A DNA stretch of 64,000 bases, from NCBI GenBank assembly GCA_903928895.1, contig CAIYSR010000093.1:124001-188000 (forward strand), written 5' to 3'. The number at the start of each line of letters is the position of its first letter. The first letter of the stretch is position 1. The translations under genes were made by a program, and so were the position numbers. Of the stretch, positions 1-64,000 are shown in pieces. A model generated the notes under the pieces. The model saw nothing but the letters and a program-made list of their open reading frames with translations. It ran no database searches and had not been told where the DNA came from. This DNA is from an uncultured Rhodospirillales bacterium. GTDB taxonomy: Bacteria; Pseudomonadota; Alphaproteobacteria; Acetobacterales; Acetobacteraceae.

Positions 1-1
1 G

Positions 2-700
2 CAGGCGATCGAGTTCGAGGCGGGGCCGTGCCTGCCGCGCCGGTACTTCGGCATTCGCGAGTCGGCCTTTGTCATGCTGCATTTTTTCGATTTGTCGTCC
101 TATGCGTCGCGCAAGAACCCCGAAGCGGTGCTGCGACTGTTCGACCTGTTGCGGATGGACGATCCCTATGCGGACCTGCAACTGGTGTTGAAGGTGAAGA
201 ATGGCGAGCGGGCGGCCGAGGAGTGGGCGGCGGGCGTCGCGGATGATCCTCAGATCAAAGTGATCGCCACGCCGTTGGACACGTTGGGCGTGAAAAGTCT
301 GATCAACGCATGCGATGTGTTCGTTTCGCTGCACCGATCGGAGGGGTTCGGCCGGGGGCTGGGCGAAGCGATGGGACTTGGGCGGCTGGCATTGGGCACC
401 GGATGGTCGGGCAACGTGGATTTTATGACGACCCAGAATTCGCTGATGGTGGGGCACGAGTTGGTGAAGCTGAAGAAGGATGCCTATCCGCACTGGCGCG
501 GACAGTCCTGGGCGAATGCGGATGTGGCGCACGCCCGAGCCCTGCTTCAGCCACTGATCGCGGACCGGGCGCGAACCGAGGCGCTGGCGCGGCGGGGGCA
601 GGCGGATGTCTTGCGCACCCACGGTAGCCGGGCGGTGGGGGTGCGGGTGGTGCAGAGGCTTTCGGCGATTCTGGCAGAGTCGCCCAGGTTCAACGGTTGA
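2..700 (+). CDS. Glycosyltransferase, C-terminal part (5' end outside window)
   Basis: The frame is open from the first bases of the window, so the start codon lies upstream. The visible part looks like the C-terminal half of a group-1 (GT-B) glycosyltransferase. It has a FDLSSYASRKNP segment, a DVFVSLHRSEGFGRGLGEAMG donor-site stretch with the E-x7-E type acidic pair, and a GWSGNVDFM loop. These proteins transfer sugars from nucleotide donors to polysaccharide or lipid acceptors. The acceptor cannot be told from this fragment. It converges on upp with only a few bases between the stop codons. Confidence 0.85.
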   Translation, partial: QAIEFEAGPCLPRRYFGIRESAFVMLHFFDLSSYASRKNPEAVLRLFDLLRMDDPYADLQLVLKVKNGERAAEEWAAGVADDPQIKVIATPLDTLGVKSLINACDVFVSLHRSEGFGRGLGEAMGLGRLALGTGWSGNVDFMTTQNSLMVGHELVKLKKDAYPHWRGQSWANADVAHARALLQPLIADRARTEALARRGQADVLRTHGSRAVGVRVVQRLSAILAESPRFNG

Positions 701-704
701 GGCT

Positions 705-1337
705 CTATTTGGTACCGTAGAGCCGATCGCCGGCGTCACCGAGACCCGGGCGGATATAGCCGTGCTCGTCGAGTTGCCGGTCGACCGCGCAGGTGTAGAG
801 ATCGACCTCGGGGTGCAGGCGGTGGAGTTCGGCGACGCCTTCGGGGGCGGCGATAAGGCAAGCGAAGCGGATGTGTGCAGCGCCGGCCTGCTTGAGGCGG
901 GAAACCGCGGCCGCGGCGGAGTGGCCGGTGGCGAGCATGGGGTCGACAATGATCGACATGCGGTGCCCGATGTCATCGGGCAGCTTGCTGTAGTATTCAA
1001 TCGGCTCAAGGGTCGTTGGATCGCGGTAGAGGCCGACATGGCCCACCCGGGCGCCGGGGACGAGATCGAGCATGCCGTCGAGCAGGCCGTTTCCGGCGCG
1101 CAGAATACTGACAAAGCAGAGTTTTTTTCCGGATAGATGCGGTGCGTCCATGGCTTCGAGCGGGGTTTCGATGCGGATGGTCTCGAGCGGCAGCCCGCGC
1201 GTGACCTCGTAGCCCAGCAGCAGCGAGAGCTCACGGGCAAGGCGACGGAAGCCGCTGGTGCTGGTTTCCTTGGCGCGCAGCAGGGTGAGCTTGTGCTGGA
1301 CAAGCGGGTGGTCGAGGACAATGGTCCGGCCGGTCAT
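705..1337 (-). CDS. upp: Uracil phosphoribosyltransferase
   Basis: This cytosolic pyrimidine-salvage enzyme makes UMP from uracil and PRPP. At 210 aa it has the usual family length. The PRPP-binding loop [10 protein letters not shown] is at residues 131-140 and the C-terminal [17 protein letters not shown] tail closes the uracil site. The ATG at 1337 is preceded by AAAGGAG at good spacing. A longer in-frame reading upstream has no family similarity and is rejected. It is divergent from the PhyH gene, and the roughly 130 bp between them must hold both promoters. Confidence 0.96.
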
Positions 1338-1468
1338 TGGTCGCTCCTTTGCGCTGGCGCCGGGTACGACATAGCGGGAGCCGGCGGTGGCGTCTATTTC
1401 CCGAGCGGGGCCTTGTCTGCGGCTGGTTTTCCGGCATCCTCTACGAAACATTGCTGGAGGAAAGCGTC

Positions 1469-2350
1469 GTGGAGATCGGTCCAGAGACAAACCTCGCGCT
1501 GTTGAACGGCGGCGAGATCGCGCAGTACCGGCGGGATGGATACGTGGTGGTGCGGGGGGTGCTGGGGCCGGCGCATGTGGACGCGTGTAAGCAGGCATTG
1601 ACCGACCTGGCGCTCGGTGTGCTGCCAGCGGCCGAAACCAAGCTGATGTACGAGACGGGAATTGATATCACGGGCATGAGCCCGGGTGAGCGCGAATATG
1701 CGATCCGCAAATATATGGATTTCTGCGGGGATTCAGCAGCGCTCAAGGCGGCGGCGTTCAGCCGCCGCCTGCACCTGGTGCTGGACCAGTTGCTGGGGCA
1801 GGGGCGTGTGCTGTTCCAGGAGATGGCTTTGGTGAAGCCGCCGCGGATCGGCTCGGAGAAGCCATGGCATCAGGATGCGGCGTATTTCCGCATCAAGGAT
1901 CCGGGGCTCGTGGTCGGCGTGTGGATCGCGCTCGACGAGGCCTCGGCGATGAACGGCTGCATGGAGATGGTGCCGGGGAGTCATCTCGGCGGCGGGGTAC
2001 CGCATGTGCACGAGAACGATTTCAACCTGTGCCAGATCGTCCCGGGCAAGGTCGATACGGCAGCGCGGGTGGCGATCGAGATGCAGCCTGGGGACGCCCT
2101 GATTTTCCATGGTATGATCCATCATTATACCGCCCCCAACACGAGCAACATGCGACGACGGGCGGTGCAGTATCACTATCATCAGGTCGGAACCGTGTGG
2201 GGGACGGTGGCAGACCATCAGACGCATTTCCATTTCGAGGACGGCAGCTATGCCGGCTGCACTTTGCCGCATGAGCATTTGCCGGGCGGGAACTACTTCT
2301 ATCGCAACGGGTTGCCGAGAGAGATCGATCCGGTGGACACAAGCGCCTGA
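1469..2350 (+). CDS. Phytanoyl-CoA dioxygenase (PhyH) family protein
   Basis: Non-heme Fe(II)/2-oxoglutarate oxygenase fold, about 293 aa. The iron-binding HxD motif is visible as HQD at residues 134-136. The distal His lies in the MIHHYTAPN segment (about 218-219), followed by an RRR stretch (229-231) that should bind 2-oxoglutarate. The GTG at 1469 is chosen because GGAGG sits 8 nt upstream and the protein then begins just before the family's N-terminal helix; earlier TTG starts run into the upp promoter. The stop codon overlaps the start of the downstream phosphoesterase (TGATG), so the two are probably co-translated. The substrate is unknown. Confidence 0.85.
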
Positions 2351-3093
2351 TGCGCATCGCGGTCATCTCCGATATCCATTCGAACCTGCCAGCGTTGGAG
2401 GCGGTCCTGGCGGATATTGCCGGGCGGGCGGTGGATGCCACCGTCAATCTGGGAGACTGCGTGGCCGGCCCCCTGTGGCCGGCGGAAACCATGGCCAGTC
2501 TCGCGGCACTGAGGATGGTGACGGTGCGCGGCAATCACGACCGCTGGCTCTACGACCGGCCACCGGAGCGATTGCCGCCCGTCGACCGTTTTGCGCTGAC
2601 CCAGTTGTCAGTGGCGCAGTGCCTCGAACTACACCGACTGCCACCGTCGATCGAACTCAGTCCGGAGGTATTGGCGGTGCATGGGACACCATCGGACGAC
2701 TCAACATATCTGACGGAGGAGACCGTCAACAACCGGATGATCGCAGCCATGACGCCGTTGGTAGTGGAGCGGCTGGGGGCGGCCATGACGCGCGAGGTGG
2801 TGCTGTGCGGTCACAGTCACAGGCAGAGCGTCACGCAGATCCCAGGTGGGCCGCTGATCCTCAATCCGGGGACGGTGGGCTGTCCGGTGTTCGCCGATAT
2901 CCCTTCTGCCAACCGGATTGAACCGCGGTCGCCACACGCCCGCTATGCCATTCTGACCCGCCGCGGCGGGCGCTGGGGGGCGGAGCTGTTCGCGCTCGAC
3001 TACGACTGGGACAAGGCGTCGGCACGTGCGCTGGAGACCGGGTTCCCGCGCTGGGCTGAGTCGCTGCTCACCGGGTCGGTGACAACCGGCTGA
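2350..3093 (+). CDS. Calcineurin-like metallophosphoesterase (YfcE/MPE type)
   Basis: 247 aa with all dimetal-site blocks. These are DIH at residues 8-10, GDC at 35-37, GNHD at 61-64, the VHGTPSDD histidine near 111, and CGHSH at 153-157. Proteins of this size and spacing hydrolyse phosphomono- or diesters in the cytosol. Start ATG overlaps the PhyH stop codon. The pairing with a PhyH oxygenase does not suggest a specific substrate. Confidence 0.88.
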   Translation: MRIAVISDIHSNLPALEAVLADIAGRAVDATVNLGDCVAGPLWPAETMASLAALRMVTVRGNHDRWLYDRPPERLPPVDRFALTQLSVAQCLELHRLPPSIELSPEVLAVHGTPSDDSTYLTEETVNNRMIAAMTPLVVERLGAAMTREVVLCGHSHRQSVTQIPGGPLILNPGTVGCPVFADIPSANRIEPRSPHARYAILTRRGGRWGAELFALDYDWDKASARALETGFPRWAESLLTGSVTTG

Positions 3094-3163
3094 CCGATCG
3101 GCTTGTTGCAGCAGGGCGACGGGGCTAGATTCGGCGGCGGAAATGCCAGCCGGAGAGCACACC

Positions 3164-4366
3164 ATGTCCGAGGCCTATATTTGCGATTTCGCACGTACCC
3201 CGATCGGCCGCTATGGCGGAATGTTGAAGGACATCCGCACCGATGACCTCGCGGCTCATCCGCTGCGGGTGCTGCGCGAGCGCAATCCAGGGGTCGACTG
3301 GTCCGCGCTCGACGATTGCTACATGGGGTGTGCCAATCAGGCCGGCGAGGACAACCGCAACGTGGCGCGGATGGCCACCTTGCTCGCGGGATATCCGACT
3401 GATGTGCCCGGCGGCACCGTCAACCGGCTATGCGGTTCGGGGCTTGATGCGGTCGGGACCGCTGCGCGCGCGATCAAGGCGGGCGAGGCCGACCTGATGC
3501 TGGCGGGCGGCGTGGAGAGCATGACCCGCGCGCCGTTCGTGATGGGCAAGGCGACCGAGGCGTTCAGCCGTTCGGCCGATATCTATGACACCACCATCGG
3601 CTGGCGCTTTGTCAACGCGCTGATGAAGCAGCAGTACGGTGTCGACTCCATGCCGGAGACCGGCGAGAACGTGGCTGAGGCGTTCCAGATCTCGCGCGAG
3701 GCGCAGGACCGGTTCGCCTATGTCAGCCAGATGCGCTGCAAGGCGGCGCAGGATGCTGGTTTTTTCGCGCGCGAGATCGCGCCGCTGACGCTCAAGACGC
3801 GCAAGGGCGAGGTCGTGCTCGATACCGACGAGCATCCGCGTGCCGATACCACGCTTGAGGGTCTCGGAAAGCTCAAGACCCCGTTCCGCACCCCCGGCAC
3901 CGTGACGGCGGGAAACGCCTCCGGCGTGAACGACGGTGCGGCCGCCTTGCTGCTGGCGAGCGAGGCGGCAGTGACGAAGTATGGCCTCACGCCACGGGCC
4001 CGTGTGGTCGCGATGGCGACTGCGGGCGTTCCGCCGCGGATCATGGGGATCGGTCCCGCGCCCGCGGTGCAGCGGCTGCTGGCGCGGACCGGGCTGTCTA
4101 TCGGGGAGATTGATCTGATCGAGCTTAACGAGGCATTCGCCAGCCAGGGGCTTGCGGTGCTGCGTCAACTCGGTCTCGCCGACGATGCCGAGCATGTCAA
4201 TCCGCATGGTGGAGCGATTGCGCTCGGCCACCCGCTTGGCATGTCCGGCGCGCGGCTGGCGATGACAGCGGTGAGCGCGATGGAGGTGCGGGGTGCAAAG
4301 CGCGCGATCGCTACCATGTGCATCGGCGTGGGTCAGGGCATTGCCGCCCTGATCGAGCGGGTATGA
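3164..4366 (+). CDS. pcaF: 3-oxoadipyl-CoA thiolase-type acetyl-CoA acyltransferase
   Basis: A thiolase of 400 aa. The nucleophilic Cys is C90 in TVNRLCGSG, and the GHP histidine and the second cysteine in CIGVGQG are present. The N-terminus (YICDFARTPIGRYGG) and the CANQAGEDNRNVARM block resemble beta-ketoadipyl-CoA thiolases more than general acetyl-CoA acetyltransferases. This suggests the last step of aromatic or adipate catabolism (succinyl-CoA plus acetyl-CoA), but no other pca gene is nearby. A generic FadA-like role remains possible. The ATG at 3164 follows GGAGAG; an upstream ATG at 3143 lacks a ribosome site. Confidence 0.88.
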   Translation: MSEAYICDFARTPIGRYGGMLKDIRTDDLAAHPLRVLRERNPGVDWSALDDCYMGCANQAGEDNRNVARMATLLAGYPTDVPGGTVNRLCGSGLDAVGTAARAIKAGEADLMLAGGVESMTRAPFVMGKATEAFSRSADIYDTTIGWRFVNALMKQQYGVDSMPETGENVAEAFQISREAQDRFAYVSQMRCKAAQDAGFFAREIAPLTLKTRKGEVVLDTDEHPRADTTLEGLGKLKTPFRTPGTVTAGNASGVNDGAAALLLASEAAVTKYGLTPRARVVAMATAGVPPRIMGIGPAPAVQRLLARTGLSIGEIDLIELNEAFASQGLAVLRQLGLADDAEHVNPHGGAIALGHPLGMSGARLAMTAVSAMEVRGAKRAIATMCIGVGQGIAALIERV

Positions 4367-4376
4367 GGAGGGTTTG

Positions 4377-4580
4377 ATGACCAGTTTCACGGTTTTCGAT
4401 ATGACCTGCGGCGGCTGCATCAAGGCGATCACCGCCGCGGTCAAGGAGGTCGCGCCCGATGCCACCGTGGTGACCGATCTCGCGACCCATCGCGTCGATG
4501 TGATAGGCTCTGCCAGCGCCGAGGTCCTGGCCGAGGCGATGCGCGACGCCGGGTTCACCCCGGAGGCGATCGCCGCATGA
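4377..4580 (+). CDS. Heavy-metal-associated (HMA) copper-chaperone-like protein
   Basis: A single HMA domain of 67 aa with the metal-binding MTCGGC motif (Cys 11 and 14), fitting a cytosolic Cu(I) or other soft-metal carrier. A strong GAGGAGGG ribosome site lies 4-5 nt before the ATG. The stop codon overlaps the start of the DUF305 gene (ATGA), so the two are one translational unit. No P-type ATPase is adjacent. Confidence 0.85.
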   Translation: MTSFTVFDMTCGGCIKAITAAVKEVAPDATVVTDLATHRVDVIGSASAEVLAEAMRDAGFTPEAIAA

Positions 4581-4942
4581 TATGCAGGATCGTGGCTACC
4601 CTCGGCCTCCTCGTCTCGGCGGAGGGCGCCGGTGCGCAGTCCGTGCCGCAGGGTCATATGATGAACCACGGGGCCGGCACGCCTGCGATCTCGCCGTCGA
4701 CCGAGGAATACAAGGCCGCTGCCAACCGGATGCACGCTGACATGGCTCTGAAGTACGTCGGCGATGCCGATGTGGATTTCGTGCGGGGCATGGTCCCGCA
4801 TCACCAGGGCGCGATCGACATGGCGCGGGTCGAGCTGAAATTCGGCAGTGATCCCGAGTTGAGGAGGCTTGCGACGGACATCGTGGCTGCCCAGGAGAAG
4901 GAAATTGTCTTCATGAATGCTTGGTTGGCCAAACATCCCTGA
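4577..4942 (+). CDS. Exported DUF305 protein
   Basis: 121 aa. An N-terminal signal peptide is predicted to be cleaved near GAGA|QS (residue 20). Next come a Met/His-rich stretch (HMMNHG) and the DUF305 core with FVRGMVPHHQGAIDMA (His 75-76). DUF305 is a ferritin-like helical domain often linked to copper handling, and the coupled upstream HMA gene fits that. The exact biochemical role of the family is not established. Confidence 0.83.
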   Translation: MICRIVATLGLLVSAEGAGAQSVPQGHMMNHGAGTPAISPSTEEYKAAANRMHADMALKYVGDADVDFVRGMVPHHQGAIDMARVELKFGSDPELRRLATDIVAAQEKEIVFMNAWLAKHP

Positions 4943-5056
4943 AGTTCCGAGAATGACCGGTCCCCAGCCGTTCTCCTGGAAGACGACAGTTGCTTCCCGG
5001 TGGACGACGACCCTGGACTTTCCTGCCGCTTTTCCGCCTGACCGGAGCCATCGCTG

Positions 5057-5851
5057 ATGAATGACAGCCCGGCTGAGGTATGGCTGACGACTTCGCGACC
5101 GCAGGAGGGGGTCGTGTGGATCACGCTCAACCGTCCCGAGGCGCGCAATGCATTGTCGGCGAGGTTGATGGCGCTCCTCAGCACGGCATTGGAGGCGGTG
5201 GTGGCGGATGCGTCGGCGCGGGTTGTCGTGATCGCAGGCGCCGGGCCAGCGTTTTGTGCCGGGCATGATCTGCGGGAGATCCAGCAGGATTCGTCCGAGC
5301 CGACAATGCGGGCGCTGTTCGCCCAGTGTTCGGCGCTGATGACTCGGATCGTGCGCATGCCGAAGCCGGTGATTGCCCGGGTGCATGGGGTGGCGACCGC
5401 GGCCGGGTGCCAGCTGGTAGCAAGTTGCGATCTCGCGGTGGCTGCCGAGACGGCAAGGTTTGCGACGCCGGGCGTGAATATCGGCCTATTCTGCTCGACG
5501 CCAATGGTCGCGTTGAGCCGCGCGCTGGGGCGCAAGGCGGCGATGGAGATGTTGCTGACCGGGGAGATGGTGGATGCCGCGCGCGCGCTTGCGCTCGGGC
5601 TGGTCAACCAGGTGGTGCCGGAGGCGGCGCTTGATGAGGCCGTGCTGGCACTGGCCGCACGGATCGCCTCGAAAAGTCCGTTGACGCTTGCGATCGGCAA
5701 GGAGGCATTCTACCGGCAGGTCGAGATGGATCTGGATGCGGCCTACGGTTACGCGGCGGAGGTGATGACGCGCAACATGATGGCGCGGGATGCCGCCGAG
5801 GGGATCGCGGCGTTTCTGGACAAACGCCCGCCAGTATGGAGCGGAAGCTGA
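5057..5851 (+). CDS. Enoyl-CoA hydratase/isomerase family protein
   Basis: A crotonase-fold protein of 264 aa. The first oxyanion-hole segment is GAGPAFCAGHDL (about residues 61-72), and the second is HGVATAAGCQL. The family hydrates enoyl-CoAs or carries out related CoA-thioester chemistry. The overall pattern (SCDLAVAAE, GLVNQVVPE) resembles the ECHDC3 branch. The usual catalytic Glu pair is not obvious, so hydratase activity itself is uncertain. It overlaps slightly with the upstream codons of clpS. Confidence 0.8.
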   Translation: MNDSPAEVWLTTSRPQEGVVWITLNRPEARNALSARLMALLSTALEAVVADASARVVVIAGAGPAFCAGHDLREIQQDSSEPTMRALFAQCSALMTRIVRMPKPVIARVHGVATAAGCQLVASCDLAVAAETARFATPGVNIGLFCSTPMVALSRALGRKAAMEMLLTGEMVDAARALALGLVNQVVPEAALDEAVLALAARIASKSPLTLAIGKEAFYRQVEMDLDAAYGYAAEVMTRNMMARDAAEGIAAFLDKRPPVWSGS

Positions 5852-6159
5852 TGAGCGATCAGACCACGACGCCGCCGAAGACCGGGATCGAGATCAAGGT
5901 CGACCGTCCGAAGCTATACAAGGTCATCCTCGTCAACGACGACTACACCCCGCGTGAGTTCGTCGTCACCGTGCTCAAGATCGAGTTCCGGCTGACAGGT
6001 GATCAGGCGAGCCGGGTGATGATGACGGCGCATACCCGCGGCGTTTGTGTGGTTTCCGTCTACACGAGGGATATCGCCGAGACCAAGGCGACGCGCGCTG
6101 TCGATCTGGCGCGTGAGAAGGGTTACCCGTTGATGTTCACCACCGAACCAGAAGAATAG
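5851..6159 (+). CDS. clpS: ClpS-type adaptor of the ClpAP protease (ClpS2-like)
   Basis: 102 aa. The core KVILVNDDYTPREFVV carries the N-degron pocket residues (ND pair), followed by VMMTAH and a C-terminal PLMFTTEPEE. ClpS binds N-end-rule substrates and hands them to ClpA. The short N-terminal extension and the TTEPEE tail resemble the second alphaproteobacterial paralogue (ClpS2) rather than the clpA-linked ClpS1, and no clpA lies next to it. The ATG at 5851 has GGAG about 9 nt upstream; an ATG at 5836 is a less likely start inside the preceding gene. Confidence 0.88.
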   Translation: MSDQTTTPPKTGIEIKVDRPKLYKVILVNDDYTPREFVVTVLKIEFRLTGDQASRVMMTAHTRGVCVVSVYTRDIAETKATRAVDLAREKGYPLMFTTEPEE

Positions 6160-6172
6160 CAGGTATCAGGCC

Positions 6173-7060
6173 ATGAATCACAGCTCCGCGCGCCCGGTGT
6201 TCGACCGGACGACCCAGGACATCGGCAACATCGTCGAGTTCGGGCATGTCAACGTGCTTGTGCCTGATCAGCGGCTGGCCACGATATTTTATGTGATGGG
6301 GCTCGGCCTGACGCGTGATCCTTATCTCGTGGTCGGCGTGGATAATATGTGGGTCAATGTCGGCATGTGCCAGTTCCATTTGCCGCTCGGGCCAGCGCAG
6401 GTGCTGCGCGGCACGACCGGGCTGGTGCTGCCGGATCTCGATGCCTTGGTGACACGACTGGAGGCGGTCGCGCCGCGGCTGGAGGGGACGCGGTTCCGGT
6501 TCGCACGGATCGGCGATGCCGTCGAGGTGACCTGTCCGTGGGGCAACCGGATCCGCTGCCACGCGCCGGATGGGGCGCGGTTCGGGCGTATTACGCTCGG
6601 AATGCCCTATGTCGAGATCGACGTGGCTTGCGGCACGTCAGGCGGGATCGTGCGGTTCTATCGCGACGTCATTGGCGCGCCGGGCGTGGTGGAGGGGACG
6701 ACGGCGCGGATTTCGATCGGGCTCGGCGAGACGCTGGTGTTCCGCGAGACGACCGCGCCGCTGGCGCCGTTCGACGGACATCATATCCAAATCGCGGTGG
6801 CCGATTTCTCGGGTCCCCATGGGCGCCTGCTGGCGCGTGGTTTGATCACCGAGGAGAGCAACGAAGCCCAGTATCGGTTTGAGAAGATCGTCGATCCTCG
6901 GGACGGGACGGAACTTGCGGTCATCGAGCATGAAGTTCGTTCGATGCGCCATCCGATGTTTGCGCGAGCCCTGGTGAACCGAAATCCGGAGCAGACCAAT
7001 AGCCATTATGCGCCCGGTCGCGAAGGCTGGGTGGCGTCGATGCCCGCGAGTCAAATGTAG
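6173..7060 (+). CDS. Two-domain VOC/glyoxalase-like protein
   Basis: 295 aa. Each half shows the beta-alpha-beta-beta-beta pattern of the vicinal-oxygen-chelate fold. The first domain starts at GHVNVLVPDQRLATIFY and a second repeat follows near LGMPYVEIDV. Metal-ligand residues typical of glyoxalase I or extradiol dioxygenases cannot be assigned with confidence. The function is unknown beyond the fold. It starts 13 nt after the clpS stop. Confidence 0.65.
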   Translation: MNHSSARPVFDRTTQDIGNIVEFGHVNVLVPDQRLATIFYVMGLGLTRDPYLVVGVDNMWVNVGMCQFHLPLGPAQVLRGTTGLVLPDLDALVTRLEAVAPRLEGTRFRFARIGDAVEVTCPWGNRIRCHAPDGARFGRITLGMPYVEIDVACGTSGGIVRFYRDVIGAPGVVEGTTARISIGLGETLVFRETTAPLAPFDGHHIQIAVADFSGPHGRLLARGLITEESNEAQYRFEKIVDPRDGTELAVIEHEVRSMRHPMFARALVNRNPEQTNSHYAPGREGWVASMPASQM

Positions 7061-7144
7061 GAGATTGTCGTATTTTTTTACACTTTCAGTTTTGGATGTT
7101 GGAGTGTGAGCAGTAACCCGCTGATTCGGTGATTTTTGTTGGGC

Positions 7145-7160
7145 TGGCACGATGTTTGCT
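7145..7160 (+). promoter_or_regulatory. Sigma-54 (RpoN) promoter of the PEP-CTERM gene
   Basis: TGGCACGATGTTTGCT matches the sigma-54 consensus TGGCAC-N5-TTGCW exactly, with GG and GC ten bases apart as required for the -24/-12 elements. It lies 80 nt upstream of the PEP-CTERM ATG in the correct orientation and predicts a start site near 7171. PEP-CTERM genes in other bacteria are known to be driven by RpoN with the PrsK/PrsR two-component system, which fits this placement. Confidence 0.85.
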
Positions 7161-7239
7161 AACTCTCTTCCGTAGAGCTGCATGACACAGTTGCCTCCGT
7201 CCGGGAGACGCTGTCGACGCGAAGGTGAAGGAGCGGGTG

Positions 7240-8064
7240 ATGATAGGTCGGTTGATCACGAGGGTTGGGGTGGCGCTGCTGGTGACGGGCGCCTTGGCGG
7301 CGCCGGCCTCTGCCGACACGATCGCGTTCCTCAGTTCGAGCCTTTATCAATACGGCTCGGTCGGCCTCACGTTCACGACCACCATCGCCTCGCTTGACCA
7401 GACCGCGGCGATCAAGACCAACTGGAGCGCCGGCGCCGACAATGCTGGCGGCTTCGCGGGGTACCTCAACGGCGCGACCACGCCCACGCTGTTCTTCTGT
7501 GATGACCTGTTCGACTACCTGTCGACCCAGGCGACGACATCGACTCCGGGCGTCTATACCGTTTCCATGGTCTCCGGCTCTGGCAAGCTTTCGAGCAACG
7601 CCAAGACGATGACGTCGACGACATCGAATGCGCTCAATGCGCTGCTCAGCAACGGCGAGACCTTCATTACGGCGCAGTCCACGACCGCGACCAAGGCGGC
7701 AGCCTCGGCCGCGGTGCAGGTCGCCGTGTGGGCGCTGGCCTATAACGGGTCTTCTGCGGCGGTGACGACGACGACCAACGCCTTCTACTTGAACAGCGCT
7801 TCGGACGGGACTGTCATCACCAATGCCAACGCCTTCCTCACCTGCGCTTTTGGCGGTACGGTAAGCGGGATCTGCTCGGGTTGGTCGATCAGCAGCACCC
7901 AGTCGGTCGCGAACTATACGCTGTCCGGCAACCAGTCAGTGGTCGGCCTGGCGGCGAACACGACGACGACGACGGGCTCCACGGGCGTCCCGGAGCCCGG
8001 TTCGATGCTGTTGCTCGGCGGAGCCCTGTTCGGGCTGGCCGGACTGCGCCGCCGCCGCGGTTGA
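7240..8064 (+). CDS. PEP-CTERM sorting-domain exported protein
   Basis: 274 aa. It has an N-terminal signal peptide (hydrophobic VGVALLVTGALAAPASA), a low-complexity Ser/Thr/Ala/Asn-rich body and a C-terminal PEP-CTERM signal. The signal consists of VPEPGS, a hydrophobic stretch (LLLGGALFGLAGL) and the RRRR tail. Exosortase (EpsH/XrtA) recognises such tails and processes the protein at the inner membrane for delivery to the surface or extracellular matrix. No exosortase is in the window. The ATG at 7240 is preferred over GTG at 7225 because AAGGAG precedes it at normal spacing. The body has no recognised domain. Confidence 0.88.
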   Translation: MIGRLITRVGVALLVTGALAAPASADTIAFLSSSLYQYGSVGLTFTTTIASLDQTAAIKTNWSAGADNAGGFAGYLNGATTPTLFFCDDLFDYLSTQATTSTPGVYTVSMVSGSGKLSSNAKTMTSTTSNALNALLSNGETFITAQSTTATKAAASAAVQVAVWALAYNGSSAAVTTTTNAFYLNSASDGTVITNANAFLTCAFGGTVSGICSGWSISSTQSVANYTLSGNQSVVGLAANTTTTTGSTGVPEPGSMLLLGGALFGLAGLRRRRG

Positions 8065-8094
8065 GGTGGGATCGCCTTAGGCGGTCCGGCGGGG

Positions 8095-8829
8095 TCAGAA
8101 CGGCAACACAATATCCATCAGCTGCTGACCCCAACGCGGGCTCTGGACGTCCATGAGCTGACCGCGGCCGCCATAGGCAATGCGGGCTTCGGCCATACGG
8201 TCATGCAGGACCGTGTTGTCCGATGAGATATCCTGTGGGCGGATCACGCCGCTGACCTGCAAGTCCCTGAGCTCACCGTTGACCCTCATTTCCTGACGTG
8301 CCGCGACCACCAGGTTTCCGTTTGGCAACACCTGTGTGACAATGCCGGCGAGGCGTAGTTGAATGGTTTCATTGCGCTTCATGTCCCCGGTGCCTTTGTT
8401 GCCGGTGCCGCCGTTGCCTGCCAGCAGGGTGGCGGCGGTGGCTCCGGCGAGCATGTGCGGGATGGCGGCGGTCTCCAGGCCGAAGAAGCTGGGCAGACCG
8501 AAGCTCTGGGTGCTGGTACGATTGGCGTTGGTCTCGTTCTGCAGGACCGCGCTGTCCTTCACGCTCACCAACACGGTCAACAGGTCTCCGACATTGGCGG
8601 CGCGCTGGTCCTTGAAGAAGGCTCGACTCCCGTTGCGCCACAGGGCATTGGCTTGAGGCTCCTGGTGCTGGATGGCGGGCATCGGCAGGCTGAGCGGGCG
8701 ATAGCCGGCTTCCTGGGTGGGATCGCCGACCGGGGTCATTGCGGGCGGTTGGCCGATTTCGGACAATCTGGTTAACGAACCGCAACCGGCGAGCAGGGTG
8801 GGCAACAATAGGAGGGCGGCGCGGTTCAT
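8095..8829 (-). CDS. flgH: Flagellar L-ring protein FlgH
   Basis: 244 aa lipoprotein. The lipobox LLAGC places the lipidated Cys at residue 16. The conserved LW..GS..FF..RA..VGDLLTV block and the C-terminal HDRMAEARIAYGGRG match FlgH, which builds the outer-membrane L ring around the flagellar rod. Start ATG overlaps the flgA stop (ATGA). It is the last gene of the leftward flgF-flgG-flgA-flgH operon. flgI is not adjacent. Confidence 0.94.
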   Translation of the reverse strand: MNRAALLLLPTLLAGCGSLTRLSEIGQPPAMTPVGDPTQEAGYRPLSLPMPAIQHQEPQANALWRNGSRAFFKDQRAANVGDLLTVLVSVKDSAVLQNETNANRTSTQSFGLPSFFGLETAAIPHMLAGATAATLLAGNGGTGNKGTGDMKRNETIQLRLAGIVTQVLPNGNLVVAARQEMRVNGELRDLQVSGVIRPQDISSDNTVLHDRMAEARIAYGGRGQLMDVQSPRWGQQLMDIVLPF

Positions 8830-9797
8830 GGAGTGCTCCAGATCGGCGTGGAGAGCGCCGCAGTCCGGTTGCTGGCCGGGCTGAGCGGCTGGCTCCCCGG
8901 GATGATCCGAACCACGTCGGGGCCGATGATCTCGGCTTCCACCACGGCGCGAGACCCGATGTTTCGAACGCGGATGTGCTCGCCCAAGATACCAGCTTCG
9001 AGCGCCTGCCCGGTCGCGGCCATCGCAAGTCCAGGAGCATGCAGCCGCATGGTAATCCGGGCACCCTTCTGGATCACGGGGGTGCGGGCGAGGTCGGCGA
9101 GTGCGAGGGGCTGGCCTGGAATGGCCTGCCGGCGCAGTGTCTGGCCGATCGCTTGGTCGGGACTTCGCGCCACGTCACGATGGGCCAAGCCGGTGCGGAC
9201 ACGGGCGATTCGCAGGTCCTGGGTCTGGATGATGCTGCCCGGAGGCAGGCGATGAACCGGGACCGGGACCGCAATCATGTCCTGCGCGAACCCGGAGAGG
9301 CGGAGGCGCTGCATCGCCGTGCCATCGGCGGAGAGTGTGAGCAGGCCAGTGAAGCGGCCGCTGGCCGGGTCCCAGTCGAGTTGCTCGATATCCAGCTTGA
9401 TGGCGCCGGTCGGCGACACCGTCGGCGCGGTGAAGCCGCCGAGATCGACCTCGATATCGTCGCCCGCACCGACATGGCCGAGGGCGGTCCGTAGAGCGGA
9501 CAGCAGCAGGTCGCGCGGCAGGGCCCGGCCGGGTCGGTCCAGCACAGCGCGGTCGGCCGGGGATGCCGGCTGCCAGTCGACACCGTTTTGGCGCGCGATG
9601 GCGGCGAGCTGAGGGGCCTCGATAAGAATGCGCGAGCCGGGTTGCGGAGCGGGACCGAGGGTGCGGTCGGTGGCCGGACTGACGTCGTCAAACAGGTCGG
9701 ACAGACGGACCAGCGGGGCATCGAGAGTGATTTGTGGGCGCAATGTGGCAGCCTCGATGGGGCGGGCGAGCAAGAGCACAGCGATGAGGAGGCGCAT
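8826..9797 (-). CDS. flgA: Flagella basal body P-ring formation protein FlgA
   Basis: 323 aa with an N-terminal secretion signal (LLIAVLLLARPIEA) and a C-terminal SAF/FlgA domain. That domain shows VPVHRLPPGSIIQ, the DL..ARV segment, a GQTLRRQ.PGQPL strand and a final RVRN.GSR.VVEA. FlgA is the periplasmic chaperone for FlgI P-ring assembly. It is longer than the enterobacterial protein (about 220 aa), with a longer N-terminal half, as seen in other alphaproteobacteria. It sits between flgG and flgH. Confidence 0.9.
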   Translation of the reverse strand: MRLLIAVLLLARPIEAATLRPQITLDAPLVRLSDLFDDVSPATDRTLGPAPQPGSRILIEAPQLAAIARQNGVDWQPASPADRAVLDRPGRALPRDLLLSALRTALGHVGAGDDIEVDLGGFTAPTVSPTGAIKLDIEQLDWDPASGRFTGLLTLSADGTAMQRLRLSGFAQDMIAVPVPVHRLPPGSIIQTQDLRIARVRTGLAHRDVARSPDQAIGQTLRRQAIPGQPLALADLARTPVIQKGARITMRLHAPGLAMAATGQALEAGILGEHIRVRNIGSRAVVEAEIIGPDVVRIIPGSQPLSPASNRTAALSTPIWSTP

Positions 9798-9805
9798 GAC
9801 CTGTC

Positions 9806-10591
9806 CTAGCGGAGGTTGGTAAGGGTGGAGAGCATCTGGTCCGATGTGGTGATCACCCGGCTGTTCATTTCGTATGCGCGTTGGGCGGTGATAAGGTTGG
9901 TGATTTCGCTGACGACATTGGTGTTGGAGCTCTCGACGAAGCCCTGCTGCACGGAACCGAAACCGGGCGAGGCCGGGGCACCGGTCACCGGATTGCCGCT
10001 GGCCGCGGTCTGGATAAAAAGATTGTCGCCTTGGGCGTCGAGCCCCGCCTCGTTGGGAAACACCGCGAGCTGGACCTGGCCGAGCGTGGTCGGCGCGGTC
10101 TGGCCGTCAATGCTCACCTGGACCTGACCGGTGCTGTTGATCATCACGGACGTTGCATTCGATGGCACGGTGATGCCTGGCTGTACCACGTGACCGTCGG
10201 CCGTGACGATCTCGCCAGTGGGCGAGAGCGAAAACGTTCCATCGCGCGTGTAGGCGGTGTCGCCCGACGGCAGCGTGACCTGAAAGTAGCCGTTGCCGCG
10301 GACGGCGAGATCGAGGCTGTTGTTGGTCTGTTGCAGATTGCCCTGCTCGTTGATGCGGTAGATCGCGGCAGTCTTGACCCCAAGGCCGACCTGCGCGCCG
10401 GCGGGGACAACGGAGCCGCTGTCCGAAGAATTGGCTCCGACCCGGCGCAGGTTCTGGTAGATCAGGTCCTGGAACTCGGCACGGCGGCGCTTGTATCCAG
10501 TGGTCGTCATGTTGGCAATATTATTGGAGATCACTTCAACGTTGGTCTGCTGGGCCTGCATGCCGGTGCCGGCGATGTCGAGCGCGCGCAT
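9806..10591 (-). CDS. flgG: Flagellar distal rod protein FlgG
   Basis: 261 aa, the standard FlgG length. The N-terminus has the rod signature (NVEVISNNIANMTTTGYKRR) and the FQDL.YQ....G segment. The C-terminus has the FlgBB domain ending VSEITNLITAQRAYEMNSR. FlgG forms the distal rod through the periplasm. It is separated from flgF by only 12 nt. Confidence 0.96.
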   Translation of the reverse strand: MRALDIAGTGMQAQQTNVEVISNNIANMTTTGYKRRRAEFQDLIYQNLRRVGANSSDSGSVVPAGAQVGLGVKTAAIYRINEQGNLQQTNNSLDLAVRGNGYFQVTLPSGDTAYTRDGTFSLSPTGEIVTADGHVVQPGITVPSNATSVMINSTGQVQVSIDGQTAPTTLGQVQLAVFPNEAGLDAQGDNLFIQTAASGNPVTGAPASPGFGSVQQGFVESSNTNVVSEITNLITAQRAYEMNSRVITTSDQMLSTLTNLR

Positions 10592-10603
10592 GTCAGGGCC
10601 TCC

Positions 10604-11347
10604 TTACGGGCGCTTCTGGGTAAGTTTGTCGATGGTGGTTTGCTGACGTTCGGACTCCGACTGCACGAACTGGCTGACGAACTGATAGGTACGAAGCTCC
10701 GTCATCATCCGGGTCATCTCGGTCACTGGCTGGACGTTGCTGTCCTCGATTGCGCCCTGCACGATTGCCGGCGTGTCGACCGCCGTGGTCGGCTTGTCTG
10801 CGGTGAAGAGGCGGTTGCCCTCGGGGCGGAGGGACTGGGCGTCAGGGGGGCGAACGATGGCGATGCGGCCGATGCGGCCGCTGTCTCCGCTGATGGTACC
10901 ATCGCCCGTGATGCTGAAGCCGGCATCAGTTGGCGCCGCCTGGATCGGGCGGCCCTGGGTGTCGAGTAAGGCGTTGCCGTTGCCATCGACGATGGTGCCG
11001 GACGCGGACAACTCGAAATGGCCGGCACGGGTGAGTCGGACGCCGCGTTGTGTCTGCACCGTGAAGAAGCCGTCAGAGACACCGATCGCGAGGTCGAGCG
11101 GATTGCCGGTATGTGTGAGGGGGCCCGGGCGCGTGTCGCGATAGGTGGCGCGGTCCTGTGTGTAACTGATGACGGCGCCACCGGGCGGTTGACCGCCGCC
11201 GGGCTGGCGGACGAGCCAGTCGGCGAAGACCATGCGTTCGGCCTGAAACCCGGGGGTCGCCGTATTCGCCATGTTGGTGGCGGCGACGTCGATTGCGCGC
11301 TCCTGCGCCGCAAGGCGGGATAGGGCGACCGTGGTGATGTTCTGCAT
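10604..11347 (-). CDS. flgF: Flagellar proximal rod protein FlgF
   Basis: 247 aa. The N-terminal rod domain (AIDVAATNMANTATPGFQAE) and C-terminal VQPVTEMTRMMTELRTYQ identify a rod/hook-family protein. Its length and position before flgG identify FlgF. It is the first gene of the leftward rod/ring operon, divergent from fliL. Confidence 0.94.
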   Translation of the reverse strand: MQNITTVALSRLAAQERAIDVAATNMANTATPGFQAERMVFADWLVRQPGGGQPPGGAVISYTQDRATYRDTRPGPLTHTGNPLDLAIGVSDGFFTVQTQRGVRLTRAGHFELSASGTIVDGNGNALLDTQGRPIQAAPTDAGFSITGDGTISGDSGRIGRIAIVRPPDAQSLRPEGNRLFTADKPTTAVDTPAIVQGAIEDSNVQPVTEMTRMMTELRTYQFVSQFVQSESERQQTTIDKLTQKRP

Positions 11348-11576
11348 GCGTGGCTCCTGATCGTCGACGGAACCTCAGCAAGCCGTGTGCCACGATGTTT
11401 GGCTCGGATTTCGGCGCGACGGCGGGGTTCCGGGCGGCAGATACTGCCGGGCAGGATCGGCACGACCAGCCTGGCGGCGGGGTGCCGTTCAGCCTTCATT
11501 AAGGTCCACGGCGCAGCATGCAGTGACAGGACGGCGGCATGGCGCACCGTTCGAGATAATTGGAGCATGTTCGTTG
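11348..11576. other. Divergent intergenic region flgF / fliL
   Basis: 229 bp between two divergent flagellar operons, so it must carry promoters for both. No sigma-54 (-24/-12) or convincing sigma-28 match was found on either strand. A GGAG 11 nt before the fliL ATG is the only clear signal. A short ATG frame at 11567 is not supported. Confidence 0.5.
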
Positions 11577-12170
11577 ATGGCGACTACAGCGGCGGCCGTG
11601 CCGGGTGACGGAGGCGCTTCGGCTGAGGCCGGCAAAGGCGGACGACGGAAGCTTATCATTCTTCTCGTGCCGGTGGCGCTCTTACTCGCCGGCGCTGGGC
11701 TATGGTTCGTTGGCATTCTGCCGCCGCTGCTCGGGCTGAGCGGCGCAGCAGGGCACGGTGAAGCGGAGCCGAAAGCGGTCACCGCGGGGCACAGCAAGCC
11801 GGCGGCCGAGGCGGGCCACGGCGCCAAGTCCGCCGCCAAGGCGGTCGAACTCGCGACACCTCCCGGCCCGCTCTTCGTCGAGTTGCCGGATATTGTTTCG
11901 AACCTCAATACCGCGGGGAAGCGAGCGGTCTACATCAAATTGCGTAGCAGGATCGAGCTGGTCAGGCCTGGCGACGAAGCAATTCTGAAGGCCACGATGC
12001 CGCGGGTACTCGACCTGTTCCAGACGTACCTGCGCGAGATGAGGCCTGAGGAGATGCGCGGCTCTGCCGGCACCTACAGGTTACGCGAGGAACTGATTGC
12101 CCGAGCCAATATCGCCGTTGCGCCGGCGCGGATCCAGGACCTGTTGTTCACGGAGATCCTCATCCAATGA
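11577..12170 (+). CDS. fliL: Flagellar basal body-associated protein FliL
   Basis: 197 aa. A cytoplasmic N-terminus is followed by one membrane helix (about residues 24-46, LIILLVPVALLLAGAGLWFV) and an Ala/Lys/His-rich linker. The periplasmic FliL domain begins near FVELPDIVSNLN. FliL surrounds the stator and supports torque under load. The ATG at 11577 is in frame and has GGAG upstream. The stop overlaps the fliM start (ATGA). Confidence 0.92.
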   Translation: MATTAAAVPGDGGASAEAGKGGRRKLIILLVPVALLLAGAGLWFVGILPPLLGLSGAAGHGEAEPKAVTAGHSKPAAEAGHGAKSAAKAVELATPPGPLFVELPDIVSNLNTAGKRAVYIKLRSRIELVRPGDEAILKATMPRVLDLFQTYLREMRPEEMRGSAGTYRLREELIARANIAVAPARIQDLLFTEILIQ

Positions 12171-13234
12171 GCGGCGGCAACGGCGACGGCCAGTCCGCGG
12201 AGGACCTGGCGGCGGCCTGGGGCGCGGAGACCGACGGGGCCGATGGCGAGGTTTCAGTGCAGCCGGCGCGGGTTCTCAATCAGGCCGAGATCGACAGCCT
12301 GCTCGGTTTCGACGATGGACCCGGTGACGGCGAGAACCGGACCGGGATGCAGCGGATCATCAGCTCGGGGCTGGTGTCCTACGAGCGGTTGCCGATGCTG
12401 GAGATCGTGTTCGATCGGCTCGTGCGCATCATGTCGACCAGCTTACGTAACTTTACGAGCGACAATGTCGAGGTCGGAATTGACAATATTCTCTCGCTCC
12501 GCTTCGGCGATTATCTGAACTCCATTCCGTTGCCAGCGATGCTGGCGGTATTCAAAGCCGAGGAGTGGGACAATTATGGGTTGATGGTGGTGGACAGCAC
12601 GTTGATCTACTCGATTGTCGATGTCCTGCTCGGTGGGCGGCGTGGCACAGCGGCAATGCGCATCGAGGGGCGCCCCTACACGACGATCGAACGCACGTTG
12701 GTGGAGCGCCTGATCCATGTCGTGTTGGCAGACTTGTCCGTCAGCTTCGATCCCTTGTGTCCGGTGACGTTCAGGTTCGAGCGACTTGAAGTCAATCCCC
12801 GCTTCGCCACCATCAGTCGGCTCTCCAACGCCGCGGTGCTTGCGCGATTGCGCATCGACATGGAAGACCGCGGCGGACGGCTTGAATTGCTGCTTCCCTA
12901 TGCGACATTGGAGCCGGTGCGCGAGCTGCTCCTTCAGCAGTTCATGGGCGAGAAATTCGGTCGCGACTCGATCTGGGAGACGCATCTGGCCGAGGAACTG
13001 TGGAACACGGAGATCGACCTCGACGTCGTGCTGGACGAGCAGACCATGCGGCTGTCGGACGTCATGGCGCTGCAGCCGGGCAGCAGGATCGTGCTCAACA
13101 CTCAGATCAACGCGGTGGTGCAACTGCGCTGTGGTGGCACCACGCTGTTCGAGGCACGGATCGGTAAGCGCAAGAACTGCATGGCCGTGCGCATCGAGCG
13201 TGAGGTGCCCCGGGTGGTCGTGTTTGACCGATGA
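12167..13234 (+). CDS. fliM: Flagellar motor switch protein FliM
   Basis: 355 aa. The CheY-P-binding N-terminal motif is present as EIDSLLGF at residues 41-48. The middle CheC-like domain (with YGLMVVDSTLIYSIVDVLLGG) and the C-terminal SpoA/FliN-like domain (LQPGSRIVLNTQINAVVQLRCGG) follow. FliM forms the C ring and receives the chemotaxis signal. The N-terminus is about 35 residues longer than in E. coli. fliN and fliG are not in this window. Confidence 0.95.
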   Translation: MSGGNGDGQSAEDLAAAWGAETDGADGEVSVQPARVLNQAEIDSLLGFDDGPGDGENRTGMQRIISSGLVSYERLPMLEIVFDRLVRIMSTSLRNFTSDNVEVGIDNILSLRFGDYLNSIPLPAMLAVFKAEEWDNYGLMVVDSTLIYSIVDVLLGGRRGTAAMRIEGRPYTTIERTLVERLIHVVLADLSVSFDPLCPVTFRFERLEVNPRFATISRLSNAAVLARLRIDMEDRGGRLELLLPYATLEPVRELLLQQFMGEKFGRDSIWETHLAEELWNTEIDLDVVLDEQTMRLSDVMALQPGSRIVLNTQINAVVQLRCGGTTLFEARIGKRKNCMAVRIEREVPRVVVFDR

Positions 13235-13297
13235 AGCCGTGTCGCGGAAGGACGTTGTTTACCATCGCCTGCCAGAATGGGCAGCTAGGCGGATTAA

Positions 13298-13720
13298 ATG
13301 GAATGGTTGCTGGACATCCCTCTCATCGTTCTTCTGACGATCACCCTGTTCCACGCCGTGCGGCTCGAGCGGGCACTGGGCGTGCTGAGGCACGATCGCG
13401 CCGCGTTGCAGACGCTGGTGGACGGGTTCAATGCGAGCTCTCAGGTCGCGGAACTGAGCATCGGCCAGGTTCGCGCGGCCGCCGACGGCGCCGGTCGGCT
13501 GCTGACCCGGCACATCGAAGCGGCAAAGGCGAAACAGGACGAGCTGACCTTCGTGATGGAGCGCGCGGACGCGCTTGCGGATCGGCTCGAGGCGTTGGTG
13601 CGTGGTGGCCGTTCTCTGGCGCAGACGGCCACTGCAGAGCCGCCTTCCATCGCTACCCCGGTTCGTCCGCGCAGCCAAGCCGAGCAGGACCTGATGCGAG
13701 CGCTCAATTTGGCCCGATGA
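13298..13720 (+). CDS. DUF6468-type flagellar-locus protein
   Basis: 140 aa. One N-terminal membrane helix (WLLDIPLIVLLTITLFHAV) is followed by a mainly helical, probably coiled-coil region (about 25-105) and a polar tail. Small proteins of this architecture sit between fliM and the motE-like gene in Rhodospirillales and are annotated as DUF6468. No enzymatic motif is visible. The position suggests a structural role at the motor, which is inference. Confidence 0.7.
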   Translation: MEWLLDIPLIVLLTITLFHAVRLERALGVLRHDRAALQTLVDGFNASSQVAELSIGQVRAAADGAGRLLTRHIEAAKAKQDELTFVMERADALADRLEALVRGGRSLAQTATAEPPSIATPVRPRSQAEQDLMRALNLAR

Positions 13721-13754
13721 CGATGGCGTATTCGTCGTCGAGGCGGGCGGTGCG

Positions 13755-14423
13755 ATGATGGGGCGGCTTGCCTGGCTGAGAGCGCTGCCGCTCAGCATCG
13801 CGGTCATGGCACTGCTGCTTGTCATTAAGTCAGCGGCCTTCGTCCGGGCGGCGGTCCCTGCTATGGCGACGACAGCCGCAGGGCATGAGGCTGATGTGGC
13901 GCCAAAGCCGTCCGACTCGGCAGGTGCGGCCGGGCCAGCATTGCCGATCGCGGTGAAGGCTGAGGCGCCGCCGGTCTCGGATGCGGAGCGAGCGTTGTTG
14001 CTCGATCTGCGGGCTCGCCGCCTAGAACTCGACCGGCGTGAAGCGGCGTTGATGCTGCGTGAAACCGTTCTGGCAGCGACCGAGAAACGAGTGACCGTCC
14101 GCGCCGACGAATTGCTCCTCCTGCAGCAAAAGCTCGAAGCTTTGGAGAAGGCTCGGCACGCGCGCGACCAGGCGAACTGGGCCGAGTTGGTCAAGGTCTA
14201 CGAAGGCATGAAGCCGAGGGATGCGGCGGCGATCTTCAACGACCTCGATCTCGCCGTGATGTTGCCGGTGTTCGATCGGATGAAACCCGCCCGGATGGCG
14301 GTGGTTTTGGCGGCGATGTTGCCTGAGCGCGCCCGTCTTGTGACCGCTCAACTCGCGCAGATGCGCAACAAAGCAAACGTACCGCCTGGCGCCGCGATCG
14401 CGCCAGCCAGGAACGGCACCTAG
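13755..14423 (+). CDS. MotE-like periplasmic chaperone (MgtE N-domain protein)
   Basis: 222 aa. An N-terminal membrane helix (residues about 11-30) is followed by a Pro/Ala linker, a long coiled coil (about 75-135) and a C-terminal MgtE_N-type helical repeat (VYEGMKPRDAAAIFNDLDL, then VMLPVFDRMKPARMAVVL). This order matches MotE, the chaperone for MotC in alphaproteobacterial motors, or related FliG-like MgtE_N proteins. The flagellar operon context supports a motor role rather than magnesium transport. Confidence 0.75.
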   Translation: MMGRLAWLRALPLSIAVMALLLVIKSAAFVRAAVPAMATTAAGHEADVAPKPSDSAGAAGPALPIAVKAEAPPVSDAERALLLDLRARRLELDRREAALMLRETVLAATEKRVTVRADELLLLQQKLEALEKARHARDQANWAELVKVYEGMKPRDAAAIFNDLDLAVMLPVFDRMKPARMAVVLAAMLPERARLVTAQLAQMRNKANVPPGAAIAPARNGT

Positions 14424-14466
14424 TGAACAAGCACAGCGGCGGCCTCGCCGTTTGGAAGGAACCGAG

Positions 14467-14853
14467 ATGACGATAGACAAGGCAATGAACGTTCTGATCG
14501 TCGACGACTACAAGACGATGCTGCGGATTATTCGTAACCTGCTCAAGCAGATCGATTTTAACAACGTCGAAGAAGCGACAGATGGGGCAGAAGCGCTGGC
14601 AAAATTGCGCAGTGGCAGTTTTGGCTTGGTTATCAGCGACTGGAACATGCAGCCGATGACGGGCTTGCAACTGCTACAGGAGGTGCGCGCCGATGGGCGG
14701 CTGCGCGGCACGCCGTTCATTATGGTTACAGCCGAAAGCAAGGCCGAGAATGTGGTCGCGGCAAAGCAGGCAGGTGTATCGAAATACATCGTCAAGCCGT
14801 TCAATGCTGAAACCCTGCGCGAGAAGATCGAGAAGGTGCTGGGACATGGATAA
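14467..14853 (+). CDS. cheY: Chemotaxis response regulator CheY
   Basis: A single receiver domain of 128 aa with every catalytic residue in place. These are Asp 13-14, the phospho-acceptor Asp 58 (ISDWNMQPMTG), Thr 88 and Lys 110 (KPF). Phospho-CheY binds FliM to switch rotation, and the fliM gene is in the same operon. The ATG at 14467 follows GGAAGGA; a TTG 15 nt upstream is less likely. It overlaps cheZ by 8 nt. Confidence 0.93.
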   Translation: MTIDKAMNVLIVDDYKTMLRIIRNLLKQIDFNNVEEATDGAEALAKLRSGSFGLVISDWNMQPMTGLQLLQEVRADGRLRGTPFIMVTAESKAENVVAAKQAGVSKYIVKPFNAETLREKIEKVLGHG

Positions 14854-15472
14854 TGCGGCACGGCACAACAGGCTGAACCTGTTAAGGCAACGCTACCACA
14901 TAGCGTCGACTGACCTAGTGATTGATGTTGTTGACGCGATCCTTTCGACGATGCATGGCGACTTGTCGGCGTCCGAGGCTGGCCTGCTGGCCGAGATCGA
15001 AGACCTTGCCCGCACCATTGCCACTGCCAAGGCGGAGATTTCCGCGCTGCGGGTTGACGACATCATGACCAACCATATCCCGTCTGCAACCGATGAACTC
15101 GACGCGATCGTCGCACACACCGCGGCCGCCACCGACAGTATTCTTGAGGTCTGCGAGACGCTCGACGGGGTCGCCGCCACCCTCAGCCGGGATGGCGACG
15201 CGGCCGGCGGCGGTCAGCTGCATGAGGCAACGAGCCGGATCTACGAAGCATGTAGCTTCCAGGACATCACAGGGCAGCGCATTTCGAAGGTGGTTGCGAC
15301 CTTGAAGGCTATCGACCAGAAGGTGGCGACGATCATGGCGACCTTCAATGGTCGGGTCGAGCCGCGTGCGACATCGGCGGAAGGGGAGGCGGTCTTGCTC
15401 AATGGGCCTCAGCTGCCGGCCCTGGCGATGGACCAGACCGACATTGACGAGCTTCTTGCCAGTTTCGACTGA
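14846..15472 (+). CDS. cheZ: Chemotaxis protein phosphatase CheZ
   Basis: 208 aa, helical. It carries the active-site motif QDITGQRI (residues 139-146), where Asp 140 and Gln 144 correspond to E. coli CheZ Asp143/Gln147. The C-terminal CheY-tethering peptide DIDELLASFD is at the very end. CheZ dephosphorylates CheY-P. The start at 14846 lies inside the cheY 3' end, giving translational coupling. Confidence 0.93.
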   Translation: MDNAARHNRLNLLRQRYHIASTDLVIDVVDAILSTMHGDLSASEAGLLAEIEDLARTIATAKAEISALRVDDIMTNHIPSATDELDAIVAHTAAATDSILEVCETLDGVAATLSRDGDAAGGGQLHEATSRIYEACSFQDITGQRISKVVATLKAIDQKVATIMATFNGRVEPRATSAEGEAVLLNGPQLPALAMDQTDIDELLASFD

Positions 15473-15483
15473 CCGGGGCTGCG

Positions 15484-15987
15484 ATGATTGTCAAGACATG
15501 GGCATGGGCGCTTGCAATCACGATCGGGCTGCTGGCCCCCGTAACAGGCTGGTCGACGGGAGTGACGATCCGGAGCGGGGATCATCCCGGGTTTGGACGG
15601 ATTGTGTTCGACCTCCCAGCCGGCGATGCGCCAGAGTTGAGGCCGAAAGTGGGCGTCCCGTCGGTGTGTGTCAGTCCCGTGAAAGGTCCGATCGCTCTTC
15701 CGGGCCGACCACGTAACGTTCTGGAGCTTAGGATAGAGGGCAAGGAAGAAGTCTGCATCAGCTTCGCGAACGGGAGTCAGTTCCGGCAATCGAGGCCGGC
15801 GGGCAAGCTGGTGTTGGATTTTCTCGATCCGCCCACCCTGATCGCAGGCACACGCCAAGGTAAATCCGACCTGCTACCACGCGCCGTTCGCCCGATCCGG
15901 CGGACCGTATCCTCTGCCGCCCGGGAAACGGGGTTCCTTTCCGCGCCATCCCCCCCCCCTTGGGTCCATCCGCATCATTGGAATTGA
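15484..15987 (+). pseudogene. Exported TPR-type protein, N-terminal fragment (frame broken at C10 tract)
   Basis: This frame encodes a signal peptide (about residues 1-26) and an AMIN-like beta domain (SGDHPGFGRIVFDLPAGD ... LVLDFLDPP). It enters a run of ten C at 15950-15959 and ends soon after at 15987. The matching continuation is in the next frame, starting exactly at the tract, and has no start codon context of its own. One extra C, or two fewer, would join both into a single protein of about 928 aa. The break could be a base-calling error, phase variation or a true mutation. It is the last gene of the fliL-to-cheZ operon, 11 nt after cheZ. Confidence 0.75.
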
Positions 15988-18269
15988 TTGCGCGAAGCGC
16001 CGAGTCCATTGGGGAACGGGCAAGAGACACCGCCGTCATCCCATTTGGCGACGATGTTGGGGCCGCTGCTTTCTGGCATGACGGTCGGATCTTCGTCGTT
16101 TTCGACGAACGCCGGCCGATCGACACCGCTTTGCTGCGTGGGGCTCCGGCACTTTCTTCTGTACTGGTCCGGATGGTTGCGAGCGGGACCATTCTCGAGA
16201 TCCCTGCGCCTGCCGGAAGTCGTGTCGTGATGGCGCGCGAGGCGGGGGGATGGTCAGTCGGTCTTCGGGATAACGATCGCGACGGCCAGACGGAGGCCTT
16301 GAGCCTGGAGAGCCGTGATGGCGAACTCCGGGTCGCCAGCGACGCGCCAGGCCGCGTTGTCGCGATAGGCGGCGCAGACAGTGCTGTACCACTCCTGGTC
16401 GGCACTTTGCGCAGGCCGCATGCGTCCGTTCTCGTCGCTCGACAATTTCCAGAGGTCAGGATTTCACCGACCTTCCTCGGCCTCGTGGTCGAGCCGGTAT
16501 CGGACCGCACGACGCTCCGCGCCGGGCGAGATGGGTTTGTAGTGACCGCCGGCGTCGAGGCGCCTTTGGCGATCTCCAACACCGAGATGCCTTTCTCTCC
16601 CAATGGACGATTGTTGTCGCGAAGCTTCGATTTCCCTCGGCTCCCGCTTGAGGCGTTGTTGCGCCGGCTGCAAGCGATGCAGGCAGCGGCCGCGAACGCC
16701 CCGCCCCAGGAGCGAGTCGCGCGGCGGCTTGAGGTCACCCAAGCATTGCTGGCGCTAGGAATGGGTGCCGAGGCTGAGGCTCTGCTCGACTTCACGACGG
16801 CGGACGCCGGTCGCGCTTCACCGACATCGGAAATTGCCGGGTTGCGGACCGCCGCCTCTCTACTGGCTGGACGCTTCGATGACGCAGACGGTCCCGCCAA
16901 TGCCGCGGAAGGGGACACTGACGAGGGGGCTCTGTGGCACGGTCTGCTGATGGCATCGAAGGGGATGAGCCCGCGAGCGGCCGCCTCCCTTATCGCCGCG
17001 ACCTACCCGATTCTTCTCGCTTATCCAGCGCCATTGCGCGATCGCTTGCTGCCACTCGCAGTGGAGACCTTGTTGCAAGGTGGCCAGATGGCTGCCGCGC
17101 GTGGGCTTGTCGCTGGTGAGCCTGCTAGTCCGCGGCTGGATGTCGCCCGTGCCACGATGATGCTGAGCGAGGCGCGTGAAAATGACGCGACGGCAGCGAT
17201 CCAGATCTTGGACCGCGTCTCCCGGACCGGTGACCAGTTCGCGCGTTCTTCCGCGCTGGGGGCGTCCGTTGAACTTCGCCTGGCCAGCGGGGCGATCTCG
17301 GCGAACGAGGCGGCCGACCAACTCGATCGCGCGTTGTATGCGTGGCGCGGTGACAACCTCGAACTGGGACGACGTCTGCGCGTGGCTGCGCTGCGACGCG
17401 GTGCGGGCCAATGGAAACTGGCGCTGGCAACGCTGCGCGAGGCGCTTGAGGTCTTCCCGGAGCGAGCGCGGGTGATACGGCCGCTTCTTGCGGACGCCGT
17501 TGTCCGGACAGTTATGGCTGACGGACCCCAGTCCCTCGCGCCGTTCGATGTGGCGGCCCTGGCTGAGGAGAATGCGGATCTTCTCCCCGGAGGTGCGCTG
17601 GGCCGCGACCTCGCGGTGCATATATCAGACCAGCTACAACTGCTGGAACTTCCGCGTCGGGCAGCCGATGTTCTCGCACGGCTATTGGCGGGAACGCCCG
17701 AAGGCGAGGGAAGGGCAGAATATGGCGTGCGTCTCGCCGCCCTGCGGATGTCGCTGGATGACGCGCCTGGTGCACTTGCCGCGCTGAGTGGGTCGGCGGC
17801 ACCGGACCTGCCGACGGAGTTGGTGGAGCGTCGAACCTTGGCCTTCGCTCGTGCCGCTGTCGCCGTGGGGGACCGAATTTCGGCCATGTCGGCCCTGGTT
17901 GCGTTGAACTCGCCGCAGGCGCTTGATTTGCGCGCGCGCCTACTCGAACAGTCTGGTGACTGGACCGGTGCGACGGAGGGACTTCGCGACCTTTTGGCAC
18001 GGAAAGTCGGGCGAGAGGGGCCGGTCGACCGCGAGGCGGCGAAATGGATACTGAGACTTGCAGGCGCGGCGGCGCAGACCGGTGACCGCGCGGCCCTGGC
18101 GTCGATCCGTGCGGACTACTTACCTCGTCTCGCCGACAAGGCGATGGCGTCGATCCTTGAGGTGATGACGGCTGCGCCAATCGATGATGTTGCCGATATC
18201 GGTCGGGCGGCAAAGGAGGCCAGCCTCATTCGTGCGCTTCCAGCGGGGCTCGCGACTGTGGGCCGGTAG
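15960..18269 (+). pseudogene. Exported TPR-type protein, C-terminal fragment (continues the frame broken at C10)
   Basis: A long open frame of about 769 aa begins at the C10 tract. It continues with a second beta-rich region (to about residue 200) and then several hundred residues of Ala/Leu/Arg-rich helix pairs with tetratricopeptide-like periodicity (for example LGMGAEAEALLDF, GQWKLALATLREALEVFP). Such repeats bind protein partners. With the upstream fragment it would be a periplasmic TPR protein. Its place after cheZ suggests a flagellar or envelope role, but no family with known function is recognised. No ribosome site precedes the TTG at 15960. Confidence 0.75.
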
Positions 18270-18378
18270 GTCCCTGTCATGCTAAATGTCAGGAACAGAA
18301 AATCACCTTCCGGGCGCATTTTTCACTTGCGCCGGCCCCCCCCTTTCATCATGTTCCGGCGCCTTAGCCCAAGGGAAA

Positions 18379-18395
18379 GCGCGCATGAGGCGCGC
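18379..18395 (+). other. Hairpin in the speD leader
   Basis: GCGCGC - loop ATGAG - GCGCGC forms a perfect 6-bp GC stem about 43 nt before the speD start codon, and a C8 run lies further upstream. It could affect speD leader structure or reflect nothing more than GC-rich sequence. No known riboswitch consensus was recognised. Confidence 0.35.
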
Positions 18396-18437
18396 GGACC
18401 AAAAGGCTGTCTACTGGTCGGAAAGGGAGATTGCGTG

Positions 18438-18917
18438 ATGAACGCACTCACGCCACTGGGGATGGTCTCGGATCTGCCGAGCGAGAACCAGACGAACGCT
18501 GCTCGCCGCGAGGCACAAGTCGGGCATGAGATTGCCGACGAGCGAACCGATTATTTCGTCCAGCGTGACGGAATGACGTTCGCGGGAACGCATCTGCTCG
18601 TCGACCTATGGGGTGCCAGTCGGCTCGATGATCCTGCCTGGATCGACGAGGCGCTGCGCGAGGCGGCAATTGTTGCCGGCGCCACCATTCTGCATAGCCA
18701 TTTCCACCACTTCACGCCAAATGGTGGCGTGTCGGGTGTGGTCGTGCTTGCCGAGAGCCACATCTCGATCCATACATGGCCGGAACGGAACTTTGCCGCT
18801 ATCGATTTGTTCATGTGCGGCGTCTGCGATCCAAACTTGTCGATCCCGATTCTGCGCCGTGCCTTCTCCCCCGATCGCGTCGATGTGGACGAACAGCGTC
18901 GCGGCCGCGTCGTCTGA
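18438..18917 (+). CDS. speD: S-adenosylmethionine decarboxylase proenzyme (class 1B)
   Basis: 159 aa proenzyme that self-cleaves to form a pyruvoyl enzyme making decarboxylated AdoMet for spermidine synthesis. The cleavage site is LAESHISIHTWPE with the pyruvoyl-forming Ser 107, and His 112 and Cys 127 match the T. maritima catalytic His68/Cys83 spacing. The N-terminal 40 residues are an extension beyond the usual 120-130 aa. The ATG at 18438 has GGGAG upstream. speE follows 77 nt later. Both lie inside the flagellar locus. Confidence 0.94.
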   Translation: MNALTPLGMVSDLPSENQTNAARREAQVGHEIADERTDYFVQRDGMTFAGTHLLVDLWGASRLDDPAWIDEALREAAIVAGATILHSHFHHFTPNGGVSGVVVLAESHISIHTWPERNFAAIDLFMCGVCDPNLSIPILRRAFSPDRVDVDEQRRGRVV

Positions 18918-18994
18918 ATTCAAGTTAGAGTTTTGTGTGGATCGGGCGGGATGCATCAGCATCCGGCCCGATCTTTGCCGAGGGGGGCGCGCCA

Positions 18995-19861
18995 ATGTCG
19001 ATCGACTCATGGGTCAATGAGACACTGTATGCCGAATGGGGACAGCGATTCAAAGTCAGGCGTGAGCTCGCGCGCGTGCAGAGCGCTTTCCAGGATATCG
19101 CAATCTTCGAGACCTATACGCACGGCCGGGTGATGTTGCTCGATGGGGTCGTGCAGATCACAGAAGCGGATGAGTTCGTCTATCAGGAAATGATCGCTCA
19201 TGTGCCGGTGCTCGCACACGGCAACGCGGCGACTGTGCTGATCATTGGCGCCGGCGATGGCGGTGTGCTCCGACGCGTGCTGCAGCATTCCGCGGTGAGG
19301 AGGGCCGTGATGGTCGAAATCGACGGCGAGGTGATCCGGCTCTGCAAGACTTTCATGTCCGCTATCGCTGGAGACGCTTGGCATGATCCGCGTGCCGAGG
19401 TGATTGTCGGCGATGGGATCGATTATGTACGACGCGCCCCGAATGCCAGTTTTGACGTGATTATTGTAGACTCGACTGATCCGATCGGCGTGGGCGAAGT
19501 GCTGTTCACCGATGAATTCTACTCCAATGCCGCCCGCATTCTGACGGCCGACGGTGTGATCGTTAACCAGTGCGGCGTTCCGGCGATGCAGGCGGACGAA
19601 TTGCGCGACACCAGCGCGCGCCGTGCTCAGTTTTTTGCGCATGTCGGTGCGTACGTGGCTGCGGTCCCGACTTATGTCGGCGGCTATATGACGCTGGGCT
19701 TTGCCTGCAAAGCGCCTGACTTCGACCAGGTCCCGGTCGAAACACTTCGGGCCCGGGCACAGGCCACCGGTCTGCTGGGAACAACTCATTACTGGACGCC
19801 GGAAATTCATGCCGGCGCTTTCCATCTGCCACCCTATATCGCCAAGCACTTGCCGCGCTAA
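18995..19861 (+). CDS. speE: Spermidine synthase (polyamine aminopropyltransferase)
   Basis: 288 aa. The dcAdoMet-binding GAGDGG is at residues 85-90, and the catalytic VDSTDPIG aspartate and YVGGYMTLGFA block are present. The enzyme transfers aminopropyl from decarboxylated AdoMet to putrescine. Together with speD it forms a complete spermidine-from-putrescine module. The gene converges on fliP, whose stop codon overlaps the speE stop region. Confidence 0.95.
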   Translation: MSIDSWVNETLYAEWGQRFKVRRELARVQSAFQDIAIFETYTHGRVMLLDGVVQITEADEFVYQEMIAHVPVLAHGNAATVLIIGAGDGGVLRRVLQHSAVRRAVMVEIDGEVIRLCKTFMSAIAGDAWHDPRAEVIVGDGIDYVRRAPNASFDVIIVDSTDPIGVGEVLFTDEFYSNAARILTADGVIVNQCGVPAMQADELRDTSARRAQFFAHVGAYVAAVPTYVGGYMTLGFACKAPDFDQVPVETLRARAQATGLLGTTHYWTPEIHAGAFHLPPYIAKHLPR

Positions 19862-20601
19862 CCGCCTGAGAAGCTCTGCACCAGGCTGCCGGCGACCAGA
19901 CGCCAACCATCTACCAGAACGAAGAAGATGAGCTTGAACGGTAGTGATATGGCGTTCGGTGGCAGCATCATCATCCCAAGGCTCATCAGGATGCTCGCCA
20001 CCACAAGATCGATGACCAGGAACGGAAGGTAGACCAGGAAGCCAATCTCGAAGGCGCGGCGCATTTCGCTGACGAGAAATCCGGGGACCAAGGCACGCCA
20101 CGGCGTCGCATCGGCGGCCGGCGTGTCGCGGAAGTGGGCGAGATCAATGAAGAGTTGGAGGTCGTCGGAGCGGACGTTGGCGAGCATGAAATGACGGAAC
20201 GGTTCCGCTGCGTGTTTCAGGCCTTCTACATCATCGATACGGCCGTCCGACATCGGCTGCAGCCCAGTGGACCAGGACTGGTCGATCGTGGGCTCCATGA
20301 CATGGAACGTCAGAAACAACGCGAGGCCGATCAGCACGACATTGGGTGGTGCGCCCTGTAGCCCCAAAGCATTGCGCAGCAACGACAATACGATGATAAT
20401 CCTCGTGAAGGCGCTAACCATCACGAGCAGCGACGGCGCCAGGGATAGGGCGGTGACGAGGGCAGTGAGCTGCACCAGCCTTGATGTGGTACCGACGCCG
20501 CCGGTACCGCCGAGATCAATGGCAATGGATTGCGCCGCGGCGGGGATTGCGAACAGCATCAGGCCGACGATAAGCAAACCTCCGTGGCAAGGTCGCTTCA
20601 T
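19858..20601 (-). CDS. fliP: Flagellar type III export protein FliP
   Basis: 247 aa. A cleavable N-terminal signal (LIVGLMLFAIPAAAQS) is followed by the conserved block SAFTRIIIVLSLLRNALG and four membrane helices. The C-terminal LPFKLIFFVLVDGWRL is typical. FliP forms the core of the export gate with FliQ and FliR. The ATG at 20601 overlaps the fliO stop (ATGA). Longer upstream starts fall inside fliO. Confidence 0.95.
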   Translation of the reverse strand: MKRPCHGGLLIVGLMLFAIPAAAQSIAIDLGGTGGVGTTSRLVQLTALVTALSLAPSLLVMVSAFTRIIIVLSLLRNALGLQGAPPNVVLIGLALFLTFHVMEPTIDQSWSTGLQPMSDGRIDDVEGLKHAAEPFRHFMLANVRSDDLQLFIDLAHFRDTPAADATPWRALVPGFLVSEMRRAFEIGFLVYLPFLVIDLVVASILMSLGMMMLPPNAISLPFKLIFFVLVDGWRLVAGSLVQSFSGG

Positions 20602-20867
20602 GCGCGGGGTTCCGCCGGGATGGACCAGGTGCTGAGCAGGATATCGCCGCCCCCGCCGGTCGCCAGCAACAGCCGCCGTCCGTTGCACTCGATCAAGTGC
20701 AGCCGGCGCTTCGCGTCGATGGGCAGATTGTCGAGCAGGATGATGTGGGTTCCCCGTGGGACGGCGCGGTTGAGGCCAAGCTTGCGCGCGAACCAGGCTG
20801 CCGCCAGCGCGATGGCGAGCACAGCGGCGAGGGCCGGCAATGCCAGGGCGAACTGAATAAGGCTCAT
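20598..20867 (-). CDS. fliO: Flagellar biosynthesis protein FliO
   Basis: 89 aa. One N-terminal membrane helix (LALPALAAVLAIALAAAWFARKLG) precedes a small cytoplasmic beta domain with HLIECNGRRLLLATGGGGDILL, the pattern of FliO. FliO helps assemble FliP rings. It is translationally coupled to fliP. This family diverges fast, so assignment leans on gene order and topology. Confidence 0.85.
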   Translation of the reverse strand: MSLIQFALALPALAAVLAIALAAAWFARKLGLNRAVPRGTHIILLDNLPIDAKRRLHLIECNGRRLLLATGGGGDILLSTWSIPAEPRA

Positions 20868-20897
20868 GCGGCGACCTTTCTGGTGGTGGCGTGATTG

Positions 20898-21134
20898 TCA
20901 GGTACGAGCAATGAGGATCAGGTGAAGGTTATCGAGTTCGTCGGCGATATTCCGTAACTGGGTTTGGAATGCACGGCCTTGCGCGGCCGGGAGGTCCAAC
21001 GCCTGAGCGCACAAGAACCCGACTAGATTGTCCAGACCCGTGAGATCGACGGAGCGGCCGGAGGCGGCAAGTGCCCGGGCCGTACGCAGGGTGGCCGCCA
21101 CGCCGGCATGCAAATTCTCGATGGGGGGGGGCAT
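20898..21134 (-). CDS. Small helical protein of the flagellar locus, unknown function
   Basis: 78 aa from ATG 21134, mainly helical and Leu/Ala-rich, ending with DELDNLHLILIAR. The codons right after the start are three CCC (a G9 run on the plus strand at 21123-21131), so slippage would abolish it. No family is recognised. It sits 30 nt upstream of fliO on the same strand and may be its operon leader gene. A longer upstream start cannot be excluded. Confidence 0.5.
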   Translation of the reverse strand: MPPPIENLHAGVAATLRTARALAASGRSVDLTGLDNLVGFLCAQALDLPAAQGRAFQTQLRNIADELDNLHLILIART

Positions 21135-21177
21135 CGTGCTCACGGGCAGCACGCTGCGCGGAAATAGTGAATTAATG

Positions 21178-21204
21178 GTTATCACCGCAACGGAAGCGGA
21201 TAAC
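21178..21204. promoter_or_regulatory. Inverted repeat in the divergent region upstream of flgB
   Basis: GTTATC at 21178-21183 and GATAAC at 21199-21204 form an inverted pair with a 15-nt spacer. It lies in the relatively AT-rich gap between the leftward small gene and flgB, where both promoters must lie. It may be an operator; no regulator is assigned. Confidence 0.3.
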
Positions 21205-21278
21205 ACTCCGTCCGATTAAGGATTTGGTAATGTTTGCGGCGCACAACAATGGCCAGTCAACTCCGACCGGAGGCCGCC

Positions 21279-21668
21279 GTGACCATAGCCGGGATCTCGC
21301 TCTTCGATTTGGCCGAGCGTCGGCTGACTTGGCTCGACAACCGCCAGCAACGGCTCGCTCAAAATATCGCCAATGCCGACACTCCGGGCTGGGCGCCCAG
21401 TGATCTGGCGCCGTTCGCCGCAGATATTGGGAGAGTTCAGGGGGCTTTGCTGCGGACCGATCCGGGACATTTCAGCCCAAGCGGCGTGCCGGCGAGAGTT
21501 TCGGAGGCGCATATTCGCAATACTTCTGGCGAGCGCGCGCCGGACGGCAACGCTGTTTCGCTGAACGATCAACTCGCGCGATTGGCCGGGACCGAGACGG
21601 CACATGATCTAGCAACGGATATCTACCGGAAATACTTGGGCTTTTTTCGCCTCGCGATCGGCCGATGA
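21279..21668 (+). CDS. flgB: Flagellar proximal rod protein FlgB
   Basis: 129 aa. It contains the FlgB pattern ISLFDLAERRLTWLDNRQQ and QNIANADTPGW, and ends with a C-terminal rod helix (YRKYLGFFRLAI). FlgB starts the proximal rod. GTG at 21279 is preferred because GGAGG lies 5 nt upstream. An in-frame ATG at 21249 would add ten residues and has no clear ribosome site. It heads the flgB-flgC-fliE-fliQ-fliR-flhB operon. Confidence 0.9.
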   Translation: MTIAGISLFDLAERRLTWLDNRQQRLAQNIANADTPGWAPSDLAPFAADIGRVQGALLRTDPGHFSPSGVPARVSEAHIRNTSGERAPDGNAVSLNDQLARLAGTETAHDLATDIYRKYLGFFRLAIGR

Positions 21669-21695
21669 TGGTGCTGAGAGGAGAGTTGATACACC

Positions 21696-22103
21696 ATGGA
21701 CATGACAACCGCGCTCGACATCTCGGCCCGAGGCATGCAGGCGCAGACAACCCGGCTTCGCGTGATCGCCGAGAATCTCGCCAACCAGGATACCACCGGT
21801 AGCTCACCGGGCGGGCAGCCTTACCAGCGTAAAACTGTCAGCTTTCGCAACAACCTTGATCGGGCCAGTGGCGTCGCACTCGTCTCCGTGCAACAGGTCG
21901 GCCGCGACAAGAGCGCCTTCCCGCTGCGCTATGATCCGGGCCATCCCGCTGCCGACAGTAGCGGCTATGTCCGGACGCCCAACGTCAATGCAATGATCGA
22001 GGTGATGGACATGCGCGAGGCGCAGCGGAGCTACAATGCCAATCTCGCGGTGATGCAGGTCGCGCGATCAATGATCTCGCGCACCATCGAGATGTTGAAG
22101 TAG
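21696..22103 (+). CDS. flgC: Flagellar proximal rod protein FlgC
   Basis: 135 aa. The N-terminal TRLRVIAENLANQDTTG and C-terminal VNAMIEVMDMREAQRSYNAN motifs are diagnostic of FlgC. A GAGAGGAGAG ribosome site precedes the ATG. It lies between flgB and fliE as in most bacteria. Confidence 0.96.
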   Translation: MDMTTALDISARGMQAQTTRLRVIAENLANQDTTGSSPGGQPYQRKTVSFRNNLDRASGVALVSVQQVGRDKSAFPLRYDPGHPAADSSGYVRTPNVNAMIEVMDMREAQRSYNANLAVMQVARSMISRTIEMLK

Positions 22104-22108
22104 CTCGC

Positions 22109-22414
22109 ATGGCGATCCCCGTTCTTACCGTTCGTCCTGCTGATGTTGCCTCCGCCTATCGCGGTGTGGATGCCGGGCAATTCGGGCTGGATAGAGGATC
22201 ACCGTTCGGCACGATCCTCGAATCAGCCGTGAAGGGAGGGATCGCAACAGTTCACCAAGCCGAGGTCGCCTCCATGGCCGGGTTGAGCGGGAATGCCAGC
22301 GTGACCGACGTGGTGACCGCGGTTGCGAAGGCGGAACTCACATTGCAGACGGCGATGACGATCCGGGATCGGGTGGTCCAGGCCTACCAGGACATCATGA
22401 AGATGCCGATCTAA
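22109..22414 (+). CDS. fliE: Flagellar hook-basal body complex protein FliE
   Basis: 101 aa. The C-terminal helix VVTAVAKAELTLQTAMTIR followed by DRVVQAYQDIMKMPI is the FliE signature. FliE links the MS ring and export gate to the rod. It starts 5 nt after flgC. Confidence 0.95.
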   Translation: MAIPVLTVRPADVASAYRGVDAGQFGLDRGSPFGTILESAVKGGIATVHQAEVASMAGLSGNASVTDVVTAVAKAELTLQTAMTIRDRVVQAYQDIMKMPI

Positions 22415-22506
22415 CAAATGATGACGAGGGGAAAATCCATATCGAAGCAAAATCGGATGATAGAACAACGAGCTGGGATTTGCACCACCAAAGGGAGGTG
22501 AGGGAG

Positions 22507-22779
22507 TTGCAGGAAGTCGAGATCGCGGGCCTGTTGCGCGAGGCGATGCTGGTCTGTGTCAAGCTAGCAGGGCCGCCGCTCGTCGTTGCGCTGGTAGTGG
22601 GCATCGTGATGTCCCTGGTGCAGGCGGTGACGCAGGTGAGCGAGCAGACACTAACGTTTCTCCCAAAAGTGGTGGCTATTTTCGGAACCCTCTTGCTGCT
22701 TGGGTCATTCATGATCGTGGCACTCGGTGATTTCACCCGCTTGGTCATGGACCGGATCGTCGCGATCGGCAGTCTGTAG
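22507..22779 (+). CDS. fliQ: Flagellar export gate protein FliQ
   Basis: Two-helix membrane protein with the AGPPLVVALVVGIVMSLVQA and TQVSEQTLTFLPK blocks of FliQ. TTG at 22507 is chosen: GGGAGG lies 8 nt upstream and the 90-aa product matches the normal 89-aa length. GTG at 22498 would overlap the ribosome site. The 65-nt gap after fliE is the longest within this operon. Confidence 0.9.
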   Translation: MQEVEIAGLLREAMLVCVKLAGPPLVVALVVGIVMSLVQAVTQVSEQTLTFLPKVVAIFGTLLLLGSFMIVALGDFTRLVMDRIVAIGSL

Positions 22780-22788
22780 GAATTTGGT

Positions 22789-23556
22789 ATGATATCGGAT
22801 CCAGCCGATCTTCCTGGCCTGGCATTCAGTTTCGTGATGGTGCTCGCCAGGGTCGGCAGCGCAGCCATGCTGCTCCCTGGCGTTGGCGAGGCCGAGGTAT
22901 CGCCGATCATCCGCGCTGGATTCGCGATGGCGCTGGCGGCGTTGTTCCTGCCCGTTGCTGGGGGGGGGCTGGTGATGCCGAACGATGGACCGATCGCGGC
23001 GCTGGCGGCGCTGGGTTGCGAGGCGGTGACAGGTTTGTGGATGGGGTGGCTCGTGCGCGTATCCATGCAGGTCCCGGCAATGGCGGGGCAGGTGATGGCG
23101 GCGGCGAGCGGCATGAGCAATGTCTTGCAGCCCGATGCTGAAGTCGGGCCGCAGAGCGCAGCCCTGGGACATGCGCTGGCGCTGGCGGCGCCAGTGGTGG
23201 TGTTCGCGAGCGGCCTGTATGCAATTCCGCTGCGGGCATTGGCTGGAAGCTATGAGGTGATTCCGGCCGGACATCTGCTGCCGGCGATCGAGTCGTCGGC
23301 ACACGCGATCGGGGTGATCGGTCGCGGCTTCGCGGTTGCGCTGCAACTCGGCGGTCCGTTCGTTCTGGCGGGAACTCTGTGGCAGATGGGGTTTGGACTT
23401 CTGAGCCGTCTGGTGCCGCAATTGCAGGTGTATTTCGCGGCAATGCCGGGGCAGATCGCCGGCGGGCTGGTTCTGTTCTCGGCGATCAGTGGCAGCGTCC
23501 TGGCGGTCTGGCAGGACAGCATACTGGGCGAATTCCTTAACCTGCCAGGCCATTGA
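22789..23556 (+). CDS. fliR: Flagellar export gate protein FliR
   Basis: 255 aa polytopic membrane protein with the FliR pattern ARVGSAAMLLPGVGEAEVS, the MSNVLQPDAE segment and the QVYFAAMPGQIAGG block. It completes the FliPQR gate. A run of nine G (22970-22978) encodes part of AGGGL in frame and is a potential slippage point. The stop lies next to the flhB start. Confidence 0.94.
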   Translation: MISDPADLPGLAFSFVMVLARVGSAAMLLPGVGEAEVSPIIRAGFAMALAALFLPVAGGGLVMPNDGPIAALAALGCEAVTGLWMGWLVRVSMQVPAMAGQVMAAASGMSNVLQPDAEVGPQSAALGHALALAAPVVVFASGLYAIPLRALAGSYEVIPAGHLLPAIESSAHAIGVIGRGFAVALQLGGPFVLAGTLWQMGFGLLSRLVPQLQVYFAAMPGQIAGGLVLFSAISGSVLAVWQDSILGEFLNLPGH

Positions 23557-23558
23557 GC

Positions 23559-24611
23559 ATGGCCGAGCAGGACGGCAAAACTGAAGCCCCAACCCAACGT
23601 CGGCTTCAGCAGTCCCGGGAAACTGGGGAGGCGGCCCTGTCACGCGAGTTCGTCACTCTCGCCGTGCTGGCGGGGGCACTGGTGTTGATTTCGTATTATG
23701 GAGAGGGGATGACGCGTCGGCTTGGGGGCCAATTGGCCTGGTTGCTGGAAGCGTCCCACAGCCTCACGGTGGAGGAGGCGGTAAGTGTCGCCGGCACCGC
23801 GACGGTGTCGATCGTCGGGCCGGTCGGGCTGATCGTCTGCCTAACGGCGGCGTTTGCGACTTTTGGTCAGACGCGCTTCCTGTTGAATCCTGGGGCAATG
23901 CGACCGCGATGGGCTCGGCTTGATCCGCGCGCGCGGCTGTCCCGCATGTTCGGGGCCACGGCGCTGCTCGAAGTGCTGCGGGCGACCCTCAAGCTGGCGG
24001 TCGTCGCGTTCGGGGCCTGGCTGGCCCTGGCGGCGGCGATGCCGGGTTTGCTCGCCGCATTGTCCTGGACCACGGCGTCGCTCAGCGGCGAGATCCGGAC
24101 GCGGCTCATCGCAATCGCTGTGGCCGTGCTCGGCGCGTTCGCGGTTCTGGCAACGCTCGATATCGTGAATGTTCAATGGCAGCACTGGCGTAAGCTGCGG
24201 ATGAGCCGGCAGGAAATCCGTGATGAACACCGCGATGCCGAGGGCGATCCGTTGGTCAAGCGGCGAGTCCGCCAACTGCGGCAGCAGCGTTCCCGTCGGC
24301 GCATGATGGCGGCCGTGCCGAAAGCGACGGTGGTGCTGACGAATCCGACCCATTATGCAGTAGCCTTGGCGTATGATCCGGCGACGGGCGGCGCGCCGAA
24401 AGTTGTGGCGAAGGGAGCCGACGAGGTGGCTGTGCGGATCAGGGAAATGGCAGAAAAGCATCGGGTGCCGCTGGTGGCGAACCCGCCTTTGGCCCGTGCC
24501 TTGTTCAAGCTTGAATTGGGCGGGGAGATCCCCGCCGAGCACTATCGGCTGGTGGCAGAGATCATCGCCTACGTCTGGCGTCTGCGCGGCCGGGCGGCGG
24601 GGCGCGCATGA
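23559..24611 (+). CDS. flhB: Flagellar export switch protein FlhB
   Basis: 350 aa. An N-terminal TEAPTQRRLQQSRETGE precedes four membrane helices and a cytoplasmic domain. The autocleavage motif NPTH is at residues 262-265 (NPTHYAVALAYD). Cleavage between Asn and Pro switches export from hook to filament substrates. ATG 23559 directly follows the fliR stop. The 3' end overlaps the kinase gene by 4 nt. Confidence 0.95.
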   Translation: MAEQDGKTEAPTQRRLQQSRETGEAALSREFVTLAVLAGALVLISYYGEGMTRRLGGQLAWLLEASHSLTVEEAVSVAGTATVSIVGPVGLIVCLTAAFATFGQTRFLLNPGAMRPRWARLDPRARLSRMFGATALLEVLRATLKLAVVAFGAWLALAAAMPGLLAALSWTTASLSGEIRTRLIAIAVAVLGAFAVLATLDIVNVQWQHWRKLRMSRQEIRDEHRDAEGDPLVKRRVRQLRQQRSRRRMMAAVPKATVVLTNPTHYAVALAYDPATGGAPKVVAKGADEVAVRIREMAEKHRVPLVANPPLARALFKLELGGEIPAEHYRLVAEIIAYVWRLRGRAAGRA

Positions 24612-26221
24612 GGCGGCTGCTGGGTGGTACCTTGGGGCGATGGCGCGAACTGCTGCGCACCGTCATGATTGTGCGTCTCGCCGGCAATGGCGCGCGACCG
24701 GATGCGCTGATCGATCTGCTCGTGCGCGATGCGCCAGATGGCTGTCTGGTGCTGGACGCCGCCGGACGCGTGCTGCGCACAAATGCTGCCCTTCTCAGGC
24801 TGGCGGCTGGGGTTGACCTCAGCCCTGGTTCGGATGCGGCGTTGTTGTTCGAGCCGATTTCCCGCTCCGTGATCTGGCAGAAGGTGGTGCAACTCCTGCG
24901 CGGGCAGAGTGTCGAGGTCCGCGCCGAGCGGGCGTGTCTGGCCGCGGAAGGCGAGGTTCATGTACTGGTCAGCGCCGATCCGGTCGGAGATGGCGCGATC
25001 GATGGCGTGTTGATCCGCTTCATCGACATCACGCCGCAAGCACGGCTCGAGGCCCAACTGGTGCAGAGCCAGAAGCAGCAGGCGGTGGGTCAGCTCGCCG
25101 GCGGGATCGCGCATGATTTCAATAACTTGCTCACCGCCATCATGGGCGCCGCGGATGCGATCGCGACTCGGCCGGGGATCGACCCGGATACGCTGGACGA
25201 GGCGACGCAGATCCAGAACGGGGCGGAGCGCGGCGCAGCGCTGGTGCGCCAACTACTGGCTTTCGGCCGCCAACAGACGTTGCAGCCGCGCGCTTTGGCG
25301 GTAAACGAGACCATCACTGCCCTGGCAAGCCTGCTGCGACGCCTGCTCGGCGAGGCGGTTCGCCTAGAGCTCGATCTCGAGCAGCCCGGCCGGGTGATCC
25401 GCGCCGACCCGACACAACTCGACCAGGTGCTGATCAATCTCGCCGTCAACGCTCGCGATGCCATGCCAGACGGCGGTGTCTTGATCCTGCGTACCGGGCA
25501 TCTGACCCTCTATCGCGGCCGGACGACAGGAAGCGAGACCATTCCTCCTGGCCGCTATGTGACAGTCGAGGTGGCCGACACTGGAACCGGGATCGCGGCC
25601 GATGTGCTGCCGCGGATTTTTGATCCGTTTTTTACCACCAAGCGCGAGCAGGGCGGTAACGGGCTTGGACTGTCGACGGTGCAGGGCATCATCCGGCAGT
25701 CCGAAGGGTATCTCACGGTCGACAGTTCGCCGGGGCAGGGCACTCGGTTCCGCTTACACTTCCCGCGGTGGGACGGTGCGGTCGATGCGCCCGTCGCGAC
25801 CGCGCCACCATCAGTGCTGAACGCGCAGAGCGATGGTCGGGTGTTGTTGCTGGTCGAGGATGAGGAGCCCGTTCGACGTCTCGCGGCGCGCAGTTTCGAG
25901 CGCCGCGGCTGGACTGTACTGGCCGCCGAGAGTGGAGAGGCGGCGCTTTCCATGGTCGCGACGACAGATGGTCTGATTGCTGCCGTGGTGAGCGACATGG
26001 TGATGCCAGGGATGGATGGCGCGAGCCTCGTCCGGGCCCTGCGCAACCGGCCCGGCCTCTCGGCGGTGCCGGCAATATTGGTGTCGGGCTACGCCGAGGA
26101 GACGCTGCGGCGCGAGATCGGGACGCAGAGTACGATTTTCGTGGCCAAGCCATACTTGCCGCGCGATCTGGTTGAGCGCGTCGAGGCGGTTGTGGCCGGC
26201 AACGTGCCGAACGCGGTTTGA
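24608..26221 (+). CDS. cckA: CckA-like hybrid sensor histidine kinase
   Basis: 537 aa. It has a PAS domain (about 40-145), a HisKA domain with phospho-acceptor His 169 in LAGGIAHDFNNLLTA, a HATPase domain (NLAVNARDAMPDGG, ADTGTGI, GNGLGLSTVQGI) and a C-terminal receiver with Asp 463 (VVSDMVMPGMDG). The stretch FGRQQTLQPRALAV and LLRRLLGE closely resemble CckA, the kinase feeding ChpT-CtrA in alphaproteobacteria. Unlike Caulobacter CckA, it shows no clear N-terminal membrane helices. Coupling to flhB (ATGA) links it to flagellar expression. An unrelated NtrB-like kinase is the alternative. Confidence 0.78.
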   Translation: MRRLLGGTLGRWRELLRTVMIVRLAGNGARPDALIDLLVRDAPDGCLVLDAAGRVLRTNAALLRLAAGVDLSPGSDAALLFEPISRSVIWQKVVQLLRGQSVEVRAERACLAAEGEVHVLVSADPVGDGAIDGVLIRFIDITPQARLEAQLVQSQKQQAVGQLAGGIAHDFNNLLTAIMGAADAIATRPGIDPDTLDEATQIQNGAERGAALVRQLLAFGRQQTLQPRALAVNETITALASLLRRLLGEAVRLELDLEQPGRVIRADPTQLDQVLINLAVNARDAMPDGGVLILRTGHLTLYRGRTTGSETIPPGRYVTVEVADTGTGIAADVLPRIFDPFFTTKREQGGNGLGLSTVQGIIRQSEGYLTVDSSPGQGTRFRLHFPRWDGAVDAPVATAPPSVLNAQSDGRVLLLVEDEEPVRRLAARSFERRGWTVLAAESGEAALSMVATTDGLIAAVVSDMVMPGMDGASLVRALRNRPGLSAVPAILVSGYAEETLRREIGTQSTIFVAKPYLPRDLVERVEAVVAGNVPNAV

Positions 26222-26277
26222 CAGCCGCGGAGCGGCGGTGCTCAGTCGCGCCAGTTAAAGGGCCAACGGGAGGGATC

Positions 26278-27078
26278 ATGCGCCTTGCAAATAAGATCGC
26301 CATTGTCATCGGCGCCGGCCAGGGGCCGGGCGAGGGCATGGGCAATGGCCGCGCTACGGCGCTTCGCTTCGCGCAGGAGGGTGCGACGGTGCTGTGCGTG
26401 GACCGCGAACTCGGTTCGGCCGAGCAGACGGCGGCTATGATCGTGGCGGCCGGCGGTGGCGCAGTGGCGTTCGCGGCCGATGTGACGGTCGAGGCGACGC
26501 TGGCTGCCTGCATCGCGGATGCCATGGCGCGCTGGGGGCGGATCGACGTGCTGCACTACAATGTCGGCGTGTCCATCGCCGGCGGGGACGCCTCGCCCAC
26601 CGAGATCACCGAGGAGGCGTTCGATCGTATCCACGCCATCAACCTGCGTGGTCTGGTGATGTCGGTGAAGCATGTGCTGCCGATTATGCGGGCGCAGGGT
26701 ACGGGCGTAATCCTTGCGATCTCCTCCGCCGCCGCGTGGCACAACTATCCGTACGTGGCGTACAAGGCGACCAAGGCGGCGATGATTGCCACCATCCAGC
26801 AGGTCGCGATTCAGAACGCGCGTTATGGGGTGCGCGCCAACGTGATCTTGCCCGGACTGATGGACACGCCGATGGCAGTGGATACCAGGGCGCGGAGCAC
26901 CAACCGGTCGCGGGCGGAGGTAGCCGCCGAGCGCGATGCCAAGGTGCCACTGCGGGGCAAGATGGGGACCGCATGGGACGTGGCGAACGCGGCGCTGTTC
27001 CTGGCCTCGGACGAGGCGAACTTCATCACCGGCGTGGCCCTGCCGGTCGATGGCGGTACGGTCATCAACGTCGTTTGA
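26278..27078 (+). CDS. SDR family oxidoreductase
   Basis: 266 aa Rossmann enzyme. The glycine-rich nucleotide loop is unusually long (GAGQGPGEGMGNG), and NVGV, the catalytic Ser-Ser region (ISSAAAW) and YVAYKATKAA (Tyr/Lys) are present. It ends with FITGVALPVDGGTVI. The substrate is unknown. The ATG at 26278 has GGGAGG upstream. A second SDR at 41.7 kb has a similar long glycine loop. Confidence 0.85.
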   Translation: MRLANKIAIVIGAGQGPGEGMGNGRATALRFAQEGATVLCVDRELGSAEQTAAMIVAAGGGAVAFAADVTVEATLAACIADAMARWGRIDVLHYNVGVSIAGGDASPTEITEEAFDRIHAINLRGLVMSVKHVLPIMRAQGTGVILAISSAAAWHNYPYVAYKATKAAMIATIQQVAIQNARYGVRANVILPGLMDTPMAVDTRARSTNRSRAEVAAERDAKVPLRGKMGTAWDVANAALFLASDEANFITGVALPVDGGTVINVV

Positions 27079-27100
27079 TCCCGGGGGTGCAGCGGTAATA

Positions 27101-27115
27101 GTTCGTATTTTGTTC
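27101..27115 (+). promoter_or_regulatory. LexA-type SOS box upstream of recA (forward)
   Basis: GTTCGTATTTTGTTC is an exact GTTC-N7-GTTC direct repeat, the LexA operator of alphaproteobacteria. It lies 150 nt upstream of the recA ATG in an AT-rich stretch that probably holds the promoter. LexA would repress recA until DNA damage. Confidence 0.85.
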
Positions 27116-27133
27116 TTGCGCGACGTGATTGAC

Positions 27134-27148
27134 GAACATATAACGAAC
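27134..27148 (-). promoter_or_regulatory. Second LexA-type SOS box upstream of recA (reverse)
   Basis: GAACATATAACGAAC is GAAC-N7-GAAC, that is GTTC-N7-GTTC on the minus strand. It lies 18 nt after the first box. Two opposed boxes suggest paired LexA dimers or tighter repression of recA. Confidence 0.75.
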
Positions 27149-27265
27149 GAAAGGTTAATCTTTCTGCCGTCATTCCTTGCCTGGGTGTCGCCACGTGTGA
27201 CAGACTCGCGCCCGACGGCGCAGGATGACTGACCAGCCGCACGCCGAACCCAGGAGACGGGACGC

Positions 27266-28314
<1,049 letters not shown>

Positions 28315-28318
<4 letters not shown>

Positions 28319-28734
28319 CCGGGATTCCCCTCTCCAGTGCCGATCTGGAGCTGATCGCGGCGGCGGAGGAGACCCTGAGCCGCCACTACCGGCCGTTCTG
28401 GCATACTGTTGCTGCGGCCATCCGTGGCGGCGACGGAAGGATCTGGACCGGAATTCACCTTGGCGCCACAGTGGGGCGGATGGCGATCTGTGCCGAGCCG
28501 ATTGCCTTCGGCCGCGCGATCCTGGAAGGCGACGGCACCGTCACGACCGGTGTGGCTCTGCGCCATCCCAAGCCGGAGGAGGCGGATCGCCGGATTGCTG
28601 TCGTCGCGCCCTGCGGCGCCTGCCGCGAGTTGTTTGCCGATCACGCGCCGGACGCCTGGATCATCATGCCAGGCCGGGAGGGACCGACGAAGATGCCAGT
28701 CTCGGCCCTGCTGCCGCTGCCCTACATGCGCTGA
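28315..28734 (+). CDS. Cytidine/blasticidin-S deaminase-like protein (probable CTG start)
   Basis: 139 aa if started at CTG 28315, which overlaps the recA stop (CTGA) and has GGAGG 7 nt upstream. No ATG, GTG or TTG exists in this frame until GTG 28471. Starting there would lose the first 52 residues and cut the fold just before its first zinc ligand. The zinc site is ICAEPIAF (Cys and catalytic Glu) plus [10 protein letters not shown]. The family deaminates cytidine-like bases. The closest pattern is the short cytidine deaminase/BSD group. Translational coupling to recA is implied, and a link to nucleotide salvage during repair is only a guess. Confidence 0.75.
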
Positions 28735-28738
28735 TGCC

Positions 28739-29728
28739 GTGACCAGGCAGCCCTACTACAATGGCCCGCTGTCTGACCACTTCGACGGCACCTGCTTCTT
28801 TCTGCCCGGCCAGCTCGCCACCGCTCGCAAAGGCAGTCTGGCCACCATCGCCCGGCTGCGCTTCGCGGGAACCCGGGCCCACTGGCCGAAGCACTTCCCC
28901 AGCCAATACGCCGGCGCTCGGCCGCCGGTGCGGGTCGATGGCGTCCGGATCACGCTGGTCGGCCACGCGAGCTTCCTGATCCAGATCGCCGGGCGCAATC
29001 TGCTGGTCGACCCGGTCTGGTCCCGGCGCGCGAGTCCAACCCAATGGCTCGGTCCCAGCCGTGCCAATCCACCGGGCATCGCGCTTGCCGACCTGCCACC
29101 GATCGACGCCGTGCTGATCACGCACAACCACTACGACCATATGGACCTGCCGACGATCCGCCGGCTCTGGCAGGCGCATGAGGCCCCGGTGATCGCACCG
29201 CTCGGCAATACGGAGGTTCTGCGTAGCGCCCACCGTGCGCTCGTCGTGACGGAACTCGACTGGCACGACCAGCATGTCCTCGCCCCCGATCTCGCGGTCA
29301 CCTTGCTGCCGTCGCAGCACTGGTCCGCCCGCGGCCTGAATGACCGTCGGATGGCGCTGTGGGGCTCTTTCCTGATCCGGATACCCGGGTTCACCCTGCT
29401 CCATATCGGCGACACCGCCTATGGCGACGGCGCAACTTTCCGCGATATCCGCGCCCGCCACGGCGCCCCGGACCTCGCCATCATCCCGATCGGCGCCTAT
29501 GAGCCGCGCTGGTTCATGCACACCGCCCATGTCAATCCGGAGGAGGCGGTCCGGGCCATGCAGGACCTCGGGGCCGCCCAGGCACTTGGCCATCATTGGG
29601 GCACCTTCCAACTCACCGACGAGCCGATCGAGGCGCCGGCGCATGATCTTGCACTGGCCCTGGCCGCGCGGCACATCCCGCCGGAGTGCTTCCTTGCGAT
29701 GCGGCCCGGCCAGGCCTGGGTGCCATGA
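28739..29728 (+). CDS. MBL-fold metal-dependent hydrolase (UlaG/NAPE-PLD-like)
   Basis: 329 aa. It begins YYNGPLSDHFDGTCFF, carries the metallo-beta-lactamase motif THNHYDHMD, and has later metal ligands in HIGDTAYGD and QALGHHWGTF. Proteins of this group are annotated as NAPE-PLD/UlaG-like lactonases or phosphodiesterases. GTG 28739 begins 4 nt after the deaminase stop. An upstream in-frame start lies inside the deaminase gene and is not supported. Confidence 0.82.
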   Translation: MTRQPYYNGPLSDHFDGTCFFLPGQLATARKGSLATIARLRFAGTRAHWPKHFPSQYAGARPPVRVDGVRITLVGHASFLIQIAGRNLLVDPVWSRRASPTQWLGPSRANPPGIALADLPPIDAVLITHNHYDHMDLPTIRRLWQAHEAPVIAPLGNTEVLRSAHRALVVTELDWHDQHVLAPDLAVTLLPSQHWSARGLNDRRMALWGSFLIRIPGFTLLHIGDTAYGDGATFRDIRARHGAPDLAIIPIGAYEPRWFMHTAHVNPEEAVRAMQDLGAAQALGHHWGTFQLTDEPIEAPAHDLALALAARHIPPECFLAMRPGQAWVP

Positions 29729-29784
29729 CGGCGAACTGTGCTAACCTGCGACATCCGATCCGCGCCGAAGGAGCCGCAAGCCGC

Positions 29785-30258
29785 ATGATGTTCCGCCGCA
29801 CCTTGCTCGCCGGCCTCGCCGCCGTCGCCGCCCGCCCGGGGTTCGCCCAGACTGGGCCGCAGCCCGAGCTTCCCAAAGAGAAACTCGTCATCGTCACTCG
29901 CGACGGCAAGCAGCACGCATTCTCCGTCGAAATGGCACTGAGCACGGATCAGCAGACCATCGGCCTGATGTTCCGCGCTGCGGTGCCGCCGGACGGCGGC
30001 ATGTTGTTCGATTGGGGCAGCCCGCGGCCATCGCAGATGTGGATGCGCAACACCGTCAGCGCGCTCGATATGCTCTTCATCAATGCCGATGGCACCATCC
30101 GCGCCATCGCCGAACACACAGTGCCGCAATCCCTCGCCACGATTGATAGCCACGGCCCGGTCCGTGCCACGCTTGAGCTGGCGGCCGGCACGGCGGAGCG
30201 ACTCGACATCAGGGTCGGTGACAAGGCGCACCAACGGATTTTCAACAACGCCCTCTGA
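29785..30258 (+). CDS. Exported DUF192 protein
   Basis: 157 aa. A signal peptide (FRRTLLAGLAAVAARPGFAQ) is followed by a DUF192 domain with the landmark GLMFRAAVPPDGGMLFDW and WMRNTVSALDMLFI segments. The family is widespread and of unknown function. AAGGAG lies upstream of the ATG at 29785, and ATG 29788 is equally possible. Confidence 0.85.
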   Translation: MMFRRTLLAGLAAVAARPGFAQTGPQPELPKEKLVIVTRDGKQHAFSVEMALSTDQQTIGLMFRAAVPPDGGMLFDWGSPRPSQMWMRNTVSALDMLFINADGTIRAIAEHTVPQSLATIDSHGPVRATLELAAGTAERLDIRVGDKAHQRIFNNAL

Positions 30259-30316
30259 CCTGCGCCTCGGCTGACCCTTGCTTTCGCGGCCTCGCCCTCA
30301 TAGGGTCCGCCGCAAT

Positions 30317-30393
30317 CGGGGCGTGGCGCAGCCTGGTAGCGCGCGTGTTTTGGGTACACGAGGCCGCCGGTTCGAGTCCGGCCGCCCCGACCA
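30317..30393 (+). tRNA. tRNA-Pro (anticodon UGG)
   Basis: Cloverleaf of 77 nt with encoded CCA. The acceptor stem CGGGGCG (30317-30323) pairs with CGCCCCG (30383-30389), the D arm contains CAGCCTGGTAGC, the T loop is TTCGAGT, and the discriminator is A at 30390. The anticodon stem CGTGT/ACACG encloses loop TTTGGGT, giving UGG, which reads CCA and wobbles to other Pro codons. Confidence 0.97.
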
Positions 30394-30414
30394 TGACGAG
30401 AAGGATGTTTTGCG

Positions 30415-30726
30415 ATGACCGCCAAGGCACGGATTTTCCAACAGCCCAGGAACGCGATGCAGTCCGGCCAGGCCGGCACGCATGAGTGGATCCTCGAATT
30501 CGAGCAATCCGAGGCTCGCAAGGCCGATCCGCTGATGGGCTGGATCGGCAGCGCCGACACTCAGGCCCAGGTGCGTCTCAAGTTCGACAGCCGCGACGAA
30601 GCCGTGGCCTATGCCGAAAAGAACGACCTGGCATATTCGGTCGAACTGCCCAAGGTCCGCCGCATTATCCCCAAAGCCTACGCCGACAACTTCAAGAACA
30701 ACCGCCCGGAAAACTGGACGCACTGA
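30415..30726 (+). CDS. NDUFS4-like ETC complex I subunit
   Basis: 103 aa matching the conserved region of the accessory NADH dehydrogenase subunit NDUFS4. It starts AKARIFQQPRNAMQSG, contains WILEFEQ and GWIGSADT, and ends PKAYADNFKNNRPENWTH. It occurs in alphaproteobacteria and mitochondria and stabilises the NADH-oxidising module. It is encoded alone, 21 nt after tRNA-Pro, away from the nuo operon. Confidence 0.9.
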   Translation: MTAKARIFQQPRNAMQSGQAGTHEWILEFEQSEARKADPLMGWIGSADTQAQVRLKFDSRDEAVAYAEKNDLAYSVELPKVRRIIPKAYADNFKNNRPENWTH

Positions 30727-30750
30727 CGTCCAGCTTCCTGGCCGCCCCGC

Positions 30751-32232
30751 TCACTCCAGCGGATCAAGTGGCCAGATCGGCCGTCGCGTGTGCCGATACG
30801 GCATGGTCTTGAGGATCATCGAGCCCAGCCCATTGCCATCGACCGTGATCACCTCGCGCGCCAGCGGCCCGAAGGCGGCGCGGAAATGGTGGTTGGATTT
30901 CACCGCCACCGTGGCCTTGCGCGCCGGATCACAGCCGAGCGAGGTCAACTGCGCCGTGTCCGTCGCTTGGCCGTTGTTGGTGATCAGCGCGATCTCGATC
31001 CCGCCCACCCGGATCAGCGCCGACGGCCCGTAGTCCCGCCACACCCCGCCGCCCATCGGCCCGAAAGTCTGGAATTTTCCGTCGGTCAGGCTCACCACCG
31101 AAGCCGTCACCGTGAGCGGTCCGCCCCCGGCCCGGGGGTCATGCTTGCCACCGATGGTGAGGCTGCCGCTGTTCCCGACCCCGAGAGCAGTGGCATCACG
31201 CACCGCCTGCGGGTCGAAAATCGCATAGAACGCCGTGTTCTGCAGGTCGGCCACAATCATCGCGCGCAGCAGATCGGTCGAGTCGCCGTAATGCCCACTG
31301 CCCGGATTATCCGTCACATCGGCCATCACCAGCGGCCGGTCGTGCTTGCCCTCGCCGTCCTTGCAGTGTCCGATGGCCTCCGCCAGCGGCCAGTTGGTGA
31401 CGCTGAGGAACGCCCGCGTCTTCCAGGCATAGTCCATGAACTCCTCGGCGATCGCCTGGCCCGCCGGATCGGCGCCATTGGTCGTCACCGTGACGGACGG
31501 CCCGATGTCATGGATATCCGCCGCGGTGAACCCCGAACAAACGCTGACCACCAACGCCCGCCCGGCCTGCTCCAACGCCGCGCCGCGCTCGATCAACTCG
31601 CGCATCGGCCCGACCTGGGTGCGCCCGCCATTGAGCCCGCGCAGCATCGGCCGCTTGGCGATCGCGGTGCGCGGATGGATTTCCCCCAGCATCGCCCGCT
31701 GCAACAACTCCGCCCCCTGCCACGCTCGCTCGTAGTAGTCGACATGCGGATAGGTCCGCACCGCGATCAGCGCATTGGCGCATTCCGCCATCTGTTCGGT
31801 GATGTTGCCGTGCAGATCGAGCGTGACCACGATCGGCACATCGGCCCCCACCTTTGCGCGCAGCCGCCGCAGGATTTCGCCCTCGCCATCCTCGAACCCC
31901 TCAGCCACCATGGCGCCGTGCAGATGCAGCAGCGCCCCGTCGATGCCGCCATCGGCCCCGGCCAACAGCAACCCGGTGATGGTCTCGAAGGTCTCGGCGG
32001 TGATGGTGCCGGACGGATTGGCCGAGGCCGCCACCGGATGGCTCAGCGTCCAGCCAAACTTCTGTGCCGCCTCGAAGGTCGCGCCGAACTCGGAGCGGGT
32101 GCCCAGCCGCTGCGCCGGGATCTCGTTGGCAGTCAGAAAGGTCCGTCGTCGAAAATTCTCCATCGTGGTCGGCACCACGCTGAACGTATTGGTCTCATGG
32201 GCGAATTCACCCGTCAGCACCCGAAATCCCAT
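30751..32232 (-). CDS. M81 family metallopeptidase (MlrC-like)
   Basis: 493 aa. It has the N-terminal GEFAHETNTFS motif, LHLHGAMVAEGFEDGEGE, VVTLDLHGNITEQM and DNPGSGHYGDST of the DUF1485/MlrC family, named for the microcystin-degrading peptidase. The conserved His/Asp/Glu residues suggest zinc dependence; natural substrates in most bacteria are unknown. ATG 32232 has GGGGAG upstream. A 36-residue upstream extension has no family match. It overlaps the DUF2161 gene. Confidence 0.85.
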   Translation of the reverse strand: MGFRVLTGEFAHETNTFSVVPTTMENFRRRTFLTANEIPAQRLGTRSEFGATFEAAQKFGWTLSHPVAASANPSGTITAETFETITGLLLAGADGGIDGALLHLHGAMVAEGFEDGEGEILRRLRAKVGADVPIVVTLDLHGNITEQMAECANALIAVRTYPHVDYYERAWQGAELLQRAMLGEIHPRTAIAKRPMLRGLNGGRTQVGPMRELIERGAALEQAGRALVVSVCSGFTAADIHDIGPSVTVTTNGADPAGQAIAEEFMDYAWKTRAFLSVTNWPLAEAIGHCKDGEGKHDRPLVMADVTDNPGSGHYGDSTDLLRAMIVADLQNTAFYAIFDPQAVRDATALGVGNSGSLTIGGKHDPRAGGGPLTVTASVVSLTDGKFQTFGPMGGGVWRDYGPSALIRVGGIEIALITNNGQATDTAQLTSLGCDPARKATVAVKSNHHFRAAFGPLAREVITVDGNGLGSMILKTMPYRHTRRPIWPLDPLE

Positions 32233-32899
32233 CTGTCGTGCTCCCCGTGATATGGTCGGCCCAGATACGCAAAGCATCGTGCCCGGCCGGAGTGAGAGCG
32301 TAGACGCCCTTGGCGGTGCGTTCAAACCAGCCATAGACATTGCGCAACAACATGGTGCCGGCCTCGGGCACCACGGCCTTCAGGTCACGCGGACGCTGCG
32401 GCGCCGCGCGCAACTGATGCGCCAACGCGAGCGCCTGCTGGCGATACGCCGTCATCCGCGCCCCGCGCGCATGCCCCCCCTCCATGGGATCGCCCCGGCG
32501 TCGCGCAAATTCGCGCAGGATCAGCCGCCGGCGCACCCCATTGCGGCGCGGCGTGTAGGGCCCGGCCTCGACCAGCGTCGTGACCTGCCCGGTGCTCAGC
32601 GTAACCGCGAGCAGACCAATCCCCAGCAGCCGACACAAGTGATGCGCCCGCCGGTCCCGATCCCGCCCCTTGCGCGTTGCCGGCACCGCGAGCCAGACCT
32701 CGTCGGCGCTGCGCATCCGCTCCACCGCCTGCAACACCAGCTCGAAATTCAACCCCAGCTTGAGTTCGGCGATCACCAGCATCGGCGGCTCGCCGTCGCG
32801 CAGCGCCACCACATCGGCGCCCACGATCTCACCCTTCACCGTGAACCCGAGCCCCTCCAGGAACCGCTTGACCGGGCCGTAAAGCGCCGTCTCGCTCAG
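32207..32899 (-). CDS. DUF2161 PD-(D/E)XK-type protein (probable CTG start)
   Basis: 230 aa if begun at CTG 32899, which overlaps the stop of the CMD gene (CTGA). Between the in-frame stop just upstream and GTG 32839 there is no ATG, GTG or TTG. Yet the 20 residues in this stretch (SETALYGPVKRFLEGLG) are the usual start of the family. The PD-(D/E)XK-like core is GADVVAL ... MLVIAELKLG. The C-terminal half has a winged-helix-like segment (NVYGWFERTAKGVYALT). Family members are putative nucleases or phosphodiesterases with unknown targets. Confidence 0.72.
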   Translation of the reverse strand: MSETALYGPVKRFLEGLGFTVKGEIVGADVVALRDGEPPMLVIAELKLGLNFELVLQAVERMRSADEVWLAVPATRKGRDRDRRAHHLCRLLGIGLLAVTLSTGQVTTLVEAGPYTPRRNGVRRRLILREFARRRGDPMEGGHARGARMTAYRQQALALAHQLRAAPQRPRDLKAVVPEAGTMLLRNVYGWFERTAKGVYALTPAGHDALRIWADHITGSTTDGISGADG

Positions 32900-33351
32900 C
32901 GCATCCCGCCTTCAACCGCCTGGCGCGGCTCCGCAGTCGCCACCTGCGCCTCGCACGCCCGCATCACCTCCTGGCCCGTCATGTTCCAGGTGTTGATGCC
33001 GCCGACCATGATCACCTGCACCAGTCCCTCGGCCAATTCCTGCAACGTCAGGCCGAGCTTCATCGCATTGCCGGCATGGCTCATCGCCCCCTTGAGGTCG
33101 CCGCGCAGCACGTCGAGCAGCACGTAGATGAATTCCTTGGTCTTCAAATCGAGCCCGCCCTCGGCGCTCGAATCCCGCATCAGCGCGCTGCGGATCAGCC
33201 CATACCCGGCAAACGCCGCCGGCGCGTGTTTGGCCAGCAACTGGAATGAATCCGGCACCCGCCCGCTGGTGGCGGTAAAATTGGCGATCCCGGCCTCGGT
33301 CGCCTGCGCAATCAACTCGGTCGTGCTGAGCTTGGGCATCATGCCATCCAT
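32896..33351 (-). CDS. Carboxymuconolactone decarboxylase (AhpD/CMD)-family protein
   Basis: 151 aa, helical. The CMD core is TKEFIYVLLDVLRGDLKGAMSHAGNAMKLGLT followed by LAEGLVQVIMVGG, here split into two visible segments. The Cys-x-x-Cys pair of AhpD peroxidase partners is absent; only the His of the motif (SHAGNA) is kept. Redox activity is therefore unlikely. Its start overlaps the 3' end of the cysteine-synthase gene, so it is probably in an operon with it. Confidence 0.75.
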   Translation of the reverse strand: MDGMMPKLSTTELIAQATEAGIANFTATSGRVPDSFQLLAKHAPAAFAGYGLIRSALMRDSSAEGGLDLKTKEFIYVLLDVLRGDLKGAMSHAGNAMKLGLTLQELAEGLVQVIMVGGINTWNMTGQEVMRACEAQVATAEPRQAVEGGMR

Positions 33352-34352
33352 GGGGGCGTCGGCAGCCCCTTGCTGCGGAGAAATTCCGGATTGAACAACT
33401 TGGACTGGTAGCGCGCGCCACCGTCGCAGAGAATGGTCACGATGGTATGCCCCGGCCCCATTTCGCGGGCCACCCGGATGGCGGCGGCCACATTGATCCC
33501 CGCCGATCCACCCACCGACAGCCCCTCATGGATTTGCAGATTGAACACCTGCTCCAGCGCCTCCGCATCGCCGATCCGCACCGCATCGTCGATCGGCACA
33601 TCCTCGAGGTTCCCCGGCACCCGGCCCTGCCCGATCCCCTCGGTGATCGAACTGCCCGCGACCGTCAGGTCATTGCTCTTCACCCAGCCGTACAGGCAGG
33701 ACCCCTCGGGGTCCGCCAGCACGATCCGCACCGCGGGATTGCGCGCCTTCAACGCCAGCGCCACTCCGGCCAAGGTGCCGCCGGTACCGCACGCGCAGGT
33801 AAACGCATCCACCCCCCCCGCCGTCTGATGCCAGATCTCCGGCCCCGTCGTCGCCTGGTGCCCCTCGCGATTGGCGAGATTGTCGAACTGGTTCGCCCAC
33901 ACCGCCTGCATCTCCTGCGCCAGCCGGCGCGAGACATGCACGTAGTTGCCCGGATCCTTGTACGGCTTGGCCGGCACCAGCCGCAGATCGGCCCCGATCA
34001 TCCGCAGGAAGTCGATCTTCTCCCGGCTCTGCGTCTCCGGCATCACGATCACGCTGCGATAGCCACGCGAATTGCCGACCAGGGTTAGCCCAATCCCGGT
34101 ATTGCCGGCGGTGCCCTCCACCACCGTGCCGCCGGGCTTGAGCAGTCCGCTGGACTCCGCGTCCAAGATGATGGCGAGCCCTGCCCGGTCCTTTACCGAA
34201 CCGCCGGGGTTCATGAATTCGGCCTTGCCCAGGATGTTGCAGCCGGTGGAGTCCGAAGCCCGACGCAGGCGGATCAGCGGGGTATTGCCGATCGAGGCCG
34301 CGAGATCTGCCGCTACCGGGGGGGGCACGCTGACGGCCGGTGAGTTCTGCAT
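33339..34352 (-). CDS. Cysteine synthase family protein (PLP-dependent)
   Basis: 337 aa fold-type II PLP enzyme. The PLP-binding Lys 54 is in NPGGSVKDRAG, the phosphate loop is CGTGGTLAG, and the substrate loop is TAGNTGIGL. It matches CysK-like O-acetylserine sulfhydrylases but differs from the second copy at 38.9 kb (TSGNTGIGL). The C-terminal region RYQSKLFN fits the longer CysK/CBS-like group. ATG 34352 has GGGAG upstream. A role in cysteine synthesis is likely, but beta-replacement on other acceptors is possible. Confidence 0.85.
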   Translation of the reverse strand: MQNSPAVSVPPPVAADLAASIGNTPLIRLRRASDSTGCNILGKAEFMNPGGSVKDRAGLAIILDAESSGLLKPGGTVVEGTAGNTGIGLTLVGNSRGYRSVIVMPETQSREKIDFLRMIGADLRLVPAKPYKDPGNYVHVSRRLAQEMQAVWANQFDNLANREGHQATTGPEIWHQTAGGVDAFTCACGTGGTLAGVALALKARNPAVRIVLADPEGSCLYGWVKSNDLTVAGSSITEGIGQGRVPGNLEDVPIDDAVRIGDAEALEQVFNLQIHEGLSVGGSAGINVAAAIRVAREMGPGHTIVTILCDGGARYQSKLFNPEFLRSKGLPTPPWMA

Positions 34353-34444
34353 GATGATGACGTCTCCCGCTCGTTTTGGTCGTGTGCCGGGTTGAACAGC
34401 AGCGTGCGCCGTGCGATTGCCCATGGTATTGGTCCGTACTCATC

Positions 34445-34870
34445 ATGGGGTTTCCCGGCATGGTCGACAACATCCACCCGCGTGACGTCTGGTCAGCCTT
34501 GCGCGACACGGCGAACGCCCAGCTCGTCGATGTCCGCACCGACGCCGAATGGGCCTATGTCGGCCTCGCCGATTTGTCAGAGATCGGCAAACAGCCGCTG
34601 CTCGTTCCATGGCAGATATTCCCCGCGATGCATGTCAACGAAGGATTCATCGGCCAGTTGTACGCCGCCGGGCTGACGCCCGAGCACCCCATCTATTTCC
34701 TCTGCCGCAGCGGCGTGCGCAGCCTCGCTGCGGCGCGAGCCGCGGTCGAGGCCGGATTCCCGCACAGCTACAACGTCGCCGATGGGTTCGAAGGCCCGCC
34801 CGACGCCGCCGGCCACCGCGGCGCCACTGCCGGGTGGAAAGCCGACGGCCTGCCGTGGCGGCAGCGCTAG
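34445..34870 (+). CDS. Rhodanese-like sulfurtransferase
   Basis: 141 aa single rhodanese domain. LVDVRTDAEW is the CH2A-like motif, and the active-site loop CRSGVRS carries Cys 87, which would hold a persulfide. It is divergent from the cysteine-synthase gene, fitting sulfur metabolism. ATG 34460 (MVDNIHP) is an equally good start. Confidence 0.87.
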   Translation: MGFPGMVDNIHPRDVWSALRDTANAQLVDVRTDAEWAYVGLADLSEIGKQPLLVPWQIFPAMHVNEGFIGQLYAAGLTPEHPIYFLCRSGVRSLAAARAAVEAGFPHSYNVADGFEGPPDAAGHRGATAGWKADGLPWRQR

Positions 34871-34891
34871 TCGAACGTCCGGGCACCGGCG

Positions 34892-35716
34892 ATGTTCCCC
34901 ATCCTGAGCACGATCGACGAGGGCTGGACCGCCGCCGTCGGATTCATGCGTGCCTATCCGAGGCAGAGCCTGCTGTTCGTGCTGGTCTATCTCGGGGCGG
35001 CCGGCGTAGGAGTCGGCAATTTTGTGGTGTTGCCTTTGCCGGTCTGGCTCGCCGGTCTGGCGCTGACCTGGGGGCTCGGCGTAACCGGCCTGATCCTGCT
35101 GGCACCGGTGTGGACCGCGCTCTACCGCTACGCCGTGTTGGGGGACCGCAACAGGCGGTACTGGCAGTTCGATGTACGGTTATGGCGTGTGCTGGTCGTG
35201 ATGGTGGTGATGGCGCTGATCATGCTGATCGGCGCCGTTCCGTTCGCCCTGGGCCTCGATGTGCTCCAGTTGCTCGGCGGGCGGCGGATGTTCGTGGCCG
35301 GCATCGTCGGCTTCGCCTTTACCGTCAAGGCCCTGGCGTTCTGGCTCAACGCCCGACTCGCCATCGCCCCGGCAATGGGGGCGACCGGGACACGGCCGCA
35401 GGCGATGGATACCTCCTGGGCCTATACGCGGTGGGCCTCGGCGAAAATCCTGGTGATGTTGCTGCTGGTCTACCTGCCGATGCTCTGCGCCTCCGCGTTT
35501 TTTGCCATCCTGGCGGTGCTGTTTCATGCGGCGCCCGGGTCAACCGGGGCGATGGTGCTGACGGTCGCGAACGTGGTGACGACGACCTTGGTCTCGGCGC
35601 TCACCGATCTGGTGTGGGGCGCGATCACTGGGCGGCTGGCCCTGAAGCTGGTGCAAGCTTACCGGCAGCGCACGGTGGATCTGGCGAAAGATCAGGTGGC
35701 GGTGGATGATACTTAG
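34892..35716 (+). CDS. Polytopic membrane protein of unknown function
   Basis: 274 aa with about five or six membrane helices (near residues 28-50, 53-78, 100-122, 135-155, 190-215 and 222-245). No transporter or enzyme motif is recognised. It follows the rhodanese gene by 21 nt. Confidence 0.6.
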   Translation: MFPILSTIDEGWTAAVGFMRAYPRQSLLFVLVYLGAAGVGVGNFVVLPLPVWLAGLALTWGLGVTGLILLAPVWTALYRYAVLGDRNRRYWQFDVRLWRVLVVMVVMALIMLIGAVPFALGLDVLQLLGGRRMFVAGIVGFAFTVKALAFWLNARLAIAPAMGATGTRPQAMDTSWAYTRWASAKILVMLLLVYLPMLCASAFFAILAVLFHAAPGSTGAMVLTVANVVTTTLVSALTDLVWGAITGRLALKLVQAYRQRTVDLAKDQVAVDDT

Positions 35717-35778
35717 ACCAGCATCGATCAACTGGGAATCGGTCTGATTGGTAACGGTGCGCGATCCAACAAAGCGCC

Positions 35779-36444
35779 CTAGCGCCGCCCCGCTATGGCG
35801 CGGTTTTCGAGTCGGCTGAGCAGCCGCACCAGCGGCCATAGCATCAGGAAATAGACCACCGCCGCGGCCACGATCGGCGTCGGGTTGTAGGTCAGGCTCT
35901 GCGCCTGCCGGGCCTGGAACAGCAACTCGGGCAGCGCCACCACGCTGGCCAGCGAAGTCAGCTTCACCACCTCCAGCGTATTGGACAGCAAATCGGGCAG
36001 CACCGCGCGCACCGCCTGCGGCAGCACCACCCACACCAGCGCCTGCAACCGCGACAACCCCGTGCTCCGCGCCGCCTCGATCTGTCCGGCCGGCACGCTC
36101 TCGATCCCGGCCCGAAACACCTCCCCATAGTAGGACCCGGTGTTGAGGAAGAATGCGATCCCGACACAGGCAAATCCGCCCAGTTCCAGCCCCGCGAACG
36201 GCAGCCCGGCATACAGAAAGATCAACAACACCAGCGGCGGAAACGCCCGAAAGAAATCGACCCACGCCATCAACGGCCACCGCACCCAAGGGCTGCGCAT
36301 TGTCGACAGCAATGCCAATCCCAGCCCCCCTCCGAGTCCGAGCGGCACCACCAGCAGTGAGAGCAGCACGGTGTTGCCGAGCCCGGCCAGGATGATCGGC
36401 CAGGCCTGCACCATGATCGCCGCGTTGAAGAACGTCTCGATCAC
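35779..36444 (-). CDS. Polar amino-acid ABC transporter permease (second)
   Basis: 221 aa, HisM/GlnP type. It has several membrane helices and the EAA-type loop (EVFRAGIESVPAGQIEAARSTGLS). GTG 36444 overlaps the stop of the partner permease (GTGA). With the other permease, ATPase and binding protein it forms a complete importer operon. Confidence 0.9.
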   Translation of the reverse strand: MIETFFNAAIMVQAWPIILAGLGNTVLLSLLVVPLGLGGGLGLALLSTMRSPWVRWPLMAWVDFFRAFPPLVLLIFLYAGLPFAGLELGGFACVGIAFFLNTGSYYGEVFRAGIESVPAGQIEAARSTGLSRLQALVWVVLPQAVRAVLPDLLSNTLEVVKLTSLASVVALPELLFQARQAQSLTYNPTPIVAAAVVYFLMLWPLVRLLSRLENRAIAGRR

Positions 36445-37112
36445 CGGAATCGGGCCTCGACCCAGCGGCCGAACACCACGACCGGCAGGAACAGCACCAG
36501 ATACGCCGCCGCCCCCAGCGTCAGCGGCGAGGGATTATAGCTGTTCGACACCGCCGAGGACGCCTGCCCCAGGATCTCCGACACCGCCACCACCGAGCCC
36601 AGCGCCGTGCCCTTGGTGATCGCAATCGTCCGGTTGGTCAGCGGCGGAATGGTGATCCGCAACGCCTGTGGCAGCACCACCCGCATCAGCGTCTGCCCGA
36701 AGCCCAGGCCGGTCGAGCGTGCCGCCTCCCACTGCCCCTTCGGCACCGCGGTCAGCCCGGCCCAGAAAATCTCCTCCGCGAACGCCATCAGCACCAAAGC
36801 CAGGCTCGCCCAGGTCGACACAAACCCGGACGGCACGATGTCCAGGCTCGGCAGCCCGAAATAAATCAACACGATGATCACCAGCGGCGGCAGCGCGCGA
36901 AACACATCCACCACGAAGATGATCGCCCAGTTCAGCACCCGCACTCCGAGGCTGCGCAGCAGCGCCAGCCCCAGCCCCGCCACCAGCCCGCTCACCACCA
37001 CCAGCGCCGCGAGCCCGATCGTCACCCACAGCCCGGCCACGATATCCGGCCAGTACCGCGCCAGGACCTTCGCATTGAAGAAGGTCTCGACGAACCGGTC
37101 CCAGTTCGACAT
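36441..37112 (-). CDS. Polar amino-acid ABC transporter permease (first)
   Basis: 223 aa HisM/GlnP-type permease with the EAA loop AEEIFWAGLTAVPKGQWEAA and about five helices. Its ATG shares a base with the ATPase stop codon. It probably forms a heterodimer with the downstream permease. Confidence 0.9.
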   Translation of the reverse strand: MSNWDRFVETFFNAKVLARYWPDIVAGLWVTIGLAALVVVSGLVAGLGLALLRSLGVRVLNWAIIFVVDVFRALPPLVIIVLIYFGLPSLDIVPSGFVSTWASLALVLMAFAEEIFWAGLTAVPKGQWEAARSTGLGFGQTLMRVVLPQALRITIPPLTNRTIAITKGTALGSVVAVSEILGQASSAVSNSYNPSPLTLGAAAYLVLFLPVVVFGRWVEARFR

Positions 37113-37843
37113 CAGTGCTGCCGGATCTGGCTAATGAACGCCTGCGTCCGCGGATGCGACGGCGTTTCGAAAATCTCTGCCGGCCGCCCTTGTTCCACGA
37201 TCACGCCATGATCCATGAACACCACCCGGTCCGCCGCCGCCCGCGCGAAGCCCATCTCGTGGCTCACCACCACCATCGTCATGCCGCTCTCGCGCAGCGA
37301 CCGCATCACCGCCAGCACGCTGCCGACCAGTTCGGGATCGAGTGCGGAGGTCGGCTCGTCGAACAGCATCACCCGCGGTTCCAAGGCAATCGCCCGCGCG
37401 ATCGCCACCCGCTGCTGCTGGCCGCCCGACAACTGGCCCGGACGATGCTCCGCCCGGTCCGCCAGCCCAACCCTGGCCAGCGCTGCCCGCCCCGCCGCAT
37501 CGGCCTCGGCGCGCGACTTGCCCGCCACCAGCCGCAGCGCCAGCGTCACGTTCGCCAGTGCCGTCATGTGCGGGTAGAGGTTGAAGGACTGGAACACCAT
37601 GCCGATGCGCTGGCGGGCATGGTTGAGGTCGGTGCGGCGGTCCAGCAGGTCGATCCCGTCGATCGCCACGCTGCCCGATTCCGGCGTCTCCAGTCGGTTG
37701 AGGCAGCGCAGCAACGTCGATTTGCCCGAGCCGGACGGCCCGATGATGAACACCAGTTCCCGCTCCGCCACCTCCAGATCGACGCCCTTCAACACATGAA
37801 GGGCGCCGAAATGCTTGTGCAGCCCGTGTGCCCGGACGATCAA
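37112..37843 (-). CDS. Polar amino-acid ABC transporter ATPase (GlnQ-like)
   Basis: 243 aa. Walker A GPSGSGKS is at residues 35-42, signature [14 protein letters not shown] is present, Walker B is [12 protein letters not shown], and the switch His is in [12 protein letters not shown] 37843 gives the normal GlnQ length and AGGGGG precedes it. ATG 37885 would overlap the binding-protein gene. It powers import by the adjacent permeases. Confidence 0.92.
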
Positions 37844-37865
37844 TGCCCCCTGAGCCTCAACCCAG

Positions 37866-38693
37866 TCAGCCGCACACCAGCGCATGCGGGGTCGGATCAT
37901 ACCCCGGCATCCCAGGCACCCCGTAGCCCGGGGTGATGGTGTTCTCCAGATCATCCGCCGCCGGCGCCGCGCCGAACCACTTCTCCGACAGCTTCGCGAT
38001 TGTGCCGTCCTTCTTCATGCAGTCCAGCACATCCTGCATCTGGTTGCGCGCCGCCACGCTGTCCTTGCGGAACGGCGCCGCCCAATGGGCCTTGCTCTCG
38101 TTGAGCACCAGGTCGGCGGCGAATTGCGGGTTCTTGGAGGCGGTGTATTTGATCACCGTGTTGCCGCCTAGCGTGGCATAGGCGCGGCCCGACAGCACCG
38201 CCTGGGTCGCATCGGGCTGGGTGTCATACACCTGCACCGCAAAGCCGATCTTCTCGCCCATCTGCTTTGATAGCGTCTCGTACGGCGTCCCCTTGTTCAC
38301 CGACACCGCCTTGCCCCTCAGATCCTCCCAGGACTTGATCGGCGCCGAGCCCTTCTTGATCCCGAACTGGAACGCCGTCCACAAATAGCCCGAGGTGAAC
38401 AGCATGTTCTCGGCCCGCTCCTTCGTTACCGTGGTCGGTGCCGCGATGAAGTCGTAGCGCCCCGACATCAGCCCCGGGATCAGCCCCGAAAAGCTGGTGC
38501 TTTCGATCGTGATCTCGCGCTTCATGCGCTTCGCCGCCTCGGTGAAGAGGTCGATGTTGAAGCCCTCGATGCCGCCGCCGAGCTTTGGCATGGCATGGGG
38601 CGCGAAGGTGCCGTCCACCCCGGTGCGCAGCGGCTGGGCGACGGCCAGGACAGGCATCAGCAGCGCGGCCGCGATGGCCAGGCGAAGAATCAT
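37866..38693 (-). CDS. Amino-acid ABC transporter periplasmic binding protein
   Basis: 275 aa with a signal peptide ([19 protein letters not shown]) and a SBP_bac_3 domain. Landmarks are [40 protein letters not shown] and the C-terminal [15 protein letters not shown]. Cluster-3 binding proteins take polar amino acids. Being divergent from cysK, it may bind cystine or another sulfur compound, which is inference. The extra C-terminal 30 residues (ending PHALVCG) are unusual. Confidence 0.88.
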
Positions 38694-38862
38694 TTTCAAG
38701 CTCCCGGATTTTCGTTTGAACCCGGACGATGCCGCGCCACGCGCCCGGGGGCAAGGCGCCGGAACCGCGAATGATGGGCGTTGGATTTCGCTTAATTTCT
38801 GTGTATGATTCAAAAATAACGTGAATAATTTGTGCAATATACCCCAAACCAAGGAGCCCGCC
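38694..38862. promoter_or_regulatory. Divergent promoter region, ABC transporter / cysK
   Basis: 169 bp between the divergent binding-protein and cysK genes. About 38784-38846 is clearly AT-rich against the GC-rich background and probably contains both promoters. An AAGGAG ribosome site for cysK is at 38851-38856. No operator could be named. Confidence 0.5.
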
Positions 38863-39840
38863 ATGTCCGGCCACAAACCCCTCGTCCTCGACCGCCCCCT
38901 GCGCGGCCGCATCTACGACAGCATCGCCGAAACCATCGGCAACACCCCCCTGGTCCGCATCCCCCACATCTGCGCCGACGAAGGCGTTACCGCCGACATC
39001 TGCCTCAAGCTCGAATTCTTCAACCCCATCGCCTCCGTCAAGGACCGCATCGGCGTCAACATGATCGTCGCCATGGAGGACGCCGGCCGCATCACCCCCG
39101 GCGCCACCATCATCGAACCCACCTCGGGCAACACCGGCATCGGCCTCGCCTTCGTCTGCGCCGCCCGCGGCTACAAGCTGATCCTGACCATGCCCGAAAG
39201 CGTCTCCATCGAGCGCCGCAAGATGCTCGCCTTCCTCGGCGCCGAACTCGTGCTCACGCCGCGCGAGAAGGGCATGAACGGCGCCATCGCCAAAGCCAAC
39301 GAGCTCCTCGCCGAAACCCTGGGCGCGGTGAAGCCGGACCAGTTCGGCAACCCCGACAACCCCGCCATCCACCGCCGCACCACCGCCGAGGAAATCTGGT
39401 ACGACACCGCCGGCGAGGTGGACGCCGTCGTCAGCGGCATCGGCACCGGCGGCACCCTCACCGGCATCGGCCAGGTCCTCAAACCCCGCAAGCCCGGCCT
39501 CAAGATGTTCGCCGTCGAACCCGCCGCCAGCCCCGTCCTCTCCGGCGGCAGCCCCGCGCCCCATCCCCTCCAGGGCATCGGCGCCGGCTTTGTCCCCGAC
39601 GTGCTTGACCGCAGCCTGATCGACGAAGTCATCACCGTCAGCAACGACGAGAGCTTCCACTGGTCCCGCACCCTGGCCCGCCGCGAAGGCATCCCCGCCG
39701 GCATCTCCTCCGGCGCCGCCCTGGCCGCGACGCTGAAGATCGCCAAGCGCCCGGAATTCGCCGGAAAACGCATCGTCACCATCATCCCCTCCTTCGCCGA
39801 GCGCTACATCACCACGGCGCTGTTCGAGGGCATCGGCTGA
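38863..39840 (+). CDS. cysK: Cysteine synthase A
   Basis: 325 aa. PLP-binding Lys 60 ([11 protein letters not shown]), substrate loop TSGNTGIGL, phosphate loop [10 protein letters not shown] and the [14 protein letters not shown]-terminus are all typical of CysK (O-acetylserine plus sulfide to cysteine). AAGGAG precedes the ATG. The strongly C-rich codon usage is at the extreme of the window. Confidence 0.93.
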
Positions 39841-39851
39841 TCCCGGCAAGG

Positions 39852-39894
39852 GAAGCGCTTCTTTTTTCGAAAAAAAAGCAAAAAAACTTCATCC
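39852..39894 (+). repeat. Dispersed AT-rich palindromic repeat, copy 1
   Basis: Starts GAAGCGCTTCTTTTTTCG, then an A-run, GCAAAAAAACTTCATCC. It is nearly identical to copies at 39982, 51547 and 52432. The core is a self-complementary GCTTCTTTTTT/AAAAAAGAAGC arm pair. It lies right after the cysK stop codon. Confidence 0.85.
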
Positions 39895-39918
39895 GATATG
39901 ATCCTGCGACCCGAAGGC

Positions 39919-39948
39919 GGGCGAAGCCAAGATACACTGGCTTCGCCC
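39919..39948 (+). terminator. Hairpin downstream of cysK
   Basis: GGGCGAAGCCA (39919-39929) pairs perfectly with TGGCTTCGCCC (39938-39948) across an 8-nt loop, followed by CTTCCTTTGG. A stem of 11 bp without a real T run fits a weak intrinsic terminator or structural element. It sits exactly between two inverted copies of the AT-rich repeat. Confidence 0.55.
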
Positions 39949-39981
39949 CTTCCTTTGGTCTGTTCCCGACAACCCCTTAAC

Positions 39982-40024
39982 GAATAGAAGTTTTTTGCTT
40001 CTTTTTTTCAAAAAAGAAGCGCTT
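39982..40024 (-). repeat. Dispersed AT-rich palindromic repeat, copy 2 (inverted)
   Basis: On the minus strand it reads AAGCGCTTCTTTTTTGA, then AAAAAAGAAGCAAAAAACTTCTATTCG, given here in two parts. It faces copy 1 head-outward across 87 bp. It lies just beyond the phosphatase stop codon. Confidence 0.85.
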
Positions 40025-40029
40025 GCTTG

Positions 40030-40779
40030 CTACTCCACAAGCGCCGCCCGCAACGCCGCCCGCCGCGACGTGGTCAGTCCGAGCCTCGCCTCCAGATACA
40101 AATCCACGCTCCCATGGGCCGCCTCCATCGCCGAGAACCCGGCGTCGAGGAACATCGGGTGCACCGAGGTCAGGATTTCCCCCGCCACTTGTGCCAGTCC
40201 TTCGCGGATTGCCGCGCCGCCGCGCCACAGCCGCGTCGTCGCCAGGTAGTCCGCCTCAATCGTCGCCCGCTCCACCCCGAGCGCCGCTAGGATCAGCGCC
40301 GCGCCGAACCCGGTCCGGTCTTTCCCCGCCGTGCAATGGAACAGCAGGGCAGGGGCCTCGGGCTCCAGCAGCAGGTCGAACATCGCAGCGTAGCGGTGAT
40401 GCCACACCATCGCGTAGGACGCGTAGGCATTGGCCATCAGCGCCATGATATCCTGCCGCGCCGCCTCGCCTTGCGCCGCGAGATCCTTCATCGCCGGCCC
40501 CAGCGAGGGATCAATCGACAAATCATGGATCACCACGCCGGGCAGCCGTGTCGGCGCCGCCGCCTGCTCGCCGGCCCCGCGCAGATCGACCACCCGGCCA
40601 ATCCCCGCCGCAAGCAGTGCCGCCCCATCCGCCTGCGTCAGCTCAGACAGCCGTGCCGAGCGAAACACCCGCCCGAACCGCACCGTCCCGCCGTCGCGGG
40701 TCCGGTAGCCCCCGAGATCCCGCACATTGGAGGCGCCTTCGAGCGCGATCGTGCGCGGAAGCTCGGCCACGTCGCTCAC
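40030..40779 (-). CDS. Tyrosine phosphatase-like protein (DSP/PTP-type)
   Basis: 249 aa. The PTP signature is present as HCTAGKDRTGFG, with the nucleophilic Cys and the phosphate-binding Arg. N-terminal NVRDLGGYRTRDGGTVRFG is typical of the bacterial tyrosine/phosphoinositide phosphatase group. GTG 40779 overlaps the stop of the upstream MBL gene (GTGA). A further 60-residue upstream extension lies inside that gene and is rejected. Confidence 0.86.
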   Translation of the reverse strand: MSDVAELPRTIALEGASNVRDLGGYRTRDGGTVRFGRVFRSARLSELTQADGAALLAAGIGRVVDLRGAGEQAAAPTRLPGVVIHDLSIDPSLGPAMKDLAAQGEAARQDIMALMANAYASYAMVWHHRYAAMFDLLLEPEAPALLFHCTAGKDRTGFGAALILAALGVERATIEADYLATTRLWRGGAAIREGLAQVAGEILTSVHPMFLDAGFSAMEAAHGSVDLYLEARLGLTTSRRAALRAALVE

Positions 40780-41666
40780 GCCCCGTCCCCGTGATCGAAT
40801 TCGAACCGATAGCCCGCCGCCTTGCGCCTCACCCGCCCTATATGCGGCGCGCCGAAATGGGCGGGGAACATCCGCGCATTGCAGTCCGCGCAATGCTCCA
40901 GCACCCGCCGCCGCGACACCTCGGCCAGCCGCGGATCGGTGTCGAACCCGCTCGACCATTCCGGCCGATAGACCTGGATCGGGTGGTGCATCACGTCGCC
41001 GATGAACACCCCCTCGTCGCCGCCATCGAGCAGGCGGAAGATGACATGCCCCGGCGCATGGCCCGGCGCCGGCTCGATCAGCAGATTGTCGCCGAGTTGG
41101 TCCGTCATCTGCACGGTCTGGGCGAGCCCGGCATCGAGCACCGGCGCAAGACTGTCCTCGAAAATCCGCTTGGCGGAGTCGTTGAGGTCAGGATTGCGCG
41201 ACGGGTCCCAGTAGTCACGCTCGACCTGGGAGAACACGTATTTGGCGTTCGGGAAGGTCGGCAGCCACTTGCCGTCGACCAGATGGGTGTTCCAGCCGAC
41301 GTGATCGACATGCAGATGCGTGCACATCACGAAATCCACCTCCTCCGGCGCCACCCCAGCCGCCTTGAGCCGGTCGAGATAGGGCGTGTCGCGCATGTGG
41401 AAACGCGGGAAATCCGGCCGGTTCTTGTGGTTGCCGCAGCAGGTGTCGATCAGGATGTTGTGGCTGCCGGTGCGGATCAGCCAGGAATGGATGGAGGACA
41501 CCATCTTGCCGGCTTCGAGGTCGTAGTAGTGCGGCGACAGCCAGTCCTTGTGCTCGTCCAGCACCGCGGGGTCCCAGTCCGGCAGGAGGAAATTGGGCGG
41601 AAAGCCCGGCCCGTGGCTCTCCTCGATCCGCGTCACCTCGATCGACCCGATCCGCCGTGTCGTCAT
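40776..41666 (-). CDS. MBL-fold hydrolase (lactonase-like)
   Basis: 296 aa metallo-beta-lactamase fold with THLHVDHVGW (dimetal site), GHAPGHVIF and GDVMHHPI metal-ligand blocks. The arrangement resembles AHL-lactonase-like and related hydrolases. The substrate is unknown. It is coupled to the phosphatase gene. Confidence 0.82.
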   Translation of the reverse strand: MTTRRIGSIEVTRIEESHGPGFPPNFLLPDWDPAVLDEHKDWLSPHYYDLEAGKMVSSIHSWLIRTGSHNILIDTCCGNHKNRPDFPRFHMRDTPYLDRLKAAGVAPEEVDFVMCTHLHVDHVGWNTHLVDGKWLPTFPNAKYVFSQVERDYWDPSRNPDLNDSAKRIFEDSLAPVLDAGLAQTVQMTDQLGDNLLIEPAPGHAPGHVIFRLLDGGDEGVFIGDVMHHPIQVYRPEWSSGFDTDPRLAEVSRRRVLEHCADCNARMFPAHFGAPHIGRVRRKAAGYRFEFDHGDGA

Positions 41667-41728
41667 CGTCGTTCCCCTCGATTGTCGTCTCTTCTACAAC
41701 AGCAGAACCCGCGTTTGCGCAATCGCCC

Positions 41729-42508
41729 TCAGGTCGGCCGGTTGCGCAGCGCGAGGAAACCGCCATCGATCGGCAGCATCGCGCCGGTGATCCAGCGCGA
41801 CTCGTCGCTGGCCAGAAACACTGCGGCATGCGCCACGTCCCAGCCGGTGCCTTCGGTCTGCAACGGCACCGCGAGGCGCCGGCGCTCCATCGCCTCGGGC
41901 CCGAGATTGGCCACCAGTGGCGTGTTGACGGTGCCGACGATCAACGCATTGCAGCGGATGCCCGCCGTCGCATAGTCCGCCGCAATCGCCATCGTCAGGC
42001 CCTGCAGCGCCGCCTTGGTGGTGGTGTAGGCCAACATGCCCGGCATCCCGTGCACCCCGGCGACCGAGGAGACATTGAGGATCGATCCGCCGCCACCCGC
42101 CTTCATCGGCCCGATGCAGGCCTTGCAGGCGAGCAGCGCGGAGGTGACGTTGGTTCCGTAGAGCCGGTTCCAGGATTCAAGGCTGATGGTCTCGGCGTTG
42201 CCCGCCGCCCCCACGCCGACATTGTTGTGCAGGATGTCGATCCGCCCGAAACGCTCCATGGCGAAAGCGGCCATCGCCTCCGTCGCCTCCGGTCGGGTCA
42301 CGTCGGCGGCGAAGGCCAGGGCCTCGCCGCCCTCGGCACGGATCGTCTCGGCCAGCGCCTCGGCACGCTCGATCTTGCGATTGACCACCACCACCCGCGC
42401 GCCTTCGCGGGCGAACAGCATCGCCGAGGCCGAGCCGTTGCCCACGCCCGCGCCGCGCGCCGCCGCCCCCGTCACCACCGCCACCTTGCCCGCCAGCCGC
42501 GTGCCCAT
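41729..42508 (-). CDS. SDR family oxidoreductase
   Basis: 259 aa. The nucleotide loop TGAAARGAGVGNG is longer than normal; NNVGVG, NVSSVAG (Ser) and YTTTKAA (Tyr/Lys) are present, ending ITGAMLPIDGGF. ATG 42508 is the start supported by the family N-terminus (RLAGKVAVVTG). The substrate is unknown. Confidence 0.85.
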   Translation of the reverse strand: MGTRLAGKVAVVTGAAARGAGVGNGSASAMLFAREGARVVVVNRKIERAEALAETIRAEGGEALAFAADVTRPEATEAMAAFAMERFGRIDILHNNVGVGAAGNAETISLESWNRLYGTNVTSALLACKACIGPMKAGGGGSILNVSSVAGVHGMPGMLAYTTTKAALQGLTMAIAADYATAGIRCNALIVGTVNTPLVANLGPEAMERRRLAVPLQTEGTGWDVAHAAVFLASDESRWITGAMLPIDGGFLALRNRPT

Positions 42509-42675
42509 CGCCGTTTCCTTCCCGCGTTCCGTCGCCCCACGGTATCGGGGCCGACCGCGATCAGGCAACTCGCCGGCGCTGGTCGGGCTTGCCGATTGAT
42601 GTCGGGGCGTCCGGCCGGCCTTGCAAGCGACAACAAGCGTGTGTCAGACTTCCGGAACAAATCAGGAACTTACCC

Positions 42676-43062
42676 ATGCGCCTGGGCTATATCATCCTCT
42701 ACGTCCCCGATGTCGCCGCCGCCGTCGGGTTCTACGAGCAGGCCTTCGGCCTCACCCGCCGCTTCATCGATGACAGCGTCACCTACGGCGAAATGGAGAC
42801 CGGCGGCACGGCGCTCAGCTTCGTCAACGAAGACTTCGCGACCGCGAACGGCCACCACTTCCGCCCCACCCGCGCCGGCACCCTCGCCCCGGGCGTCGAA
42901 ATCGCCCTGGTCACCGACGATGTCGCCGCCGCCTTCGCCCACGCCGTCGGGGCGGGTGCCCAGGCCCAACAGTCTCCCGCCGAGAAACCCTGGGGCCAGA
43001 CCGTGGCCTATGTCCGCGACCTCAATGGCTTCCTGGTCGAGTTGTGCAGCCCGATGGGCTAG
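42676..43062 (+). CDS. VOC family (glyoxalase-like) protein
   Basis: 128 aa single VOC domain: GYIILYVPDVAAAVGFYEQAFG at the start (paired-domain strand and helix), given here as the landmark GFYEQAFGL, and RDLNGFLVELCSP at the end with the terminal Glu ligand. Lactoylglutathione lyase or antibiotic-binding roles are both possible. Confidence 0.8.
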   Translation: MRLGYIILYVPDVAAAVGFYEQAFGLTRRFIDDSVTYGEMETGGTALSFVNEDFATANGHHFRPTRAGTLAPGVEIALVTDDVAAAFAHAVGAGAQAQQSPAEKPWGQTVAYVRDLNGFLVELCSPMG

Positions 43063-43994
43063 CCGTGCCCGAGCCGCCCTCGCCAATCCGCCAGCACATC
43101 ACCCAGCGTCGTCTCCCACGCGATCCGTGGCGCCCAGCCCAGCGTCCGCCCGGCCAAGCCCGCATCCCCCCGCGCCATCGGAATATCCGACGGCCGCAGC
43201 CGCGTCGGATCGAGCGTCACCTCCACCCGCACCCCCGAAATCCTCAGCAGATCCTGCAGCACATCGCCAATGCGCCGCGCCACCCCCGAGGCCAGATTGA
43301 GCACCGCCCCCGGCGCCAGCGCCTCCGCCTGCGCGATGCAGGCGACGTAGGCCGCGCACACATCGCGCACATCAAGAAAATCCCGGCAGGCATCGAGATT
43401 GCCCACCATCAGCCCGGCACCCTGCTTGCCCGCCCCGATCCGCGCGATCTGTGCGGCGAACGCCGGCACCACGAACCCCTCGGTCTGCCCGGCCCCGGTA
43501 TGGTTGAATGGCCGCACCCGCACCACCCGCAACCCGTCGCCCGCCATCGCCCCCAGCGCCAGATCGGCCGCGGCCTTGGTCGCGGCATAGGTGTTCGTCG
43601 GCGCCGCCGCCGCCGCCTCATCCAGCGCCGACCCCGTTTTGAACGAAGCGCCATAGATCTCCGCACTCGAGGCAAACACCATCACACAGTCCGGCACCAC
43701 CTCCCGCAGCGCCTCGGCCAGCGCCAGCGTGCCCATCAGGTTGACCCGCCACGCCCGCTCCGGGTCGCGCCGCGCCTCCCCGATCGCCGAAATCGCCGCC
43801 AGATGAATGCACGCTTCCGGCCGCACCCGGCGCACCAGGTCAAACACCGCGGCGTGATCGCTGATATCGAGCGCCACCAGGCCCTCGCCGCACAGCGTCA
43901 AGTCCGCGTCGGGAAACGCCGCCCGAAGCTGCGGGATCAAATGCCCCGCCACGAACCCCGACGCCCCGGTCAGCAGGATCCGCCGCGGCACCAC
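43059..43994 (-). CDS. rmd: NAD(P)-dependent GDP-4-keto-6-deoxymannose reductase-like epimerase
   Basis: 311 aa extended SDR. TGASGFVAGHL binds the cofactor, SSAEIYG holds the catalytic Ser, YAATKAAADL gives Tyr/Lys, and RPFNHTGAGQ is typical of GDP-6-deoxy-4-keto-D-mannose reductases. Following gmd by 3 nt, it would turn the Gmd product into GDP-D-rhamnose, though another GDP-deoxysugar product cannot be excluded. Start GTG 43994 (or the next GTG). Confidence 0.8.
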   Translation of the reverse strand: MVPRRILLTGASGFVAGHLIPQLRAAFPDADLTLCGEGLVALDISDHAAVFDLVRRVRPEACIHLAAISAIGEARRDPERAWRVNLMGTLALAEALREVVPDCVMVFASSAEIYGASFKTGSALDEAAAAAPTNTYAATKAAADLALGAMAGDGLRVVRVRPFNHTGAGQTEGFVVPAFAAQIARIGAGKQGAGLMVGNLDACRDFLDVRDVCAAYVACIAQAEALAPGAVLNLASGVARRIGDVLQDLLRISGVRVEVTLDPTRLRPSDIPMARGDAGLAGRTLGWAPRIAWETTLGDVLADWRGRLGHG

Positions 43995-43997
43995 GCC

Positions 43998-46029
<2,032 letters not shown>

Positions 46030-46176
46030 CGGCCGGCCGGTGGCGTTGACGGCCGGCAGGCAGATTTTCTTCCCACGTCGCGACGCCGGGCGAGATCGTG
46101 AAATCACCTCTTGTCACCTCTCCCGGCAACCCGAAGTATCCGGTCGACAGATCAAAACGACGAGGGGGACCGCGCG

Positions 46177-46635
46177 ATGATTGCCTTGACCATCAATGGC
46201 CGTTTGCACGAGGTCGACGCCACGCCGGAGACCCCCCTGCTTTGGGTCCTGCGCGAATGGATCGGCATGACAGGCACCAAGTACGGCTGCGGGGTCGCCC
46301 AGTGCGGTGCCTGTTCGGTCCATGTCGACGGGGCCGTGACGCGTTCCTGCTCGGTGCAGGTCGGACAAATCGGCAACGCGAAGATCACGACGATCGAGGG
46401 GCTCTCGCCGGACGGGCTGAGCCACCCGGTGCAAAAGGCGTGGGATGCCTTCGAGGTACCGCAATGCGGCTACTGCCAGTCCGGGCAGATCATGGCAGCG
46501 GCGGCGCTGCTGAAGAGCAACAAGCGGCCGAGCGATGCCGACATCGATGCGGCGATCACCAACATCTGCCGCTGCGGCACTTATCCGCGTATTCGCGCCG
46601 CGATCCATGCCGCGGCCAAGATGGTCCAGGTCTGA
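46177..46635 (+). CDS. iorA: Molybdenum hydroxylase [2Fe-2S] subunit (IorA-type)
   Basis: 152 aa. The plant-type cluster ligands are Cys 38, 43, 46 and 58, and the second cluster ligands are Cys 97, 100, 131 and 133. It passes electrons from the molybdenum subunit to an acceptor. The type (isoquinoline 1-oxidoreductase-like) is common in membrane-linked aldehyde or heterocycle oxidation. A GAGGGGG ribosome site precedes the ATG. Confidence 0.9.
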
Positions 46636-46645
46636 GGGTGCAGCC

Positions 46646-48826
46646 ATGAACGAAATCAGCACGACCGACAACAGCGCTCCGGGCCGTCGCGGCTTTCTTG
46701 CCACAGTGGGTGCCGCCGCCGGCGCGTTTTCGCTGGGCTGGAGCCTCCCCGCCGAGGCTCAGGCCGCCGCCCCGGCGGCCGGCGTCGAGGTCGGCATCTG
46801 GGCGGTCATCCATCCCGACAACTCCACCACCATCCGCATCGCCCGCTCCGAAATGGGGCAGGGCACGCTGACCGGCCTCGCCCAGCTGGTCGCCGAGGAA
46901 CTTGATGCCGACTGGTCGAAGGTGCGTGCCGAATACATCGCGCCCGAGGAGAACTTCGCCCGTAACCGCGCCTGGGGCGACATGTCGACCGGCGGCAGCC
47001 GCGGCATCCGTGCCTCGGTGCCCTATGTGCAGAAGGGCGGCGCCGCCGCGCGGATGATGCTGGTCACTGCCGCGGCGCAGAAATGGGGTGTCCCGGAAGC
47101 CGAATGCAGCACCGCCAGCAGCGTCGTCACCCACGCCAAAACCGGCCGAAAGCTGCGCTACGGCGACCTCGCCGCCGCCGCGGCGAAACTGCCGGTGCCG
47201 GCCGAAGTGGCTTTGAAGAGGCACGCCGACTGGAAGATCGCCGGCAAGGGCGTCAAGCGGCTCGACACCAGGGACAAGCTCAACGGCAGGCTGGTCTTTG
47301 CCATCGACGTCAAGCTGCCCGGCATGCTCAACGCCGCCATCGCCCAGTGCCCGGTGTTCGGCGGCCGTTTGGTGAGTTTCGATGCCGGCGCGATCCAGGC
47401 GATGCCGGGCGTGCGCCATGTGCTGCGCGTCGACGACGTCTCGGTCGCGGTGGTGGCGGACAAGTGGTACCAGGCCAAGACCGCGCTGGCGGCGATGCCG
47501 GTGGTGTGGGACGAGGGGCCCAACAGCAAGGTCTCCTCCACGTCGATCGCGGCGTTCCTCAAGGATGGGCTCGACGCCACCGACGCCGCCGTCGGCCACA
47601 AATACGGCGATGCGGCAGGGGCCATCACGGGGGCGGCGAAAAAGGTCGAGGCGGTCTACGCCACACCCTTCCTCAACCATGCGACGCTGGAGCCGATGAA
47701 CTGCACCGCCGTGTTCAAGCCGGATCTGGTGGAAATCTGGGTCGGCAGCCAGAACGGCGACGCCTCGCTGGCCGCAGCCGCCGAGGCGGCGGGGCTCAAG
47801 CTCAGCCAGGCCAAGGTGCACAAGCACCATCTCGGCGGCGGTTTCGGCCGGCGCGGGCAGCAGGACTATGTCCGCCAGGCCGTGCTCATCGCCAAGCAGA
47901 TCCCGGGCATCCCGGTGAAGCTGATCTGGTCACGCGAGGAGGACATGCAGCACGGCTTCTACCGCCCGATCACCCAGGCCAAGATGACCGCCGGGCTCGA
48001 TGCGCAGGGCAATGTGACGGGGCTGCACATGCGCATCTCCGGCCAGTCGATCCTGGCCTATCTGATGCCGACACGCATGGAGAACGGGATGGACCCGGTG
48101 CAGTTCCAGGGCCTCGCGGCGGCCGAGTTCGGCTATCTCGCGATCCCCAACCTGCTGATCGACCATGCGTTCCGCAACACCCATGTGCCGGTCGGGTTCT
48201 GGCGCGGGGTCAACACCAACCAGAACGCGGTCTATCTGGAGTGCTTCATCGACGAACTCGCACACGCCGCCGGCAAGGACCCGCTGGCCTTCCGGCGCAC
48301 CCTGATGGCGAAAAACCCCAAGCAGCTCGCGGTGCTGAACGCGGTGGCGGCCAAGGCCGGCTATGACCAGAAACTGCCCGGCGGGGTGTTCCGCGGTATC
48401 TGCCAGTACACCGGCTTCGGCAGCTACACCGCCGCGGTCGCCGAGGTGACGGTGTCCAAGAAGGGCGAACTCAAGATCCTGCGCATCGTCGCGGCCACGG
48501 ATTGCGGCATCGCGGTCAACCCGGCGCAGATCGCCGCCCAGGTCGAGGGCTCCTTCGGCTACGGCCTGAGCGCCACCCTCTACAGCGAATGCACAATCGA
48601 AGCCGGCCGCGTTGCCGAGGGCAATTTCGACACCTACGAGGTCCTGCGGATGGCCGATATGCCCAAGGTCGAGACCATCGTGGTGCCATCGGGCGGGTTC
48701 TGGGGTGGCGTCGGCGAGCCGACCATCGCGGTCGCCGCCCCGGCGGTGCTGAACGCGATCTTCGCCGCCACCGGCAAGCGGGTGCGCTCGCTGCCGCTCA
48801 AGCACCACGACCTGTCGCACGCCTGA
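46646..48826 (+). CDS. iorB: Molybdopterin subunit of IorB-type oxidoreductase
   Basis: 726 aa. The N-terminus carries a Tat signal (RRGFLATVGAAAGAFSLG), so the enzyme is exported folded with its cofactor. GGGFGRRGQQDY and GFWRGV contact the molybdopterin, and the catalytic Glu lies in GGVGEPTIAVAAP. No FAD subunit is encoded, as usual for the IorAB class, which needs a cytochrome c acceptor; a c-type cytochrome follows. The substrate could be an aldehyde or N-heterocycle. Confidence 0.88.
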   Translation: MNEISTTDNSAPGRRGFLATVGAAAGAFSLGWSLPAEAQAAAPAAGVEVGIWAVIHPDNSTTIRIARSEMGQGTLTGLAQLVAEELDADWSKVRAEYIAPEENFARNRAWGDMSTGGSRGIRASVPYVQKGGAAARMMLVTAAAQKWGVPEAECSTASSVVTHAKTGRKLRYGDLAAAAAKLPVPAEVALKRHADWKIAGKGVKRLDTRDKLNGRLVFAIDVKLPGMLNAAIAQCPVFGGRLVSFDAGAIQAMPGVRHVLRVDDVSVAVVADKWYQAKTALAAMPVVWDEGPNSKVSSTSIAAFLKDGLDATDAAVGHKYGDAAGAITGAAKKVEAVYATPFLNHATLEPMNCTAVFKPDLVEIWVGSQNGDASLAAAAEAAGLKLSQAKVHKHHLGGGFGRRGQQDYVRQAVLIAKQIPGIPVKLIWSREEDMQHGFYRPITQAKMTAGLDAQGNVTGLHMRISGQSILAYLMPTRMENGMDPVQFQGLAAAEFGYLAIPNLLIDHAFRNTHVPVGFWRGVNTNQNAVYLECFIDELAHAAGKDPLAFRRTLMAKNPKQLAVLNAVAAKAGYDQKLPGGVFRGICQYTGFGSYTAAVAEVTVSKKGELKILRIVAATDCGIAVNPAQIAAQVEGSFGYGLSATLYSECTIEAGRVAEGNFDTYEVLRMADMPKVETIVVPSGGFWGGVGEPTIAVAAPAVLNAIFAATGKRVRSLPLKHHDLSHA

Positions 48827-49116
48827 TGCCCGGCACCGGCCGCTTCCTGCTGCCGATCGCCGCCGGTGTCCTCGCGGCCGCCTTCCTCGCGGCGGCGGGC
48901 CCGCCGCCGGGGGCCGCCGGCTGCTCCGGCTGCCATGGCGCGGCGCTGCCGGGCGGCATTCCCGCCATCGCCGGGCGGCCGGCCGCCGAACTGAGTGCCG
49001 CGCTGCTCGGCTTTCGCGACGGCAGCCGGCCCGCCACCCTGATGGACCGGCTGGCCAAGGGGTTCAGCCCCGGCGAGCTCCAGGACATCGCCGACTGGTG
49101 GGAGGAACAGCGATGA
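48826..49116 (+). CDS. Monoheme cytochrome c (FccA/SoxE-like)
   Basis: 96 aa with a signal peptide and one heme site CSGCH (Cys 33, Cys 36, His 37). The IPAIAGRPAAEL ... LLGFRDGSRPATLMDRLAKG pattern (Met ligand) resembles the cytochrome subunit of flavocytochrome c sulfide dehydrogenase. It lies between iorB (TGATG) and fccB (ATGA), so it could accept electrons from either. Confidence 0.8.
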   Translation: MPGTGRFLLPIAAGVLAAAFLAAAGPPPGAAGCSGCHGAALPGGIPAIAGRPAAELSAALLGFRDGSRPATLMDRLAKGFSPGELQDIADWWEEQR

Positions 49117-50375
49117 CGACCAGCCGCCGCCACCTGCTCGCTCTCGCAACAGCCTCCCTCGCCCGGCCCGGCCTCGCTTGTGCCCAGGGCGCCGGTCGCG
49201 TCGTCGTCATCGGCGGCGGCTTCGGCGGCGCTTCGGCCGCGCGCGCCCTGCGCCGCCTCGCCCCAGCGCTCGACGTCGCCCTGGTCGAGCCCAATGCCGC
49301 CTTCATCGCCTGCCCGTTCAGCAACGCCGTCATCGCCGGGCTGCGCGACATCGCGGCCCAGTCGTTCGGCTATGCCCGGCTCGCCGCCGACGGAATCCGG
49401 GTCATCGCCCAGGCCGCCACCGGCATCGACACCAATCCGCGCCGGGTCACCCTCGCCGATGGCAGCACCCTGGCCTTCGACCGCCTGGTCCTCGCCCCCG
49501 GGATCGACCTGCGCTGGGACGCGTTGCCCGGCTACGACGCCGCCGCCGCCGCCGCCACGATGCCGCACGCCTGGAAGGCGGGGCCGCAGACCCTGCTCCT
49601 GCGCGACCGCCTCGCCGCCCTGCCCGAGGGCGGGTTGGTGGTAATGTCGGTGCCGCCTAACCCCTATCGCTGCCCGCCCGGCCCGTACGAGCGCGCCAGC
49701 CTGATCGCCCACTACCTCAAAACCCGCAAGAAGCGGGCGAAACTCATCGTCCTCGATGCCAAGGACGCCTTCTCCAAGCAGCGCCTGTTCCAGAACGCCT
49801 GGAAAGCCCTCTACCCCGGACTCCTCGAATGGGTACCGCTCTCGGCCGGCGGCAAGGTCACCGCGGTCGACGTCGCCTCCGGCCAGGTCCGCACCGATTT
49901 CGAGACCTACACCCCCGATCTTGCCAATATCATCCCGCCCCAGCGCGCCGCCGCCATCGCCGAGCTGGCCGGGGTCGCTGATCGCACCGGCTGGTGTCCG
50001 ATCGACCCCGACACCTTCGAGTCGCGGCTGCGCCCCGGCATCCATGTCATCGGCGATGCCGCCATCGCCGGCGCCATGCCCAAATCCGCCTTCGCCGCCA
50101 ACGCCCAGGCCAAGGCCTGCGCCCAGGCGGTCGCCGATCTGCTCGCCGACATCACCCCGGCGCCGCCGCGCCTGCTCAACACCTGCTACTCCCTGGTGGC
50201 GCCGGGCTATGGCATCTCCGTCGCCGGCGTCTACCGTCCCGCCAACGGCGTGCTCACCGACATCGAAGGCGCCGGCGGCACCAGCGCCCTCGATGCCCCC
50301 GCCGAAACCCGCGCCGCGGAGGCCCGCTATGCGGAATCCTGGTTCCATACGATCACGACCGAAGCCTTCGGTTGA
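49113..50375 (+). CDS. fccB: Flavocytochrome c sulfide dehydrogenase flavoprotein (FccB/SoxF)
   Basis: 420 aa with a Tat signal (RRHLLALATASLA). The FAD loop VVVIGGGFGGASAARAL is present. Cys 67 in CPFSN matches the covalent-FAD cysteine of FccB, and Cys 187 (YRCPPGPYERAS) and Cys 358 (NTCYSLVAPGYGISV) match the redox disulfide. It oxidises sulfide to sulfur or polysulfide in the periplasm, passing electrons to its cytochrome. GGGAGGA lies upstream. soxXYZA follow directly. Confidence 0.92.
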   Translation: MTTSRRHLLALATASLARPGLACAQGAGRVVVIGGGFGGASAARALRRLAPALDVALVEPNAAFIACPFSNAVIAGLRDIAAQSFGYARLAADGIRVIAQAATGIDTNPRRVTLADGSTLAFDRLVLAPGIDLRWDALPGYDAAAAAATMPHAWKAGPQTLLLRDRLAALPEGGLVVMSVPPNPYRCPPGPYERASLIAHYLKTRKKRAKLIVLDAKDAFSKQRLFQNAWKALYPGLLEWVPLSAGGKVTAVDVASGQVRTDFETYTPDLANIIPPQRAAAIAELAGVADRTGWCPIDPDTFESRLRPGIHVIGDAAIAGAMPKSAFAANAQAKACAQAVADLLADITPAPPRLLNTCYSLVAPGYGISVAGVYRPANGVLTDIEGAGGTSALDAPAETRAAEARYAESWFHTITTEAFG

Positions 50376-50748
50376 GGCCGCCGCGATGGCGCTCCTTCTC
50401 CTCGCTGGCGCCCCGGCCGCGGCCGGCGACGCTGCCATCGGTCGTGCCCTCGTCGCCGACCGCCAGGCCAGCCAATGCGTCCTCTGCCATCCTGTTCCGG
50501 GCGTCCCCGTGCATATACTCGGTGATCTCGCGCCCGACCTGCGCGGCGTCGGCGCCCGCCTGAGCGCCGATGAAATCCGCCAGCGCCTGACCGATCCCGC
50601 CGCCAACAATCCCGATACCATCATGCCCGCCTACGCGCGGCGCGGCAGCTTCACCAATCCCGGCCGCGCCTTCCGTGACCGCCCGATCCTGTCCGACGCC
50701 GCCATCGAAGACATCGTCGCCTATCTCGCCACCCTCACGGAGGAATGA
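50329..50748 (+). CDS. soxX: Sulfur oxidation c-type cytochrome SoxX
   Basis: 139 aa from ATG 50329, where GGAGG lies 6 nt upstream and the leader has basic residues; it overlaps fccB by 47 nt. ATG 50386 is an alternative that leaves an uncharged signal peptide. Heme site CVLCH and the Met ligand in DTIMPAY are present, with GDLAPDLRGVGARLS between. SoxX pairs with SoxA to link sulfur compounds to SoxY. Confidence 0.85.
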   Translation: MRNPGSIRSRPKPSVEAAAMALLLLAGAPAAAGDAAIGRALVADRQASQCVLCHPVPGVPVHILGDLAPDLRGVGARLSADEIRQRLTDPAANNPDTIMPAYARRGSFTNPGRAFRDRPILSDAAIEDIVAYLATLTEE

Positions 50749-51188
50749 TGCAGCGCCGTTTCCTGCTCGCCGCCGGCGCCGCCCTGCTGGCCCTTCCCGC
50801 CGCACCCGCACACGCCACCCGCACCGACGTCGCCGCCGCCATCTCCGCCCTGACCAAAGGCGCCCCGCTGCGCCCCGGCCGGGTCAAGCTTGACCTCCCC
50901 CTCCTGGTCGAGAACGGCAACACCGTCGCCTTGAGCCTGGCGGTGGCCGAACCGCTGCCGCCGGGCGAGCGCGTGCTCTCGCTCCACGTCTTCGCCGAAG
51001 GCAACCCGCTGCCCAACGTCATCAACGCCTTCTTCGGCCCGCGCAGCGGCGACCCCCATCTCGCCACCCGCATCCGGCTCGCAACGTCGCAGACCGTCAT
51101 CGCCGTGGCCGCCTGCGCCGATGGCAGCTTCTGGACCGACAGCGTCGAACTCCTCGTCACCCTCGCCGCCTGCGTCGACGAGATCTGA
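50748..51188 (+). CDS. soxY: Sulfur carrier protein SoxY (non-canonical C-terminus)
   Basis: 146 aa with a signal peptide (QRRFLLAAGAALLALPAAPAHA) and a SoxY immunoglobulin-like core (LPLLVENGNTVALSLAV, HVFAEGNPLP). The usual GGCGG swinging-arm tail is missing: the protein ends LVTLAACVDEI, leaving one Cys four residues from the end. This cysteine may still carry the sulfur substrate. ATG 50748 gives better spacing from GGAGG than ATG 50745. Confidence 0.82.
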   Translation: MQRRFLLAAGAALLALPAAPAHATRTDVAAAISALTKGAPLRPGRVKLDLPLLVENGNTVALSLAVAEPLPPGERVLSLHVFAEGNPLPNVINAFFGPRSGDPHLATRIRLATSQTVIAVAACADGSFWTDSVELLVTLAACVDEI

Positions 51189-51190
51189 CC

Positions 51191-51511
51191 ATGGCCCGGC
51201 CACTCATCAACGTGCCCAAAACCGTCAGGCGCGGCGACAGCTTCGAAATCCGCATCCTCATCGCCCACCCGATGGAATCCGGCCAGCGGCGCGACGAATA
51301 CGGCAAACAAATCGCCCGGGACATCATCCACAGCTTCCTCTGCACCTACGCCGGCGAGGAAGTCTTCCGCGCCGACTTCTTCCCCGCTATCGCCGCCAAC
51401 CCATTCCTCGCCTTCACCGCCCGCGCCGTGGAAACCGGCCGGCTCGTCTTTACCTGGACCGACGACCACGGCGCCGTCGCGTTCGATACGGTGGAAATCG
51501 TGGTTGAATGA
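51191..51511 (+). CDS. soxZ: Sulfur oxidation protein SoxZ
   Basis: 106 aa without a signal peptide. Starting INVPKTVRRGDSFEIRILIAHPMESGQRRD and ending TVEIVVE, it matches SoxZ (landmarks SFEIRILIAHPMESG and FFPAIAANPF). SoxZ forms the SoxYZ carrier complex and is exported with SoxY. It follows soxY by 2 nt. Confidence 0.92.
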   Translation: MARPLINVPKTVRRGDSFEIRILIAHPMESGQRRDEYGKQIARDIIHSFLCTYAGEEVFRADFFPAIAANPFLAFTARAVETGRLVFTWTDDHGAVAFDTVEIVVE

Positions 51512-51530
51512 AATTCATGGGCGGGAGGAG

Positions 51531-52367
51531 ATGAAAGGTAGCAAGAGAAGCGCTTCTTTTTTGGAAAAAAGAAGCAAAAAACTTTTATCCGGTAGGGATT
51601 TTTCTATATATTTCGCGACTATTATTTATGCAATAGTTTTATTTATGTTTCAGGGAGGAGTCGCCCACGCCGCGCCGCACTCCGGCTATGACGACGCCGG
51701 GCCACAGGTCCGCGCCATGCAGGATGACGATACCCAGAATCCAGGCTTCCTCTGGGTCCAACAAGGCGAAACCCTCTGGACCGAAGCCGCGGGCAGCCGT
51801 GCCACCAGCTGCGCCACCTGCCACGGCCCCGTGACCGCCATGCGCGGCGTCGCCGCCCGCTACCCCGCCTTCAACCCGGCCACCGCCACCCCCATCACCC
51901 TCGCCCAGCGCATCAACCACTGCCGCACCGAACACCAGGGCGCCACCCGGCTCCCCCCCGAAAGCGATGCCCTCCTGGCGCTAAGCACGCTCGTCGCCGT
52001 GCAGTCGCGCGGGCTGCCGCTGGCAATCGACGACACCGGCCCGCTCCGGCCGTTCATCGCCGCCGGAGAAACCTTCTTCCGCACCCGGCAGGGCCAGCTC
52101 AACCTCGCCTGCGCCACCTGCCACGAAGAACGCGCCGGCCACCATCTCGGTGGCGCCCTGATCCCCGAAGGCCACGCCAACGGCTACCCGCAATACCGCC
52201 TGGAATGGCAGAAACTCGGCAGCTTCCCTCGCCGCCTGCGCGCCTGCATGCTCGGCGTCCGCGCCGAACCCCTGCCCGCCGACGCCCCCGACGCCACCAA
52301 TATCGAACTCTACCTCGCCGTCCGCGCCCGCGGCCTGACCGTCGAAACCCCCGCCGTCCGCCCCTGA
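51531..52367 (+). CDS. soxA: Sulfur oxidation diheme cytochrome SoxA (repeat-derived leader)
   Basis: 278 aa. Two heme motifs CATCH (Cys 94/97 and Cys 194/197) and the active-site Cys 239 in LRACMLGVRAEP are intact. With SoxX it forms the enzyme that attaches thiosulfate to SoxY. The first 47 residues form a signal peptide with a long basic n-region, a hydrophobic AT-rich-coded core and AHA|AP cleavage. Residues about 6-20 (RSASFLEKRSKKLLS) are translated from the dispersed repeat at 51547-51590. GGGAGGAG lies immediately before ATG 51531. soxB and soxK do not follow. Confidence 0.88.
   Translation: MKGSKRSASFLEKRSKKLLSGRDFSIYFATIIYAIVLFMFQGGVAHAAPHSGYDDAGPQVRAMQDDDTQNPGFLWVQQGETLWTEAAGSRATSCATCHGPVTAMRGVAARYPAFNPATATPITLAQRINHCRTEHQGATRLPPESDALLALSTLVAVQSRGLPLAIDDTGPLRPFIAAGETFFRTRQGQLNLACATCHEERAGHHLGGALIPEGHANGYPQYRLEWQKLGSFPRRLRACMLGVRAEPLPADAPDATNIELYLAVRARGLTVETPAVRP
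51547..51590 (+). repeat. Dispersed AT-rich palindromic repeat, copy 3, inside soxA leader
   Basis: Contains the perfect arm pair CTTCTTTTTT / AAAAAAGAAG around GG, then GCAAAAAACTTTTATCC. It is in frame with soxA and has no stop codon in that frame. AT-rich sequence continues to about 51655, beyond the shared part. Confidence 0.88.
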
Positions 52368-52394
52368 TCCATGCCGGGTCTCGGTTTCAACGGG

Positions 52395-52429
52395 AGAAGG
52401 TTTTTTGGTTCTTTTTTTCAAAAAAGAAC
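52395..52429 (-). repeat. Dispersed AT-rich palindromic repeat, copy 4 (left arm of inverted pair)
   Basis: On the minus strand it reads GTTCTTTTTTGAAAAAAAG followed by AACCAAAAAACCTTCTC. It is a slightly diverged copy (GGTTC instead of GCTTC). It abuts copy 5 through a shared AGGCCT centre. Confidence 0.8.
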
Positions 52430-52431
52430 AG

Positions 52432-52471
52432 GCCTTCTTTTTTGGAAAAAAGAAGCAAAAAACTTTTATCC
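52432..52471 (+). repeat. Dispersed AT-rich palindromic repeat, copy 5 (right arm of inverted pair)
   Basis: Reads CTTCTTTTTTGGAAAAAAG then AAGCAAAAAACTTTTATCC, identical to copy 3 across its core. Copies 4 and 5 together form a 77-bp outward-pointing inverted repeat between soxA and the MaoC genes. Confidence 0.88.
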
Positions 52472-52579
52472 GTTTGAAAATGAACGATAACTGGGGGTGT
52501 GGCATATGGTCGTCAATCGGGTATGCTCACGCCAGCGCCCGGCACCAGACCAGGCCACACCAACCACGCGGAGGACCCA

Positions 52580-53062
52580 TTGGCAAAAATCACTTTCCCC
52601 GTCGAAGCGTCGCACATCATGATGTTCGCCCGCTCCGTCGACGACCCCAACCCCGTCTATCATGATGCCGAGGCGGCCGCGAAAACCGAAGTCGGCGGCA
52701 TTATCGCCCCCCCCACCTTCCCCCAATCCGTCGCCCAGTTCGACCCCGACTATTTCCTGCGCCCCAAGCACGGCCAGAAATGGTTCGGCTCGGCCAAAGG
52801 CCCCACCGGCATCACCGAAAAACCCGCCTCGTCCGGCGGCCTGCATGCCGAACAGCACTTCGAATACCACCGCCCGCTCCGCCCCGGTGACGTGCTGAGC
52901 GTCGAAACCAAGGCAGGCACCACTTGGGAGAAGGAAAGCAAGCGCGCCGGCAAGCTCGTCTTCTCCGAGCGCATCACCGAATACCGCGACCAGCACGGCG
53001 AACTCGTCTGCACCGCCCGCTCCGTCGGCGTGCGCACCGAAAAACCCGTGGCCCAGAGCTGA
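52580..53062 (+). CDS. MaoC-like hydratase, FAS1-dehydratase-type half
   Basis: 160 aa with a hot-dog fold: FARSVDDPNPVYHD at the N-terminus, GIIAPPTFP, and LHAEQHFEYHRPLRPGDVL. TTG 52580 follows CGGAGG and is the best start. This half usually pairs with a downstream MaoC domain to form a heteromeric enoyl-CoA/acyl hydratase, here encoded 11 nt later. Confidence 0.82.
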   Translation: MAKITFPVEASHIMMFARSVDDPNPVYHDAEAAAKTEVGGIIAPPTFPQSVAQFDPDYFLRPKHGQKWFGSAKGPTGITEKPASSGGLHAEQHFEYHRPLRPGDVLSVETKAGTTWEKESKRAGKLVFSERITEYRDQHGELVCTARSVGVRTEKPVAQS

Positions 53063-53073
53063 GGAGAGCACCA

Positions 53074-53496
53074 ATGGCACTCAAGAAATCCCAGCTCACC
53101 ATCGGCGCCACCCACTCCGAGCGCGTCATCGAGAACCTCGCCCGCACCCAGCTGGTGATGTACGCCGGCACCTCGGGCGACTACAACCCGCTCCACACCG
53201 ATGACCTCTACACCAAGGAAATCGCCGGGTATCCCGGCGTTTTCGCCCACGGCATGCTGACCATGGGCCTGACCGGAAAGATGCTGACCAACTATGTCGG
53301 CGACGGCCGGCTCAAGAAGTTCGGCGTCCGCTTCACCAACCAGGTGTGGCCCGGGGACAGCCTCGACAGCACCGCCACCGTGGCCGCCATCCGCGAGGAG
53401 AGCGGCGAGTGGGTGGTCGATCTGACGATCTCGACCACCAACCAGGACGGCAAGGAAGTCGTCAGCGGCACCGCCACCGCCCGCATCGACGCCTGA
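53074..53496 (+). CDS. MaoC-family hydratase
   Basis: 140 aa hot-dog fold with the catalytic Asp/His region YAGTSGDYNPLHTDD and GVFAHGMLTMG. The family hydrates enoyl-CoA esters. It probably works with the upstream half-hydratase. GAGGAGAG precedes the ATG. Confidence 0.87.
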   Translation: MALKKSQLTIGATHSERVIENLARTQLVMYAGTSGDYNPLHTDDLYTKEIAGYPGVFAHGMLTMGLTGKMLTNYVGDGRLKKFGVRFTNQVWPGDSLDSTATVAAIREESGEWVVDLTISTTNQDGKEVVSGTATARIDA

Positions 53497-53503
53497 ACCG
53501 GCC

Positions 53504-53529
53504 GCCCCTCCCGCTTCGGCGGGAGGGGC
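53504..53529 (+). terminator. GC hairpin with TTCG loop after the MaoC pair
   Basis: A perfect 11-bp stem, GCCCCTCCCGC with GCGGGAGGGGC, closes a TTCG tetraloop 7 nt after the stop codon. No T run follows, so it may act as an RNA 3'-end stabiliser or a Rho-assisted terminator rather than a classical intrinsic terminator. Confidence 0.65.
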
Positions 53530-53588
53530 ACGCGGGTTGACAGCCTCGGGACAGGTCCCTCCAATCCTCCGCTCACCCGAGGTCTGCC

Positions 53589-54446
53589 ATGCACATCACC
53601 ATCAACGGCGCCCGCCTATTCTTCGATGTCACCGGCCCCAAGCTGGTGCCGGACGGACCCGAGATGCGCGAGCGGCCGACGCTGGTGCTGCTGCATGGCG
53701 GGCCGGGAGGGGATCACTCGACGTTCAAACCGGGCTTCGACATCCTCGCCGAGGTTGCACAACTCGTCTATCTCGACCATCGCGGCCAGGGACGGTCGGA
53801 CCGGGGCGGGCCGGAGGAGTGGAATCTCGACCAGTGGGGCGATGATGTGCATGCCTTCTGCCTGGCGCTGGGCATCGAGAAGCCGATTGTGCTCGGCTAT
53901 TCCTTCGGCGGCATGGTGGCGCAGGCCTATGCCACGCGCCATCCGGAGCAGCCCGGCAAGCTAATCCTATACAGCACCTCGCCGAAGGTGGATCGCGAGG
54001 AGATCTACGGCGTGTTCGAACGCCTCGGCGGCCCCGAGGCGCGCAGCGTGGCCGAGGCGCGCTGGAAATCGCCGAACCCGGAAACATCGGCCGCCTATCA
54101 GCAGGTCTGCTCGCCGCTCTACAACCGCCGCGCCACCCGCAACCCCGACGCCTTCAGCCGCACCGAGCGCAATGACGCGGTCGCCTTCCACTTCGCCGGC
54201 GCGCGCGGCGATGGTGAAAGCGTTCGCCTCGATTTCCGCGCCGCGCTCGCGCGCATCCAGTGCCCGACGCTGGTGATCGCCGGCGAGGACGACCCGATCA
54301 CCCCGATCTCGCGCAGCGAACTGATCGCCTCCTGCCTGCCACCGGGGCTGGCCACTTTCGTGCGCGTGCCGAATGCCGGACATGGCGTCCACAACGACGA
54401 CCCGGCGCTGGCGATGCGCATCCTTCGGGACTTTATCACCGGCTGA
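53589..54446 (+). CDS. Alpha/beta hydrolase (proline iminopeptidase-like)
   Basis: 285 aa. HGGPGGDHSTF forms the oxyanion region, the nucleophile elbow is GYSFGG (Ser), and the late acid and base lie in GEDDPITP and NAGHGVH. The HGGPG motif is typical of S33 peptidases such as proline iminopeptidase; other esterase roles are possible. Confidence 0.84.
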   Translation: MHITINGARLFFDVTGPKLVPDGPEMRERPTLVLLHGGPGGDHSTFKPGFDILAEVAQLVYLDHRGQGRSDRGGPEEWNLDQWGDDVHAFCLALGIEKPIVLGYSFGGMVAQAYATRHPEQPGKLILYSTSPKVDREEIYGVFERLGGPEARSVAEARWKSPNPETSAAYQQVCSPLYNRRATRNPDAFSRTERNDAVAFHFAGARGDGESVRLDFRAALARIQCPTLVIAGEDDPITPISRSELIASCLPPGLATFVRVPNAGHGVHNDDPALAMRILRDFITG

Positions 54447-54461
54447 ATGATCGAGGCAGGA

Positions 54462-54487
54462 AACGCTTCTTTTTGAAAAACGAAGGG
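54462..54487 (+). repeat. Degenerate copy of the AT-rich repeat
   Basis: ACGCTTCTTTTTGAAAAACG then AAG is a shortened, imperfect version of the CTTCTTTTTT/AAAAAAGAAG core, 16 nt after the hydrolase stop codon. The rest of the 188-bp gap to ada shows no clear gene. Confidence 0.5.
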
Positions 54488-54634
54488 CAGGATTTTCCTG
54501 GTTCTTGGGTTTGCCCCACGATGGCGCGGAAATCGGGCGGGACGTATCACGTGTTGCCATCGAGCCGGCGCAAGGCTCGGATGGCACCGGCTTCCTCGGA
54601 TCGCCATTCTGTGGCCACCAGACAGGAGACCGCC

Positions 54635-55675
54635 ATGAGCACCCTCGATGACCGTCGATGGGACATCGTCACCCGCCGCGAGCCGGCGGACTTTCTCTAC
54701 GCCGTCACCACCATGGGCATCTATTGCAAGCCCGGCTGCCCCTCACCCGCGCCCAGGCAGGGCAATGTCCGCTTCTTCGCCGACGCCACCGCCGCCGAGT
54801 CGGCCGGATTCCGCGCCTGCAAGCGCTGCGACCCCAAGGGCGAACGCCTCGCCATTGCACAGGCCGTGGTGCGCGACGCCTGCGCCTTCATCGATGCCGA
54901 ACCGTCGATCCCATCGCTCGACCGGTTGGCGGCGCGGTCCGGCTACTCCAAGTTCCACTTCTTGCGCCTGTTCCGCGACCTGACTGGGGTCACCCCGCGC
55001 AGCTACGCGGAAGGAGTCCGCGCCCGCCGCCTGCAAGCTGCCCTCACCAGTGGTGCCCGGGTGGCCGATGCGGTGGCCGAGGCCGGGTTCGGCTCCGAAT
55101 CGCGGGTCTACGAAGACACCGGCAGGCTCCTCGGCATGACCCCGGGTGCCCTGCGCCGCGGCGGCGCCGGCGAGACCATTCGCACCGCCCTTGCCGACTG
55201 CCCCTTCGGACGCCTGCTCGTCGGCGCGACCGACACCGGCGTCTGCTTCCTCGGCTTTGCCGAGCCCGACGACGCCTTGCTGGGCGACCTCCGTGCCCGC
55301 TTCCCGCGCGCCACCATCAAACCCGACGACGCCGCGTTGACCGAGACGGTGAAGATCGTCATTGGCTTCATGCACGAGCCGAAAGCCGCGCTCGACCTGC
55401 CGCTTGATCTGCGCGGCACCGCCTTCCAGGTCCGTGTCTGGGAGATGCTGCGGAGCATTCCACCCGGCGAAACCCGAACCTACGGCGAACTGGCCCGGAT
55501 GATCGGCAACCCCGCGGCGATCCGCGCGGTCGCGAGGTCCTGCGCGACCAACCCGGTCTCGCTCGCGGTGCCCTGCCACCGGGTGGTCGGCGCCGACGGC
55601 AACCTCACCGGTTATCGCTGGGGTGTCCCGCGCAAGGCGGCGCTGCTGGCGGCGGAAAAAGCCGCCGCCACCTGA
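54635..55675 (+). CDS. ada: Bifunctional Ada: transcriptional regulator / O6-methylguanine-DNA methyltransferase
   Basis: 346 aa. The N-terminal zinc site uses Cys 31, 35, 62 and 65, which match E. coli Cys38/42/69/72, with Cys 31 as the phosphotriester methyl acceptor. An AraC-type helix-turn-helix region (about 75-175) follows. The C-terminal methyltransferase has PCHRVVG with acceptor Cys 314. It repairs alkylated DNA and induces the adaptive response. A GACAGGAGAC ribosome site precedes the ATG. Confidence 0.95.
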   Translation: MSTLDDRRWDIVTRREPADFLYAVTTMGIYCKPGCPSPAPRQGNVRFFADATAAESAGFRACKRCDPKGERLAIAQAVVRDACAFIDAEPSIPSLDRLAARSGYSKFHFLRLFRDLTGVTPRSYAEGVRARRLQAALTSGARVADAVAEAGFGSESRVYEDTGRLLGMTPGALRRGGAGETIRTALADCPFGRLLVGATDTGVCFLGFAEPDDALLGDLRARFPRATIKPDDAALTETVKIVIGFMHEPKAALDLPLDLRGTAFQVRVWEMLRSIPPGETRTYGELARMIGNPAAIRAVARSCATNPVSLAVPCHRVVGADGNLTGYRWGVPRKAALLAAEKAAAT

Positions 55676-55691
55676 CCCGCCACCGCGTGAA

Positions 55692-55711
55692 CCGGCCTGA
55701 CGGCAGGCCGG
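55692..55711 (+). terminator. Hairpin after ada
   Basis: CCGGCCTG and CAGGCCGG pair perfectly around ACGG, 16 nt past the ada stop codon, with no T run. It is a probable 3'-end hairpin. Confidence 0.55.
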
Positions 55712-55820
55712 CCACGCCATGTCATTCGCCGCATACCTGCGCGCTGTGGCGCAATTCACTTTGCGCCGTCGGTGCCGGTCGCTACCAAGAGCGCTCGGCC
55801 ACGGCAACGGGTGCGGCATA

Positions 55821-56576
55821 ATGGGTGGGATTTCCGCGGACAAGCGCGACTGGGTGCGGACGATGCTCGGCGTCAACTTCGCGGTTGCGTCGGAGCCCGG
55901 TTCTGCCGGCGCGACAGGGCGACGCCTTTCACCTGCCGATCAGGCTCACTATGACGATCTTCTCGCCGCCGCTGCGCCGGCGGCCCGTGCGCTCCTCGCC
56001 AAAGGCCTCGCCGCCGACCACAGCCTTGCCGAACTGACGGGCTTCGCCGCCAGGATCGCCGGCAAGGATGCCGCTTGGCTCGATGACACCCTCAACCTCG
56101 CCGGCCCCGCCACCGGCAGTGGCGCCGCACAACGTTGGGGCGAAGGCAGCGGCGTCTCCCCGCGCGATGCGGTGTTGGCCGAGCTTGACCCGCTCCTTGC
56201 CCTCGCCTTGCGCGACGCCGCTCCACCCCCGGGGCGCCGACCCCGCGCCGGGCTCGCTGGCAGCCTCGATCAGATCGCGGGCACCACCGGCCTGCGCTAC
56301 GACGACCGCCGGATCGGCACCGACGCCTCGCTTGAGGATTGCATCACGGTCCTCGCCAACGCCAACGGCGCCCCGGTGCCGGTCATGGTGGGCACTCGCT
56401 ATGTCGTGGTGACCGGCAGCGACCCGGGCCCGCCGCGCAGCTACACGATCCATGATCCATGGAGTGGTGAGACGGTCGCCCGGAGCGAACGGCAATTTCG
56501 CGCCGGCGCCCTCGGCCTCCCCGGTGGAGGTGATCGGCTGGATGCCTTTGCCGCCCCGACCGAGGTGGCGCCATGA
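55821..56576 (+). CDS. Unknown protein with a C39-like C-terminal strand pattern
   Basis: 251 aa from ATG 55821 (ATG 55719 would add 34 residues). It starts ISADKRDWVRTMLGVNF, an amphipathic helical segment, followed by Ala-rich helices. The C-terminal third (VPVMVGTRYVVVTG ... YTIHDPWSG) looks like the last strands of a papain/C39-type peptidase, but the expected His is replaced, so it is probably inactive or unrelated. The stop overlaps the next gene (ATGA). No family is recognised. Confidence 0.6.
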   Translation: MGGISADKRDWVRTMLGVNFAVASEPGSAGATGRRLSPADQAHYDDLLAAAAPAARALLAKGLAADHSLAELTGFAARIAGKDAAWLDDTLNLAGPATGSGAAQRWGEGSGVSPRDAVLAELDPLLALALRDAAPPPGRRPRAGLAGSLDQIAGTTGLRYDDRRIGTDASLEDCITVLANANGAPVPVMVGTRYVVVTGSDPGPPRSYTIHDPWSGETVARSERQFRAGALGLPGGGDRLDAFAAPTEVAP

Positions 56577-57040
56577 GCGTCAGCGCTCGCGCCACCCTGC
56601 GCGCCCGCACCCCGGACATCTATCTTCGCACCGGATTCTGCGGCCCCGACGGCAAGATCCGCCCCGAACTCCGCGATGCCGAGGCCGTCGCCGTGACCAC
56701 CCAGATGACCGCCGCCCAGCTCTCCCCGCAGGAAATGGCCTTCACCTGGGAGGCCATCCGTGCGTGGTTGCCGCGCCAGCAGGGCGTCGCGCCGGAACGC
56801 CTGGCGACCGCCCTGGCGGCAGCCTTCGCCACCGTGGCCGGCATGATCCGTCAATCCAACAACCAGGGTCTGATCGATTGGTGCCGCGCCTGCGCCGCCT
56901 TTGTCACCACCGAGGCGGACATCGAAGCCTTTGTCGAGCATATGCGCGCGGTGCTGCGCCTCTACGCCCTCATCGCCGCATTGCCCCCGCCAGTTGCACA
57001 ACCCCTCCCCGTGCCATCCGTCCCCGCCCTGTCAGAGTAG
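56573..57040 (+). CDS. Unknown helical protein coupled to the preceding gene
   Basis: 155 aa, mostly helical, no signal peptide, ending in a Pro-rich tail (LPPPVAQPLPVPSVP). No family is recognised. The ATGA overlap with the 55821 gene means the two are made together and may interact. Confidence 0.6.
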   Translation: MSVSARATLRARTPDIYLRTGFCGPDGKIRPELRDAEAVAVTTQMTAAQLSPQEMAFTWEAIRAWLPRQQGVAPERLATALAAAFATVAGMIRQSNNQGLIDWCRACAAFVTTEADIEAFVEHMRAVLRLYALIAALPPPVAQPLPVPSVPALSE

Positions 57041-57047
57041 ATCGGCC

Positions 57048-57665
57048 TCAGCCGGCAAGCCCGGCCAGGAGCACGCGCGCCTTTTCCGCCACCGTTGCCG
57101 CGCTGTCGCCGGGCCGGTAGATCGACGAGCCGATCCCGAACCCCGACGCCCCGGCCGCCCGCCATGCCGCCATGTTGCCAGCATCGATCCCCCCAACCGG
57201 CAGGACCGCGGTGCCCTGCGGCAGCACCGCCCGCATCGCCCTCAGCACTGCCGGCGAGGCGGCCTCGGCCGGAAACAGCTTCAGGCCGTCGGCCCCGAGT
57301 TCCAGCATGGCGAAGGCCTCGCTCGGGGTAAACATTCCCGGACATGCCAGCATCCCCCGCGCCTTGGCCTCGCGCACCACCATGCCCGCCGCATGCGGTG
57401 TCACGATCAGCCGGCCGCCTGCGTCGGCGATCTCCGCCACGTGCCGCGCCGTCATCACCGTTCCCGCTCCGACCAGCATATGCCCGCCATAGCGCGCGGC
57501 GAGGCGGCTGATGCTCGCCATCGGATCGGGCGAATTGAGCGGCACCTCGACGATGCTTATGCCCGCCGCGTCCAACACCGCCGCAATATCGACGCACTCC
57601 TCCGGCCGCACCCCGCGCAGGATGGCGACGATCGGACAGCGGGCAAGCCAGGTCTTCAATTCCAT
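57048..57665 (-). CDS. dgoA: 2-dehydro-3-deoxy-6-phosphogalactonate aldolase
   Basis: 205 aa KDPG/KDPGal-type class I aldolase. LARCPIVAILRGVRPEE carries the Glu, and GLKLFPAE carries the Schiff-base Lys. It splits KDPGal into pyruvate and glyceraldehyde-3-phosphate. Adjacent dgoK-like kinase supports the galactonate type over KDPG aldolase. It overlaps the kinase gene by 10 nt. Confidence 0.88.
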   Translation of the reverse strand: MELKTWLARCPIVAILRGVRPEECVDIAAVLDAAGISIVEVPLNSPDPMASISRLAARYGGHMLVGAGTVMTARHVAEIADAGGRLIVTPHAAGMVVREAKARGMLACPGMFTPSEAFAMLELGADGLKLFPAEAASPAVLRAMRAVLPQGTAVLPVGGIDAGNMAAWRAAGASGFGIGSSIYRPGDSAATVAEKARVLLAGLAG

Positions 57666-58525
57666 GGCGCTATGGCTCCGATGCGATGCAGGCCGCGCGC
57701 GGCGGCGTCGGGTTCCTCGATCATCGCCGTGGCACCCACACGGGCAAGGGCGCGGGCATAGAGTGCGCACAGCGGAGCGGCGCCGATCAGATGCACCACC
57801 GCACCCGTCGGACACGCCGCTCCGACCTCGTGACCGATCAGAAGTCCCGACAAATAGGAACCGCTTTCGTCCGCCGACAGACGGTCGAACAGCCCCAGGG
57901 TACGCACCCCGAACAAATGGTTGAGCAGGTGCCCCGGGTCCCCGGCGCGGGCGAGCCCGCGATCGAACGCCGCAGGATCGGTCGGCGCGTCGTTCATCAT
58001 CCGGCCCAGAATTGTCGCCGTCCGCAGGGCCGCGAAGGCCTCGCCGCTGAAAAACGTCTGAAACGCGACGATCCGCCCGTCCTCCACCTGCGCCCATTTG
58101 GAGTGGCTCCCGGGCAGGCACGCCCTCGCGTGCCCGTTGAGCACGCCGACGATCTGGGTCTCCTCCCCGCGCATCACCTCAGGCGTCCCCGCCGCGTCAA
58201 AATCGCGCAGCCCCGGCACCAGCAGCACCTCGGCCCCGGCGAATGGTACCTGCACCAGCGCCGCACCGATCTCCGCCGCCCCGGCAGGGCAGGGGAGATA
58301 GGGCGCCTCGACCCAGCCCTGCCGGCTGCCGATCATGCCGCTGAGCAGCACGCGCCGTTCGCCCAGTGCCAGCCACGGGCCGATCAGGTCACGCAGCGCA
58401 GCGGCGAAATCACCGCCCGTGACGTTCAGGATGCCCCGGTCCGACTCCCGGCGCTCCAGCACCGTTCCCGCCGCATCCAGCCGATACGCTCGCAGGCTGC
58501 TGGTGCCCCAGTCGACCCCGATCAT
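57656..58525 (-). CDS. dgoK: 2-dehydro-3-deoxygalactonokinase
   Basis: 289 aa. It begins MIGVDWGTSSLRAY, contains LSGMIGSRQGW, RGEETQIVG and LPGSHSKWA, all typical of DgoK. It phosphorylates 2-keto-3-deoxygalactonate using ATP for the downstream aldolase. ATG 58525 fits the family N-terminus. It forms an operon with the DHDPS-type gene and dgoA. Confidence 0.9.
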   Translation of the reverse strand: MIGVDWGTSSLRAYRLDAAGTVLERRESDRGILNVTGGDFAAALRDLIGPWLALGERRVLLSGMIGSRQGWVEAPYLPCPAGAAEIGAALVQVPFAGAEVLLVPGLRDFDAAGTPEVMRGEETQIVGVLNGHARACLPGSHSKWAQVEDGRIVAFQTFFSGEAFAALRTATILGRMMNDAPTDPAAFDRGLARAGDPGHLLNHLFGVRTLGLFDRLSADESGSYLSGLLIGHEVGAACPTGAVVHLIGAAPLCALYARALARVGATAMIEEPDAAARGLHRIGAIAPWN

Positions 58526-58541
58526 CGCTTCCGCCCGAGAC

Positions 58542-59429
58542 CTACTCCGCCGCACGCGGCTGGCGGATCGCGTCCATGGCCCGTGCGATCCGCACCCCCA
58601 CCCCGGCATCCACCTGGCGGAAAGGCGGCCGCACGGCGCGCCACGCCGCCTCGCCGGTTTGCGCCGCCAGGATCGATTTGATCACCGGCAGGAACGGCTG
58701 CTCGATCAGGCCGCACGCCGCCGTCATCGCGGCGGTTCCGGCCTCGCCGTCGAACATCGCGCGCACCAGGTCCGGCACGATATTGACCATGCCGCAAATC
58801 GTCCCGACGCCGCCCGCCTTGAGGGCGCGGTCGATCAGTACCTCGGCGCCCACCAGCGCCCCGATCTCCGGCGCATGCTCGCGGAAGGCGAGGAAGGAAT
58901 TCCAGTCGCCGGTGCTGTCCTTCACCCCGGCCATGATCGCCCCAAAGCGCCGACGCAACCGGCCCAGCACCGGCGCCGGCGTGGGAACGCCCGAGATCTG
59001 CGGAATATGATAGGCGCACACGCGCAGCCGATCCGAGCCGACGCCATCGATGATGGCGGCGAAAGCATCCTCGATGCCCTGCTCCGTCACATCGCGGTAG
59101 TAGTACGGCGGCAGGATCATGGCATGCACGAGGCCCAGCCCCATCATGTCGCGGGTTGTGCTGATGCTATCGGGAATTGCCGGGCAGCCGGTGCCCAGCG
59201 CGATCCGGCTCGCGGGCACGCCCGATTTCAGCAGCGTCTCCACCGCGTCGAGTTTTTCCTTGGCCGAAAACGAGGTGCCCTCGCCCGTGGTTCCGAACGG
59301 CACCAGCCCGTCGCAGCCGTTGTCGATCAGGAACTTGCCGTGCCGCGCCAGCAATGCGTGGTCGACCCCGCCATCGGCGTCGAGCGGGGTCGTCATGGCG
59401 GACCAGAGTCCGCGAATGCAATCGGTCAT
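58542..59429 (-). CDS. DHDPS/NAL-superfamily lyase of sugar-acid metabolism
   Basis: 295 aa TIM-barrel. GTTGEGTSFS is the substrate-binding loop, AYHIPQISG holds the catalytic Tyr, and AGVKDSTGDW the Schiff-base Lys. Next to dgoK and dgoA it is more likely a 2-keto-3-deoxy-sugar-acid lyase or dehydratase than the lysine-pathway DapA. The exact substrate is open. Confidence 0.82.
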   Translation of the reverse strand: MTDCIRGLWSAMTTPLDADGGVDHALLARHGKFLIDNGCDGLVPFGTTGEGTSFSAKEKLDAVETLLKSGVPASRIALGTGCPAIPDSISTTRDMMGLGLVHAMILPPYYYRDVTEQGIEDAFAAIIDGVGSDRLRVCAYHIPQISGVPTPAPVLGRLRRRFGAIMAGVKDSTGDWNSFLAFREHAPEIGALVGAEVLIDRALKAGGVGTICGMVNIVPDLVRAMFDGEAGTAAMTAACGLIEQPFLPVIKSILAAQTGEAAWRAVRPPFRQVDAGVGVRIARAMDAIRQPRAAE

Positions 59430-59586
59430 GGAGCTTCCTTCCAGCTTGTCGGCAGGGAAGCACCGCCACCCCCGCAAGGGAAGGCCCGACGCGGAAAGTT
59501 TTTCGCATGCAGTGCCGCTGTGGTTGCGAGAGTCAGGAGCGAAGCGGTGTTTGTCGAAATTCCAACGCTTGAGGGTTTGGCCAGGC

Positions 59587-60954
59587 TTATTCGGCGGCGA
59601 CGCGCTCCGCAGCGGGAGGAAGCCAGAGGGCGGCGATGGCGCTTGGGTCGGGGAGCGTATCCAGCGCGGCAATAGCGGCCATCAGGGCGGAGGTTTGCGC
59701 TTCGCCGAACAGGGGGGTCACGAGGGCGCGGAATTTGGCTTCGAGGCGCTGGCCTTGGGCGGTGACGTCGGGGGCGGGGATGCCACTGTCGTGGGTGGCG
59801 TGCAGGGTGGTCTGGTCTTTGAGACGCAGGTCGAGCTCGGCGCGTGTGTGGGGCCAGCCGTGCTGAAGGTCGATGACGACACGGTCTCGCAGCGCCATCA
59901 GGTCCGGGTTGTTGGCGGTCTCGGCCGTGAAAGTGCTGAGCGCATCGGTCGGGATGCCGGCGAGGGCCATGGCGGTGGTGAGGCGGTGGCTGAACTTGGC
60001 TTCGAGGCCGGTTGTGGGGGATTGGATGTTGCAGACGCGGTCGGTGGCCTGGTCGACGCGCAGGGTGACGGCGGCGATATCGTCAGAGGTGAGGTTGTGC
60101 AGCGCACGAAGGCGGCGGGCGGTTTCGATGGGGGCGTGGGTGAGGTAGCAGGCAGCGTGGTATTTGAAGAGGTTTTCGCGCAGGTACCAGCCGGAGGGGG
60201 GCGTGGCCATGGCGGCTTCAGGATGGAAGTCCGGGCTGTGGGTGGCGGCGAAGCCTTGTTTGCACTCGATAGCGTCGGGCCGGGCGGTGAAGCCGCGGGC
60301 CGCGAGGCGGGCGGCCAGCAGGCCAGCTTCGGCGGCGCGGCCGGCATGGAGCGGTTTGCACATGGTACCGAAGAGGGATTTCAGGCCGGCGGCCTCGGTG
60401 GCGGCGATGCCGAGGGCGTTGACTGTTTGTTGTTCATTCAGTCCCATCAAATGGGCGCAAGCGGCCGCCGCGCCGAAGGTGCCGATGGTGCCGGTGGCGT
60501 GGAAGCCGATGCCGTCGTAGTGGCCAGGCGCCAGGGCACGGCCTAGGCGGCAGGCGAGTTCGTAGCCGGCGGCGAAGGCCGTAATAATGGATTTGCCATC
60601 GGCGTGGCGCTCCTCGGCCAGCGCGAGGACGGCAGGGAGAATGGCGACCGAGGGATGTCCAGGCATCGACATGTTGACGTCGTCATAGTCAAGCGCGTGG
60701 CCGACGGTGCCGTGCAGCAGGGCCGAGTTGCGGGCGGGAAGGCGCAGCGCGAGGCCAGGGACGCCGGCGACGCCGGGGCCGCCTTGCTCGGCGAGTTCGG
60801 CGGCGAGGATGCGCACCAGTGGGTCGTCGGCGCCGGCGATGGCGACGCCGATGGTGTCGAGCACGCATTGGCGGACGATGGTGCGGATTTCGTCGGGGAT
60901 GCCGGCATAGGTTACGGCGCGACTGAGGCGAGCGAGGTCGATCTGGAGGCCCAT
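59587..60954 (-). CDS. MmgE/PrpD family protein
   Basis: 455 aa. It has the family patterns LDTIGVAIAGADDP, GHALDYDDVN, HPSVAILPA, and GFHATGTIGTFGAAAA. Known members include 2-methylcitrate dehydratase and cis-aconitate decarboxylase. prpB and prpC are not present, so the substrate is unclear. ATG 60954 gives the usual length. Confidence 0.88.
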   Translation of the reverse strand: MGLQIDLARLSRAVTYAGIPDEIRTIVRQCVLDTIGVAIAGADDPLVRILAAELAEQGGPGVAGVPGLALRLPARNSALLHGTVGHALDYDDVNMSMPGHPSVAILPAVLALAEERHADGKSIITAFAAGYELACRLGRALAPGHYDGIGFHATGTIGTFGAAAACAHLMGLNEQQTVNALGIAATEAAGLKSLFGTMCKPLHAGRAAEAGLLAARLAARGFTARPDAIECKQGFAATHSPDFHPEAAMATPPSGWYLRENLFKYHAACYLTHAPIETARRLRALHNLTSDDIAAVTLRVDQATDRVCNIQSPTTGLEAKFSHRLTTAMALAGIPTDALSTFTAETANNPDLMALRDRVVIDLQHGWPHTRAELDLRLKDQTTLHATHDSGIPAPDVTAQGQRLEAKFRALVTPLFGEAQTSALMAAIAALDTLPDPSAIAALWLPPAAERVAAE

Positions 60955-60985
60955 GGAAAAGGTCCTTGTCTGGTTCGAAGCGGGC

Positions 60986-61789
60986 TTAGCGGCCCTTGAA
61001 GACGGGTTCGCGCTTTTCGTTGAAGGAGGCGATGCCTTCACGGCGATCTTCGGTGGGGACCATGCGGTTATAGGCTTCGATTTCGAACATCAGGGCGCTG
61101 GCGAGGTCCATCTGGCCGCCGACGTTCACACTCTGCTTGATCTGGCGGGTGGAGATGGGCGCGTTGTTGGCGATGCGAGTGGCGGTGGCCAGGGTGTCCC
61201 ACAGCAGGGTTTCGGCGGGGCAGATGCGGTTGACGAGGCCCCAAGCGAGGGCCTGTTCGGCGGTGAAAGGGGTGCCGGTGAGGAGGATCTCCTTGGCGCG
61301 GCGGGCGCCGATGGTACGGGGCAGGTTCTGCGTGCCGCCGGCGCCGGGCATGATGCCGAGGGTGACTTCCGTGAGGGCGAAGCGGGCGTGGGGGGCCGCG
61401 TAGGCAAAGTCGCAGCACAGCACCATCTCCAGGCCACCGGCATAGGCCGCGCCGTTGACGGCGGCGATGACGGGGATCGGGCAGGCGTGCATCGCGCGGA
61501 CCATGCGCTCGAAGATCAGGTGCTGGTCCTGCCACTGTTCGTCCGTCATCCCCTGGCGCTGCTTGAGGTCGCCGCCCGCGCAGAAGGTCTTTTCGCCGGC
61601 CCCGGTGAGGATGGCGCAACGGAAAGCGGCGGGGTCGGCGGCCAATCCGTCAAAGACAGCGTGCATGTCGAGGCCCATCTGCGTATTCATGGCGTTGGAC
61701 ACGTGGGGGCGATTGAGCGTGATCTGCACCACGTGCTCGGCGGGGGAGTGGAGGGAGAGGGTCTCGAAGTCGCGGAGTTCGAAGTGCAT
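60986..61789 (-). CDS. Enoyl-CoA hydratase/isomerase family protein
   Basis: 267 aa crotonase fold. Oxyanion segments are AGEKTFCAGGDL and NGAAYAGGLEMVL, and a catalytic-type Glu is in LTEVTLGIMPGAGGT. It is divergent from the CoA transferase gene and 31 nt from MmgE/PrpD, so it may belong to the same catabolic set. Confidence 0.87.
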   Translation of the reverse strand: MHFELRDFETLSLHSPAEHVVQITLNRPHVSNAMNTQMGLDMHAVFDGLAADPAAFRCAILTGAGEKTFCAGGDLKQRQGMTDEQWQDQHLIFERMVRAMHACPIPVIAAVNGAAYAGGLEMVLCCDFAYAAPHARFALTEVTLGIMPGAGGTQNLPRTIGARRAKEILLTGTPFTAEQALAWGLVNRICPAETLLWDTLATATRIANNAPISTRQIKQSVNVGGQMDLASALMFEIEAYNRMVPTEDRREGIASFNEKREPVFKGR

Positions 61790-61983
61790 CTTGGTGTTTC
61801 CGGCGGATTGGTTCGCGGCAACCTATCGGGGGCAGGAGGGGGGGTCAAACCGTAAGGCAGGGTCGCCGAGCCTTGCTTGCCTTTGCCCGCTCACCCTGGC
61901 AGGCGGAGTGGCTTGGCTGGGCGTCGTGGGGCGGCGATACCGTAAGGAGAGCCGCGCAAGGGCGGTGAATCGGAGGACACGAG

Positions 61984-63198
61984 GTGCATCGGATTGCGTT
62001 TTCGCCGCAGGCCACGGCGCCGCTGGACGGGCTGCGGGTGGTGGACATGTCGCGGCTGGTGGCCGGGAACATGGTTTCGCTGCAACTGGCAGATCACGGG
62101 GCCGAGGTGATCAAGATCGAGGACCCGGCGAAGGGGGATCCGCTCCGGGCGTGGCGGGTCGAAGGGCACTCGGTGCACTGGAAGGTGTATGCCCGCAATA
62201 AGAAGAGTTTCGCGGTCTCGCTGCGTGACGACGAGGGGCTGGCGCTGCTGGCGGAACTGATCGCGACGTCCGATGTCCTGGTGGAGAATTTCCGGCCCGG
62301 CACGCTGGAGGCGATGGGGCTGGCGCCTGCGGTGTTGTGGAAGCGCAATCCGGGGCTTGTGGTGGTGCGGATTTCGGGGTTCGGGCAGGACGGGCCCTAT
62401 GCGGCGCGGCCGGGATTCGGCTCGCTGATCGAGGGGATGAGCGGGTTCGCGGCGATGAACGGGTTCGCCGATCGCGAGCCGGTGCTGCCGCCGCTGGCAC
62501 TGGCGGACATGGTGGCGGGCTTGTACGGCGCTTTCGCAGTGATGATCGCGCGGCGCGAGGTCGAGCGCGGCGGGGCGGGGCAGGTGATTGATCTGCCGCT
62601 GCTCGATCCGATGATTTCCGTGCTGGGGCCCCAGGCGGCGAGCCACCAGGTGTCCGGCCGTGTGCCGGCGCGCAGCGGCAGCCGGTCGGGCACAACATCG
62701 CCGCGCAATGTGTTTCGCACGCGCGATGGCCGGTTTGTGGCGATCTCGGCGTCGATCCAGACCATGGCGGAGCGGCTCCTGCGGGTGGTGGGGCGAGCAG
62801 ACATGATCACCGATCCGCGGTTCGCGACCAATACGGCGCGGGTGGCCCATGCCGAGGAGACGGAGCGGCCGGTGGCCGCGTTCATCGCTGCGCGGGACCT
62901 GGACGAGGTGATGGCGATCTTCGAGCGCGAGGAGATCACGGCGGCGCCGATCTACGAAATCGATCAGTTGATCGTGGACCCGCATGTGGTGGCGCGCGAC
63001 GTGCTGGTGGAGGTGCCGGACGCCGAGTTGGGGACGGTGGCGATGCACAATGTGGTGCCGCGGCTATCCGCGACCCCGGGGGCGTTGCGCTCGGCCGCAC
63101 CAGAGCTCGGCCAGCACACGCGCGAGATACTCGCGGCGCTGGGCTGCGATGCGGCGCGGATCGAGGCGTTGCTGGCACGCAAGGTGGTGGCGGGATAG
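61984..63198 (+). CDS. CaiB/BaiF-type (class III) CoA transferase
   Basis: 404 aa. It starts LDGLRVVDMSRLVAGNMVS, has VIKIEDPAKGDPLR, NKKSFAV, and VLVENFRPGTLEAMG, and carries the catalytic Asp region of the family. The enzyme moves CoA between organic acids. GTG 61984 has GGAGG upstream. It is followed by a strong terminator. Confidence 0.9.
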   Translation: MHRIAFSPQATAPLDGLRVVDMSRLVAGNMVSLQLADHGAEVIKIEDPAKGDPLRAWRVEGHSVHWKVYARNKKSFAVSLRDDEGLALLAELIATSDVLVENFRPGTLEAMGLAPAVLWKRNPGLVVVRISGFGQDGPYAARPGFGSLIEGMSGFAAMNGFADREPVLPPLALADMVAGLYGAFAVMIARREVERGGAGQVIDLPLLDPMISVLGPQAASHQVSGRVPARSGSRSGTTSPRNVFRTRDGRFVAISASIQTMAERLLRVVGRADMITDPRFATNTARVAHAEETERPVAAFIAARDLDEVMAIFEREEITAAPIYEIDQLIVDPHVVARDVLVEVPDAELGTVAMHNVVPRLSATPGALRSAAPELGQHTREILAALGCDAARIEALLARKVVAG

Positions 63199-63213
63199 GT
63201 CCAGTTCCGAACC

Positions 63214-63269
63214 GCTAGAGCGATATCGGAACTGATAGGCGTTCCGATATCGCTCTAGCTTTTTGTTTT
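63214..63269 (+). terminator. Strong intrinsic terminator (19-bp stem)
   Basis: Bases 63214-63232 pair perfectly with 63241-63259 (GCTAGAGCGATATCGGAAC type arm) across an 8-nt loop, followed by TTTTTGTTTTA. It terminates the CoA transferase gene and separates it from convergent era. The long perfect stem with GATATC could also be a dispersed element. Confidence 0.88.
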
Positions 63270-63317
63270 ATTGCGTGTTTCACGTTTTCTCACCGGTCGG
63301 CCTCAAACGATCAGGCT

Positions 63318-64000
63318 CTAGGCAGGAGGGTCCTGCAGGCCGATGGCGCGCAGGCGGGCCGATTCTTCGTCCCAGCCGGCGCGCTCCTTGACGTTGAGGA
63401 ACAAATGGACCGGGCGTTCCAACAGATTGCTCAGTTGCGCCCGGGCGTTGGCCCCGATTTCCTTGATCTTGCTGCCTTTTTGCCCGATCAGAATGGCTTT
63501 GTGGCCGGAGCGGGCGACATAGACGGTGGCCTCGATGCGGACCGAGCCATCCTTGCGCTCCTGAAAACTCTCGGTTTCCACGGTGGTGCCGTAAGGGATT
63601 TCGTCGTGGGTTTGCAGGAATATCTGCTCCCGCACGATCTCGGCTGCGAGCAGCCGGTCCGGCACGTCGGTCAGGTCGTCCTCGGGATAGAGCAGCGGGC
63701 CCACCGGCATCGCGGCGGCGATGGCATCGAGAAACTCCCTCAGCCCGTCGCCGGTGGAGGCGCTCACCATGTAGGTCTGTTCGAAGCTGGCGAGCTCGTT
63801 CAGCCGCGCCACCAGCGGCAGCAGGGCGCCGGGCGTGACCAGATCGCATTTGTTGAGCACCAACCAGGCCCGGCGCTTGCTCTCGCCGACGCGGGTGGCG
63901 ATCTCGGTCACCTGTGCGGTGATGCCAGCCTTGGAATCGACCAGCAGCAGCACAAGATCGGCATCGTCCGCCCCGGTCCAGGCGGCGGCCACCATCGCAC
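63318..64000 (-). CDS. era: GTPase Era, C-terminal part (5' end outside window)
   Basis: About 227 residues are visible; the frame runs past the right edge. LLLVDSKAGIT and LVLNKCDLV (G4) mark the end of the GTPase domain. A KH RNA-binding domain follows, with ILIGQKGSKIKEIG. Era binds 16S rRNA during 30S ribosome assembly. The N-terminal G1-G3 motifs are not in the window. Confidence 0.95.
   Translation of the reverse strand, partial: AMVAAAWTGADDADLVLLLVDSKAGITAQVTEIATRVGESKRRAWLVLNKCDLVTPGALLPLVARLNELASFEQTYMVSASTGDGLREFLDAIAAAMPVGPLLYPEDDLTDVPDRLLAAEIVREQIFLQTHDEIPYGTTVETESFQERKDGSVRIEATVYVARSGHKAILIGQKGSKIKEIGANARAQLSNLLERPVHLFLNVKERAGWDEESARLRAIGLQDPPA

What the first reader, a model, noticed from the sequence alone, without database searches (positions are those of the whole stretch)
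51531..51671. SoxA signal peptide built from a mobile-type repeat
The repeat copy at 51547-51590 is in frame and encodes residues about 6-20 (basic n-region) of the SoxA leader. The following AT-rich stretch encodes the hydrophobic core, and cleavage fits AHA|AP. The whole leader is compositionally foreign to the GC-rich gene body. It looks like an intergenic repeat captured as a secretion signal.
Basis: partly seen in the sequence, partly recalled or inferred. Interest (0 to 1): 0.7.

Follow-up and report, generated by a model that had tools for sequence, protein, structure and literature searches.

The report
Repeat DNA captured as SoxA leader
In an uncultured relative of acetic acid bacteria, a short palindromic repeat scattered through the genome sits at the start of the sulfur-oxidation gene soxA and appears to encode the front half of the protein's export signal; related lineages did the same independently, showing that repeat DNA can be turned into signal sequences.

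Summary
The segment at 51543-51591 is one of about 300 copies of an inverted-repeat family in this genome (0 hits for a reversed control pattern), and it lies in frame in the SoxA leader. Of 119 soxA 5' ends read (some are duplicate records), only four distinct leaders carry the repeat. In the same genus, G003 has it in the same frame; G001, G002 and G004 have short GC-rich leaders starting at the soxZ stop. G000 (the window) and G003 are sisters (100/99), so one insertion in their ancestor fits best. Separate insertions hit the same soxZ/soxA junction in two other genera, and a solute-binding-protein leader in G000 and G003 was captured too. In G003 the hydrophobic core is a decayed reverse copy; in the window the core's origin is not shown. 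In G000, G003 and G130 every in-frame start that keeps a hydrophobic core lies in or before the repeat. Most likely a repeat that settles beside stop codons landed on the ATGA overlap, detached soxA from its own leader, and survived because its A/T runs encode Lys/Phe/Leu in most frames. Translation and export are inferred, not measured. Precedent: Yersinia RU-2 in YPO1552.

The parts
51191..51511 (+). soxZ; its stop overlaps the ancestral soxA start (ATGA at 51508-51511)
   Evidence: Pfam SoxZ 7.6e-26, NCBIfam SoxZ_true above cut-off
51508..51534 (+). 8-codon mini-ORF MKFMGGRR*, begins at the ancestral soxA start position; its TGA overlaps the new soxA ATG
   Evidence: sequence read directly; a role in translational coupling is inference
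51531..52367 (+). soxA with the repeat-containing leader (ATG 51531, preceded by GGGAGGAG)
   Evidence: NCBIfam thiosulf_SoxA 202.6 bits, cut-off 110; start choice inferred
51543..51591 (+). forward copy of the repeat, in frame, encodes the basic n-region (about residues 5-20)
   Evidence: family of about 300 copies
51592..51655 (+). AT-rich stretch encoding the hydrophobic core; in G003 the matching stretch is a decayed reverse repeat copy, here not recognisable
51656..51671 (+). GC-rich, native-looking c-region ending at the predicted cleavage site AHA|AP
   Evidence: compare GTCGCCCACGCC with G004 GTCGCCCAGGCG
52400..52472 (.). reverse/forward pair of the same repeat just after the soxA stop codon, intergenic
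39848..40030 (.). complete forward/reverse pair of the repeat with a GC-rich hairpin spacer, intergenic, for comparison

Best explanation
The soxA leader is a signal peptide whose n-region is translated from a copy of a high-copy inverted-repeat family. Steps: (1) the repeat sits close to stop codons and mostly stays intergenic (shown statistically); (2) in the ancestor of G000 and G003 it was inserted at the soxZ stop/soxA start overlap, separating the soxA body from its short native leader (inferred from empty-site relatives and the tree); (3) the open frame through the repeat encodes a Lys/Arg-rich stretch, and the AT-rich DNA that follows, a decayed reverse copy in G003, encodes the hydrophobic core, joined to the native cleavage region (shown in sequence for G003, only partly for the window); (4) SoxA is exported by Sec with this leader and receives heme in the periplasm (inferred). 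Selection kept in-frame versions because SoxA is useless without export; no benefit of the repeat itself is needed.
For: Repeat family 296 matches against 0 control. Same-frame repeat in sister G003, absent in G001, G002, G004 and the rest of the soxA 5' ends except two independent cases. G000+G003 clade 100/99; the label needs 3 changes on the tree, at least 2 forced by supported branches. G003 core matches the reverse copy, 0 of 2000 shuffles as good. Every in-frame start leaving a hydrophobic core lies in or upstream of the repeat in G000, G003, G130. Net length difference between G000 and G003 from repeat to mature end is 15 nt, a multiple of 3 (counted from sequences). The ancestral overlap start (ATGA, GTGA, TTGA) is in frame across the insertion in G003, G130 and CAMBRC. 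SoxA is intact: family score and both CxxCH motifs. A second gene, SBP_bac_5, shows the same history in G000 and G003 with plain leaders in the other three species. The leader is signal-like: n-region charge +6, core Kyte-Doolittle 2.55, AHA end.
Against: No expression, proteomic or export data. No signal-peptide predictor was available; only simple charge, hydropathy and cleavage-motif checks. The leader is long (47 aa against 15-22 aa in relatives). The window core itself does not match the repeat (982 of 2000 shuffles as good). The repeat segment differs at 1 of 44 sites between G000 and G003 while fourfold sites of soxA differ at 33%, which also fits two recent insertions or homogenisation by other copies.
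Confidence: 0.82

Rival explanations
1. The repeat is an ordinary intergenic element between soxZ and soxA, and SoxA is initiated downstream by an unusual start, so the repeat is not translated.
For: Most repeats near gene starts are followed by a normal ATG, and a REP survey warns that N-terminal repeats may be annotation artefacts (PMC3733652). In CAMBRC a TTG or GTG downstream of the repeat would give a short leader like its relatives.
Against: In G000 the only later start is ATG 51645, giving MFQGGVAHA; in G003 there is none; in G130 only LLPLLTAQAQA. SoxA carries covalent heme and must be exported (established knowledge).
Confidence: 0.1
2. G000 and G003 acquired the repeat independently, after their split, at the same hot spot (still a translated leader in both).
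For: 1 of 44 differences within the repeat against 33% at fourfold sites; two further genera show insertions at this very junction.
Against: Same orientation, frame and downstream GGATTTT; sister species on the tree; the SBP_bac_5 leader insertion is also shared by exactly these two.
Confidence: 0.25
3. The captured repeat is kept for its RNA hairpin, tuning soxA translation, and its coding role is a by-product.
For: The palindrome is intact, 10-11 bp with a 4-nt loop, and the repeat is conserved better than the gene.
Against: The region folds no better than shuffles, z -0.68; in the G003 SBP_bac_5 leader the palindrome has decayed while the frame stayed open.
Confidence: 0.12

Closest known systems
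Yersinia YPAL/RU-2 repeat in the exported protein YPO1552 (Delihas 2007, PMC2759123; review PMC2229807)
   Different: There a hypothetical protein and one event; here a conserved enzyme with empty-site relatives in the same genus, several independent events at one junction, and further genes
Rickettsia palindromic elements (RPE), protein-coding palindromes (summarised in PMC2229807, PMC10969869)
   Same: Palindromic repeats read in frame within conserved genes
   Different: RPEs interrupt genes and change the protein product; here only N-termini are affected and the insert supplies a targeting signal
GTAG and CGTC REP repeats (PMC3733652)
   Same: Short palindromes in inverted dimers, mostly downstream of convergent or co-directional genes
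   Different: No GTAG or CGTC tag in the consensus, A/T-rich stem, no RAYT-type (PF01797) gene in this genome; that survey reports no CGTC repeats in Acetobacteraceae

Membership tests
SoxA (TIGR04484) | curated family score | tested here: met
   202.6 bits, cut-off 110
SoxA (TIGR04484) | N-terminal export signal | tested here: inconclusive
   signal-like by charge, hydropathy and AHA motif only; no predictor or experiment
REP (GTAG/CGTC, RAYT-linked) | GTAG or CGTC tag at one end | tested here: not met
   consensus AAGGGAAGCGCTTCTTTTTTGAAAAAAAGAAGCAAAAAACTTTTATCCG
REP (GTAG/CGTC, RAYT-linked) | RAYT transposase in the genome | tested here: not met
   PF01797: no match in G000; control rings in 5 of 14 genomes
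REP (GTAG/CGTC, RAYT-linked) | inverted dimers, 3'-end location | tested here: met
   116 of 116 neighbouring pairs inverted; 61 convergent, 73 co-directional, 4 divergent among 155 copies
MITE | terminal inverted repeats and target-site duplication from a known IS | not tested
   pairs are inverted, but target duplication and a parent IS were not examined
Protein-coding palindromic repeats (RPE-like) | repeat translated in frame within conserved genes | tested here: inconclusive
   in frame and needed for a signal in G000, G003, G130 soxA and in SBP_bac_5; translation not measured

The most novel reading that the evidence does not exclude
This repeat family is a recurrent, ready-made source of export signals: because its T-runs read as Phe/Leu and its A-runs as Lys in most frames on both strands, and some reverse copies carry an ATG (MDKSFLLLFFKKEAL), it can replace or rebuild signal peptides where it lands at gene junctions, giving lineage-specific leaders in several secreted proteins.
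Probability: 0.4. Interest if true: 0.75.

Novelty: new variant of a known kind. Interest (0 to 1): 0.62.

Why it matters
How new signal peptides arise is rarely visible. Here the before state (short native leader), the insertion, and different after states can all be read in living relatives for one well-known enzyme, and for a second gene, so the birth of a targeting signal from repeat DNA becomes directly testable. It also suggests why overlapping operon junctions in secreted-protein operons tolerate such insertions.

Tried and rejected
RAYT link: no PF01797 in the genome. Known RNA family: only a tRNA in the window. Plasmid copies of the whole element: none. A reverse-copy origin for the window's own core: not detectable. 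Unusual stability of the leader mRNA: none. Many candidate captures were dropped because a normal start follows the repeat. The DUF6675 gene (L146) and the ABC permease (L160) remain ambiguous, since a GTG or TTG at or just after the repeat could be the start.

Full report
What is there. The window lies in a genome of 5.57 Mb in 191 contigs, in a genus of uncultured Acetobacteraceae (relatives' records). Upstream of soxA lie soxY- and soxZ-like genes. SoxA (51531-52367) passes the curated SoxA cut-off and has two CxxCH heme motifs. From ATG 51531, preceded by GGGAGGAG, the leader reads MKGSKRSASFLEKRSKKLLSGRDFSIYFATIIYAIVLFMFQGGVAHA, then APHSGY. The repeat copy at 51543-51591 is in frame and gives the basic stretch. 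GC drops from 0.72 in the body to 0.34 and 0.28 in the leader.

The repeat. A 19-base core pattern (one mismatch allowed) gives 296 matches in this genome and none for the reversed control; the four other species of the genus have 92 to 137, G008 has 98, and most of the family has none. From the copies read, 306 are distinct, and the consensus of 155 is AAGGGAAGCGCTTCTTTTTTGAAAAAAAGAAGCAAAAAACTTTTATCCG: an A/T-rich palindrome with a tail. Neighbouring copies within 130 nt are always inverted (75 forward/reverse, 41 reverse/forward, no direct pairs). Copies lie next to 3' ends: among 155, 61 between convergent genes, 73 between co-directional genes, 4 between divergent genes, with the forward copy typically a few bases after a stop codon (genes called by my own codon-usage script). 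No RAYT gene is present, so it is REP-like in habit but not shown to be a REP family.

Comparison of soxA 5' ends. Of 119 soxA 5' ends (some are the same locus from two collections), repeats occur in the leader only in G000, G003, G130 (L228, L295) and CAMBRC010000115 (L216); these also have the lowest leader GC. In G004 the leader is MRRLALLLCLLATVAQA|APR, starting at the ATGA that overlaps the soxZ stop; G001, G002 and G008 are alike. On a tree of 59 SoxA proteins, G000 and G003 are sisters (100/99), CAMBRC sits in a fully supported group whose six other members lack the repeat, and three label changes are needed, two of them forced by supported branches. G130 belongs to the same genus as G008, which lacks the repeat. 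So insertion at this junction most likely happened about three times.

How the leaders are built. G003: MSDGREVSASFLKKRSKKLLSAADFVKDCSQSLAGKVFFLLFLLVLIPIVTCA; the forward copy gives SASFLKKRSKKLLS, and the core DNA CGGGTAAGGTTTTTTTTCTTCTTTTTTT matches the reverse copy (0 of 2000 shuffles as good). G130: both copies of the pair are read...RTKVFCFFFPKKKILALTLLLPLLTAQAQA, with a native-looking core. CAMBRC: MKFFCFFLFTKRRFLLVLVCLGLLGA, although a shorter TTG start after the repeat is possible. In G003, G130 and CAMBRC the ancestral start that overlaps the soxZ stop is still in frame through the insertion. In the window it is out of frame: it now opens an 8-codon mini-ORF, MKFMGGRR*, whose TGA overlaps the new ATG; that this passes ribosomes on is inference. 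In G000, G003 and G130 no later start leaves a usable core.

Other genes. A family 5 solute-binding protein has the reverse copy inside its signal peptide in G000 (MRLTSTKKSLMDKSFLLLFFKKEALASLLAATLLTTPALA) and a decayed, still open version in G003 (MRLTLKRTRFFAGCFAKQAALAGLALMLAAPAFA), while G001, G002 and G004 have plain leaders. A TPR protein in G000 (L101) has its only start in the spacer of a pair. A DUF6675 protein and an ABC permease are possible further cases. These are a small share of the 306 copies; most repeats near starts are followed by a normal start codon, as also seen in a sample from other genomes.

Why it works. Of the twelve frame and variant combinations of the consensus on both strands, nine have no stop and two more have one only at the edge; all are rich in Lys/Arg and Phe/Leu. 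That this predisposes the repeat to work as a leader is inference: n-regions tolerate length and need positive charge, h-regions need hydrophobic residues (established knowledge of Sec signals).

Doubts. The repeat segment differs at 1 of 44 positions between G000 and G003, whereas fourfold sites of soxA differ at 33%. Constraint, homogenisation by other copies, or separate recent insertions could each explain this. The origin of the window's core is not shown. No expression evidence was available.

Literature. Small repeats fused in frame to genes are known (PMC2229807; PMC10969869), and Yersinia RU-2 forms part of the predicted signal peptide of YPO1552, whose homologues have unrelated signals (PMC2759123). 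REP surveys report the same 3'-end preference and inverted dimers and warn about misannotated N-termini (PMC3733652). I found no description of this Acetobacteraceae repeat in the searches made; the library holds only open-licence papers.

Noticed in passing
50745-51188: The SoxY-like protein ends in AACVDEI rather than GGCGG and is closest to the NCBIfam 'SoxY-related AACIE arm protein' (160.3 bits, just under its cut-off of 172); the carrier of this sox cluster may be a paralogous type.
   Followed up: no
51508-51534: An 8-codon mini-ORF (MKFMGGRR*) starts at the ATGA overlap with soxZ and its stop overlaps the new soxA start, a possible chain of coupled reinitiation.
   Followed up: partly
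L304 3-1247 and L344: SBP_bac_5 signal peptide carrying a reverse repeat copy in G000 and a decayed in-frame version in G003; orthologues in G001, G002, G004 lack it.
   Followed up: yes
L101 1537-2301: TPR protein whose only in-frame start lies between the two copies of a repeat pair; found in G000 only within the genus.
   Followed up: partly
L160 1238-2107: ABC permease N-terminus with a GTG inside the repeat and a TTG just after it; N-terminus possibly repeat-encoded.
   Followed up: no
39848-40030: Full repeat pair encloses a GC-rich hairpin spacer (GGGCGAAGCCA...TGGCTTCGCCCC); forward/reverse pairs fall into spacing classes of about 35 and 85 nt.
   Followed up: partly
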